Source: a virus
IMG/VR virus record: IMGVR_UViG_3300037099_000223
Span: 1-36,386 of that record
Strand: one strand, 5' to 3'
Length of the DNA stretch: 36,386 bases
The position numbers were made by a program, and so were the translations under genes. This document shows positions 1 to 36,386 of this stretch, piece after piece. The notes beneath the pieces are model-generated. The model was given only the letters and a program-made list of their open reading frames with translations, had not been told where the DNA came from and did not search any database. Position 1 is the stretch's first letter; every line of letters starts with the position of its first letter.

Positions 1-127
1 GTCACCGCTCGGCGTGCAAGTTCCAGCGCGCGATCGGCGGCAAAGAAGCAACGTCCCCGAATACTGCCAAAGCCGCCGAAGAGGGTCGTCCCGCCGCAGA
101 GCTTCCCTGTTCCCTTGCGGGGTGCCG
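1..127. repeat. Terminal direct repeat, left copy (circular contig overlap)
   Basis: Bases 1-127 are identical to bases 36260-36386. The repeat lies inside the 3' part of a coding sequence and far from the terminase genes, and its length equals a common assembler k-mer. It is therefore best read as the overlap of a circular molecule and not as a biological terminal repeat. The unique circle would be 36,259 bp. Confidence 0.93.
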
Positions 128-132
128 CATGA
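1..132 (+). CDS. 3' end of the 188-aa early protein begun at 35825
   Basis: This is the continuation across the circle of the gene starting at 35825. Bases 1-127 duplicate its end as already seen at 36260-36386, and the remaining bases supply the last codons and the TGA stop at 130-132. The stop overlaps the initiator start at 129 as ATGA. The encoded tail is rich in K, R and P (for example PRILPKPPKRVVPP), which looks like a disordered basic extension. Confidence 0.72.
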   Translation, partial: VTARRASSSARSAAKKQRPRILPKPPKRVVPPQSFPVPLRGAA

Positions 133-1517
133 TGGCAGAGATGAAATCGGTGACGCTGCGCGACAGACGAATGCCGGGCCACACTTGGTTTGATAACGAG
201 CTGATCGACGTGTTCGGAGCTGATCTTGGGCCTTACGGCATCGCCGCCTACGCAGTGATGGCGCGCTTTTGTTACGGCCATAGCGTGACGATGTCGCTCC
301 GGGAACTCCAGGACCGCGCAGGCATAAAAAAAGACTCGCTGGGGCGGGCGCTCAAACGGCTGGTCGAACTGGGGTTGGTGATCGAGCGCGAGGGGCCGAC
401 GCCGAAGTCGCCGAGCACCTACGACCTGGTGGATTTGAAGGTCCTGGTGGGGGAAATCCGGGCCGCGGCGAGGGCGCAGGCACTTTCCGCTAAATCTGTC
501 TCTCACAGAGACAGAAGCGAAGAGGACAACGGTACAGACGCGCAGGGTGCGCCGGACGGTCTCCCCGTCGCTAATCGCCAATATACGAACGGCGATGCGC
601 CAGAGGGCGCGCAGAGCGATGAGGATGCTATCGAGGAGTTAGAGGCGTCCGATGTGTCGCTGGAGGCGGAGGCTGACTGTCTCCCACAGAGACAGGGGGC
701 GCAGAGGCCGAAAAATCTGAAAAATTTGGGGAATGGCGCGCCCACAGAGACAGATCTGTCGCAAAATGACCCCCGATTTGCGACAGATCTGTCTCTCACA
801 GCCTCGCGCGTTAATAGGCAATACACAAGACTACAAGACACAAGACAAGTACCGGCGGCGACGGCGGCCTGGGCTGCGAGCATCCTGGCCGAGATCGCCC
901 CCCTCGGCGTCGTCGACGCCCAGGCCTCCAGGCAAATCCTCGAAAGCTGCCGCGCCGCGAACCCGGACGTGACCCTGGAAGAAATCCTGTTCTGGCTGGG
1001 CTGGCTGGCGGAAAAAGCCCAACAGCCACGCAGCGGCATTCGCGATCCAGGAGCCTACGTGATCCGCATGGTGGGCGACTGCGTGGGCGGCGGCCAGTAC
1101 ACGCGGCTCAAAGCCGGAGTCGATCGGCGTCGGTTGGAGCAAGAGGCGCGGGAGAGTAAGTGCGAAAACGGTCAGGTGGCCGCGATTACCTGGGATTTAT
1201 ACCAGCCCGTGGCCGCGGCCCTGGCCGACGCGGCGTGGCGGCCGATCCGCGCGGCGCTCGAAAAAAAGGTGCTTCCCCAATCGTTCGAGACGTGGATCAA
1301 ACCCGTGCGGGCGGTGGATTTTGTCGACGGAGAACTCTGCCTTCGGGTGCCGAGTCCGGAGTTCCAGCACATTGGCGACAAGTACGGCGATCTCATCGAT
1401 GAGGCCATCAAGCAGCAGGGTCTGGGGGTGACGAACCTGCTTATTTTAGCCAGCCCGGCGGACCTGCCCGTGCGCGGGTTTTTCCCCAAGCCTGGAACCG
1501 AGGGCGAAGGCCCGTGA
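129..1517 (+). CDS. Replication initiator: winged-helix N-terminus, origin-bearing linker, DnaA-domain-I-like C-terminus
   Basis: 462 residues. Residues about 24-95 form a winged helix-turn-helix (TMSLRELQDRAGIKKDSL followed by a second helix and wing), typical of phage and plasmid initiators. Residues about 110-240 are a low-complexity linker whose DNA contains a cluster of inverted repeats (496-796), the likely origin. Residues about 245-320 form a helical segment common in phage Rep proteins. Residues about 369-435 resemble DnaA domain I: W, then LPQSFETWIKPV, then ELCLRVPSPEF and a final helix. In DnaA this domain contacts the DnaB helicase, so the fusion may bind the origin and recruit host helicase by itself; that is inference. 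There is no AAA+ ATPase. ATG 129 overlaps the upstream stop; ATG 132 is equally possible. Confidence 0.88.
   Translation: MMAEMKSVTLRDRRMPGHTWFDNELIDVFGADLGPYGIAAYAVMARFCYGHSVTMSLRELQDRAGIKKDSLGRALKRLVELGLVIEREGPTPKSPSTYDLVDLKVLVGEIRAAARAQALSAKSVSHRDRSEEDNGTDAQGAPDGLPVANRQYTNGDAPEGAQSDEDAIEELEASDVSLEAEADCLPQRQGAQRPKNLKNLGNGAPTETDLSQNDPRFATDLSLTASRVNRQYTRLQDTRQVPAATAAWAASILAEIAPLGVVDAQASRQILESCRAANPDVTLEEILFWLGWLAEKAQQPRSGIRDPGAYVIRMVGDCVGGGQYTRLKAGVDRRRLEQEARESKCENGQVAAITWDLYQPVAAALADAAWRPIRAALEKKVLPQSFETWIKPVRAVDFVDGELCLRVPSPEFQHIGDKYGDLIDEAIKQQGLGVTNLLILASPADLPVRGFFPKPGTEGEGP
496..796. other. Probable replication origin: iteron and inverted-repeat cluster inside the initiator gene
   Basis: Two interrupted palindromes share one sequence: 496-514 (8-base arms CTGTCTCT/AGAGACAG around CAC) and 677-695 (7-base arms CTGTCTC/GAGACAG around CCACA). 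A third, larger element at 746-796 has perfect 20-base arms (746-765 and 777-796) around an 11-base spacer. The same CTGTCTCT/AGAGACAG units form its outer ends, flanked by CAC on both sides, and CAGATCTG lies within each arm. A short AT-rich run lies at 711-727. The cluster sits in the linker-coding part of an initiator gene, as the lambda ori does in gene O. I saw no consensus DnaA boxes. Confidence 0.75.
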
Positions 1518-1551
1518 GGGCGCGGGTTAAAGCATTGTGACGTTTTCACGG

Positions 1552-1575
1552 CCTGAGTGCCTGAGTACCTGAGCA
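1552..1575. repeat. Three tandem 8-bp repeats (CCTGAGTG, CCTGAGTA, CCTGAGCA), candidate partition site/operator
   Basis: Three head-to-tail octamers occupy 1552-1559, 1560-1567 and 1568-1575, directly upstream of the ParA ribosome-binding site. Ribbon-helix-helix partners of ParA commonly bind short tandem repeats upstream of parA, serving as both operator and centromere. A related pair (CCCGAGCG, CCCGAGCA) followed by the reverse complement CTCAGG lies inside the partner gene at 2294-2315. Function is inferred from position and family. Confidence 0.55.
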
Positions 1576-1607
1576 CCCACAAACGGGACGAGAAGGGGGA
1601 GAGGACG

Positions 1608-2237
1608 ATGATCATCACGGTAGCGAGCTACAAGGGCGGCGTGGGCAAAACGACGACGGCGGTGCACCTGGCCGCATACCTGCAGAGCCTGGCGCCGACT
1701 GTGCTGCTGGACGGCGACCAGACGCGCAACGCCACAGCCTGGTCCGAGCGCGGCGAGGGATTCGCGTTCATGGTCGCGCCGATCGACGCGGCGGCGAAGG
1801 TGGCGCGCAACTACGCGCACATCGTGATCGACACCGGGCAGCGGCCGAGCGGCGCGGATCTGCGGGCGGCGGCGGAGGGTTGCGATCTGCTGGTGGTGCC
1901 GACGATTCCCGGCGCGCTCGAAACCGATGGGTTGGGACAGACGGTGCGGGCGCTGCAGCAGATCGGCGCGGCGTTCCGGGTGCTGCTGACCTCGGTGTCT
2001 CCGGACGCGGCGAAGGAGGCGGCGGAAGTGCGCAAGCTGCTCGCGGCGGTTCACGCGCCGGTCTTCCATTGCGAGATCCCGCGGCTGAAGGCGTTCAAGA
2101 AAGCCGCGGGCGCGGGCTGCGTGGTGGCCGAGGCGAAGGATCGCGAGGCGGCGCGGGCCTGGGCGTGTTACGTGGCCGTTGGGGAGCAGCTCCGGTGGCT
2201 GCCGTCGCAGAGCGTCGAAACGGCGGTGCGGGCATGA
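1608..2237 (+). CDS. parA: ParA-family partition ATPase
   Basis: 209 residues from ATG 1608, chosen because a purine-rich ribosome-binding site (AAGGGGGAGAGG) precedes it; the frame is open further upstream but without a good start. It shows the deviant Walker A motif KGGVGKTT at residues 9-16 with both signature lysines (K9, K14), a Walker A' segment DGDQTRN at 35-41, and a Walker B-like VIDTG at 73-77. The size matches small type Ib ParA proteins without an N-terminal DNA-binding domain. Such ATPases coat the nucleoid and move a plasmid bound by a partner protein. Its stop overlaps the next start (ATGA), consistent with a two-gene partition cassette. In a phage it points to low-copy extrachromosomal maintenance. 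Confidence 0.9.
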   Translation: MIITVASYKGGVGKTTTAVHLAAYLQSLAPTVLLDGDQTRNATAWSERGEGFAFMVAPIDAAAKVARNYAHIVIDTGQRPSGADLRAAAEGCDLLVVPTIPGALETDGLGQTVRALQQIGAAFRVLLTSVSPDAAKEAAEVRKLLAAVHAPVFHCEIPRLKAFKKAAGAGCVVAEAKDREAARAWACYVAVGEQLRWLPSQSVETAVRA

Positions 2238-2524
2238 GTGAACCAGTGAGCGGCCTGGCAAAAGCATTCGCGGGGTTGAGGCATGCGCAGGAGCCCGAGC
2301 GCCCGAGCACTCAGGAACTTAAGAGCGCGGGCACCCGCGGGCTGAAGCTGGCGCCGCTGCCCTTGCACGGGACGGCGAAGAGCAGGCATCCGGAGTACAC
2401 GCCGGTGAAGGTCTTTCTACGCAGCGCAACCCACAAAGCCGCGGGGCGCAAATGGGAAGACGCCGAGGGCGGCGACTTCAGCGACCTGGTGGAGCAGCTT
2501 TTACAGAAGTACCTGGGAGCTTAG
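2234..2524 (+). CDS. ParA partner: ribbon-helix-helix DNA-binding protein
   Basis: 96 residues. The first half is proline- and charge-rich and probably unstructured, as is usual for the ParA-stimulating tail of ParG/omega-type partners. The C-terminal half (about 54-94) fits a ribbon-helix-helix: a short strand YTPVKVFLRS, then helices ending DFSDLVEQLLQKYL. Translation is coupled to parA by the ATGA overlap at 2234-2237. Type Ib partition partners have this size and fold and bind tandem repeats upstream of parA, which are present at 1552-1575. The alternative is a simple transcriptional autorepressor. Both roles usually reside in the same protein. Confidence 0.72.
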   Translation: MSEPVSGLAKAFAGLRHAQEPERPSTQELKSAGTRGLKLAPLPLHGTAKSRHPEYTPVKVFLRSATHKAAGRKWEDAEGGDFSDLVEQLLQKYLGA

Positions 2525-2543
2525 GTACCCAAGGAGCTTGACT

Positions 2544-2972
2544 ATGGACGCCCTGACCAGCGTGCTGACCGAGCCCGGAGAGCTACACGAGTTCCTCCAG
2601 GGTTACATGGACGATACCGGGGGAGATCCCTCGGAAATCGTCTGCCAGTTGTTCACACCGTGGGAGCCGGACATCACGCGCCTGCGCGACCTGCGCCCGC
2701 TCTACAGCCGCACGAAGAAGCTGCTGCAGCTCCATTTCACCCACGTTGACGAGGTGCTGCAGATCCCGATATCGGAGAGCCTGGCGCCGGAGATCGACGG
2801 CGGCGAAATCCAGGCCTACGGGCTGCGCAAGGTGTGCCGGGGTGTTTGGGCGCTGGCGCCATCGCTTCTGGTTCCGGAGCTGCTCCACTGCTACATCGTG
2901 TTTCACGGCGTGCCCGAGCCGGCGCCGTGGGAGAGCGTGATTGTTATTGTGCCGGCACTGGTGCGCATATGA
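2544..2972 (+). CDS. Hypothetical early protein (142 aa)
   Basis: Not recognised. ATG 2544 is preferred because AAGGAG (2531-2536) lies at a normal distance; the in-frame TTG six bases earlier is too close to that site. The protein is acidic at the N-terminus (EPGELHEFLQGYMDDTGGDP) and has a hydrophobic C-terminal half (GVWALAPSLLVPELLHCYIVF) that looks like buried strands and not a membrane span. Its stop overlaps the next start (ATGA at 2969-2972). It lies directly after the partition cassette in the early operon. Confidence 0.7.
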   Translation: MDALTSVLTEPGELHEFLQGYMDDTGGDPSEIVCQLFTPWEPDITRLRDLRPLYSRTKKLLQLHFTHVDEVLQIPISESLAPEIDGGEIQAYGLRKVCRGVWALAPSLLVPELLHCYIVFHGVPEPAPWESVIVIVPALVRI

Positions 2973-3253
2973 GTAACCCAGGCATCGAGTTTATGAGTGC
3001 GTTGGGCCGAGCGTTCAAGGAGGAAGCGATGACAGATCCACGCGAGAACGCGCCGGGCGACTCAGGCCCTGGCGTGGGGGCGGCGCAAAGGGAGCTGATG
3101 CGGAACTTGGTGCGGATCGAGGGCCAGCGAGCCGCGACCCGCGCGATGGCGTGGGCGCGCAGCGCGCCTGGAACACCCTACGGAGAAACCGAGGTTGCGC
3201 CCGATCCGCGGGCCGGGTCAATGGAGGAGCGCCATGCACCAGGTCACGATTGA
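2969..3253 (+). CDS. Hypothetical early protein (94 aa; internal start at 3029 possible)
   Basis: Not recognised. The frame begins with an ATGA overlap at 2969. A much stronger ribosome-binding site (AAGGAGG at 3017-3023) precedes an in-frame ATG at 3029, which would give a 74-residue protein; the shorter form may be the true product. The sequence is hydrophilic with one probable helix (AAQRELMRNLVRIEGQRAA). Its end overlaps the start region of the next gene. Confidence 0.5.
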   Translation: MSNPGIEFMSALGRAFKEEAMTDPRENAPGDSGPGVGAAQRELMRNLVRIEGQRAATRAMAWARSAPGTPYGETEVAPDPRAGSMEERHAPGHD

Positions 3254-3623
3254 AGGTTACGGCTTCGCGCATTTCATCATCGTCGACGCCGACGACAAAA
3301 CCCTGGCGTGGACGGGGTCGCGGTTCACCAGGCAGAAGAACGGGCGCCCGGCGGCGGACACGCAAATTTGTAACTTCATCACGCCGGCCGAGGCGGCGGA
3401 CTACATCGCGGCGCACAAGTCGCTGGAGCTGGCACAGCCCGCCCCCCGTAAAAGGCTGGCCGCCTTGACGGTCTCGGCTCTCTACGCCGGCTTCAGCGTG
3501 GAGATGCTCGAACGGATTCTCGCGGTTGGCGTGGGGTTCGATGTTGCGGGCGCCCCCGAGGAAGTGCGGCTGATGAACGAGGCGCTGGCCGCGGAGATCG
3601 AGCGGAGAAAGGCGGGGCGATGA
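3234..3623 (+). CDS. Hypothetical early protein (129 aa)
   Basis: Not recognised. ATG 3234 follows GGAGG at a good distance, so I prefer it to the longer frame opening at 3195. The N-terminal half alternates strands and turns (HQVTIEGYGFAHFIIVDADD) and holds an FTRQKNGRPAAD stretch; the C-terminal half is helical (SVEMLERILAVGVGFDV). The stop overlaps the following start (ATGA at 3620). No motif allows a functional call. Confidence 0.65.
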   Translation: MHQVTIEGYGFAHFIIVDADDKTLAWTGSRFTRQKNGRPAADTQICNFITPAEAADYIAAHKSLELAQPAPRKRLAALTVSALYAGFSVEMLERILAVGVGFDVAGAPEEVRLMNEALAAEIERRKAGR

Positions 3624-4099
3624 GAACCATGGGCATCAAGCCGGGGGATGCGGTGCTGGTGATTGAACGCCGCGGCGAGCAACTGCTGGCGTACAACGCG
3701 CTGGTGGCGGGCTTTTCGATGGACGAGAGGCTGGCGGGAAAGAATGGCGAGCCGGCGATCGAGGCCAGCTTTGTGGCGGTGCGCGCGCGACCCAGGTCGC
3801 GGGACGGCGGTGCGCCCACGGTGACCCTTGCCGGCGTGGTCCACATCTCGCACCGCGACTTTATCGAAGGGCGCGCGGGCGTGGGCTACGAAGAGCTGCC
3901 AGGGCCGGTGCAGGGCATGTGTCGCTACTGCAAGTGCACCGACCGGCGCGCGTGCCCGCACGGGTGCTCGTGGCTCGACACGGACCGGACGGTGTGCTCG
4001 AGCCCGGTGTGCATGGAGAAGTTCGCGGAGGGGCACGATGCGCTGGCGGCGGTAGCGCTGGACCGCGCCCTGGCTTTCAGAAGGGTCTTATCCCTTTGA
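3620..4099 (+). CDS. Cysteine-rich zinc-binding-like phage protein (159 aa)
   Basis: The C-terminal half carries a cluster CRYCKC (residues 99-104), then ACPHGC, then CSSPVC. This spacing is typical of a small zinc-binding module seen in many phage and prophage hypothetical proteins. The N-terminal half looks like a small beta-barrel domain (PGDAVLVIERRGEQLLAYNA). It is the last gene of the rightward early operon, coupled to the previous gene by ATGA, and converges on the leftward operon that ends at 4185. Its cellular role is unknown; nucleic-acid binding is only a guess. Confidence 0.7.
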   Translation: MRTMGIKPGDAVLVIERRGEQLLAYNALVAGFSMDERLAGKNGEPAIEASFVAVRARPRSRDGGAPTVTLAGVVHISHRDFIEGRAGVGYEELPGPVQGMCRYCKCTDRRACPHGCSWLDTDRTVCSSPVCMEKFAEGHDALAAVALDRALAFRRVLSL

Positions 4100-4184
4100 C
4101 TCCCTGTTCGCTTCTTGCATCATGTCGATGGTTCGCGCCGGGGCTGGAACCTTTTCAAATACATAGCGGCCGTGGTCTTCAGGG

Positions 4185-4592
4185 TCATGGCTCGGGCTCC
4201 GTTCCAGGCTTGTACTGGGCGCCCTTGCGCGGACCGCGTTTGCGCGCGGTCAGCAGTTTCAGGCGCTCCACGATGGCGGCGCTGGAGCATTGGGCGCGGC
4301 AGAGAGCGCTGTCGGGCGCCCAGCCAGGGGGGAGGAAGGTCTCCGTCTCCAGCAGGACCAGCGTGGGAACGTACGGGGCGACCACCTTGGAGCGCTTGAG
4401 CAGCCACTCCCCGCCGTCGAGCGGGCACACAACCAGCAGCAGATCGATGTGCGTCTCGAGGAGCACCCGCTCGGCCTCGGCCGGATTGCCGCGCGCGATC
4501 GGCCTGTAGCCGAGGATGCGCAGCATGTAGCGCAGCTCGCTCACGCGCAGGTCGTCGTCGCCGGCCAGGAGAATGACTTTAGGAGGCCGCAT
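4185..4592 (-). CDS. Receiver-like (CheY-fold) protein lacking the phospho-acceptor aspartate
   Basis: 135 residues. The N-terminus follows the receiver pattern: strand KVILLAG, acidic DDD at residues 12-14 followed by helix ELRYMLRILGY, then EAERVLLETHIDLLLVVCPLDGGE. In true receivers the third strand ends with the phosphorylated Asp (as in DLVLLD); here that place is Val/Cys. The later conserved Lys is not evident either. I therefore call it a pseudo-receiver that probably signals by protein contact and not by phosphorylation. A strong ribosome-binding site (AAGGAGG) precedes ATG 4592. It is the last gene of the leftward operon. An ancestral host origin is possible. Confidence 0.65.
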   Translation of the reverse strand: MRPPKVILLAGDDDLRVSELRYMLRILGYRPIARGNPAEAERVLLETHIDLLLVVCPLDGGEWLLKRSKVVAPYVPTLVLLETETFLPPGWAPDSALCRAQCSSAAIVERLKLLTARKRGPRKGAQYKPGTEPEP

Positions 4593-4652
4593 TGGACGCG
4601 CCTCCTTGTCTTCCTTTCGTGGTTTCGTGCTTTGCGCGCAGGCCGGGGCGCG

Positions 4653-4871
4653 TCAAAACAGCCTCCCCTGCTTCGCGGCCTTGGCGTGGAAGTCCGCGAG
4701 GGCGTCCTTCGCCGCGGCGGTCTTGGCGCGAGCGCCCTCCTGCTGTTTGCGTTCGGCGCAGGGAAGGCAATGCCGGAGCCGCCTGTCCGACACGCGGTGC
4801 GGTGTCATTTTGAAGCACGTTTGGCACCAGGCGGGGGCCTCGACGGTGCTGCGTGTGAAATGCTGGCCCAT
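4653..4871 (-). CDS. Small zinc-ribbon-like protein (72 aa)
   Basis: ATG 4871 is chosen over longer in-frame starts because AAAGGAGG lies at good distance and the ATG overlaps the upstream gene's stop (ATGA). Two cysteine pairs, CQTC at 16-19 and CLPC at 35-38, fit a small zinc ribbon; the rest is a basic helix (ERKQQEGARAKTAAAKDALA). It may bind nucleic acid or a host protein. It is the seventh gene of the leftward operon. Confidence 0.65.
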   Translation of the reverse strand: MGQHFTRSTVEAPAWCQTCFKMTPHRVSDRRLRHCLPCAERKQQEGARAKTAAAKDALADFHAKAAKQGRLF

Positions 4872-5104
4872 CAGCGGCCTCCTTTCGCGGCGGCGGTCTT
4901 TTCCACCACGTAGGCGCGGAGGCATCTCGGAATTGGCGGGACGCGCACGTTGCTGTCGCCGGCCTTGTGATGGGCCAGGGCGGCCCACACTTCGACCTCC
5001 GACAGTTCCCAAACGGACCACTCGCGCATCACGACGAGCGGGACAGGCGAATCGACCAGGAGCAGCATGTCGCGCACGAAGCGCAGTTTCTCTTCGCGCC
5101 TCAT
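4871..5104 (-). CDS. Hypothetical protein (77 aa), leftward operon
   Basis: Not recognised. A charged N-terminal helix (MRREEKLRFVRDMLLLV) is followed by hydrophobic strands (VPLVVMREWSVWEL) and an AALAHHKAGDSNVRVPPIPR segment. It overlaps both neighbours by four bases (ATGA), so it is clearly part of a translationally coupled run. Confidence 0.62.
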   Translation of the reverse strand: MRREEKLRFVRDMLLLVDSPVPLVVMREWSVWELSEVEVWAALAHHKAGDSNVRVPPIPRCLRAYVVEKTAAAKGGR

Positions 5105-5457
5105 GAGCGGCCTGCGAGAGACTCGGCGGCGGCGTTGGCGGCGGCGGTGTCGATGAGGCGGCTGATGAAGCGGTGCTCGGGGGTGAGGCCGGCGCGGTAG
5201 CAGCGGCAGAAGCGCCAGCCTCCGGAGGCCATGAGCGGAGCGATCAGTGCGGCCACTTGCCGAGGACCGATGTTCAGGTCGCGGGAGCCGGCCGGATGCG
5301 GAGGGTAGGCGCAGTCGAGGGCGGTGAATATCTCCTCGGGGACGCGAGTGCAGCAGCCGGCGCAGTGCGCCTGGCGCTGGAGCGGAACGGACGGGCGGCG
5401 GTGTGCGCGCGCGGCCTCGAGCGCGGCGAAGCAGGCGAACGGAGAGACGAAGTTCAT
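5101..5457 (-). CDS. Cysteine-containing hypothetical protein (118 aa), leftward operon
   Basis: Not recognised. It has cysteines in HCAGCC (32-37) and CRC (84-86) and a C-terminal helix (RLIDTAAANAAAESLAG). Coupling by ATGA at both ends supports it as a real gene. A metal-bound fold is possible but not shown. Confidence 0.62.
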   Translation of the reverse strand: MNFVSPFACFAALEAARAHRRPSVPLQRQAHCAGCCTRVPEEIFTALDCAYPPHPAGSRDLNIGPRQVAALIAPLMASGGWRFCRCYRAGLTPEHRFISRLIDTAAANAAAESLAGRS

Positions 5458-5735
5458 GGCCGCACCGCCTGCTGGGCCACGTGAAGATCGATTCGAGCCG
5501 CTTCCAACTTTTCCTCGAAATCGGGATCGCCCCCGTGGTCCGGGGCTTCAGCTTCCAGCCTGCGCAGAAACGCGAGCGCGACCGCGAGCCCCAGGGCGGC
5601 GATTTCAGCCGGCGCGAAGAGTTTCCCGAGCGGCTCGGCCATCTCCGCGATGCGGCGGGGATCGGACGCCTGGATGTGTGGGGCTACGCTATCATTGGGC
5701 TGCGCGGGCGCAGCGACACCTTGGCGGGTGTGCAT
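5454..5735 (-). CDS. Hypothetical protein (93 aa), leftward operon
   Basis: Not recognised. ATG 5735 follows a strong AAAGGAGG site. The N-terminus is proline- and alanine-rich, then a predicted amphipathic helix (PAEIAALGLAVALAFLRRLE) and an acidic region. It is separated from the RHH gene upstream by about 120 bases in which I see no convincing gene, so an internal regulatory element or processing site could lie at 5736-5858. Confidence 0.6.
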   Translation of the reverse strand: MHTRQGVAAPAQPNDSVAPHIQASDPRRIAEMAEPLGKLFAPAEIAALGLAVALAFLRRLEAEAPDHGGDPDFEEKLEAARIDLHVAQQAVRP

Positions 5736-5858
5736 TGTGGCCTCCTTTGAAGGCTATAGTGCGGCTGGCCCGCGTGTCTTTCTTTCACCCCAGCGACGAA
5801 GACCTGTCACCGGGGACCCCAACGTTGGCGCGAAGGGAGCGGGGCGTGAACTTCATAC

Positions 5859-6062
5859 TCAGCGCGTTTTGCGCGCTGGTTTGGGTCGGGCGGCGGCTAA
5901 GGCTCGCTCCTGCTCCACCAGTAGCCTGAGACCTCTGCGCAGTATCTGAGCATCCTTGAGGCCGGTGCGTTCAATGACGTAGTCGAGCAGAGCGCGAGTC
6001 TCGGGATCGATCCGGATCGAGACGGGCTTTGCGGATGCGGGTTTTTGCGGATTCGTTGTCAT
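5859..6062 (-). CDS. Ribbon-helix-helix (CopG-like) regulator (67 aa)
   Basis: Residues about 12-52 give a clear ribbon-helix-helix pattern: strand KPVSIRIDPETRALLDYVIE, turn (RTGLKDA), then helix QILRRGLRLLVEQERAL. The tails are basic. AAAGGA precedes ATG 6062. Such proteins dimerise and bind operator palindromes or repeats. The perfect palindrome inside the operon's own promoter (6437-6459) is the obvious candidate target, making autoregulation likely but unproven. The alternative regulator of that site is the divergently encoded Crp/Fnr-type protein. Confidence 0.75.
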   Translation of the reverse strand: MTTNPQKPASAKPVSIRIDPETRALLDYVIERTGLKDAQILRRGLRLLVEQERALAAARPKPARKTR

Positions 6063-6089
6063 GGGGTCCTTTGCGGCATCGGCCTTGGC

Positions 6090-6179
6090 CTAGCGTCGGG
6101 TGAGCAGGGCGCCGATGATTGCCACAGGGATCATAAACAGCGTGTAGAGGAACAACCCTCGTCGGCGTCGGGTGAGCAT
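6090..6179 (-). CDS. Very small membrane protein (29 aa)
   Basis: An ORF of 29 codons: ATG 6179, stop TAG at 6092-6090. The product begins MLTRRRRG, continues with one hydrophobic segment (LFLYTLFMIPVAIIGALL) and ends TRR. That is a single transmembrane helix with basic residues at both ends. Its leader (AAGAAAGAGACC before the ATG) is nearly the same as that of the 59-aa gene upstream: a 25-bp direct repeat, 6183-6207 versus 6396-6420, with three mismatches. This argues that the gene is translated. Candidate roles are membrane-directed exclusion or inhibition of a host membrane protein. Confidence 0.5.
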   Translation of the reverse strand: MLTRRRRGLFLYTLFMIPVAIIGALLTRR

Positions 6180-6182
6180 GGC

Positions 6183-6420
6183 GGTCTCTTTCTTCGTGCA
6201 GTGAGAAGCGCGCTACCTGAGCAGCGCGAAGGCGATGCCACCGAGGATGCCGGTGAGGATGTTGCCCAGCACCAGTGCGGCTGCGATGCCGAGTACATTA
6301 CCAAGGGAGAGAGTCAGGCGAATCGGGAGAACGGAGGACGGCGCTGTCTGTATGTGGGCTGTTTCGGATGGTGGGGCTTGTCCGGGGTACATAAAGGTCT
6401 CTTTCCTGGTGCGGTGAGAA
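6183..6420. repeat. Pair of 25-bp direct repeats forming the translation leaders of two small membrane genes
   Basis: Copies lie at 6183-6207 and 6396-6420 and differ at three positions. Each lies just upstream, on the minus strand, of the ATG of a small membrane protein and includes its GAAAGAGA-type ribosome-binding site. Either the leader was duplicated with its gene or both sites are bound by the same factor. Confidence 0.7.
6213..6392 (-). CDS. Small membrane protein (59 aa), first gene of leftward operon
   Basis: An ORF of 59 codons: ATG 6392, stop TAG at 6215-6213. The first 25 residues are polar; residues about 28-57 form a long hydrophobic, glycine-rich segment (LGIAAALVLGNILTGILGGI), one long or two short membrane helices. 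AGGAAAGAG precedes the start. It is the first gene after the promoter at 6437-6465. Being first in a strongly promoted operon and membrane-located, it could act in superinfection exclusion; this is speculation. Confidence 0.55.
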   Translation of the reverse strand: MYPGQAPPSETAHIQTAPSSVLPIRLTLSLGNVLGIAAALVLGNILTGILGGIAFALLR

Positions 6421-6436
6421 TTGCTTGAATAGGACC

Positions 6437-6465
6437 AAGGTAGCGCGGTGCGCTACCTTTGTCAA
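6437..6465 (-). promoter_or_regulatory. Strong leftward promoter with palindromic operator
   Basis: On the minus strand: -35 TTGACA (6465-6460), a 17-base spacer, -10 TACCTT (6442-6437). The spacer and -10 are occupied by a perfect inverted repeat with 10-base arms (6437-6446 and 6450-6459) around three bases, an ideal repressor site. It drives the leftward operon 6392 to 4185. The -35 overlaps that of a rightward promoter. Confidence 0.8.
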
Positions 6466-6488
6466 CACAATTTTAATCCCCTTAAAAT
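6459..6488 (+). promoter_or_regulatory. Rightward promoter for the Crp/Fnr-type gene
   Basis: TTGTCA (6459-6464), an 18-base spacer and TAAAAT (6483-6488), about 70 bases before ATG 6558. Its -35 overlaps the leftward -35, so a protein on the adjacent palindrome could affect both directions. Confidence 0.6.
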
Positions 6489-6557
6489 ACCCTTGTAATC
6501 CCCCTTGGAGCACAAGTGGGCTGCGCCGGGCGGGCGCGCCGACGTATCCTTTTCAGC

Positions 6558-7268
6558 ATGTATACGAACACGGTGCTTCGGGCGATGCCGACGGAAGTGG
6601 TGGAGCGGCTGCGGTTGCGGCCGGTGAAGTTCGAGGTGGACCACGAGCTCGAGTTTCCCGGCAAGCCGATCGAGCGCCTGTGGTTTCTCGAAACCGGCAT
6701 GGCGTCGATGACCGCGACGTTTGTGGACGGCGCGCAGGTGGAAGTGGGGATGTTCGGGTTCGAGTCGATCGTCGGCGTCTCGGCGCTGATGGGGACGAAG
6801 CGAAGCCTCAACCGCGTCTACACGCAGATCGCCGGAACGGGCTTTGTGACGCCGCTGGAGCTGGCGCGCCTGGAGTTCTGCCGCGGCGGGATCTTCCAAC
6901 TGCTGGCGCTGCGCTACGTGCAGGCGCAACTGGTGCAGGCGATGCAGAGCGCGGGCTGCAACGCCAGGCATAACTTTGAACAGCGCCTGGCGCGGTGGCT
7001 GCTGATCTGCGCGGACCGCGCGCGCACGGACACCTTCGCGCTGACCCAGGAATACCTGACCGACATGCTGGGGACGACGCGGTCCACGGTGTCGATCGCG
7101 GCGAGCGCGTTGAAGGCCGCGGGGCTGATCGATTACACGCGAGGCGTGGTGCGGATCCGCGACGCGTCGAGCCTGGAGGGCCGGGCCTGCGAGTGCTACC
7201 GGCTGATCAAGGACCACCTGGACAACTATGCCGAGTTCGATCACGGGATAGCGATGCCGCTCGGCTAA
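6558..7268 (+). CDS. Crp/Fnr-family transcriptional regulator
   Basis: 236 residues from ATG 6558. The N-terminal half has the cyclic-nucleotide-binding beta-roll layout (LEFPGKPIERLWFLETGMAS, then VEVGMFGFESIVGVSALMG), but the usual phosphate-binding cassette with its Arg-Ser/Thr pair is not apparent, so the ligand is unknown. Residues about 130-155 form the long dimerisation helix, and 160-201 a winged helix-turn-helix (TQEYLTDMLGTTRSTVSIAA then ALKAAGLIDYTRGVVRI). It is transcribed divergently from the small-protein operon and is the first gene of the long rightward block. It may be a lysogeny- or host-state sensor. Regulators of this type are common in soil bacteria, so acquisition from the host is plausible. 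Confidence 0.85.
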   Translation: MYTNTVLRAMPTEVVERLRLRPVKFEVDHELEFPGKPIERLWFLETGMASMTATFVDGAQVEVGMFGFESIVGVSALMGTKRSLNRVYTQIAGTGFVTPLELARLEFCRGGIFQLLALRYVQAQLVQAMQSAGCNARHNFEQRLARWLLICADRARTDTFALTQEYLTDMLGTTRSTVSIAASALKAAGLIDYTRGVVRIRDASSLEGRACECYRLIKDHLDNYAEFDHGIAMPLG

Positions 7269-7346
7269 ATGCGGCGCCGCACAGTGCGGTTGCTCACAGT
7301 GAGGAACCGTAACGACCGTGAGGCGCATCGCTCCTAGCATTCGGCT
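7269..7346. other. Intergenic region with two short palindromes
   Basis: It contains a perfect 12-bp palindrome (TGCGGCGCCGCA, 7270-7281) and CTCAC-A-GTGAG (7293-7303). GGAACC at 7303-7308 resembles the -35 element used by extracytoplasmic-type sigma factors. I see no conventional promoter or T-run terminator. Any role as a regulatory site for the late block is a guess. Confidence 0.3.
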
Positions 7347-7619
7347 GTGCACTCACAACTTAGATTGCTCGTTGCGGTGAATGAGTTCGGCCGGAGAATC
7401 GGCGCGACTCACCACAACGCCGTCCTCTCCGACGCCCTGGTCGACCAAATGCGCAATCGGCATGAGGACGACGGGCTCGGCTACAAGAAAATCTCACGCG
7501 AACTCCACCTGGCTCGAACCACGGTGCGGAAGATCTGCACCTATGAGAGCCGCGCGCAGACGCCGGCGCGCTGGAAGTCGATTCGCGTTGTTCACAACGG
7601 GAAACTGGCGCTTTTGTGA
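7347..7619 (+). CDS. Small helix-turn-helix protein (about 80-90 aa)
   Basis: The frame ends at TGA 7617-7619. The start is uncertain: GTG 7347 gives 90 residues and GTG 7377 gives 80, and neither has a clear ribosome-binding site. The middle (LVDQMRNRHEDDGLGYKKISRELHLARTTVRKIC) is a resolvase- or homeodomain-like helix-turn-helix, with GYKKISRELHLARTTVRKI as the two core helices. Its stop overlaps the next start (GTGA). Immediately upstream of the sigma-factor pair, it is likely a DNA-binding regulator of middle or late genes. Confidence 0.65.
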   Translation: MHSQLRLLVAVNEFGRRIGATHHNAVLSDALVDQMRNRHEDDGLGYKKISRELHLARTTVRKICTYESRAQTPARWKSIRVVHNGKLALL

Positions 7620-7858
7620 AAAAAAACCGAGTAAAACACACTAATTTATGTGCGCCGGTCAAACTTACCTGGCGCAACTATCCCGACTCGCTCCACGCGC
7701 CCTTCAAGCGGCTGCCGTGCGGGCAATCTCTGCGGCCAAACCTCAAGGTCATGGAAGACTACGTCGCGGGATTCAGCGTTGCACGCGCCATCGTCGCGTC
7801 GTGGAACCCAGCGCTGTTTTACGCTCGGCTCATCAGGGTCGAAGAGTTGGCGGCCTGA
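7616..7858 (+). CDS. Hypothetical protein (80 aa) coupled to sigma factor
   Basis: Not recognised. GTG 7616 overlaps the upstream stop (GTGA), and its TGA stop overlaps ATG 7858 of the sigma factor (TGATG), so the three genes are tightly coupled. A basic N-terminus (KKNRVKHTN) is followed by WRNYPDSLHAPFKRLPCG and a helical C-terminus (VARAIVASWNPALFYARLI). By position it could be a sigma-factor partner; there is no direct evidence. Confidence 0.55.
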   Translation: MKKNRVKHTNLCAPVKLTWRNYPDSLHAPFKRLPCGQSLRPNLKVMEDYVAGFSVARAIVASWNPALFYARLIRVEELAA

Positions 7859-8370
7859 TGGGCGGCCGGCTGCAAGAATCGTATAAATTGTACAAAGCCG
7901 GTGCGCTGAGCCTGGACGGCATGATTCTGGAGGCCCGCGCGTTCGCCGTGAGTGTCGGGCGCCTGGAAGGCCGCGAGGACGCCGAGGACCTGGCGCAGGA
8001 TCTGTGCATCCAGGTGTGGAGGCATATCGACGGGTTCGACGGGCGCCGCGCGAGCTGCGCGACCTGGCTTCGCAAGATTCTCCGCAACCTGATTCGCGAC
8101 AAGGTTCGGCACACGCGTTCCGTGCTGGCCGGCGCACGGATTGTAGAAACCCCGAGACAAGAGCTTGCCACCGATGATTCGGGCGATGCGCCAGCGAGAT
8201 CGATCAACGATCTGCCTTTGTCACTGTCCCCTCACAACCTCTACATCATGAGAGCGCTGATCGACGGCGCCGATCTGCGTGAGATCGCAGAGGCGACAGA
8301 GCTGAGTCTCAAGGCCATACGCGGCCGATTCGATCGCATCCGAAAGTCGAATGCGACCGAGAATTCTTAG
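7858..8370 (+). CDS. Sigma-70-family RNA polymerase sigma factor (phage-encoded, ECF-like size)
   Basis: 170 residues from ATG 7858; a longer open frame exists upstream but lies over the preceding gene. Region 2 is clear at about 36-87: EDAEDLAQDLCIQVWRHI, FDG, then ATWLRKILRNLIRDKVR, the core-polymerase-binding and -10-recognition helices. Region 4 is at about 127-165, with SPHNLYIMRALIDGADLREI and the helix-turn-helix continuing to LKAIRGRFDRIRK. There are no region 1 or 3 domains. It lies just before the packaging and morphogenesis genes, so it probably redirects host polymerase to late promoters. A conserved promoter set for it could not be identified by eye. Confidence 0.82.
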   Translation: MGGRLQESYKLYKAGALSLDGMILEARAFAVSVGRLEGREDAEDLAQDLCIQVWRHIDGFDGRRASCATWLRKILRNLIRDKVRHTRSVLAGARIVETPRQELATDDSGDAPARSINDLPLSLSPHNLYIMRALIDGADLREIAEATELSLKAIRGRFDRIRKSNATENS

Positions 8371-8450
8371 CACTTTTCGCGGACCACAATGACTGAGCCG
8401 GGGATAATCGCGCGGATATACGTTTACGTAGATTGGACGGGATCAGACCC

Positions 8451-8648
8451 ATGCGGCTGCAGATCGAACGGTGCATGCTCCGCTGTCAAGACTGCCATGA
8501 AGAGATCGAGATCCCGATGCGCATCAAGCTCGCCGACGAGCTGATCGAATTTCAAGAAACCCAGCAAGCCGATCACATCTGCAAACTCAAAAGAGCTACG
8601 GCCTCGCCGGCGGGCCGGACGGTCACCCCGACCACTGTCACAAGGTAG
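8451..8648 (+). CDS. Small CxxC/HxxxC protein (65 aa)
   Basis: ATG 8451 is the first good start. CQDC at residues 12-15 and H..C near 48-50 suggest a bound metal. The middle is acidic and helical (IKLADELIEFQETQQ), and the C-terminus is Thr/Arg-rich and probably disordered. The ribosome-binding site is weak. It lies between the sigma factor and the HNH gene. Confidence 0.5.
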   Translation: MRLQIERCMLRCQDCHEEIEIPMRIKLADELIEFQETQQADHICKLKRATASPAGRTVTPTTVTR

Positions 8649-8752
8649 CCAATGGCTGCCAACCGGCGCAATCTTATCAAGCCCGCGGCCGAGTGAGGTC
8701 CATCAGCGGCCTCGCCAGCGGGCGTTCTCAGCCCTCAAATGAGTAACAAATT

Positions 8753-9094
8753 ATGCCACCTCGTGCGTCGCGTCCTTGTGCGTATCCAGGCTGCCCTGGC
8801 TTAGTCGCCTCCGGCTACTGCGAGAAGCACAGGAACGCGGCGTCCTCATCCGGCTTTGGCCGCGGTACCGCCAACGAGCGCGGCTACGACTATGAATGGC
8901 AGCAGTTCCGGCTGCGGTACCTTCGGGAACATCCGCTCTGTGTCGACTGTCTGCCGCACAACCTGGTGAGGCTGGCCACCGACGTCCACCACGTAATCAA
9001 GCTGCGATACGCCCCCGAGCGCAGGTTTGACGAAACGAACCTGATGGCGCTCTGCGGCGAATGCCATAAGTCGCGCACGGCTGCAGGAGAATAA
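8753..9094 (+). CDS. HNH endonuclease (packaging-associated)
   Basis: 113 residues. The N-terminus holds C9, C14, C23 and H26, a likely zinc knuckle. The HNH core follows: CVDC at 63-66, DVHH at 77-80 with the catalytic His pair, N96 in FDETNLMAL, and CGECH at 101-105. In HK97-like phages an HNH nuclease encoded just upstream of cos and the small terminase works with the terminase in cos cleavage; the gene order here is the same. The motif spacing is complete, so an active enzyme is expected. Confidence 0.92.
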   Translation: MPPRASRPCAYPGCPGLVASGYCEKHRNAASSSGFGRGTANERGYDYEWQQFRLRYLREHPLCVDCLPHNLVRLATDVHHVIKLRYAPERRFDETNLMALCGECHKSRTAAGE

Positions 9095-9220
9095 GTAGCT
9101 CCCGAAGTCACTCCGGCATGCCAGATGGGGATAGGGGGTCTCAAAAGGTTTTGAGACCGTCTGCTCCAGACCACGCGCCCCTTTTTTTCACGTCCGCAGT
9201 TCAGGAATTCGGGGTTTGCC
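9095..9220. other. Candidate cos/packaging site between HNH and small terminase genes
   Basis: A 126-base non-coding gap in the place where HK97 carries cos. It contains a near-perfect palindrome with 10-base arms (GGTCTCAAAA at 9137-9146, TTTTGAGACC at 9149-9158) around two bases, then a second AGACC (9169-9173) and a C4T7 run at 9179-9189. These could be terminase-binding and cleavage elements. The cut position and overhang cannot be read from one sequence. Confidence 0.5.
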
Positions 9221-9622
9221 ATGCCAGCACCGCGAAAAGCAACATCGGTTCTGGCGAAATCGGGCTCGATCAGCCACGACAAAAAGCGCTATGCCAACCG
9301 CACCAGCGAGCCCAAACCCACAGGCACTATCGGGTCGGTCCCAAAGCATTTCAACGGCGCGCTCAAGGCAGTCTGGAAGGAACTTGTCCGCCAGATCCCG
9401 CCAGGAGTGCTCACCAACGCCGACCGGCTGATCCTCGAACTCACCTGCCACCTCACCCTCAAGATGCGTGACGGCATTCTGACCAGCAGCGACGCCGCGC
9501 AGCTTGTGAGCTGCCTCAGCCGGCTGGCCATGACGCCCTCCGATCGCAGCCGTGTAAACCTGGCCCCGCTGAAGGGAGATCCGGCGGTAGCCGCATCGCC
9601 CTTCCTGAAGTTCGCGGCATGA
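9221..9622 (+). CDS. terS: Terminase small subunit (P27-like)
   Basis: 133 residues. The pattern P-x-HFNGALKAVWKELVRQIPPGVLTNADRLILELTC, and later SDRSRVNLAP near the end, matches the P27 family of small terminases, which recognise the packaging site and stimulate the large subunit. The basic N-terminal 30 residues probably contact DNA. It lies directly after the candidate cos and ten bases before the large subunit. Confidence 0.85.
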   Translation: MPAPRKATSVLAKSGSISHDKKRYANRTSEPKPTGTIGSVPKHFNGALKAVWKELVRQIPPGVLTNADRLILELTCHLTLKMRDGILTSSDAAQLVSCLSRLAMTPSDRSRVNLAPLKGDPAVAASPFLKFAA

Positions 9623-9631
9623 CAGGCCTGG

Positions 9632-11305
9632 ATGAACTTCGCGGAGACAGCAACTCGATACGCGACTGACGTCGTCAACGGCGCCATCCCGGCCTGCAAG
9701 TGGATCCGCCTCGCAGCGGCCCGGCACCTGAATGATTTAGTACGCCCAGACTTCCCCTACGCGTTCGACGACGCCGCCGCCAATAAGGCGTGCGAGTTCA
9801 TCGAGCTCATGCCCCACACCAAGGGCCGCTGGGCAGCCCGCCGAGAGAAGCTCAGGCTCGGCCCCTGGCAGATCTTCATCGTCTGCAGCATCTTCGGCTG
9901 GCTCGGCAAAGAGACGCGCCTCCGCCGGTACCGGGAAGCCTACATTTGCGTGCCACGCAAAAACGGCAAGTCGCCGCTTGCCGCCGCGATCGGCCTCTAC
10001 ATGCTGCGGTGCGACGGCGAGGCCGGCGCCGAAGTGGTTTGCGGCGCGACCAGCGAAAAGCAGGCGTTCGAGGTATGGCGCCCCGCCAAGATCATGGTCG
10101 AGAAAACGCTCGACCTGCGCAAGGTCCTGGGCATCAAGGTCAACGCGCGCTCGCTCACCGTCGAGTCCACCGGCGGCAGTTTCATCCCCGTCATCGGCAA
10201 GCCCGGCGACGGCGCATCGATCTCATGCGGCATCTGCGACGAATTTCACGAAGCGGACACCCCTGAGTTGTACGACACCCTGCGCACCGGGATGGTCGGG
10301 AGAGAGCAACCACTCCTCCTGGTCATCACCACCGCGGGATTCAACACGGCGTCGCCGTGCCACGATCTGCAGACCACCGCGCAGAAGGTCCTCGAAGGCA
10401 CGCTCATCGATGAACAGCTCTTCGTGGTCATCTACACGATCGACGCCGGCACGGACTGGACGACTGAAGCAGCGCTCTGGATGGCCAACCCGAACCTGGG
10501 TGTGTCGGTCAGCCTCGAGATTCTGCTTCACGATCAGCAGCAGGCCATCAAGAACGCAGCCAAACAAGGCGTGTTCCGCACCAAGCATTTATGCGAGTGG
10601 ATGACCGCATCGGCCGCCTATTTCAACCTGCTCAAATGGAACGCCGGCGCGGACGCCACGCTGAACGAGGCCGACTTCAAAGCCTTCCTGCTCTATATCG
10701 GCATGGATCTGGCCAGCGTGCTCGATCTCAGCAGCGTGGTCAAAGTGTACGTGCGGAGCATCAACGGCAAGCTGCACTTTTACATTTTCGCGCGCCACTA
10801 CCTTCCCGAGGACCGCATCGCGCTCGCGGGGAACCAGATGTATCAGAAGTGGGCCGAAGAGGGGCTTCTGATCCGATGCGAAGGCGCCACGTTGGACTAC
10901 GCACTGGTGCGCGACGATCTGACGGCCGACATCGAGGCCCACAGCGTCGAGGCCCTGTGTTACGACAAGCGCTACTGCGATCAGCTCACCCAGGAGTTAT
11001 ACCTCTCCACGGGCGTCACGCTGGTTGAGGTTCCTCAGCTACCGGCATTTTTAAGCCTGCCGATGAAGTCGCTCGACGCGGCCATCCAGGACGGACGCGT
11101 GCACCATACCGGCGATCCTGTCCTCACCTGGTGCATGAGTAATGTGGTTTCCAAAGTTCGCGGCCCTTCCGAGAATGCCTTCCCGGAGAAACAAAAGGCG
11201 GCCAACAAGATCGATGGCGCGGTCGCCTTACTCAACGCGATGAACCGCGCTCTCACAGCGGAATCGACAGCGGGCGGCTCCGGCATCGACTGCTTCTCTC
11301 TCTAG
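9632..11305 (+). CDS. terL: Terminase large subunit (HK97-like)
   Basis: 557 residues, normal for the family. The ATPase domain shows Walker A VPRKNGKS at 107-114, Walker B ICDE at 201-204 with the catalytic Glu, and the coupling motif ITTAG at 232-236. The nuclease domain starts near 355 with IGMDLASVLDLSS, has further acidic residues (LCYDKR), and ends with KIDGAVALLNAMNRA, the typical final motif. It translocates DNA into the prohead and cuts it at cos. It is the best gene for placing this phage among relatives. Confidence 0.96.
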   Translation: MNFAETATRYATDVVNGAIPACKWIRLAAARHLNDLVRPDFPYAFDDAAANKACEFIELMPHTKGRWAARREKLRLGPWQIFIVCSIFGWLGKETRLRRYREAYICVPRKNGKSPLAAAIGLYMLRCDGEAGAEVVCGATSEKQAFEVWRPAKIMVEKTLDLRKVLGIKVNARSLTVESTGGSFIPVIGKPGDGASISCGICDEFHEADTPELYDTLRTGMVGREQPLLLVITTAGFNTASPCHDLQTTAQKVLEGTLIDEQLFVVIYTIDAGTDWTTEAALWMANPNLGVSVSLEILLHDQQQAIKNAAKQGVFRTKHLCEWMTASAAYFNLLKWNAGADATLNEADFKAFLLYIGMDLASVLDLSSVVKVYVRSINGKLHFYIFARHYLPEDRIALAGNQMYQKWAEEGLLIRCEGATLDYALVRDDLTADIEAHSVEALCYDKRYCDQLTQELYLSTGVTLVEVPQLPAFLSLPMKSLDAAIQDGRVHHTGDPVLTWCMSNVVSKVRGPSENAFPEKQKAANKIDGAVALLNAMNRALTAESTAGGSGIDCFSL

Positions 11306-11330
11306 CTAACGCACCACCGAGAACTCACCA

Positions 11331-13034
11331 ATGGCCCTATTCGGCAGCAGAAACGATCTGACCTCGCTGCAGCTTCGCAGCGGCTCGCCGCTCGACAATC
11401 CCGCCATCCCGATCAACAGCCCGGCAGTCTGGGACTGGTTGGTGGGCGGAGAGCCGACGACTTCGGGCGAGACCGTCAACGAGGCCAACGCTCTTCAGAT
11501 CACCACCGTTTACCAGTGCATCACGCTGCTGTCGAGCATGGCCGGCACCATGCCGCTCAGGCTCATGGAGCGCACCGACAAGGGACACATCGAGGCGATC
11601 AACTCCGATCTCCACTATCTGCTGGGCACCGAGCCTAATCCTGAAATGACCGGCACAACGTTCATCGAGACGCTGGTAGGCTGCCTGGCGATGGGCAATT
11701 GTTACGCGCAGATCGAACGCAACGCGCTGAGGCAGGCCGTCGCGATCTGGCCCTTGAATCCGCTGAAGACGGAGCCGATCCGCCTGCCCAACGGGCTCCT
11801 GGCCTATAAGACCTCCGACGGGATGGAGCCCGGCCGGCACCGCATCGTCCCGGCCGAGGACTGCATTCACGTGCCGCTGTTCGGCTTGGAAGGCCGTCGC
11901 GGTATGAGCCCAATCCTGATGGCTCGCGAGTCTCTGGGCCTGGCCAAAGCAAGTTTGAAGCACGGCTCGCGCCTGTTCGCCAACGGCACCAAGGGCGCCG
12001 GCGCCTGGGTGAATAAGACGGGGACGGGAAACAATCCAAAGCAGAGACAGGAGTTCAAGGAGTCCTATCAGCAGTCGGCTGGCGGCACGAACTCCGGCAA
12101 GACCCAGTTCATGTACGGCGACTGGACCTGGCAGAGCCTGGGCCTCACGCCGGAAGAGTCGCAGTTTCTCGCGACCAGGTCATTCACGCGCGCCGACATC
12201 GCTTCGATGTGGCGCATCAGCCCACACCTCGTCGGTGACACCTCGCGTTTGAGCGGGACGAACTCGGAGCAGCTTATGCTCCAGTTCCTCGTGATCGCGC
12301 TGGCTCCGTACCTGCGCAAGCTCGAGGCGGAGTTCAACCGCAAACTCTGCCCGACACAGGGGCGAAAGGCCGGGAAGTTCTACACGTCCTTCGACCCCAG
12401 CGGCTTGCTGCGCACCGACCTTAAATCGCAGAACGAGGCCTACCAGGCCGGCCGCAACGGCGGATGGTACACAGCGAACGATGTGCTGCGCAAGCTCGGA
12501 GAGAATCCCGGCGGTCCGGAGTGCGACGTCTACGTCACGGCCGTGAATTACCAAAATTCGAAGCGCATGCTCGATACCGAGTCGCTGCAAGACCAACCCA
12601 TCGGCGAGGCGCAGCCCACGCCGGCGGAGCGCTCCATGCTGGGCGCTTACACAGCCGGCTACATCGGCATCTATTCCGATTCGTTCAGACGGCTTTTGAC
12701 CCGCTCCAAGCGGGATTACGACACCCTTTCGGCCCTGTTCCGGCCTGTTCTTCGCTCGATCGCGGACACGGCGATCGGTCACAACGCCGTCGCTTCGTTC
12801 TCCGGGGGCGACCCTGCCGACGGCGTGATCAACGACGCGCTGCGCGCCATGGAGAAACGGGCCGCGAAGTGGCCCGCGACGATCCCCCCGGCTGAAGTCG
12901 CCGCGATCGCGAACGCCGAATTCGTGAAAGCCGTCCGTGCCATACACCTCAACGTTTCACGCGACATCGCCGCGGCCAAAGCAGTTCACGAACTCGCGGC
13001 GCCTGAAGAGGACACCGATGATCAAGCAGCCTAA
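11331..13034 (+). CDS. Portal protein (HK97 family)
   Basis: 567 residues. The core (about 30-420) has the family pattern: VYQCITLLSSMAGTMPLRLM, LHYLLGTEPNPEMT, MGNCYAQIERN, GRRGMSPILMARESLGLA, and the region with LLRTDLKSQNEAYQAGRNGG. The portal forms the dodecameric DNA gate of the head. The C-terminal extension of about 130 residues beyond the usual end (YTAGYIGIYSDSFRRLL onward, alanine-rich and helical) makes it longer than the HK97 prototype. Its end overlaps the protease start by 17 bases. Confidence 0.93.
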   Translation: MALFGSRNDLTSLQLRSGSPLDNPAIPINSPAVWDWLVGGEPTTSGETVNEANALQITTVYQCITLLSSMAGTMPLRLMERTDKGHIEAINSDLHYLLGTEPNPEMTGTTFIETLVGCLAMGNCYAQIERNALRQAVAIWPLNPLKTEPIRLPNGLLAYKTSDGMEPGRHRIVPAEDCIHVPLFGLEGRRGMSPILMARESLGLAKASLKHGSRLFANGTKGAGAWVNKTGTGNNPKQRQEFKESYQQSAGGTNSGKTQFMYGDWTWQSLGLTPEESQFLATRSFTRADIASMWRISPHLVGDTSRLSGTNSEQLMLQFLVIALAPYLRKLEAEFNRKLCPTQGRKAGKFYTSFDPSGLLRTDLKSQNEAYQAGRNGGWYTANDVLRKLGENPGGPECDVYVTAVNYQNSKRMLDTESLQDQPIGEAQPTPAERSMLGAYTAGYIGIYSDSFRRLLTRSKRDYDTLSALFRPVLRSIADTAIGHNAVASFSGGDPADGVINDALRAMEKRAAKWPATIPPAEVAAIANAEFVKAVRAIHLNVSRDIAAAKAVHELAAPEEDTDDQAA

Positions 13035-13734
13035 ATTCGGCCAGCGCGAAGTGCGCACGCTTTCCACCACGGAGTTTCGTATCGCCACAGCCGACGACGG
13101 CACCCGCACGCTGTCCGGGCTCATCCCGTACAACGCGCGGAGCCTTGACCTGGGCGGATTCACCGAGATGATCGCTCCCTCGGCATTCGCCGGCGCGCTC
13201 AAGCCCGGCGCCGACGTGCTCTGTCTGCGCGATCACGACGTGTTGAATCTGCTCGGCCGCACCAAGTCGAAGACGCTCACCCTGACCGATTCCAGCGAGG
13301 GCCTACGCTTCACCTGCAAGCTGCCGAAAACATCGCAGGCCACCGACCTGGCTGAGTCGATGGACCGCGGCGACCTGGACGCAAACTCCTTCGGCTTCGT
13401 AACTCTCGACGATAAGTGGCTGGCGGACGCGGCCGGCAACGTTGTTCGCACGCTGATGGCCGTTGACCTTTACGAGATCTCGCCGTGCAGCTTCCCCGCG
13501 TACCCCACCTCCCAGGTATCCGTTCGCTCGTGCCCGGTGGAACTGCGCTCGAAGCTGAAGAAGCGTGACGCCGACGCCTGTGAATGCGATTGCGAGCAGT
13601 GTATCGGCGGAGACTGCGGCCTATGCTCCGACGGCGACTGCGATGACGAAAACTGCTCATGCGCCGAGTCGCGCTCGATCAGGAACGCGGACGCCAACCG
13701 GGTGATGAATATCCGCCTGGCGTTCACCGACTAA
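13018..13734 (+). CDS. Prohead protease (U35/HK97 family) with a cysteine-rich C-terminal tail
   Basis: 238 residues from ATG 13018, which overlaps the portal end. The protease core shows LSGLIPYNARS, the catalytic His in RDHD (H73), the Ser in DANSFGF (S124) and LYEISPCSFPAYP. It should remove scaffold-like capsid N-termini during head maturation. The tail is odd: nine cysteines lie between residues 188 and 215, interleaved with Asp/Glu/Gly (pairs such as CECDC and CGLC), resembling a metal-binding peptide. This is not a usual part of U35 proteases. Confidence 0.9.
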   Translation: MIKQPKFGQREVRTLSTTEFRIATADDGTRTLSGLIPYNARSLDLGGFTEMIAPSAFAGALKPGADVLCLRDHDVLNLLGRTKSKTLTLTDSSEGLRFTCKLPKTSQATDLAESMDRGDLDANSFGFVTLDDKWLADAAGNVVRTLMAVDLYEISPCSFPAYPTSQVSVRSCPVELRSKLKKRDADACECDCEQCIGGDCGLCSDGDCDDENCSCAESRSIRNADANRVMNIRLAFTD

Positions 13735-13874
13735 CCAAGTTTGAGTTTCACGCCTGACCGATGCGCCGCTTGACGGCCGCGTTCGCTCGCACACATCTGT
13801 CACGCTGCCGAGAAGCCCTGGCCTGCCGCCCCGGTTGTCCCGCGTGCATCAAACTCCGCAGCAAAGGAAGTATC
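13735..13874. other. Leader region before the capsid gene
   Basis: 140 bases without a convincing gene. GAGTTT (13743-13748) plus CACGC (13749-13753) can pair with GCGTG (13842-13846) and AAACTC (13851-13856) across a four-base bulge, enclosing about 88 bases. This may be a structured leader for the capsid gene. AAAGGAAG before ATG 13875 is a good ribosome-binding site. Confidence 0.35.
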
Positions 13875-15074
13875 ATGACCCTTCTCGAATTGCAGGAAAA
13901 GCGTAACAAGCTTCTGTTCGACGCCCGTGCGATTATGGCCGGCGCCGATGTGACCACGGAACAACGCGTGGCCGTGGACAAAATGTTGGCGGATGCCAAT
14001 GTGATCAAGGGCGATATCGAGCGCAGCATCTCGCTCGAAGCCGCCGCGGCCGAGCTCCGCTCTGTGCCGGGCCGTGTTCCCCAGGCCGCAGCGGCGGCCG
14101 CTCAGGCAGAACCGGAAACCAGGACCATCGAAGAGCGTCGCAAGGCTACCGGTCTCGCGCTTCGCTCGTTCATCAAGGGGCAGCCCTTCGAGTCCCGTGA
14201 ACTCACCATTGCCGCCGACGGCGGAGTGATGATTCCCGTGGGCGTCACCGACCCCAAGATCGCGCTCAAGTCGGCGGGTTCGGTTTACGATGTGGTCTAC
14301 AAGTTCCGCTCGACCAGCGGTGAGTCGGTCAAGGTTCCGCTGCTCAACGATCTGGGCAATGGGTTTATTCTGTCCAGCGCCTACGCGGGCGCCACCACGG
14401 ATCCCCTGGCGACCGGCGTCACCATCTCCATCGACGACGTGCAGAGCAACCCAATTCAGATTCAGAACTCTCTGGTCAACGATGTGGAGTTCGACATCGT
14501 GGGCTTCCTGGACCAGGCGCTCCGCAACCGCTATCTGCGCGCTGCCGCCAACTGGATCACCAACGGCAACACCTCCAACGTCGGCGCGCTCGCGACCGGC
14601 TACACCGGCATCACCGGCAACACGGCCTCGATGCTCAAGTATGTGGATTTCACGGGCCTGCTGGCTTCGCTCGATCCCGCTTATTACACCGGCGCGAACT
14701 TCCTCATGTCTCCGGCGACGCTGGCCAACTCCGTCCTCAACATCGTCGACTCGAACAACCGTCCGTTGTTCCTGCCGTTCGCCGACGGGGGCATCTCCGG
14801 CTTCGCCGGCACCTTATTCGGGTACCCGGTCAAGCTGAACCCGTACCAGCCCGCTGTCGTGACCGGCAACGTCGCTGTGCAGTTCGGCGACTTCGCCCAG
14901 GGCTATACCTTCCGCGAAGTTCTCCCCGGTGTCGTGATCAAGAAATCCAGCGATCGCTACATCGAGTTGAACGCTCTCGGCGTGTTCGCGTTCGCTCGCG
15001 TGGGTGGGGCTGTAACCAACCCAGGCGCGGCCGGCGGAACGACTCAGCCGGTGGTTTCGCTCACCATCAAGTAG
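13875..15074 (+). CDS. Major capsid protein (HK97 fold)
   Basis: 399 residues from ATG 13875, preceded by AAAGGAAG. The first about 75 residues form a charged coiled coil (LELQEKRNKLLFDARAIM, QRVAVDKMLADANVIKGDIE), the delta/scaffold domain expected to be cleaved by the neighbouring protease. The mature part begins around the Ala-rich stretch (residues 75-85) and contains GLALRSFIKGQPF, IPVGVTDPKI, and VQIQNS-type strands (NPIQIQNSLVNDVEFD). Then comes a P-domain-like helix (FDIVGFLDQALRNRYLRAAA) and the closing strands FGYPVKLNP and RYIELNALGVFAFARVG. The longer open frame upstream lacks a good start. Confidence 0.95.
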   Translation: MTLLELQEKRNKLLFDARAIMAGADVTTEQRVAVDKMLADANVIKGDIERSISLEAAAAELRSVPGRVPQAAAAAAQAEPETRTIEERRKATGLALRSFIKGQPFESRELTIAADGGVMIPVGVTDPKIALKSAGSVYDVVYKFRSTSGESVKVPLLNDLGNGFILSSAYAGATTDPLATGVTISIDDVQSNPIQIQNSLVNDVEFDIVGFLDQALRNRYLRAAANWITNGNTSNVGALATGYTGITGNTASMLKYVDFTGLLASLDPAYYTGANFLMSPATLANSVLNIVDSNNRPLFLPFADGGISGFAGTLFGYPVKLNPYQPAVVTGNVAVQFGDFAQGYTFREVLPGVVIKKSSDRYIELNALGVFAFARVGGAVTNPGAAGGTTQPVVSLTIK

Positions 15075-15096
15075 TTCAATCGACTCCTCGACACGG

Positions 15097-15136
15097 GGCC
15101 GGTGATGACGTGTAAAGACATGTCAATACACCGGCC
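15097..15136 (+). other. Nested hairpin downstream of capsid gene
   Basis: Outer stem GGCCGGTG (15097-15104) with CACCGGCC (15129-15136); inner stem GACGTGT (15107-15113) with ACATGTC (15118-15124), one G-U pair, and an AAAG loop. There is no T-run, so it is more likely a polarity or mRNA-stabilising structure than a full terminator. Confidence 0.65.
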
Positions 15137-15150
15137 TCGAAGAGGCTCCC

Positions 15151-15270
15151 TTGCAAACAACTCTCGCTCCCCAGGCGCCCAAGCCGGCGCCCGCGCCGAT
15201 CCGCGCGCGGATCCGCAAGCCCCGCGAAACCGCGACCTTCCCCAAGACCTACGAACGCGCCACAAGGTAG
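15151..15270 (+). CDS. Possible very small basic protein (39 aa) between capsid and connector genes
   Basis: An open frame from TTG 15151 to TAG 15268-15270, with AGAGG five bases before the TTG. The product begins LQTTLAPQAPKPAPAPIRAR and is rich in Pro, Arg and Ala, ending TFPKTYERATR. It fills the gap up to the next gene (ATG 15274). Short Pro/Arg-rich genes occur at this place in several phages, but the unusual start codon keeps the call tentative. Confidence 0.33.
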   Translation: MQTTLAPQAPKPAPAPIRARIRKPRETATFPKTYERATR

Positions 15271-15273
15271 ACC

Positions 15274-16155
15274 ATGCCCCTCAGCTACAAAGAAATGTCG
15301 GCGCCCATCGTCGAGCCCGTCTCGCTCGCCCAGGCCAAGCTCCAGTGCATCGTCGATGCCGGCATGATCCTGGACGACACGCTGATCGCCGGCTTGATCG
15401 TCGCTGCGCGGCAGTTCTGCGAAAAGAAGATGCAGCGGGCGATCTTTCCCCGCGCCATGCGCCTCACCCTTGACAACTTCCCTTTCGCCCGCTACGGCGA
15501 CACCGTCAACGCCAACGATCGCCACTGCATGTACGGCAAGTACTGGCACGCGCTCGCGATCCGGCTCCCGCTGGTGGCCACGCTGTCGGTTCAGTCGATC
15601 ACGTATGTGGATCTCAACGGCGAGACCCAGACGGTCGATCCCTCGACCTATTACACCGACCTGACCAGCGAGCCGGCGCGGATCGCGCCGCTGCCCGGCA
15701 TTTACTGGCCTTACACAATGACGTACCTGCCCGGCTCGGTCACCATCCTCTATACGGCGGCCACCTACGCGGTCCCCGTGACCGACGCGCTCGTGGTGCC
15801 CGCAGCTCCGGGTCCGTACGCCGTCACGCTGAGCCAGGCTGCTGCGATCGCGGCAGGCGCTTCCCTGCTCGTTGCCCTTCCCACTTTGGCGGATTCCACC
15901 GGCAACCCGGTGGCGTTCACGAGCGCGGCCAACGTCCTCACCGTCGCCGGCACATACGCGGGCGCAACATTGACGGCCAACTACTACCTCGGCAACTGCC
16001 CGGCGACCATCGCCCAGGCCATGCTGCTCTTGATTTCCGCGTGGTATTCGAACCGCGACGCGATGGCCTCCAGCCCCGCCCGCGCGATCGACATGGGCGT
16101 CGATGCCCTGCTCGCCGACGAACTTTTTGAAACCAACGAATACCAGCAGAATTAA
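15274..16155 (+). CDS. Head-tail connector (gp6-like) with an inserted domain
   Basis: 293 residues. The N-terminus (PIVEPVSLAQAKLQCIVD, DDTLIAGLIVAARQFCEKKMQRAI) and the C-terminus (CPATIAQAMLLLISAWYSNRDA) are typical of the HK97 gp6 adaptor that forms a ring below the portal. Between them, residues about 165-240 hold a Val/Thr/Ala-rich, strand-forming segment that ordinary gp6 proteins of about 100-220 residues lack. It would project from the connector ring. Good linkage to neighbours; start ATG 15274. Confidence 0.85.
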   Translation: MPLSYKEMSAPIVEPVSLAQAKLQCIVDAGMILDDTLIAGLIVAARQFCEKKMQRAIFPRAMRLTLDNFPFARYGDTVNANDRHCMYGKYWHALAIRLPLVATLSVQSITYVDLNGETQTVDPSTYYTDLTSEPARIAPLPGIYWPYTMTYLPGSVTILYTAATYAVPVTDALVVPAAPGPYAVTLSQAAAIAAGASLLVALPTLADSTGNPVAFTSAANVLTVAGTYAGATLTANYYLGNCPATIAQAMLLLISAWYSNRDAMASSPARAIDMGVDALLADELFETNEYQQN

Positions 16156-16198
16156 GAAAAGGGCACGGCTTCAGTCGTGCCGGGAACCGGAGATCCTC

Positions 16199-16504
16199 GT
16201 GCTCGTTACCGCTCTCAAAGCATTTCGCACTGGCCGCCTCGATGACGCCGTTGCCACCGGCGACACCTTCAACGTCTCCGATCAGCTCGGCATCGTCCTG
16301 GAATCGCAGAAGCAAGTGAGGTTCGCCGAGCCCGGCGTGAAGGCCGGCAAAGCACCTGTTGCGGCGGCCCCGCCCCCCGTTGTTGCCCGGGTCGCGCCGG
16401 TTGTTGGGCGGGCCGCGGCTGCCGCGGCCCGCGTGGCGGCCGCCAAGCTTGCGCTCGAAGCCGATGAAGCCGATCTCGCCGCGCTGGAAGCAGCCAAAGG
16501 GTAG
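16199..16504 (+). CDS. Small head-associated protein (101 aa), unknown
   Basis: GTG 16199 is preferred, with GGAG upstream; the frame is open further back but runs into the connector gene. Residues 1-45 form a compact beta-rich domain (LKAFRTGRLDDAVATGDTFNVSDQLGIVL). The rest is an Ala/Pro linker and an alanine-rich, charged helix (LALEADEADLAALEAA). Similar small genes sit between connector and head-closure genes in many siphophages. Function unknown. Confidence 0.7.
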   Translation: MLVTALKAFRTGRLDDAVATGDTFNVSDQLGIVLESQKQVRFAEPGVKAGKAPVAAAPPPVVARVAPVVGRAAAAAARVAAAKLALEADEADLAALEAAKG

Positions 16505-16507
16505 CCC

Positions 16508-16870
16508 ATGTCAATCGATCCCACCATTCTCGCCGCCGGCGCGTTGCGCCACGCCATCGCCATCCAGGCCCCCAGCTCCACGCGCGACACCGCGGGCCAG
16601 CTCGGCGCGACCTGGACAACGGTGCTCGCCACGCGCGCCGCGATCGAATCGACGGCCAGCCTCACCTTCAAGTTTTCGTTTCAGAACTCCACGCTCGCCG
16701 CCAACGCCACCGACTGCATCACGATCCGCTATCCCTCGGTGACCATTGCGCCGGGTATGCAGGTAGTCTTCGGCGATCAGGTTTACACGATTCAGGACGT
16801 GGACGACGTCAAGCGTCGCCACCGGGTTCTGGTCATGGCCGTCCTCGGCATAGACACGGTGAGTTCGTAA
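16508..16870 (+). CDS. Head closure / head-tail adaptor protein (SPP1 gp16-like)
   Basis: 120 residues. The layout ALRHAIAIQAPSSTRDTAGQ, TWTTVLATRAAIESTA, CITIRYPSVTIAPGMQVVF and QVYTIQDVDDVKRRHRVLVM is the head-tail joining family signature (beta-barrel adaptor). It closes the portal channel once DNA is packaged. It is followed without a gap (TAATG overlap) by the gp10-like gene. Confidence 0.88.
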   Translation: MSIDPTILAAGALRHAIAIQAPSSTRDTAGQLGATWTTVLATRAAIESTASLTFKFSFQNSTLAANATDCITIRYPSVTIAPGMQVVFGDQVYTIQDVDDVKRRHRVLVMAVLGIDTVSS

Positions 16871-17385
16871 TGCCCGACGAAGTCAAGCTCTCCATCGACA
16901 CGCATGAGTGGGAAGAACTGCTGATGGCTCTCCCGATGCGCGTCAAAAAGCGGGCTGTTCGTAACGCGCTGCAGGCCGGCGGCGACGTGCTGCTCGACTC
17001 AATGAGCGCGGAATGCCCTGAGCGCACCGACGGGGCAACGACAGATAGCACCGCATTGGCGCCTGGGGTACTCAAAGAAAGCCTGACGACCCAGGTCGTG
17101 ATCGGTCACGTGTACAACCCCGCGGTCAGGGTGGGTCCCGGGATCGGCACTGGCAACGTCGCGTATTGGGTTGAAAACGGCTTCGATCACGTGGCGACGG
17201 GCAAGCGCGGCCACCATGCCGTAAAGGGCAAGCACGTCGACGCCAATCCCTTCATGGCGCGTAGCTTCGATTCCTCGATTGGACGGGCCGTCGACGTGAT
17301 GCTCGAAAACCTGGCATCGTCGCTCGACCAGGACCTGGCCGACGACTCGCCTTCCGACTCGGAGTACGGCGGAGAGGACTACTAA
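16870..17385 (+). CDS. HK97 gp10-like tail/neck protein
   Basis: 171 residues. LLMALPMRVKKRAVRNALQAGGDVLLDSMSA followed by VGPGIGTGNVAYWVENG and NPFMARSFDSSIGRAVDVM matches the gp10 family of head-tail joining proteins. The acidic C-terminal tail (DQDLADDSPSDSEYGGEDY) is an extension. The position between head closure and tail terminator fits. Confidence 0.87.
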   Translation: MPDEVKLSIDTHEWEELLMALPMRVKKRAVRNALQAGGDVLLDSMSAECPERTDGATTDSTALAPGVLKESLTTQVVIGHVYNPAVRVGPGIGTGNVAYWVENGFDHVATGKRGHHAVKGKHVDANPFMARSFDSSIGRAVDVMLENLASSLDQDLADDSPSDSEYGGEDY

Positions 17386-17802
17386 GTGGTCACACTCATC
17401 GAAGGCATTGTCGCGCTGCTTCTCACCGAGACGCCCATCGCGGCGATCGTCGCCGGCGGCGACAGCATCCAGCCGATCCCCGCGCCCGTCGAGACCTCGC
17501 TCTTCCCAGCCATCGTCTACCAGGCGGTCAGCGATCGCGACGAAATGACGCTCACCGGATCGAGCGGTGTGGCCCACGCGCGCATCCTGTTTTCCTGCCA
17601 CGCGTCCTTCGGACCGGGCAGCTATCTCATCGCCCACAAGCTCGGGCTCGCGGTCAAGGCCGCGCTCAACGGCTACCAGGGGATTCTCCCCGGCGGCCCG
17701 CAAGTCTTCTTCGCCGACGTCGTCAATGTCACCGATCTCTATCAGCCCGACGCCCTGCTCTCGACCACCAACGTGTCAGTCCTGATCGATTACCAGAGCT
17801 GA
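17386..17802 (+). CDS. Tail terminator / tail completion protein (DUF3168-like)
   Basis: 138 residues starting at GTG directly after the previous stop, with GGAGAGGA upstream. SLFPAIVYQAVSDRDEMTLTG, ARILFSCHASFGPGSYLIAHKLGLAVKAALNGYQG and the final TNVSVLIDYQS follow the small tail-completion family that caps the tail tube end facing the head. Confidence 0.82.
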   Translation: MVTLIEGIVALLLTETPIAAIVAGGDSIQPIPAPVETSLFPAIVYQAVSDRDEMTLTGSSGVAHARILFSCHASFGPGSYLIAHKLGLAVKAALNGYQGILPGGPQVFFADVVNVTDLYQPDALLSTTNVSVLIDYQS

Positions 17803-17833
17803 TCCCCAACCAGCAACCCACGAGGTAATTCAC

Positions 17834-18370
17834 ATGGTTTCCACAAAGTCAGGCACCGGAGCAGGCAGCATCCTGGTCATCAGTTCCACTCCTGCGACTC
17901 TCGCCGCGCCCGCCGCCGCCCCCGCGCAGCCGCCCACCGCCTTCACCGTCGCCCCGACGGCCATCCCAACCGGCATCGCCGTGCTCCAGCTCAAGGAGTT
18001 CACGGTGCCGGAGCAGAGCTGGTCGTTCGACGACATCACCAACACATCTTCGCCCGCTGTCGGCGTCGGCGTGTTGAAGGAGTCGCTTGCGACCCTCGTC
18101 GATCCAGGTGAGTTCACCGCGACGGGAATCTTCCTGCCCAGCGATCCCGGCCTGCTCGCGCTCCAGACCGCTTTTCAGACGGGGCTTGCGAACGCTTTCC
18201 AGGTCCAGCTCAAGCCGATCGGCGGCCAGTCCACCACCGGCAACGTGTACGCGTTCAACGCCTATGTCTCAAAGAATCCCGTGCCGAGCAACGTGGACGC
18301 AGCCAAGGCGGTCACCGTGAAGATCAGCCTCAAGCTGGATTCGATCATGACCGTTTTGGCCGGCAGCTAA
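17834..18370 (+). CDS. Major tail tube protein
   Basis: 178 residues. Position (after tail terminator, before the chaperones), size and beta-rich sequence (LKEFTVPEQSWSFDDITN, LVDPGEFTATGIFLPSDPG, KAVTVKISLKLD) fit a siphophage tail tube protein. An Ala/Pro-rich stretch at 20-45 is likely a flexible loop. It is followed by a very stable hairpin, as expected after a gene needed in large amounts. Confidence 0.82.
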   Translation: MVSTKSGTGAGSILVISSTPATLAAPAAAPAQPPTAFTVAPTAIPTGIAVLQLKEFTVPEQSWSFDDITNTSSPAVGVGVLKESLATLVDPGEFTATGIFLPSDPGLLALQTAFQTGLANAFQVQLKPIGGQSTTGNVYAFNAYVSKNPVPSNVDAAKAVTVKISLKLDSIMTVLAGS

Positions 18371-18377
18371 AACTCAA

Positions 18378-18431
18378 CCGGATAGGCCCTCGGAGCCTGG
18401 GCGTGGTGCCACTCACCGCGCCCGAATCCGG
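18378..18431 (+). other. Very stable hairpin downstream of tail tube gene
   Basis: Inner stem of ten pairs: GGGCGTGGTG (18399-18408) with CACCGCGCCC (18414-18423), loop of five. The base is extended by CCGGAT (18378-18383) with ATCCGG (18426-18431). There is no T-run. It probably limits readthrough or protects the 3' end of the abundant tail-tube message. Confidence 0.7.
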
Positions 18432-18457
18432 AACCTCAAGTGAGTGGGGAAACACAA

Positions 18458-18814
18458 ATGAAGAACCCGATCAAGCCGACGACTGCTCTGACGCACGATG
18501 GCGTCGTTTATGAACTCCTGTTCGATTTCGAGGCCACGGCACTGGCCGAAGACGTCTCCGACCGGCCGCTCATCACCGGCCTGAAGCAGCGCGACTTCAA
18601 CCAGCCCTCCATCAATTTAGTGAGGGCCATGTTGTTCGCGTGCATCCATGCCAACCATCCGGAAGTGACCTTCGCACAGGCCAGGGCCATGGTCGATCGC
18701 AAGAACCTTGCGGACGTCTGGCGCACAGTGCTGGCTGCATGGTTCGCGTTCCTCGCCGAGCCCGATCCGGAAAAGGACGCGGCTGGCGCGGACCCCACGA
18801 AGGGCCAGGACTAA
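18458..18814 (+). CDS. Tail assembly chaperone (lambda G-like)
   Basis: 118 residues from ATG 18458 (GGGGA upstream). GVVYELLFDFEATALAEDV and RAMLFACIHANHPEVTFAQA with an acidic end (EPDPEKDAAGADPTKGQD) match the first product of the paired chaperone genes before the tape measure. A second frame (-1) overlaps its end and continues to 19140, so a longer fusion made by ribosomal slippage is expected. The slip site is probably GAA-AAG at 18770-18775. Confidence 0.8.
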   Translation: MKNPIKPTTALTHDGVVYELLFDFEATALAEDVSDRPLITGLKQRDFNQPSINLVRAMLFACIHANHPEVTFAQARAMVDRKNLADVWRTVLAAWFAFLAEPDPEKDAAGADPTKGQD

Positions 18815-18831
18815 CTCACCAGCAAAAGTGG

Positions 18832-19140
18832 ATGGGTCTCTGGTCCTCTGCTCGTTACGACCTTCGTCTCACCGAAGCCGAATTTTGGAAGATGACCGAT
18901 CGTCAGCTCGCCGCGCTCATGCGCCGGCGCCGCGTCGAGATTGAAAGCCGGCAGTATCAAGTCGGCATTCTCGCATCGACTTTCGCCAACTTTTCCATGG
19001 CCCACCCGAAGGAACCTCTCTCCCCTGAAGATTTCATGCCCTCCCGCAAGGTCAAGGAGCCGAGCGACGACGACATCGCCGAGAAATTCGCGGCCTCCTT
19101 CGCGTGCATCGCGCTCAAGCCTGGTGTTCCCACCCGCTAA
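18832..19140 (+). CDS. Tail assembly chaperone extension (lambda T-like), probably made by -1 frameshift
   Basis: The frame is open back to at least 18640, in -1 relation to the 18458 gene. An independent start at ATG 18832 would give 102 residues but has a poor ribosome-binding site, so the usual G-GT frameshift product is more likely. The sequence WSSARYDLRLTEAEFWKMTD, then QLAALMRRRRVEIESRQYQV, is the classical T-domain pattern that meets the tape measure during tail assembly. Confidence 0.78.
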   Translation: MGLWSSARYDLRLTEAEFWKMTDRQLAALMRRRRVEIESRQYQVGILASTFANFSMAHPKEPLSPEDFMPSRKVKEPSDDDIAEKFAASFACIALKPGVPTR

Positions 19141-19156
19141 ATCTGGAGTACTCCCA

Positions 19157-22100
19157 ATGTTCAAGTTCCTTCGTTCAGCGACGATCTTCGCGTTGTCGTG
19201 CCTCGCCATTCCCGCCTTCGCGCAGGGATATGGGTATGTCCACTGGACTATGATCAACCCGGCTTCAGAGTCTTACGTGGTGGTCGGTGGATCGCACATA
19301 CAGAACAGTACGGGTACGCTTCTGGTCAACGGCACAATCTCATTCACGCCGGTCACCAATGCGGGCGCGCCCGTCTCCTACCTGGTGAACGGATTGGGAC
19401 AGGCGATCGACCAGCCGGTGACGACTCTCGTCACGAATGGCGTGTTCGAGATCCAACTCGCGGACACCGCGCTGACCTTCCCGCGCAACGTCTGCTATCT
19501 GGTCACGATCACGGACAACATCAGCGGTAAACATCTCCTGGGGCCTGGCTACAGTTGCGTCCAGCCAGCCGGATCGGGAGTCGCTGTGACGGGTCTCGGT
19601 GCATGGTGCATCGCGGCATCGGGCTCGGTCGGTGGCTCTTGCGACTTCGACTTGTATGAACCAAACTCCGCGCAGCAGCTCCTAATCGGCAACGTCGGCC
19701 CAGCCGGTCCAACAGGTCCTACCGGTCCGACCGGTCCAGCCGGTCCAACAGGCGCCGCAAGTACGGTTCCTGGGCCCACAGGTGCAACAGGCGCGGCCGG
19801 AGCCAACGGGACCGGTTCGACTGTCTCCGTTGGAACCACCGCCACAGGCGCGGCGGGCACTGCGGCCAGCGTCACAAATTCAGGGTCGTCCACCTCGGCA
19901 ATTCTGAATTTTACGATTCCACAGGGCGCGGCCGGTTCAGGCGGCGGCGGCGGCGGAAGCATGGTCTATCCCTCAACCGGGCTGGGCGCCTCGACAGGAT
20001 CGGCCTGGAGGGCGCCAACGTTAAGCGACGTTGTGAGTCTATGGGCTGGCGGCGCTTGCACCGGCTACCTGAAATACGACGGAACATGTTCCACACCTAC
20101 GGGCGCCGTTCCCAGCGTCAACGGCATCGCGGCGGCCGTCACCATCGCTGGTCCGAACGTCACCACCGCCGGGAGCACCATAACGATAGCCGCCGGGAAC
20201 TCGCTGGCGAGCTATCCGCAGAACACGCGCATGTTTTTCTATGGGGACAGCCGCGTATCGGTATCGGGCGCGTGCGGGTGGGAAGGGACGAACATCGCCT
20301 CCAGTACCGTGACGGCCGACGTCTTCACAGCCAATGGAATCGCCGGGCCTGAGACGGTAGGCTATACGCTCTCTTTGTGGGGCTTCACGGGCGCGGGCGC
20401 TCCACTCAACAATCAAAACGTGGTGATCGCCACAGCCAACACCGCCTATCCGTACTCGTTCACAGCCATGGTTACGGGCTACAGCGTAACGGTGAACACC
20501 GGGGCTGGTAACTTCGGTTGCGAATACTCCCCCGCGACGCTCGTCGCGACCAGCCCGTTGATGCCTTCCACGAGCTTCATCCAGGAGGCGTCCGAGGGGG
20601 ACGCCACGATAGCCATGCTCAACGCGGACTATCCGTCCTTGGTCCATCCCTACAGCCCCGCCGTCACGGGCACGCCCGGCGTCCTGATTATGCAGGGCGG
20701 CGTTGTGGACCTTTACGGAGGCACCGGCAGCATATCCACCGTGGAGGCGGGCCTCCAATCTTTTTGGGAGATGGCCCACGCCGATGGGTGGAAGATCGTT
20801 CAAGAGTCCATCATCCCGGAGCCTCAGAGCATCTATTCGGACGGGAATGAGAACGGGGACACCCAAACCATTAACAAGTGGATGACGACGATGCAAAAGC
20901 AGGCTCTCCCGCCCGCGACGGGGGACTACTTCGACATCTTCGTGGACGCTTACTCCCTCATGCCGGACCCCACGGACATCGGGCTTTTCACAGCGACATA
21001 CCACTTGCAGGACGCAGCCAACGCCCGCTTGTTTGGCGCAATCAACTATGCGCTGCTTGACAACTCGAATCCACCAATCCCGGACCTCATTTGCGATACG
21101 TGGACCGGGGCGGCGTGCGCGAGCGCCACACAGACGGTCTTTGGCCGGGCGCTCCCCGTTGCGGCTCAGTCCGGGGACTATAACATCACGCAGGTCACCA
21201 ACGGCGTCAACAGCGTTGCTCCACAGACGGTGCAAGGCACCAAGACCTTTGTGTCGCTTGCCCCCGGCGCTCCGGCCTCCATTGACCGAGCCATAGGGAC
21301 GGGGCCAGCCACGCCCGAAATCGTCCAATACAAAAATGCTCAGGCCAGCTCGATGTCCTTCGCCAACCCGGTCACGGCGGGAGACGCCATTCTCCTGGCA
21401 TGCCTCAACACGGGGTATCAATACCCAAGCGATTCCCTCGGCAACTCTTATGTATTCATCGTGGGCACAGCCAACGTGAGCGGCTCGCCGTATCCGGCTG
21501 GATTCTTCCTCGGGTCTGGGAAATCAACCGTCTCGGTGGCGACAAACGTAACCGGGGGCACCGACACCATCAATTGCAATGGCGGCGGGGACATGATGGC
21601 GATTGAGCTGTCGGGCATCGCCACAACCGGAGCGCAAGACGCGGCAACGGAGTACTCGGTGCACCCTGCGAGCGTCGGCTCTTTCCTAACGGTCCCGTCT
21701 TTCACCACGACGCAAACGGACGCCGTGTTTGAACTGGCGATGTGTACGGGCAGTCAGAGCATCACCTCCGCCGCGTCAACGGGGTTTGCGCTCCTGCCAA
21801 GTTCGGGGGATCTCTCCTGTGGCGGCGCTGACAGCGCTCCGTTCTACTTTCTGTATCAGAATCTGCCGCCGGGCACATATTCGCCAACGGTATCGTATGC
21901 GCCTACCACGTTCGATGGTGAATTAATTCAGATCGGGCTGAAAGCCAACCCGACACCCCCGGCTCAGTTTGGGGACCTCCACCAGGCGCAAAATGCGGCG
22001 GGTGTGACCCTGAGCGGAACCAACGCCCAAGGCATCCCGTATATTGCGCCTCAGACGTACTCCGCCCTTAGTACCGGGACGCCGTGCAACTCAGGCAATG

Positions 22101-22219
22101 AAGGCCGGTACGCTGCCGTGCTGGACAGCACTGTGACCTCCGGAGCAATCGGCGGGGGCGGTTCCAACCACGTCCTGGCGTATTGCGACGGCACAAGCTA
22201 TAAGGTGGCCGCCCCATAA
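19157..22219 (+). CDS. Secreted collagen-like, SGNH-hydrolase-like protein (tail-fibre-like) inserted in the tail operon
   Basis: 1020 residues from ATG 19157 (GGAG upstream). It begins with a textbook Sec signal peptide: MFKFLRS, hydrophobic core, cleavage after AFA at residue 22. Residues 25-175 are beta-rich. Residues 181-222 are collagen-like Gly-Pro-Thr/Ala triplets. A Gly-rich hinge follows, then an SGNH-like domain at about 355-635, with GDS at 363-365, GGVVD at 514-518 where the family has GxND, and H616 in YHLQDAANARLFG. The last 300 residues form another beta domain. It is both fibre-like and secreted, which is unusual. It could be a phage-encoded surface protein of the lysogen or an exported enzyme acting on acetylated surface glycans. 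A 16-bp tandem duplication creates the present stop. Confidence 0.75.
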   Translation: MFKFLRSATIFALSCLAIPAFAQGYGYVHWTMINPASESYVVVGGSHIQNSTGTLLVNGTISFTPVTNAGAPVSYLVNGLGQAIDQPVTTLVTNGVFEIQLADTALTFPRNVCYLVTITDNISGKHLLGPGYSCVQPAGSGVAVTGLGAWCIAASGSVGGSCDFDLYEPNSAQQLLIGNVGPAGPTGPTGPTGPAGPTGAASTVPGPTGATGAAGANGTGSTVSVGTTATGAAGTAASVTNSGSSTSAILNFTIPQGAAGSGGGGGGSMVYPSTGLGASTGSAWRAPTLSDVVSLWAGGACTGYLKYDGTCSTPTGAVPSVNGIAAAVTIAGPNVTTAGSTITIAAGNSLASYPQNTRMFFYGDSRVSVSGACGWEGTNIASSTVTADVFTANGIAGPETVGYTLSLWGFTGAGAPLNNQNVVIATANTAYPYSFTAMVTGYSVTVNTGAGNFGCEYSPATLVATSPLMPSTSFIQEASEGDATIAMLNADYPSLVHPYSPAVTGTPGVLIMQGGVVDLYGGTGSISTVEAGLQSFWEMAHADGWKIVQESIIPEPQSIYSDGNENGDTQTINKWMTTMQKQALPPATGDYFDIFVDAYSLMPDPTDIGLFTATYHLQDAANARLFGAINYALLDNSNPPIPDLICDTWTGAACASATQTVFGRALPVAAQSGDYNITQVTNGVNSVAPQTVQGTKTFVSLAPGAPASIDRAIGTGPATPEIVQYKNAQASSMSFANPVTAGDAILLACLNTGYQYPSDSLGNSYVFIVGTANVSGSPYPAGFFLGSGKSTVSVATNVTGGTDTINCNGGGDMMAIELSGIATTGAQDAATEYSVHPASVGSFLTVPSFTTTQTDAVFELAMCTGSQSITSAASTGFALLPSSGDLSCGGADSAPFYFLYQNLPPGTYSPTVSYAPTTFDGELIQIGLKANPTPPAQFGDLHQAQNAAGVTLSGTNAQGIPYIAPQTYSALSTGTPCNSGNEGRYAAVLDSTVTSGAIGGGGSNHVLAYCDGTSYKVAAP

Positions 22220-22231
22220 GGTGGCCGCCCC
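22200..22231. repeat. Perfect tandem duplication of 16 bp at the fibre gene's end
   Basis: Bases 22200-22215 and 22216-22231 are identical. The second copy supplies the TAA stop (22217-22219). Removing one copy restores a frame that adds ten residues (ending ANTGAGGAG) and stops at TAG 22260-22262. Confidence 0.9.
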
Positions 22232-22261
22232 GGCGAATACCGGCGCAGGCGGTGCAGGTTA

Positions 22262-22354
22262 GACAGCGAAATTTTCCACTTGGTAGGTTTGAGCCATACC
22301 GAGGGCGTCGGGGCACCCACTCTGTGGGTCGCGGGCGCCCTTCCCATTGGAGCC
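22262..22354. other. Intergenic hairpin element before the tape measure gene
   Basis: ACCCAC (22315-22320) pairs with GTGGGT (22324-22329) around TCT, with an outer GGGCG (22303-22307)/CGCCC (22336-22340) stem. The block is GC-rich and lacks a T-run. It resembles a REP-type dispersed element more than a terminator, but only one copy is in this window, so origin from a host repeat is a guess. Confidence 0.4.
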
Positions 22355-24877
22355 ATGATGGCCAGCAGAAAAGTAGCGAGCGCGTATGTAGACCTCCAAC
22401 TGCAGACGGCGCAGTTCAAGGCGGCGATCGGTGAATCGACCGCGCTGACCAGGCAGTTCTCCGCCTCAATGCGCGAGGAGATGGAGCACTCCCGCGAGTC
22501 CGTGCGCCTCATGTCCGAGGAGCTTGGCCTGGGCATTCCCCGCGGGTTGCAGCAAATCATCTCCAAATTGCCCGGCGTGTCCACCGCGATGAGCCTCGCG
22601 TTTGACTCTGTCGTTGTGTTCGCGCTCATCGACACCGTGGTCAAGGTCACCGAGAAGATCGTTGAATTCACGAAGAAGACGGACGAGGGGGCGCGGAAAA
22701 ACGCCGAAGCCAATGCCAGGTTCTCAGACTCGCTGGCCAAATCGAATGCCGAACTCGCTGTCAGCCTGGATAAGGTTCAGGATCACATCGCGGTGCTTGA
22801 GCACAAGCCCAAGAATGGTGTGAAAGACGCCCTTGACGATGCGGCCGTCGCGTCGGAAAAGCTCTCCAAGGACCTGGACGACAACATCCAAAAGATGCGC
22901 GTGCTGCTCTCCGGAGAGAGCGCCAAGTGGTACCAGCAGATGCTCGGGGCGGGAAGTAACGCCTACTCCAACGAACAGCTTGAGCAGTACCAGGCCAACC
23001 AGCGTGACGTGAACGCCGCCTCCGATCAGGAACTCAAGAACCCCAAAGTTTACGGGGGTGTGGACCAGATAGAACTTCGCCGGCGCCGGAACCTGGCCGC
23101 AGGCACCACGGGGTACTACAACCAGATCGGCACGGATATAGTCGACCTCAACAGGTATCAGGCATTGAGGAAAGAGAACGATGCTCTCGGCATCGGTTCC
23201 GACTACTTTGGCCGGAGCCTTCCGGGTGGCGAGGCCGCCCAATTTGCCGGATATGCCGCAAGGTTCGGTTATGGCGATCAATCGGCGCAGATCTCCTCGC
23301 TCACAAACCAGCAGGGGCGGGTTGGACAGCTTGCTCAGTCACAATGGATTGAAGCGGGAATGACGTCGGGGGTGTCCACCGAGAAAGGGGACGAGGAGAA
23401 GAGCCGGCTCACCGCGGCCGCGAAGGCCGCGGCCGATAAGTGGATGAAGGCGCAGGAGGATGCGTTCAAGGCCGTGAATGTGCCGCCCGCGGACCTCCCG
23501 GCGGGATCGGCGGCCTATGACAAGTGGGCGTCAAAGAGTCCCCAGCGCGAGCAGGATTTCCTGCTGTCCGGACCCGCACCCACTGCTGCTCAGGGGGGTT
23601 CCGAGGCAATCAAGCTTCTTACGGCGAAAGTCGGCGAGCTGAACGCAGCGATGCAGACGGACGCGAGGAAACAAAATGACCGGGATTACGACAAAAATAC
23701 CGAGGCCGCACTTGCGTTAGGAAGAGCGCTCGACGAGGCGGACCGTAAGGCCGCTGAAACCGCTGGGAAATTGACTTCCGCCCAAGAGAAGTACGCCGCC
23801 GAGGTGAAGAGGGGCGCGGAGCAGATGGCTTCCATCGCCGCGAAGCACACCATTGACGCGGCTCACATCGGTCTGGCGAACCACTCCATCGGTCCTCGCA
23901 CCGCTGCGCTCGTCGAGGCGCAAGCTCATGCGACGGAAGCGAACGCGAAGCTCGTAGCCGCGAGCGCCGATCTGCTCAAGCTTGAGGCGGATGCGAAGGG
24001 CCTGATTGCAGGCACTCCCGAGTACGTCGAGAACGCGACCACGCAATTAGGCGTCCGGAATCAGATCGCGGGGATCGACGCCGACGCCTCAAGGCAGGCT
24101 GCGGATGACGCGGCGAGGACCGCTCAGACCACCTTCTCCGGCAGGATGACCTCCGACCTCGACAAGTGGATCGAGCAGTCCACCGATCTCGCCGGCATCA
24201 TGGGCGGCCTGTTCACCGGTTCGATCAACCAGGTCAACGACGCAATCCTCAAGGTGCTGACCACAAAGCCTTCGATGAATGACCGGCATCCCTTTCGGGC
24301 GGCCGGTCACGCCGTGTTCACGGACGTCGCGGGCGCAGGCTTGAAGGGAGCCGAAGGCGAACTGATGAAAGCGCTCGGCCTCCATGGGCGCGACGTCAAG
24401 CACGTCATCGTCGACAACATGCCCGGAGCCAAAGGCGCTGTGCCCGGCGTACCCGCGAGCATGTTCGATTCCATGGCCAACCCAAGCCGGGATCCCTCTC
24501 CGTCTTCGGGCGCCGGAGCGTCGAGCTTCATGAGCGGTGTGCTCAAAATTGTTCCCTTCATCGCAGGCGCATTCGGGGACGGCGGCACGGTGAGTCCCGG
24601 CGGCTGGAACCTTGTCGGCGAGCATGGCCCCGAGCTGCTGCAGGTGGGATCCACTTCCAGGATCAACAACGCGCGCGACACAGCGGGCATATTCGGCGCC
24701 GGATCGGCCGCCGGTTCCGCAACTCACAACTGGAACATCGACGCCCGCGGCGCGACGGATCCAGCCGCCATCAACATGGCCGTCCAGCGCGGCATCGTAG
24801 CCGCCGCCCCTCACATCATCGCGGCCTCGCACGAAGCTGAGGCTGCGCACAAGCGGCGTCTCCCCAACCAGCGGTAA
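22355..24877 (+). CDS. Tape measure protein
   Basis: 840 residues from ATG 22355 (ATG 22358 possible), with GGAG upstream. The N-terminal part is a long alpha-helical, coiled-coil region (SAYVDLQLQTAQFKAAIGES, KVTEKIVEFTKKTDEGARKN) with a hydrophobic helix near 80-110. The middle is charged and Ala-rich. The C-terminus has the usual tape-measure ending (FGDGGTVSPGGWNLVGEHGP, then ELLQVGS). At about 0.15 nm per residue it predicts a tail near 125 nm. It sets tail length and is injected with DNA. Unusually, it is separated from its chaperones by the 1020-aa secreted protein. Confidence 0.88.
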   Translation: MMASRKVASAYVDLQLQTAQFKAAIGESTALTRQFSASMREEMEHSRESVRLMSEELGLGIPRGLQQIISKLPGVSTAMSLAFDSVVVFALIDTVVKVTEKIVEFTKKTDEGARKNAEANARFSDSLAKSNAELAVSLDKVQDHIAVLEHKPKNGVKDALDDAAVASEKLSKDLDDNIQKMRVLLSGESAKWYQQMLGAGSNAYSNEQLEQYQANQRDVNAASDQELKNPKVYGGVDQIELRRRRNLAAGTTGYYNQIGTDIVDLNRYQALRKENDALGIGSDYFGRSLPGGEAAQFAGYAARFGYGDQSAQISSLTNQQGRVGQLAQSQWIEAGMTSGVSTEKGDEEKSRLTAAAKAAADKWMKAQEDAFKAVNVPPADLPAGSAAYDKWASKSPQREQDFLLSGPAPTAAQGGSEAIKLLTAKVGELNAAMQTDARKQNDRDYDKNTEAALALGRALDEADRKAAETAGKLTSAQEKYAAEVKRGAEQMASIAAKHTIDAAHIGLANHSIGPRTAALVEAQAHATEANAKLVAASADLLKLEADAKGLIAGTPEYVENATTQLGVRNQIAGIDADASRQAADDAARTAQTTFSGRMTSDLDKWIEQSTDLAGIMGGLFTGSINQVNDAILKVLTTKPSMNDRHPFRAAGHAVFTDVAGAGLKGAEGELMKALGLHGRDVKHVIVDNMPGAKGAVPGVPASMFDSMANPSRDPSPSSGAGASSFMSGVLKIVPFIAGAFGDGGTVSPGGWNLVGEHGPELLQVGSTSRINNARDTAGIFGAGSAAGSATHNWNIDARGATDPAAINMAVQRGIVAAAPHIIAASHEAEAAHKRRLPNQR

Positions 24878-24895
24878 GTCCACACCGGAGCATCC

Positions 24896-25549
24896 ATGAG
24901 CGCCACAATCACATTGCCCAACGGCAACACGTACACCCTTGTCACCATCCCCGCCTATCCGGGACTCGCGCAGGTCAGCTTCACGCATAAGGACTCGGTG
25001 TCGTCGGTCGGGTCTCCCTTCGTGCCGTCGCAGAACCAGACGCAGGCGTGGGCCGGAGCGGACGGGTGGGGCCTGGATTTCACGCTGCCCAAGATGAACC
25101 GGTGGGTTGCGGCTCCCTGGAAAGGGTTCCTAGCCGAGCTGCGCGGCATACTGAACGTCTTCCAGATCGGCGATCCCTTCGGCGCCACCCCTCTCGGCGC
25201 CGCGGATGGCGCACCGGTGTGCGCCACCACGGGCACTAACAACCTCACGATGGCCACCGGCCTGGTCACCGGCGGATGGACCCCGAACGTCTTCGGCCAG
25301 TTGTTCCCCGGCGACTACATCCAGCTCGGCTACCACCTCCACGAGGTCTGCGAGCCGGTGAACTCGGACGCTGAAGGGAACGCAACCATCCAGATCTGGC
25401 CCAGCCTTCGCGAGTCGCCGGCCAACGATACCGCCCTGGTCCTCACCAACACGGTGGGCCTGTTCCGCCTGGCGCTGAACACGCGTGCCTGGCACTCCGA
25501 CTTCACGCAACTGACGCAGATGTCGTTCAAGTGCACGGAGGCCCGCTGA
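24896..25549 (+). CDS. Distal tail-like protein
   Basis: 217 residues. The segment WGLDFTLPKMNRWVAAPWKG, FLAELRGILNVFQIGDPFG, PGDYIQLGYHLHEVCEPVNS and FRLALNTRAWHSDFTQL follows the family of phage proteins encoded just after the tape measure that build the first ring of the tail tip. Its stop overlaps the next start (TGATG). A lambda gpM/L-region equivalent by position. Confidence 0.72.
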   Translation: MSATITLPNGNTYTLVTIPAYPGLAQVSFTHKDSVSSVGSPFVPSQNQTQAWAGADGWGLDFTLPKMNRWVAAPWKGFLAELRGILNVFQIGDPFGATPLGAADGAPVCATTGTNNLTMATGLVTGGWTPNVFGQLFPGDYIQLGYHLHEVCEPVNSDAEGNATIQIWPSLRESPANDTALVLTNTVGLFRLALNTRAWHSDFTQLTQMSFKCTEAR

Positions 25550-26106
25550 TGCCCAGAGATATCAGCGCCCCCATGGTCGGGCCGATGACGTCCAACCAGA
25601 TCCGCCCGTGCTTCCTCGCGATCATCACCTTCCGGACCCGGACGGCGTACTGCTGGACCGGCGTCGGCAACCTCGTTTACGCCGGCAACACTTATCTCGG
25701 CGTGGGCGATTTCGGCAAGATCGGCAAGATCACCGAAGGCACCGACGTCCAGGCGTATGGCACCACCATCACGTTGTCCGGGATCGATCCGGTCCTGCTT
25801 TCCGAGTGCATGACCGACATCCAGCTCGGGGCCCCGGCGACCATCTACTTCGCGTTGCTCGACTCGAACGGAGCGATCTTCGGCACGCCCTACCCCGCGT
25901 TCGTCGGAACCGTCGACCAGCCGACCATCAATTCCGGCATCGAGACAATCTCCATCACGCTGGCGATCGAGAACAAGCTGGCCAATCTGCTGCGCGCCAA
26001 CATGCGCCGCTACACCGCGGCAGATCAGCAGTTGTATTACCCTGGCGACACGTTTTTCAACTGGGTTCCCACTCTTAACGACCAGGCCCTGATCTGGACG
26101 ACGTAA
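25549..26106 (+). CDS. Tail tip hub protein (DUF2163-like)
   Basis: 185 residues. TRTAYCWTGVGNLVYAGNTY, LGVGDFGKIGKITEGTDVQA and TITLSGIDPVLLSECM are typical of hub proteins found between the distal tail and the NlpC-type peptidase in lambda-like phages and gene transfer agents. SITLAIENKLANLLRANMRR near the end is also characteristic. Confidence 0.75.
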   Translation: MPRDISAPMVGPMTSNQIRPCFLAIITFRTRTAYCWTGVGNLVYAGNTYLGVGDFGKIGKITEGTDVQAYGTTITLSGIDPVLLSECMTDIQLGAPATIYFALLDSNGAIFGTPYPAFVGTVDQPTINSGIETISITLAIENKLANLLRANMRRYTAADQQLYYPGDTFFNWVPTLNDQALIWTT

Positions 26107-26138
26107 GGCCCACCCCGCACCAGCACCCGGAGACACCC

Positions 26139-26630
26139 ATGTCCGCAACTCCTGTCATCCCGGCAGCCGCTCCCGCTGCGCCCGCGAAACTCAAGCGCGC
26201 TCAGCACTGGGCTACGCGCAGTCTGCACCAATTCCTGATCGACCGAGCCACCGCCAGGTTCGCGTGGGGCACGCATGACTGCGCCCTCTTTGCCGCGGAC
26301 GGCGTTCAGGCAATGACTGGGGTGGATATCGCCTCCGACTTCCGTGGTCGGTACATGGACGAGGCCGGCGCGAAGGCTGCGATCGCGAGAATCACGGGCG
26401 TTGCCAACGGCACTGTCGAGGACGCCGCCGCCTGGTGCGCGGCGAAGCATGGGCTCGTTGAACTGATTCACCCCCTCATGGCGCAGCGCGGCGACCTGGT
26501 CGTCCTCGAGGATGCCGGCCGGGTCATTGCCGGCCTGGTCCATCTCAGCGGGCGCCACGTCGCCGCCGCGGGCGAGCAGGGGCTCAAGAAGATACCCATC
26601 GCCGGCGTGAAGAGAGCGTGGCGCGTATGA
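26139..26630 (+). CDS. NlpC/P60-like tail peptidase
   Basis: 163 residues. RFAWGTHDCALFAADGVQAM contains the probable catalytic Cys (C48). AQRGDLVVLE and GLVHLSGRHVA carry the likely catalytic His, and the protein closes with IAGVKRAWRV, as in phage tail peptidases of the lambda gpK type. It may nick peptidoglycan during DNA entry. The first 20 residues are Pro/Ala-rich. Its stop overlaps the tip protein start (ATGA). Confidence 0.8.
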   Translation: MSATPVIPAAAPAAPAKLKRAQHWATRSLHQFLIDRATARFAWGTHDCALFAADGVQAMTGVDIASDFRGRYMDEAGAKAAIARITGVANGTVEDAAAWCAAKHGLVELIHPLMAQRGDLVVLEDAGRVIAGLVHLSGRHVAAAGEQGLKKIPIAGVKRAWRV

Positions 26631-29600
26631 GCAAAGCAATTGAAGGCGCGGCTCTCCTCGGTGTCGCGGCCGGGATATGGTTCCTGGTACCGGGCAGTGT
26701 TGTGTTCGCCCCCTGGTTGATGACCGCGCTGGTGGGAATGGTTGCCGGCGGCGTCTCCATGGAGGGCGCGGCCCTGGCCGATGCCCTGACTCAGAACCGT
26801 GGCCAGAACATCACCACGCGGCAAGCGGCTGGACTGCGCCAGATCATCTATGGGCAGCAGCGAGTCGGTGGCACCACGGTATACCAGAGCACCACTGGCG
26901 CCGGCGGATCCGGCGGAAACTACGTTTACAACTACATCATCGCCCTGGCCTCGCATGAGATCGACGCCGTCATCAACATCTACCTCGACGGCCGCCAGGT
27001 TTACTGGTCGCAGTTCCACGGCGACAACGGAGCGAACATCGGGTGCGGGACTGTATCCGCCCCACCGACCGCCGTCGTCACCATCTCAGGCGGCGCGGTC
27101 ACAGGCGTCACTGCCAGCGGCGGATCCGGGTTCGGCAACATCAAGGCCGGCCGGTACCGTGTGCGCTTCTCCGGAGGCGGCGGTTCCGGCGCGTATGGTT
27201 ACGCCACCAACGCCGGAGCTGGAACCTACGGCACCGATTTTGTCGTGGGTGCATGGACCGTGGTGGTCACGCACCCCGGATCGGGATACACGACTCCGCC
27301 CCAGGCCGACATTCAAGGCGCGTACACGTTTGGCGGGACCGGCGCGGCCGATCAGCAGGACCCTTCCCTTCCCGGCTACGGCCTCGGCTACGGCATTGGC
27401 CCAGGCGGCCCTCATTACGACTTCGCCGGCAAGGTTTTTTGCGAAGTCCGCTTCGGCGATCAGCCGCCCGGCGATTACATGGCGTCCCTGTCGGCCAACG
27501 ATTCGACATGGCCCACGACCGCGAATGGCGGCGGGGTTGCATATCTCTATCTCAACGTCGGGTATGACGTAGCGCAGTTCCCGGCCGCTCCGGAGATCCG
27601 CGTCACGGTCAACGGCAAAAACAACATCTGGGATCCGCGCACCTCCGCGTACGGCTTCAGCTCGAACTGGGCGTTGCAAGTCGCGGACGTTATCGCCGAC
27701 CCGCAGTGGGGCCTGGGAGACAACGCCGTCAATCAGGCGCAGTTGATCGCCGCGGCCAACGTGTGCGACGAACTCATCGCCACGTCGCAGGGCGACGAGT
27801 CGAACTTTCAGCAGCATCTGCACTATGATTCCTCGACCGCGCCGGGCGATGCGCTGTCGCTGATGATGCCCTCCGCCGCGGGCCGTCTCAGCCGCGTCGG
27901 CGGCGAGTGGTTTATATGGCCCGCTTACTGGCAAGGCCCGAGCTTCGCCTTCGATCAGTCCGCGCTCGTCGATCCGTCCGGCATGGCCTGGAAGCCCTAC
28001 CGCAGCCAGAAGGACCTGGTCAATGTGATCAACGGGACTTATATCGCCCCGAACTACCCGTACGCCGTCGCCGGCAACCTTTACGACGCCAACGGCTGGT
28101 ATTACGGAACCACGAACAACCTGTGGCCGTTTGCGTGGCAGCCGACAAACTTCCCGGCCTATGCGCAGGATGTCCTGCACGGCTACGCGGCCAACGAAGA
28201 GCTGATCGAGGACCTCGGCATCGTCCTCCCAAAGGAGTTGACACTCCGCGGCGTCATCTCCATCGTCCAGGCGCAGCGCGTGGCCAAGATCAACCTGATG
28301 CGCAATCGCCGGCAGGGCTCGGGCGTGTTCCCCATGAGCCTGGCCGCGTGGCAGATGGCGCCGATCGATGTGCAGCAGTTCACATTTCCGCAGATGGGCT
28401 GGAGCGACAAGTATCTGGAGGTCGACAAGATCCAGCTCGTGTGCGAGCCCATGAAAGATGCGACCGGTGAAGACGGCGCCCTGGCGTTGTCGACCGCCGT
28501 CAGCGCTCAGGAGACGGGTCCAAGCGACTACGAGTGGTCGGAGACCGAGGAGCTTACGCCTTACGACGTCGCGGCCATCGCCCAGCAGATCCCTTACACG
28601 CCCGCCGCGCCGACAGAGGCCACCGTCACCAGCTCGGCCGGCACCGCGATTATCGGCGCGGATGGCTCGGTTACCCCGCGGGCGCTCGTCGCCTGGAATG
28701 CACCGGCGGACAATACCGTCACCGGCGTCGATGTGCAGTACCAACTCTTTGGCGCAACGACGTGGCTGGACGCCGGCATCACCAATGTCGCGCTGTTCGA
28801 GGCGCTCGTCGGCCCGCTGATCGCCGGCGATGCCTACAACTTCCAGATTCGCAGCGTTCGGCCGAGCGGCAGCTATTCGCCCTGGGTCCAGGTACTGAAC
28901 GTGACCATCAGCATCACGCTGGCGTCGTCGGCAACGAGCGGCGACGCCATCGCCCCGGCGGGAACACTGGTCGCGCTGGCGTTATCGACGGGGACCGCGA
29001 ACATCATCGTGCAGCCGTTCGAGGCGGTGGTGGGCGTGCACGGCGTTGCCTGCCTCCCCGCCGGCAGCTACACGATCACGGGCCTCGCGCAGGGGCAGGC
29101 CTTCTACGTCTATTACATCGACCCGACGTTCGCCGGCGGCGCGATCACTCCGATCGCAACGCAAAACGCGGCGGACTTCCTGAACAAGGTTGGCTACTTC
29201 CTCATCGGCGACATCGTCACGCCGAACTACGTCACCACTTACACCCCGAGCAGCTACGCGGACACCGGCGCCTCGGCAACCGCCAACCCCGCGAACGCGT
29301 ACGGCGGCAACCCAACTCTCGCGTCCAAGGTGCAGGGTTACTGGTCCTCGACGTCGGCTGGCGCGGCGCCCCCGGTGTATGAGACCTTCTCGTATTTCGA
29401 CTACGAGGGGATTTGCACCTGGTCCGGATTCCCGAGCGTGGTCGCAACCGCGGCCAAGACGCTCAACATCACCGCCGGGTTCGCCCTGGGTAATTGCGCC
29501 GCGATGTACGGCTATCTGGGCGTGACCATCGCCGGCGTAACGGCCACGATCGTGACATCCCTCGGCACCCTTGGGGCGATCCTTTACACCGTGACGATTC

Positions 29601-29734
29601 CCTCGGGCACGGATCTGTCGACCATCAGTGTCACCGCGCAATGCACGGTCACCAACATCACGCTGACCTATGTCGACCCGTCACCAAACGACGGGACGGC
29701 GATCGTCTCGGTGAGCGGCATTTTCATTCAATAA
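26627..29734 (+). CDS. Large tail tip / host specificity protein (lambda J position)
   Basis: 1035 residues from ATG 26627. The N-terminus has two hydrophobic segments (GAALLGVAAGIWFLVPGSVV, APWLMTALVGMVAGGVSM). Then RQAAGLRQIIYGQQRVGG and NYIIALASHEIDAVINIYLD mark the tip-protein core. Glycine-rich inserts at about 155-245 (TASGGSGFG, GSGYTTPPQ) look like a beta-repeat decoration. A fibronectin-III-like domain covers about 660-770 (ALVAWNAPADNTVTGVDVQY, PSGSYSPW). The C-terminal 250 residues are variable beta structure, likely receptor-binding. The last gene of the tail module. Confidence 0.85.
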   Translation: MSKAIEGAALLGVAAGIWFLVPGSVVFAPWLMTALVGMVAGGVSMEGAALADALTQNRGQNITTRQAAGLRQIIYGQQRVGGTTVYQSTTGAGGSGGNYVYNYIIALASHEIDAVINIYLDGRQVYWSQFHGDNGANIGCGTVSAPPTAVVTISGGAVTGVTASGGSGFGNIKAGRYRVRFSGGGGSGAYGYATNAGAGTYGTDFVVGAWTVVVTHPGSGYTTPPQADIQGAYTFGGTGAADQQDPSLPGYGLGYGIGPGGPHYDFAGKVFCEVRFGDQPPGDYMASLSANDSTWPTTANGGGVAYLYLNVGYDVAQFPAAPEIRVTVNGKNNIWDPRTSAYGFSSNWALQVADVIADPQWGLGDNAVNQAQLIAAANVCDELIATSQGDESNFQQHLHYDSSTAPGDALSLMMPSAAGRLSRVGGEWFIWPAYWQGPSFAFDQSALVDPSGMAWKPYRSQKDLVNVINGTYIAPNYPYAVAGNLYDANGWYYGTTNNLWPFAWQPTNFPAYAQDVLHGYAANEELIEDLGIVLPKELTLRGVISIVQAQRVAKINLMRNRRQGSGVFPMSLAAWQMAPIDVQQFTFPQMGWSDKYLEVDKIQLVCEPMKDATGEDGALALSTAVSAQETGPSDYEWSETEELTPYDVAAIAQQIPYTPAAPTEATVTSSAGTAIIGADGSVTPRALVAWNAPADNTVTGVDVQYQLFGATTWLDAGITNVALFEALVGPLIAGDAYNFQIRSVRPSGSYSPWVQVLNVTISITLASSATSGDAIAPAGTLVALALSTGTANIIVQPFEAVVGVHGVACLPAGSYTITGLAQGQAFYVYYIDPTFAGGAITPIATQNAADFLNKVGYFLIGDIVTPNYVTTYTPSSYADTGASATANPANAYGGNPTLASKVQGYWSSTSAGAAPPVYETFSYFDYEGICTWSGFPSVVATAAKTLNITAGFALGNCAAMYGYLGVTIAGVTATIVTSLGTLGAILYTVTIPSGTDLSTISVTAQCTVTNITLTYVDPSPNDGTAIVSVSGIFIQ

Positions 29735-29782
29735 CGGACCAGCAACCGCGCTACGACGTGGCGTCGAAAGCAGGGGTACTAA

Positions 29783-30082
29783 ATGGACGCGACCATGGAT
29801 GCAACAGCAACGATGCTAAGGACGGAGCGCCGCGGGCCGGGGTTCAACCGCGCCAGGCCATCGTGGACGGCGGTGGCGGCGATGCTGCTGTCGGTGACCA
29901 TGCCGATCTGCGGCTGGATGGTGTCGCTGTCGAACCGCGTAGCGGTGCTCGAGGAAAAGACCGCGTCGCTGGCCACGGCCGCGCAGATGGCTGAAGTGAA
30001 ACAGAAGATCGACGACTGGATCGAACTAAGCAATCGCCTGCGCCTGGACGACCAGGCGAGAGCGGCGCGAGAAGGCAAATGA
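29783..30082 (+). CDS. Small membrane protein with coiled coil (lysis-region)
   Basis: 99 residues. A basic N-terminal tail is followed by one membrane helix (WTAVAAMLLSVTMPICGWMV) and a coiled coil (SNRVAVLEEKTASLATAAQM, then AEVKQKIDDWIELSNRL). This resembles small phage membrane proteins that act as holin, anti-holin or inner-membrane spanin. The choice among these is not possible from sequence. The gene overlaps the next tiny ORF (ATGA). Confidence 0.65.
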   Translation: MDATMDATATMLRTERRGPGFNRARPSWTAVAAMLLSVTMPICGWMVSLSNRVAVLEEKTASLATAAQMAEVKQKIDDWIELSNRLRLDDQARAAREGK

Positions 30083-30156
30083 GCCACCCCATCGAGGTCG
30101 CGTTTTGGGTCAAAGCAAAAGCGGGGGGTGCCGGTAACGAGCCGATTGCCTTCTAG
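30079..30156 (+). pseudogene. 25-codon remnant resembling the start of the downstream lysin gene
   Basis: ATG 30079 overlaps the previous stop (ATGA). The peptide begins MSHPIEVAFWVKAKA and ends with TAG 30154-30156. The lysin at 30735 begins MGNPIEIPFLVKCKA: eight of 15 residues are identical and most others similar, and the DNA is clearly related but diverged. It looks like the surviving 5' end of a duplicated lysin gene. The stop codon lies inside the stem of a strong hairpin. Confidence 0.55.
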
Positions 30157-30173
30157 CATGGGCTAGAAGGCAA
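30146..30173 (+). other. Perfect 11-bp-stem hairpin after the lysin-like remnant
   Basis: TTGCCTTCTAG (30146-30156) pairs with CTAGAAGGCAA (30163-30173) around a six-base loop. No T-run follows. It may block ribosomes or polymerase, or mark the break point of the rearrangement. Confidence 0.7.
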
Positions 30174-30213
30174 GGACCCACCCCCGCGACGCGGACCCCG
30201 GAAGGAAAACCAA

Positions 30214-30735
30214 ATGACAGGAACCACCGAAGTTGGGCACGGAATTGAACTCGCGCCGCCTACGCCCAGGCAGATCGACGCGCTGATCGCGCAGTACGCG
30301 GAGGCGCAGAAGCAAGCCCAGGCGCTGGGCACGACGGCGCTGCTTCTGAACCGTGCCGTCGGCGAGAAGAAGGATGCACTGACGGCGCTGGTGGAGAAGT
30401 GGGGCGCCCGGCACACCGAAAAATCGAAGCGGCTGGAAGGGCACCACAATACCGCGACCACGACCACGGCCTCAAGATCGACGATCGACGACGCGGCCGT
30501 CGAAAAGCTGCGCGTGTACCTGGGAACGACGGAGACGCCGGAGCTGGCCGGGGAGTTCTTCACGGCGCACACCAGCTACAGCCTGGTGAGCGGCCCGGAC
30601 GAAAAGCTGAAAACCCTGACCATGGCGACGCGCTTGCGAACGAAGGTTACCGGGTTAATCAAGGACTGCTTCAAGATCAAAACCGGCGCGCCGTCGCTCA
30701 AGGTTGAGCTGGCGGAGCTGAAGAGCGAGGCCTGA
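30214..30735 (+). CDS. Hypothetical protein (173 aa), Gam-like layout not excluded
   Basis: A strong ribosome-binding site (GGAAGG) precedes ATG 30214. The N-terminal 80 residues are helical (RQIDALIAQYAEAQKQAQAL, EKKDALTALVEKWGARHTEK). A Thr-rich linker follows, then a domain ending CFKIKTGAPSLKVELAEL. A long coiled coil with a small C-terminal domain is vaguely like Mu Gam-type end-binding proteins, but I see no decisive motif and do not claim it. It overlaps the lysin start (TGATG). Confidence 0.6.
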   Translation: MTGTTEVGHGIELAPPTPRQIDALIAQYAEAQKQAQALGTTALLLNRAVGEKKDALTALVEKWGARHTEKSKRLEGHHNTATTTTASRSTIDDAAVEKLRVYLGTTETPELAGEFFTAHTSYSLVSGPDEKLKTLTMATRLRTKVTGLIKDCFKIKTGAPSLKVELAELKSEA

Positions 30736-31202
30736 TGGGCAACCCAATAGAGATCCCGTTTCTGGTGAAGTGCAAAGCTGCCGCGACCGAGGCGGCCCAC
30801 CCGTTCCCCGGAGCGGCGGCGGCTGAGGCGTGGAACGAGACGGGCGGCATACACTTCCCGCCGAACTCAAACAACATTCTGGGCATCAAGGCGTTCAAGG
30901 GCTACGCCGGCGCAACGGTCTTCGCGAACGGGACCGAGGAAGTGGCCGGCGTCTTCACGCCGCCCGCGGTCATGCGCTGGCGCGCGTACCCCTCTTTCGC
31001 GGACTGCTTCGCCGACCAGGTCGCGATCCTGCGCAACGAACGCGATGCCCACGGACTGCTGACGTACCAGGCCGCGCTCGATGCCGCGACGCCGGAAGAA
31101 TACATCGCGGCCGAGTGCCCGATCTGGTCGACCAACACGAGCAAGGCGCAGGATGTGCTGCTGACCTACCACGCGCACCTCGACGTTCTGGGAGCGAAAT
31201 GA
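30735..31202 (+). CDS. Endolysin: GH73/FlgJ-like N-acetylglucosaminidase
   Basis: 155 residues. VKCKAAATEAAHPFPGAAAA, EAWNETGGIHFPPNSNNILG, IKAFKGYAG, the FADQVAIL helix and SKAQDVLLTYHAHLD follow the glucosaminidase family. The likely catalytic Glu is in NETG (E35), and NNILGIK is the usual signature after it. There is no signal peptide, so a holin is needed for export. It is coupled to the small membrane protein downstream (ATGA). Confidence 0.82.
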   Translation: MGNPIEIPFLVKCKAAATEAAHPFPGAAAAEAWNETGGIHFPPNSNNILGIKAFKGYAGATVFANGTEEVAGVFTPPAVMRWRAYPSFADCFADQVAILRNERDAHGLLTYQAALDAATPEEYIAAECPIWSTNTSKAQDVLLTYHAHLDVLGAK

Positions 31203-31396
31203 GAGACGAGCTGAAACGGAACTTCCTGGGCTTCCTGCTCCTGGTTTCCGGCGTGGGGCTGGTGATGCTGGGCGCGCATGCGCAGATCCCCAAGCTGGCC
31301 GACGCCGGATTCGGATTCATCGGCATGTCGGCATTGGCGCTGCAGGTGACGCCACAAAACCCAAAAGACCCGGCGAAGCCGGCGGCAACGCCGTGA
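31199..31396 (+). CDS. Small two-helix membrane protein, candidate holin (65 aa)
   Basis: A charged N-terminus (MRDELKRNF), first membrane helix LGFLLLVSGVGLVMLGAHA, short loop, second hydrophobic segment GFGFIGMSALALQV, and a Pro/Lys-rich tail. Size, topology and direct coupling to the endolysin (ATGA overlap) make it the best holin candidate. Confidence 0.65.
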   Translation: MRDELKRNFLGFLLLVSGVGLVMLGAHAQIPKLADAGFGFIGMSALALQVTPQNPKDPAKPAATP

Positions 31397-31932
31397 AATT
31401 CAGCTTCTGGTCGTTTTTCCCAAACGGGGGCGCCGCGGCGCACGCGGCGCAGGCAACTGAGCCAGCAACCGAACCAGCACCACAGGAGAAATACATGGAC
31501 AGCATTTTTAAGAAGCTCGAAGGCGCGGAGAAATCGACGGCCGCATGGATCGAAAAAGAACTCACGAAGATTGAAGGCGCGGAACCGGGCGTCGCGAAAG
31601 TGGTGGACGCGACCTTGACCTACGTCGCCCCGGTGCTGCAGATTGCCCTGGGCGCTACCGGCGATCCGGCGGCGGCTTTAATCGTCGGCCAGGTCGCCGC
31701 CCAGGCCGAGATGGATCTGTCGGTGGCCAGCGCGCTGGTGACGGACTTCGGGCCGACCCCGACCGCGGCTACCGCGTTCGCGTCGGTTGCGACCAATCTG
31801 AGCGGCCTGCTCACAGCCGGCCACGTCAAGAGCGTGACCGCAGTCGCGGCCGTCACAAAGGCAGTGTCGGAAGTCGGCGTGCTGGCCTCCGCGGTGCAGA
31901 CCGCGGCGGCTGCGCTGCCGGCAGCGGCATGA
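31393..31932 (+). CDS. Alanine-rich helical protein of the lysis region (179 or 145 aa)
   Basis: Not recognised. GTG 31393 overlaps the holin-like stop (GTGA) and gives 179 residues. ATG 31495 has a stronger site (AGGAG at 31484-31488) and gives 145 residues starting MDSIFKKLEGAEKS. Both forms could be made. The body is amphipathic and Ala/Val-rich (VVDATLTYVAPVLQIALGAT, TAVAAVTKAVSEVGVLASAV), which suggests membrane-surface helices. Confidence 0.62.
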   Translation: MKFSFWSFFPNGGAAAHAAQATEPATEPAPQEKYMDSIFKKLEGAEKSTAAWIEKELTKIEGAEPGVAKVVDATLTYVAPVLQIALGATGDPAAALIVGQVAAQAEMDLSVASALVTDFGPTPTAATAFASVATNLSGLLTAGHVKSVTAVAAVTKAVSEVGVLASAVQTAAAALPAAA

Positions 31933-32672
31933 CCATGAACAAGCTGCACTCCATCCTGATGGCCCTCGCGCTCGGCACCGTGCCGTGCGTGGGGGCTGTC
32001 GCGATTCGCGCCATGTGGCCGATCCCGGCCGCGGTGAGCGGGACCACTGAACATTTGTATAGTGCCCTGGACGGATTGACCGGAGTGGAGACAAACGCCG
32101 GCGCCGCGATCGGAATCGAGAGCGGCCGGGTGAACCTGAGCCTCGACAATCTCGACCGGCAGGCGGCGACCATCGGGCCGGCGGTGAGGAAGATCGGTCC
32201 GGTTCTGGACAACCTCCGCGAGGACACGGCGAAGCTGGGCGTCTCGATCGACCTTGTGACCAACCGGATAACAATCCTGTGTCCCCCGAAGGACTCCGAC
32301 GAGCTGCATCCATGCGGGACGCTCGCCGACCTGGCCAAGACGCTGAACACGGCGCGCGGGACCATGGGCCAGATAGAGATCGCGGCCAGGCACGAGAACC
32401 GCAACCTGGGTACGCTGGACACCCAGGAGGCTACGCTGTTCGGCGACTTCCACGGGACGGCGACCAGGGCGAACACCAGCCTGGACCTGTTCAATAAGCT
32501 GCTGGCGGATCCGGACGTGACTCTGATTTTGAGCAACGGCGCGAAGTTCACCACCACGGCCGTGGCGCTCGAGCAGAAGCTCGCCCAGTGCACGCTGCAC
32601 CCGACGCTGCCATGCGTGCTGAAGAGCGACATCCTTTTCGGAGCGCAGGTGGGCGGCTACCTGCTGAAGTGA
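31929..32672 (+). CDS. Membrane-anchored coiled-coil protein (247 aa), end of late operon
   Basis: The N-terminal helix (ILMALALGTVPCVGAVAIRA) anchors the protein or acts as an uncleaved signal. The remainder is a long hydrophilic, helical region with regularly spaced hydrophobics (LDNLDRQAATIGPAVRKIGP, VLDNLREDTAKLGVSIDLV) and four cysteines in the outer half. A spanin-like or periplasmic role would fit the position after the lysin and holin, but this is inference. ATGA overlap with the upstream gene; ATG 31935 is an alternative start. Confidence 0.62.
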   Translation: MTMNKLHSILMALALGTVPCVGAVAIRAMWPIPAAVSGTTEHLYSALDGLTGVETNAGAAIGIESGRVNLSLDNLDRQAATIGPAVRKIGPVLDNLREDTAKLGVSIDLVTNRITILCPPKDSDELHPCGTLADLAKTLNTARGTMGQIEIAARHENRNLGTLDTQEATLFGDFHGTATRANTSLDLFNKLLADPDVTLILSNGAKFTTTAVALEQKLAQCTLHPTLPCVLKSDILFGAQVGGYLLK

Positions 32673-32700
32673 TTTTGCAGTATGTCACGGTTGCTTTCGC

Positions 32701-32730
32701 CGCCTCACCCCCTGGGTGAGGCGCTTTTTT
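32701..32730 (+). terminator. Intrinsic terminator of the late operon
   Basis: A perfect 10-bp stem, CGCCTCACCC (32701-32710) and GGGTGAGGCG (32714-32723), with a three-base loop, followed by C and six Ts (32725-32730). It lies 29 bases after the last late gene and before the convergent integrase gene. Confidence 0.93.
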
Positions 32731-32843
32731 ATGTCTGGAGCGATTAAACCGGCCAGCGCGCCGCTCCCAGGGGGGGCAGGCTCCCCGCGTGGCGATCCCG
32801 GCAGGGGATAACACCCCGGAATCGCTCGGCACGCCCTGGCTCG

Positions 32844-33752
32844 TTAGTAGGCCAAAAGGTCGTTCGGCGCGTGTACCAGGTCCTGCTCGGTTCCCAGGTA
32901 CCGCGCGGTGGTGCGGATGTCGGCGTGCCCAAGCATCTTCTGGATCTGCTCGATGCTGGCGCCCCTCTCGTAGCAGTGCTTGGCGCAGGTGCGGCGCAGG
33001 TCGTGGGGGCCGAAGTTGGCGACGCCTATTTTCGCGGCGGCGGCGCGCACGATATTCCAGATGGTTGCCGAGGAAACCCCGCCGGGCGCGAGCGTGGTCT
33101 GGCGGATCAGCCTCCCATCGCGGATCTTCGCGGCGCCGACCCAGGCGTCGATGGCCTGCTTGACCCAGGCCTGGACTCCGACAGTGCGCACCCGGCCGCC
33201 CTTGCTCACCAGGTTGAGAATCACCCAGCGCCCGGCGCGGGGCTGGATATCCTCCAGCTTGAGCGTCAGCAGTTCCTCTTCGCGCAGCGCGCAGCCCACC
33301 AGCACAGCGAGGATGCAGTAATTACGCTTGCCGCGGAGCGTCTTGCGATCGGGGACGGCGAGCAGGTCGCGAACCTGAGCCTCGTTGAGCCAGTTCCCGG
33401 TGCGCTCTCCGCGGCGAGGCAGCCCCGCCACGTTCAACAGATCGAACGCCTGACTCGCATCGATGGCGCCCGATGCGCGCGCTTCCCGGACCAGGGCGCG
33501 GGCCGCGGAAATGCGCAAGTTCACGGTAGAGGCGGAGCTGCCTGCCGCTTTCATGGCCGCGCGCCACTCGAGCAGCAGGATTCTGGTGATGGGGCGACCG
33601 TCGGCGAAGGCCAGCAGATCGGCGACGCCTTTGGCGTAGCTCGCTCGGGTGTTGCGCGACGGGACCGAGGCTAAAACCAAATTGACGAGGGCCGTTGTCT
33701 CGGGGTCTCCCGACAACAGCCAGGGAGCGGGTTTGGCGTGCGCGTTGGGCAT
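32844..33752 (-). CDS. int: Tyrosine recombinase / integrase
   Basis: 302 residues, Xer/phage-integrase size. The N-terminal SAM-like core-binding domain is at about 15-105 (RNTRASYAKGVADLLAFADG). The catalytic domain shows R157 in CALREEEL, K184 in SKGGRVRT, H250 and R253 in HDLRRT, H276 in LGHADI and the nucleophile Y285 in TARYLG. All six residues are present, so it should be active. It may integrate the phage, or, given the ParA cassette, resolve multimers of an extrachromosomal form as Cre does for P1. It is convergent with the late operon; the gap on the start side is the likely attachment region. Confidence 0.93.
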   Translation of the reverse strand: MPNAHAKPAPWLLSGDPETTALVNLVLASVPSRNTRASYAKGVADLLAFADGRPITRILLLEWRAAMKAAGSSASTVNLRISAARALVREARASGAIDASQAFDLLNVAGLPRRGERTGNWLNEAQVRDLLAVPDRKTLRGKRNYCILAVLVGCALREEELLTLKLEDIQPRAGRWVILNLVSKGGRVRTVGVQAWVKQAIDAWVGAAKIRDGRLIRQTTLAPGGVSSATIWNIVRAAAAKIGVANFGPHDLRRTCAKHCYERGASIEQIQKMLGHADIRTTARYLGTEQDLVHAPNDLLAY

Positions 33753-33867
33753 GAGTCGCCAGTTTACACCTGTTTTACATAAGGGGTACTATGTTACAGA
33801 TTTAAGATGAGTGCGCGACCTCGCATTTATCCCGACCTTTGAAACACCGGCGTTTTCGAGGTGTCCC
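33753..33867. other. Divergent intergenic region with a candidate recombinase core site
   Basis: TTTTACAT (33773-33780) and ATGTTACA (33791-33798) form an imperfect inverted repeat (six of eight) around ten bases, in an AT-rich patch unlike the rest of the genome. This is a plausible attP or dimer-resolution core. Weak promoter-like boxes occur on both strands, but I make no firm promoter call. Confidence 0.35.
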
Positions 33868-34049
33868 ATGCGGATCGGCGAGAACCCGGATCGAGCCCGG
33901 CGCGTGGCCGCCACGCTCGCGCGGGACATGACGATGGCCATTCACCGCCTGGGGACCGCCGACAAGAAGGGGTGCTGCTGGCGCTCTCCGCATTCATCGG
34001 AATCCAGCTCGAAGCGCTCGAAGCAGACAACGACACCGAGCCGGAGTGA
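33868..34049 (+). pseudogene. Small gene split by a frameshift at a G run (33969-33972)
   Basis: ATG 33868 (GAGGTG upstream) opens a frame giving MRIGENPDRARRVAATLARD, then MTMAIHRLGTADKK. Just there the coding pattern moves to the -1 frame, which gives GVLLALSAFIGIQLEALEAD and ends at TGA 34047-34049. One extra G in the GGGG run (33969-33972) would join them into one protein of about 60 residues. It is either a real mutation, a homopolymer sequencing error or a recoding site. Confidence 0.55.
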
Positions 34050-34058
34050 GGCGGACTT

Positions 34059-34880
34059 ATGGCGAAACCGATCTCGTGGTTGAAAGACGCTCCCGCGATC
34101 CGCAGCCAGGTGGCAGCCTCGAATTACTCCCACTTCCACACCTCGGACCTCGGCCGCCTCTTCGGCCTGATGCCGCGGGCCGCCAGCTCCCTGATGGAAG
34201 CGATGCCGCGGGTGCGCTACGGAACCAGCTACATTGTCCCGGCCGAGGGATTGGCCGACTTTCTCGACGATGTGATCCAGACGACATTGGCGGGGCGGGA
34301 CGTGCCGGCATTGATCCAGGCCCGGCGAGCGGCGAACTTGTACGTCTCCCGCCGCAAGCCCCGGACCGTCGTGCTGAAGGATGAACTCGGCCGGGGCCTC
34401 GCTTCCCTTCCCGACTGCGTCACGCTGACCCGCGGAGAGCTGCGCATCAAGTTTGAGACGGCCCTTGAGCTGGGGAAGGCGCTCGCGATCCTGGCCAGCA
34501 ACATGGACGGCGACTGGGAATGGTACGAGTTCTGCCGGCTCTATGAGCCGGAGCAGCCGGCGCTGCCATCGGAGAGCGCCTATGAGGCGGTGCGACTGGG
34601 CAGCGAGGCCAAGTATTTTGTGGAGCGAGGAGACGCGGGAAAGGCCGGCGATCATGCGCGCGAAGCTTTTCACCACGCCCATTGGGTGCAGGTGGAGCGG
34701 GGAACGGTCACGCTGGAAGAGTATGACCGGGAGATGGCCGAGGCCGAAAGCGTCGCCGCCGGGATGCAGGAGATCCGCGCCGCGCTGACGGCGCCGGAAG
34801 CGAAGGCGTCGATCTCATTCAGTCACTTGGCGGCCCTGCAGAACGCGGCCGGGGGCGACTCGTCTTCCTGGCGTTCGTGA
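34059..34880 (+). CDS. Hypothetical protein with possible N-terminal helix-turn-helix (273 aa)
   Basis: Not assigned. Residues 20-75 (NYSHFHTSDLGRLFGLMPRA, SSLMEAMPRVRYGTSYIV) look like a helix-turn-helix that reads DNA. The rest is helical and charged (LELGKALAILASNMDGDWEW, EAVRLGSEAKYFVERGD). It is rightward between the integrase and the repressor pair, and its last 58 bases overlap the convergent 34823-35236 gene. It could be a directionality factor or host-derived cargo; the layout alone does not decide. Confidence 0.68.
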   Translation: MAKPISWLKDAPAIRSQVAASNYSHFHTSDLGRLFGLMPRAASSLMEAMPRVRYGTSYIVPAEGLADFLDDVIQTTLAGRDVPALIQARRAANLYVSRRKPRTVVLKDELGRGLASLPDCVTLTRGELRIKFETALELGKALAILASNMDGDWEWYEFCRLYEPEQPALPSESAYEAVRLGSEAKYFVERGDAGKAGDHAREAFHHAHWVQVERGTVTLEEYDREMAEAESVAAGMQEIRAALTAPEAKASISFSHLAALQNAAGGDSSSWRS

Positions 34881-35236
34881 TCGGCCATCGCGTCCATCAC
34901 GAAGGCCATGGCCATCCACAGCTGAAGGAGAGTGCGCGCGCCGTAGGCCATCTCGGGACGCCGGCCCGGTTCGGCTGCCCAGCGTTCCCAGGCCCTGCCG
35001 CTTCCCCGCGCCAGCTCGGCCATTTCGCGCATAGGGTAGGTTGCCCCTTTTTCGCGGGCCATCTTCCGATCGGTCAGCGCCTCCTGTCCAATTGCCGCCA
35101 CGTCGACAAACTCAACCGAAGCGTAGGTAGTCTTCTTCGGCGAGTAGAGCGCCGACAGCTTGTCGACTGCGGCCTGGTCGGCGACGCCGCGGGTTGCGAA
35201 CTCGGAGAGAGGGTCACGCCGCTTGGAAACAGCCAT
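34823..35236 (-). CDS. Repressor-linked hypothetical protein (137 aa)
   Basis: Not recognised. It starts two bases after the repressor stop, so it is co-transcribed and probably expressed in the lysogen. The N-terminus is charged (MAVSKRRDPLSEFATRGVAD), the middle has VEFVDVAAIGQEALTDRKMA, and the C-terminal third is helical (TLLQLWMAMAFVMDAMADHE). Candidates are a co-repressor, an immunity/superinfection protein or a toxin-antitoxin-like partner; none is supported by a motif. Confidence 0.65.
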   Translation of the reverse strand: MAVSKRRDPLSEFATRGVADQAAVDKLSALYSPKKTTYASVEFVDVAAIGQEALTDRKMAREKGATYPMREMAELARGSGRAWERWAAEPGRRPEMAYGARTLLQLWMAMAFVMDAMADHERQEDESPPAAFCRAAK

Positions 35237-35238
35237 GG

Positions 35239-35502
35239 CTACGCCGCCTGTTCCTGGCGGCCGCGCTGGGATCGGACCGGAGTGGGATTGTGCGCATCGG
35301 TGTATTCCTCGGGGAAGAGGATCTGGTCGCGGGTCAGCGGAGCGCCGAAAAACGCGGCGAGTTTCTTGGCGATGGCGGGGCTGGCCTTGAAGGCTCCCGA
35401 TTCGATTTTCCCGATGTGGGCGCGGGTGACCCCCAGGATGGCAGCTACCTGGGACTGCGACATTGCGCGGCGCTCACGGGCGGCTTTGAGAGGCGTGGCC
35501 AT
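35239..35502 (-). CDS. Xre/Cro-CI family repressor (87 aa)
   Basis: ATG 35502 is chosen: the longer frame starting at 35532 would begin inside the promoter. Residues 5-58 are a Cro/CI helix-turn-helix: AARERRAMSQSQVAAILGVT, then RAHIGKIESGAFKASPAIAK, KLAAFFGAPL. There is no C-terminal dimerisation or self-cleavage domain, so RecA-triggered cleavage of the lambda CI type is not expected. The predicted transcript start lies about three bases before the ATG, giving a leaderless mRNA. Two identical operators lie over its own and the early promoter, so it should repress both. Confidence 0.88.
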   Translation of the reverse strand: MATPLKAARERRAMSQSQVAAILGVTRAHIGKIESGAFKASPAIAKKLAAFFGAPLTRDQILFPEEYTDAHNPTPVRSQRGRQEQAA

Positions 35503-35511
35503 GGTAATGCG

Positions 35512-35540
35512 TTTATAAGTTGCGCGCTCCAAAATGTCAA
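35512..35540 (-). promoter_or_regulatory. Leftward repressor promoter (PRM-like) with operator over its -10
   Basis: Minus strand: TTGACA (35540-35535), a 17-base spacer and TATAAA (35517-35512). The operator GCAACTTATAA occupies 35523-35513. Transcription would start near 35505, leaving almost no leader before ATG 35502. Confidence 0.85.
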
Positions 35541-35555
35541 GTCAAGGGTCAGCAG

Positions 35556-35584
35556 TTGACAGATCGATCCGAGCAACTTATAAG
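35556..35584 (+). promoter_or_regulatory. Rightward early promoter (PR-like) with operator over its -10
   Basis: TTGACA (35556-35561), a 17-base spacer and TATAAG (35579-35584). The same 11-base operator GCAACTTATAA lies at 35573-35583, in the same position relative to the -10 as in the repressor promoter. It drives the early operon through the circular join. Confidence 0.87.
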
Positions 35585-35824
35585 AACTAGAGTGCTAAAT
35601 CGGGGAAAAAGTAAGTGCGCAATCTCGACTTCCCTCCCCGGTCGCTTTTCACTTTGTATAAACCTTTGTATATGAGCGGCTTCTAGGTTGACGAGAATAT
35701 CCGTTATCGGACATTGAAGCCGCTTTGAGGATCCTCGGTGGCCGCCTGTCCGGTTTGCTCTCAGCTCGATCTCTTCACGTGTGGCTCGCTTGCGCTGAAT
35801 ACGCGCGGCTCCTGTCATTGGAAA
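35585..35824 (+). promoter_or_regulatory. Structured early-operon leader, about 240 bases
   Basis: A 9-bp perfect stem, AGCGGCTTC (35675-35683) with GAAGCCGCT (35716-35724), encloses a small inner hairpin TCCG-TTAT-CGGA. A 23-codon frame (GTG 35615 to TAG 35684-35686) ends inside the stem and could be a leader peptide. The rest of the leader up to ATG 35825 shows no convincing gene. An attenuator or antitermination-type control is possible. Confidence 0.45.
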
Positions 35825-36386
35825 ATGAGTGACCGCGAACGGGACCGCCGCACTGGCGGCCAGTGGCTTCGGGCCGTAAAGGCCTACCTCGAGTTCGGCG
35901 CGGGCTCCGCCTGGCGCCGGCTCTCCGATCCTGAACAGCGCAACAGCCCGGTCCGCGATTGGTACCTGGGCGGCATCCGGACCATCAACGGAATTTCTGC
36001 GCGGGATCCTCTCGCCCAGGACGGACGCGGCGGCGTGGCAAATCTATCGGCAGGAGTGTGCGCGACCCGCTTCGCGGGTATCCGGGCCGCTGCCCCGCCG
36101 CGCGTCCCCAGTTCACCCGTCCGAAGTTCGCCCGTCGCCAGATTGACGGCGTCGAGGAACCGAGGCTGGATCGTGGAGGAGCTGCTCCGCGTGAATCCAG
36201 CCCTCACCGATAAAAAACTTCTGCTGCGTCTCTCCCACCTGAAGCTTGCCGAAATGCTCGTCACCGCTCGGCGTGCAAGTTCCAGCGCGCGATCGGCGGC
36301 AAAGAAGCAACGTCCCCGAATACTGCCAAAGCCGCCGAAGAGGGTCGTCCCGCCGCAGAGCTTCCCTGTTCCCTTGCGGGGTGCCG
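35825..36386 (+). CDS. Hypothetical protein, first gene of early operon (5' part; continues at base 1)
   Basis: I do not recognise this protein. The frame opens with ATG at 35825 and stays open through the end of the window. Across the circular join it ends at TGA 130-132, giving 188 residues. The N-terminus (MSDRERDRRTGGQWLRAVKA) is charged. The middle carries a short repeat (SSPVR, SSPVA) encoded by a near-duplicate 11-base DNA segment around 36108-36130. The C-terminal third is very basic (many K and R), so nucleic-acid contact is plausible. It is the first gene after the predicted rightward promoter at 35556-35584, and its stop overlaps the start of the replication initiator (ATGA), so the two are probably translated together. 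A replication or early-regulatory role is inference only. Confidence 0.72.
   Translation, partial: MSDRERDRRTGGQWLRAVKAYLEFGAGSAWRRLSDPEQRNSPVRDWYLGGIRTINGISARDPLAQDGRGGVANLSAGVCATRFAGIRAAAPPRVPSSPVRSSPVARLTASRNRGWIVEELLRVNPALTDKKLLLRLSHLKLAEMLVTARRASSSARSAAKKQRPRILPKPPKRVVPPQSFPVPLRGA
36260..36386. repeat. Terminal direct repeat, right copy
   Basis: Exact second copy of bases 1-127. Joining the ends here keeps the reading frame of the gene that begins at 35825 open until a stop at 130-132, which independently supports circular closure. Confidence 0.93.

What the first reader, a model, noticed from the sequence alone, without database searches (positions are those of the whole stretch)
19157..22219. 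Signal-peptide-bearing, collagen-like, SGNH-like giant protein inserted between tail chaperones and tape measure
The sequence shows a clean Sec signal peptide, Gly-Pro-Thr triplets and GDS/GGVVD/H blocks of an SGNH-type domain in one 1020-aa protein, inside the otherwise invariant chaperone-to-tape-measure junction. Phage fibres are assembled in the cytoplasm and do not carry cleavable signal peptides. This protein may therefore be a secreted or surface protein made by the infected or lysogenic cell (glycan deacetylase, receptor masking, biofilm matrix) or a new kind of fibre.
Basis: partly seen in the sequence, partly recalled or inferred. Interest (0 to 1): 0.78.

Follow-up and report, generated by a model that had tools for sequence, protein, structure and literature searches.

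The report
Phage tail fibre carrying secretion signal
A gene in the tail-building operon of a soil-bacterium (Acidobacteriaceae) phage encodes what looks like a host-binding tail fibre, but it carries a genuine export signal that is conserved across dozens of related phages, which suggests that the fibre leaves the cytoplasm on its own instead of being built into the virus there.

Summary
P0001 (19157-22219, 1020 aa) has a Sec signal peptide (MFKFLRSATIFALSCLAIPAFA|Q), a beta-sandwich with four cysteines, collagen-like triplets and a divergent SGNH-like domain, in the late tail operon between the tail chaperones and the tape measure. Its first ~175 residues define a family found here only in tail operons of Acidobacteriaceae phages (74 proteins compared). 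The modelled N-module best matches virion-docking domains of phage appendages. The variable distal parts are SGNH, lectin, CBM, propeller or beta-helix domains. The family has signal-bearing (58) and signal-less (16) members, at equivalent operon positions in several phages. In signal-bearing members cysteines come in even numbers (57/58); signal-less members never have the C113-C134 pair. Predicted cleavage leaves an N-terminus close to that of signal-less fibres. I infer a Sec-exported, disulfide-bonded, fibre-type protein. Whether it then docks on virions at lysis or acts free is undecided. SGNH activity of P0001 itself is doubtful: Ser365 and His616 are kept, but the motif Asn and Asp are lost, and structure prediction failed.

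The parts
19157..22219 (+). P0001: Sec-signal-bearing fibre-type protein, 1020 aa
   Evidence: ORF with GGAG 8 nt upstream of ATG; N-terminal ~175 aa conserved at this junction in relatives
19157..19222 (+). Sec signal peptide, residues 1-22, predicted cleavage AFA|QGYGY
   Evidence: n/h/c-region rule met; 56/58 relatives vs 34/446 control genes
19223..19681 (+). Virion-docking-type N-module (residues 23-175), beta-sandwich with C113, C134, C151, C162
   Evidence: Alignment; AlphaFold2 pLDDT 84.7; VIA-align Z 9.7-7.8 to phage appendage docking domains
19688..19810 (+). Collagen-like Gly-X-Y segment (residues 178-218)
   Evidence: Pfam Collagen E 0.0055, below cut-off; 24-residue unbroken GXY run
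19814..20005 (+). Fibre-type repeat 'VGTTATGAAGTAASVTNSG...ILNFTIPQG' (residues 220-283)
   Evidence: PHROG tail fiber 10972 (176-247, E 9.8e-6) and phrog_21765; same segment in relatives L069, L085
20174..21106 (+). Divergent SGNH/GDSL-like domain (residues 340-650): S365, GGVVD with D518, H616
   Evidence: Pfam GDSL_2 E 4.4e-4 below cut-off; phmmer to L144 i-E 3e-4 aligning GVVD with GIND; AF2 failed
22028..22207 (+). C-terminal ~60-aa cap (residues 958-1017, two Cys) shared with the signal-bearing protein of L020
   Evidence: 47% identity to the end of L020:14613-16496
18440..18814 (+). Tail assembly chaperone (G-like)
   Evidence: PHROG 2115 tail protein E 3.5e-12
18841..19140 (+). Second chaperone frame (T-like), ends 16 nt before P0001
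   Evidence: ORF in another frame, 48-63% identical in relatives with this junction
22280..24877 (+). Tape measure protein (start approximate)
   Evidence: Tape_meas_lam_C E 0.014; collinear in relatives
26618..29734 (+). Tail tip/central fibre (J-like), a separate gene
   Evidence: PHROG 5616 tail fiber protein E 9e-47
32844..33752 (-). Tyrosine integrase: the phage is temperate
   Evidence: Pfam Phage_integrase E 3.9e-27

Best explanation
P0001 is a side-tail-fibre-type protein that takes the Sec route. Translated late with the tail genes, it is sent by its signal peptide through the inner membrane, cleaved after residue 22, and its N-module forms two disulfides (C113-C134 and C151-C162) in the periplasm. 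With no membrane or outer-membrane anchor it waits there as a soluble fibre. At lysis it meets the virions made in the cytoplasm and docks through the N-module, while the collagen-like stem displays the distal glycan-binding or glycan-modifying domain (here a divergent SGNH) that contacts the next host. Shown here: conserved signal peptide, conserved cysteine pairing, tail-operon context, modular fibre architecture, docking-type fold of the model. Inferred: that export happens, the pairing of the cysteines, docking after lysis, glycan target.
For: Modular design: a conserved N-module (signal peptide plus ~150 aa) at the same junction in L005/L026, L008, L010, L020, L021, L044, L046, L054 and L061, with different distal parts. 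Loci collected lie in phage tail operons, or in stretches where I could not label the neighbours. Module in 32/398 genomes sampled from the Acidobacteriaceae and, in 396 sampled from the phylum, only in three already found. The top four PDB alignments of the N-module model are phage appendage or tail-tip chains starting at residue 1-2: A-1(L) tail fibre Z 9.7, A-1(L) neck fibre Z 8.6, Bxb1 tail tip Z 8.1, Ur-lambda tail tip Z 7.8; in A-1(L) the gp82 N-domain attaches the neck fibre to the neck (PMC10966104). Signal peptide rule met in 56/58 vs 0/16; AxA cleavage in 38/56. Cys in the first 143 mature residues even in 57/58 signal-bearing proteins; C113 plus C134 in 0/16 signal-less vs 41/58 signal-bearing. 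Signal-less homologues have 3 residues before the GY core in 13/16; cleaved signal-bearing ones most often 4. SGNH in both forms, lectin domain in both. Phage L013 without the family has a signal-less collagen-like protein after tipJ.
Against: No virion proteomics; no described tailed-phage fibre is known to me to be assembled after export. Docking after lysis would have to work in diluted lysate. VIA-align Z 8-10 for a common beta-sandwich is only moderate: pilins and CnaB-like domains follow at Z 5-7, and Foldseek alone gave no PDB hit at E<=0.001. Signal loss and cysteine loss map to only one or two events on the tree, so their association is not many independent events, although extra cysteines elsewhere also come in pairs. 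Fifteen distant signal-bearing members lack both canonical pairs. Disulfides alone do not require export: virion proteins of phage Milano are heavily disulfide-linked (PMC10491603).
Confidence: 0.45

Rival explanations
1. Exported but never virion-bound: a fibre-derived protein released to the periplasm and, at lysis, to the medium, where its distal domain modifies or masks host glycans so that progeny are freed from debris or competing phages are excluded.
For: Signal peptide and paired cysteines conserved; tandem second copies in L010, L020, L044 and L046; SGNH, lectin and CBM distal domains.
Against: The N-module is shared with signal-less homologues at equivalent tail-operon positions and looks like a virion-docking domain; a free enzyme would not need it. 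No other large fibre gene is seen in the window, so the phage would lack side fibres.
Confidence: 0.3
2. The N-terminal hydrophobic segment is not used for export: the fibre is assembled in the cytoplasm and the segment serves as an assembly or membrane-contact element in the virion.
For: Hydrophobic stretches exist in tail-tip proteins; lambda gpI has one proposed to touch the outer membrane (PMC10721106); the J-like protein of this phage also starts hydrophobic.
Against: The full tripartite signal peptide with AxA|Q/T cleavage is kept while its sequence diverges; even cysteine numbers in 57/58 signal-bearing vs loss of the pair in all signal-less homologues.
Confidence: 0.13
3. A lysogenic-conversion (moron) gene: a secreted or surface protein made by the prophage-carrying cell, such as a receptor mask or matrix protein.
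For: The phage is temperate (integrase) and the protein has a signal peptide; the family wanders within the tail operon; lambda lom is a precedent known to me.
Against: No promoter- or terminator-like site beyond chance around the gene; it lies 16 nt after the chaperone frame; no lipobox, PEP-CTERM or transmembrane anchor in 51 complete members; the signal-less homologues could not reach the cell surface.
Confidence: 0.1

Closest known systems
Virion-docked phage fibres with an N-terminal beta-sandwich (A-1(L) gp82 neck fibre and tail fibre; matching domains in Bxb1 and Ur-lambda tail tips)
   Same: N-terminal domain of similar fold (VIA-align Z 7.8-9.7); encoded in the tail operon; conserved docking end, variable distal end
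   Different: The matched chains start at residue 1-2 without a signal peptide; most members of this family carry a Sec signal and cysteine pairs
Collagen-like phage tail fibres (PHROG 10972)
   Same: Gly-X-Y stem and following repeat (PHROG E 9.8e-6)
   Different: Signal peptide and N-module are not part of that PHROG match
SGNH-domain receptor-binding proteins (phage G7C gp63.1; Klebsiella prophage RBPs, PMC13123978)
   Same: A temperate-phage fibre-type protein with a GDSL/SGNH domain; the domain recurs in many members here
   Different: Those are virion fibres or RBPs; the signal peptide is not mentioned in that paper. P0001 lacks the Asn of GxND and the Asp of DxxH
Sec-exported phage proteins of the lytic phase (signal-peptide endolysin Lys44 of fOg44, SAR endolysins; PMC6116005)
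   Same: Phage late protein with a Sec-type signal
   Different: Those are lysis enzymes, not fibre-type proteins

Membership tests
Phage side tail fibre | Encoded in the structural/tail operon | tested here: met
   Between chaperones and TMP in the window; among tail genes in relatives
Phage side tail fibre | Conserved N-terminal part with exchangeable distal domains | tested here: met
   ~175 aa conserved, distal SGNH/lectin/CBM/propeller/beta-helix
Phage side tail fibre | N-terminal virion-docking fold | tested here: inconclusive
   Top four VIA-align hits are phage appendage or tail-tip chains, Z 9.7-7.8; moderate Z for a common fold
Phage side tail fibre | Made in the cytoplasm without a cleavable signal (usual for described fibres, from my knowledge) | tested here: not met
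   Sec signal peptide in P0001 and in 56/58 signal-bearing relatives by rule
Phage side tail fibre | Present in purified virions; trimeric | not testable with these tools
   Needs proteomics or cryo-EM
SGNH/GDSL hydrolase | Block I GDS with catalytic Ser | tested here: met
   FFYGDSR, S365
SGNH/GDSL hydrolase | Block III GxND (oxyanion Asn) | tested here: not met
   GVVD; L144 GIND aligns to it
SGNH/GDSL hydrolase | Block V DxxH | tested here: not met
   His616 present, Asp replaced (ATYH)
SGNH/GDSL hydrolase | Alpha/beta SGNH fold | tested here: inconclusive
   AlphaFold2 without alignment pLDDT 33; Pfam E 4.4e-4 below cut-off; HHalign no match
Moron / lysogenic-conversion surface protein | Own promoter and terminator | tested here: inconclusive
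   No promoter site on the + strand and one + strand terminator-like site inside the gene; counts not above shuffles, consensus scan only
Moron / lysogenic-conversion surface protein | Surface or membrane anchor | tested here: not met
   0/51 complete signal-bearing members with lipobox, PEP-CTERM or TM segment
Collagen-like protein | Uninterrupted Gly-X-Y repeats | tested here: met
   8 triplets in P0001, up to 45 in the relative L046; Pfam score below cut-off for P0001

The most novel reading that the evidence does not exclude
Acidobacteriaceae siphophages export their side tail fibres by Sec, oxidise and store them in the periplasm, and mount them on virions only when the cell lyses: tail-fibre assembly outside the cytoplasm.
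Probability: 0.4. Interest if true: 0.87.

Novelty: new variant of a known kind. Interest (0 to 1): 0.72.

Why it matters
Tailed-phage fibres are taken to be cytoplasmic products. A family with signal-bearing and signal-less versions of one fibre module, at equivalent operon positions and with matching gain or loss of cysteine pairs, makes the question directly testable: do some tailed phages assemble host-recognition organelles after export? If so, virions would acquire receptor specificity at lysis, possibly from fibres of a co-resident prophage. If instead the proteins stay free, they are a widespread class of phage-made glycan-active exoproteins in abundant soil bacteria. It also warns against calling a protein 'not a fibre' because it has a signal peptide.

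Tried and rejected
SGNH structure of P0001: single-sequence AlphaFold2 gave pLDDT 33 and was not searched; two MAFFT alignments with relatives' SGNH domains misaligned the blocks and were not used for prediction; HHalign to four clear relatives found nothing. P0001 itself has no match in 50,697 phage records, and only one near-identical contig was found in viral contigs by its full length or its SGNH part. Profile search of PDB sequences gave only collagen peptides. Foldseek of the N-module against PDB gave no hit at E<=0.001; against viral models, six at E<=0.001, one of them named minor tail protein. Considered and rejected: mis-called start (conserved GGAG(T)-ATG spacing); host gene picked up by the phage (module found only in phage or unlabelled neighbourhoods); lipoprotein or anchored adhesin. 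Literature searches for signal peptides on tail fibres or Acidobacteria phages found no report; the library is open-access PMC only.

Full report
CHECK OF THE OBSERVATION. The ORF is as described. GGAG lies 8 nt upstream of ATG 19157, and the preceding chaperone frame stops at 19140. Residues 1-22 form a Sec-type signal peptide. No SignalP was available, so I wrote a rule (positive n-region, uncharged hydrophobic core, small residues at -3 and -1). It accepts P0001 and 56/58 homologues classed as signal-bearing, rejects all 16 classed as signal-less, and accepts 34 of 446 other phage genes from the same loci, mainly alanine-rich or hydrophobic N-termini of mtp, tipJ and dt2. The classes were first assigned by eye from the N-termini, so the rule is a consistency check there; the 446 controls are the independent part. 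Collagen triplets and the GDS/GGVVD/H pieces are present.

WHERE IT SITS. The window is a virus record with TerL, portal, capsid protein, head-tail and tail genes, a J-like tip and a tyrosine integrase: a temperate siphophage. TerL- and capsid-matched relatives from IMG/VR show the region between the second chaperone and the tape measure to be variable. L005/L026, L008, L054, L061 and the fragment L021 carry a gene with the same ~175-aa N-terminus; L010, L020, L044 and L046 carry two in tandem; in L012 and L013 the chaperone abuts the tape measure. In other phages the homologue lies after the tape measure, before the tip gene or after the tip gene.

THE FAMILY. Scans with the N-module alignment gave 47 viral loci and four genome loci, all Acidobacteriota. 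A profile search found it in 32 of 398 genomes sampled from one family (that of S. bohemicum), many beside tail genes; some neighbourhoods I could not label. In 396 genomes sampled across the phylum only three matched, all already known from the first sample. So in these samples it is a phage module of Acidobacteriaceae.

FOLD OF THE N-MODULE. AlphaFold2 with 43 rows gave pLDDT 84.7. VIA-align ranks phage chains first: A-1(L) tail fibre (Z 9.7, 95 residues, 2.2 A), A-1(L) neck fibre (Z 8.6), Bxb1 tail tip (Z 8.1), Ur-lambda tail tip (Z 7.8), all starting at chain residue 1 or 2. In A-1(L), gp82N (residues 1-125) attaches the neck fibre to the neck; its authors also note a pilus-like fold (PMC10966104). 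The Z-scores are moderate, and pilins follow at Z 5-7, so this supports docking but does not prove it.

TWO VERSIONS OF ONE MODULE. Of 74 homologues compared, 58 have a signal peptide and 16 start directly at the module (MPTGYT...), each with a start codon there. Signal-less members lie at positions that signal-bearing ones also occupy, most often directly after the tape measure. In the first 143 mature residues, 57/58 signal-bearing proteins have 2, 4 or 6 cysteines, whereas 11/16 signal-less have one; C113 and C134 are both present in 41/58 vs 0/16, C151 and C162 in 38/58 vs 0/16. Predicted cleavage usually leaves about four residues before the GY core, close to the three in signal-less proteins. 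The tree needs two changes of the signal label (bootstrap 1-2); deep branches are signal-bearing under midpoint rooting. Thus the signal/cysteine association reflects one or two events; the even-number rule within the signal-bearing set is the broader evidence.

DISTAL PARTS. GDSL/SGNH domains occur in signal-bearing (L005, L039, L063, L122, L133) and signal-less (L065, L067, L071, L080, L123, L124, L127) members; concanavalin-like lectin domains in both (L064, L066); CBM5/12 and PQQ-type propellers in signal-bearing ones; PD40 propeller repeats and a beta-helix in signal-less ones. These are typical of receptor-binding proteins; SGNH receptor-binding proteins of Klebsiella prophages are active esterases (PMC13123978). 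In P0001 the Asn of GxND and the Asp of DxxH are replaced, and its fold could not be predicted, so it may bind rather than cut.

MECHANISM. Late co-expression with the tail genes is inferred from the tight operon; no promoter- or terminator-like site exceeds chance. Export and disulfide formation are inferred from the conserved signal and cysteines. None of 51 complete signal-bearing proteins has a lipobox, PEP-CTERM or transmembrane anchor, so a soluble periplasmic protein released at lysis is the simplest fate. Docking to virions at that point is inferred from the N-module and its signal-less homologues, from the absence of another large fibre gene in the window, and from a signal-less collagen-like protein (L153:9380-12484) in a phage without the family. 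The main rival is a free glycan-active protein. Virion proteomics would decide.

LIMITS. Most viral records are fragments. The gene calls in relatives are mechanical. The family was assembled from an alignment of eight members, so remote members may be missed. Literature access was open-access PMC only; absence of a report is weak evidence of novelty.

Noticed in passing
window:7648-8370 (+): Protein with sigma-70 region 2 (Pfam E 2e-13) upstream of TerL: possible phage sigma factor for late genes.
   Followed up: no
window:129-1517 (+): Protein combining a helix-turn-helix-like part with a DnaA N-terminal domain (DnaA_N E 3.5e-9), an unusual replication-initiator layout.
   Followed up: no
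window:18640-19140 (+): The second tail-chaperone frame overlaps the first in another frame, suggesting a programmed frameshift as in lambda G/GT; not examined.
   Followed up: no
L010, L020, L044, L046: Two tandem signal-bearing genes with different distal domains (PQQ-type propeller plus collagen in L010, L044 and L046) between chaperones and tape measure.
   Followed up: partly
L067 record G414:C1:63415-63862 (-): A broken second copy of the signal-less module (two pieces, one with a TAA), about 45 kb from the intact one on the same viral record; a possible reservoir for fibre switching.
   Followed up: no
L064, L075, L076: N-module appears interrupted: a partial module match is followed by an inserted segment and a second match.
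   Followed up: no
window:30735-31202 (+): Small glucosaminidase-like protein (Pfam E 3e-6, just below cut-off), probable endolysin.
   Followed up: no
L153:9380-12484 (+): In a relative without the family, a 1035-aa collagen-like protein without signal peptide, starting near 'MNLTWRGTYAATSTYQVGDLAFLNGSSY', lies after the tip gene.
   Followed up: partly
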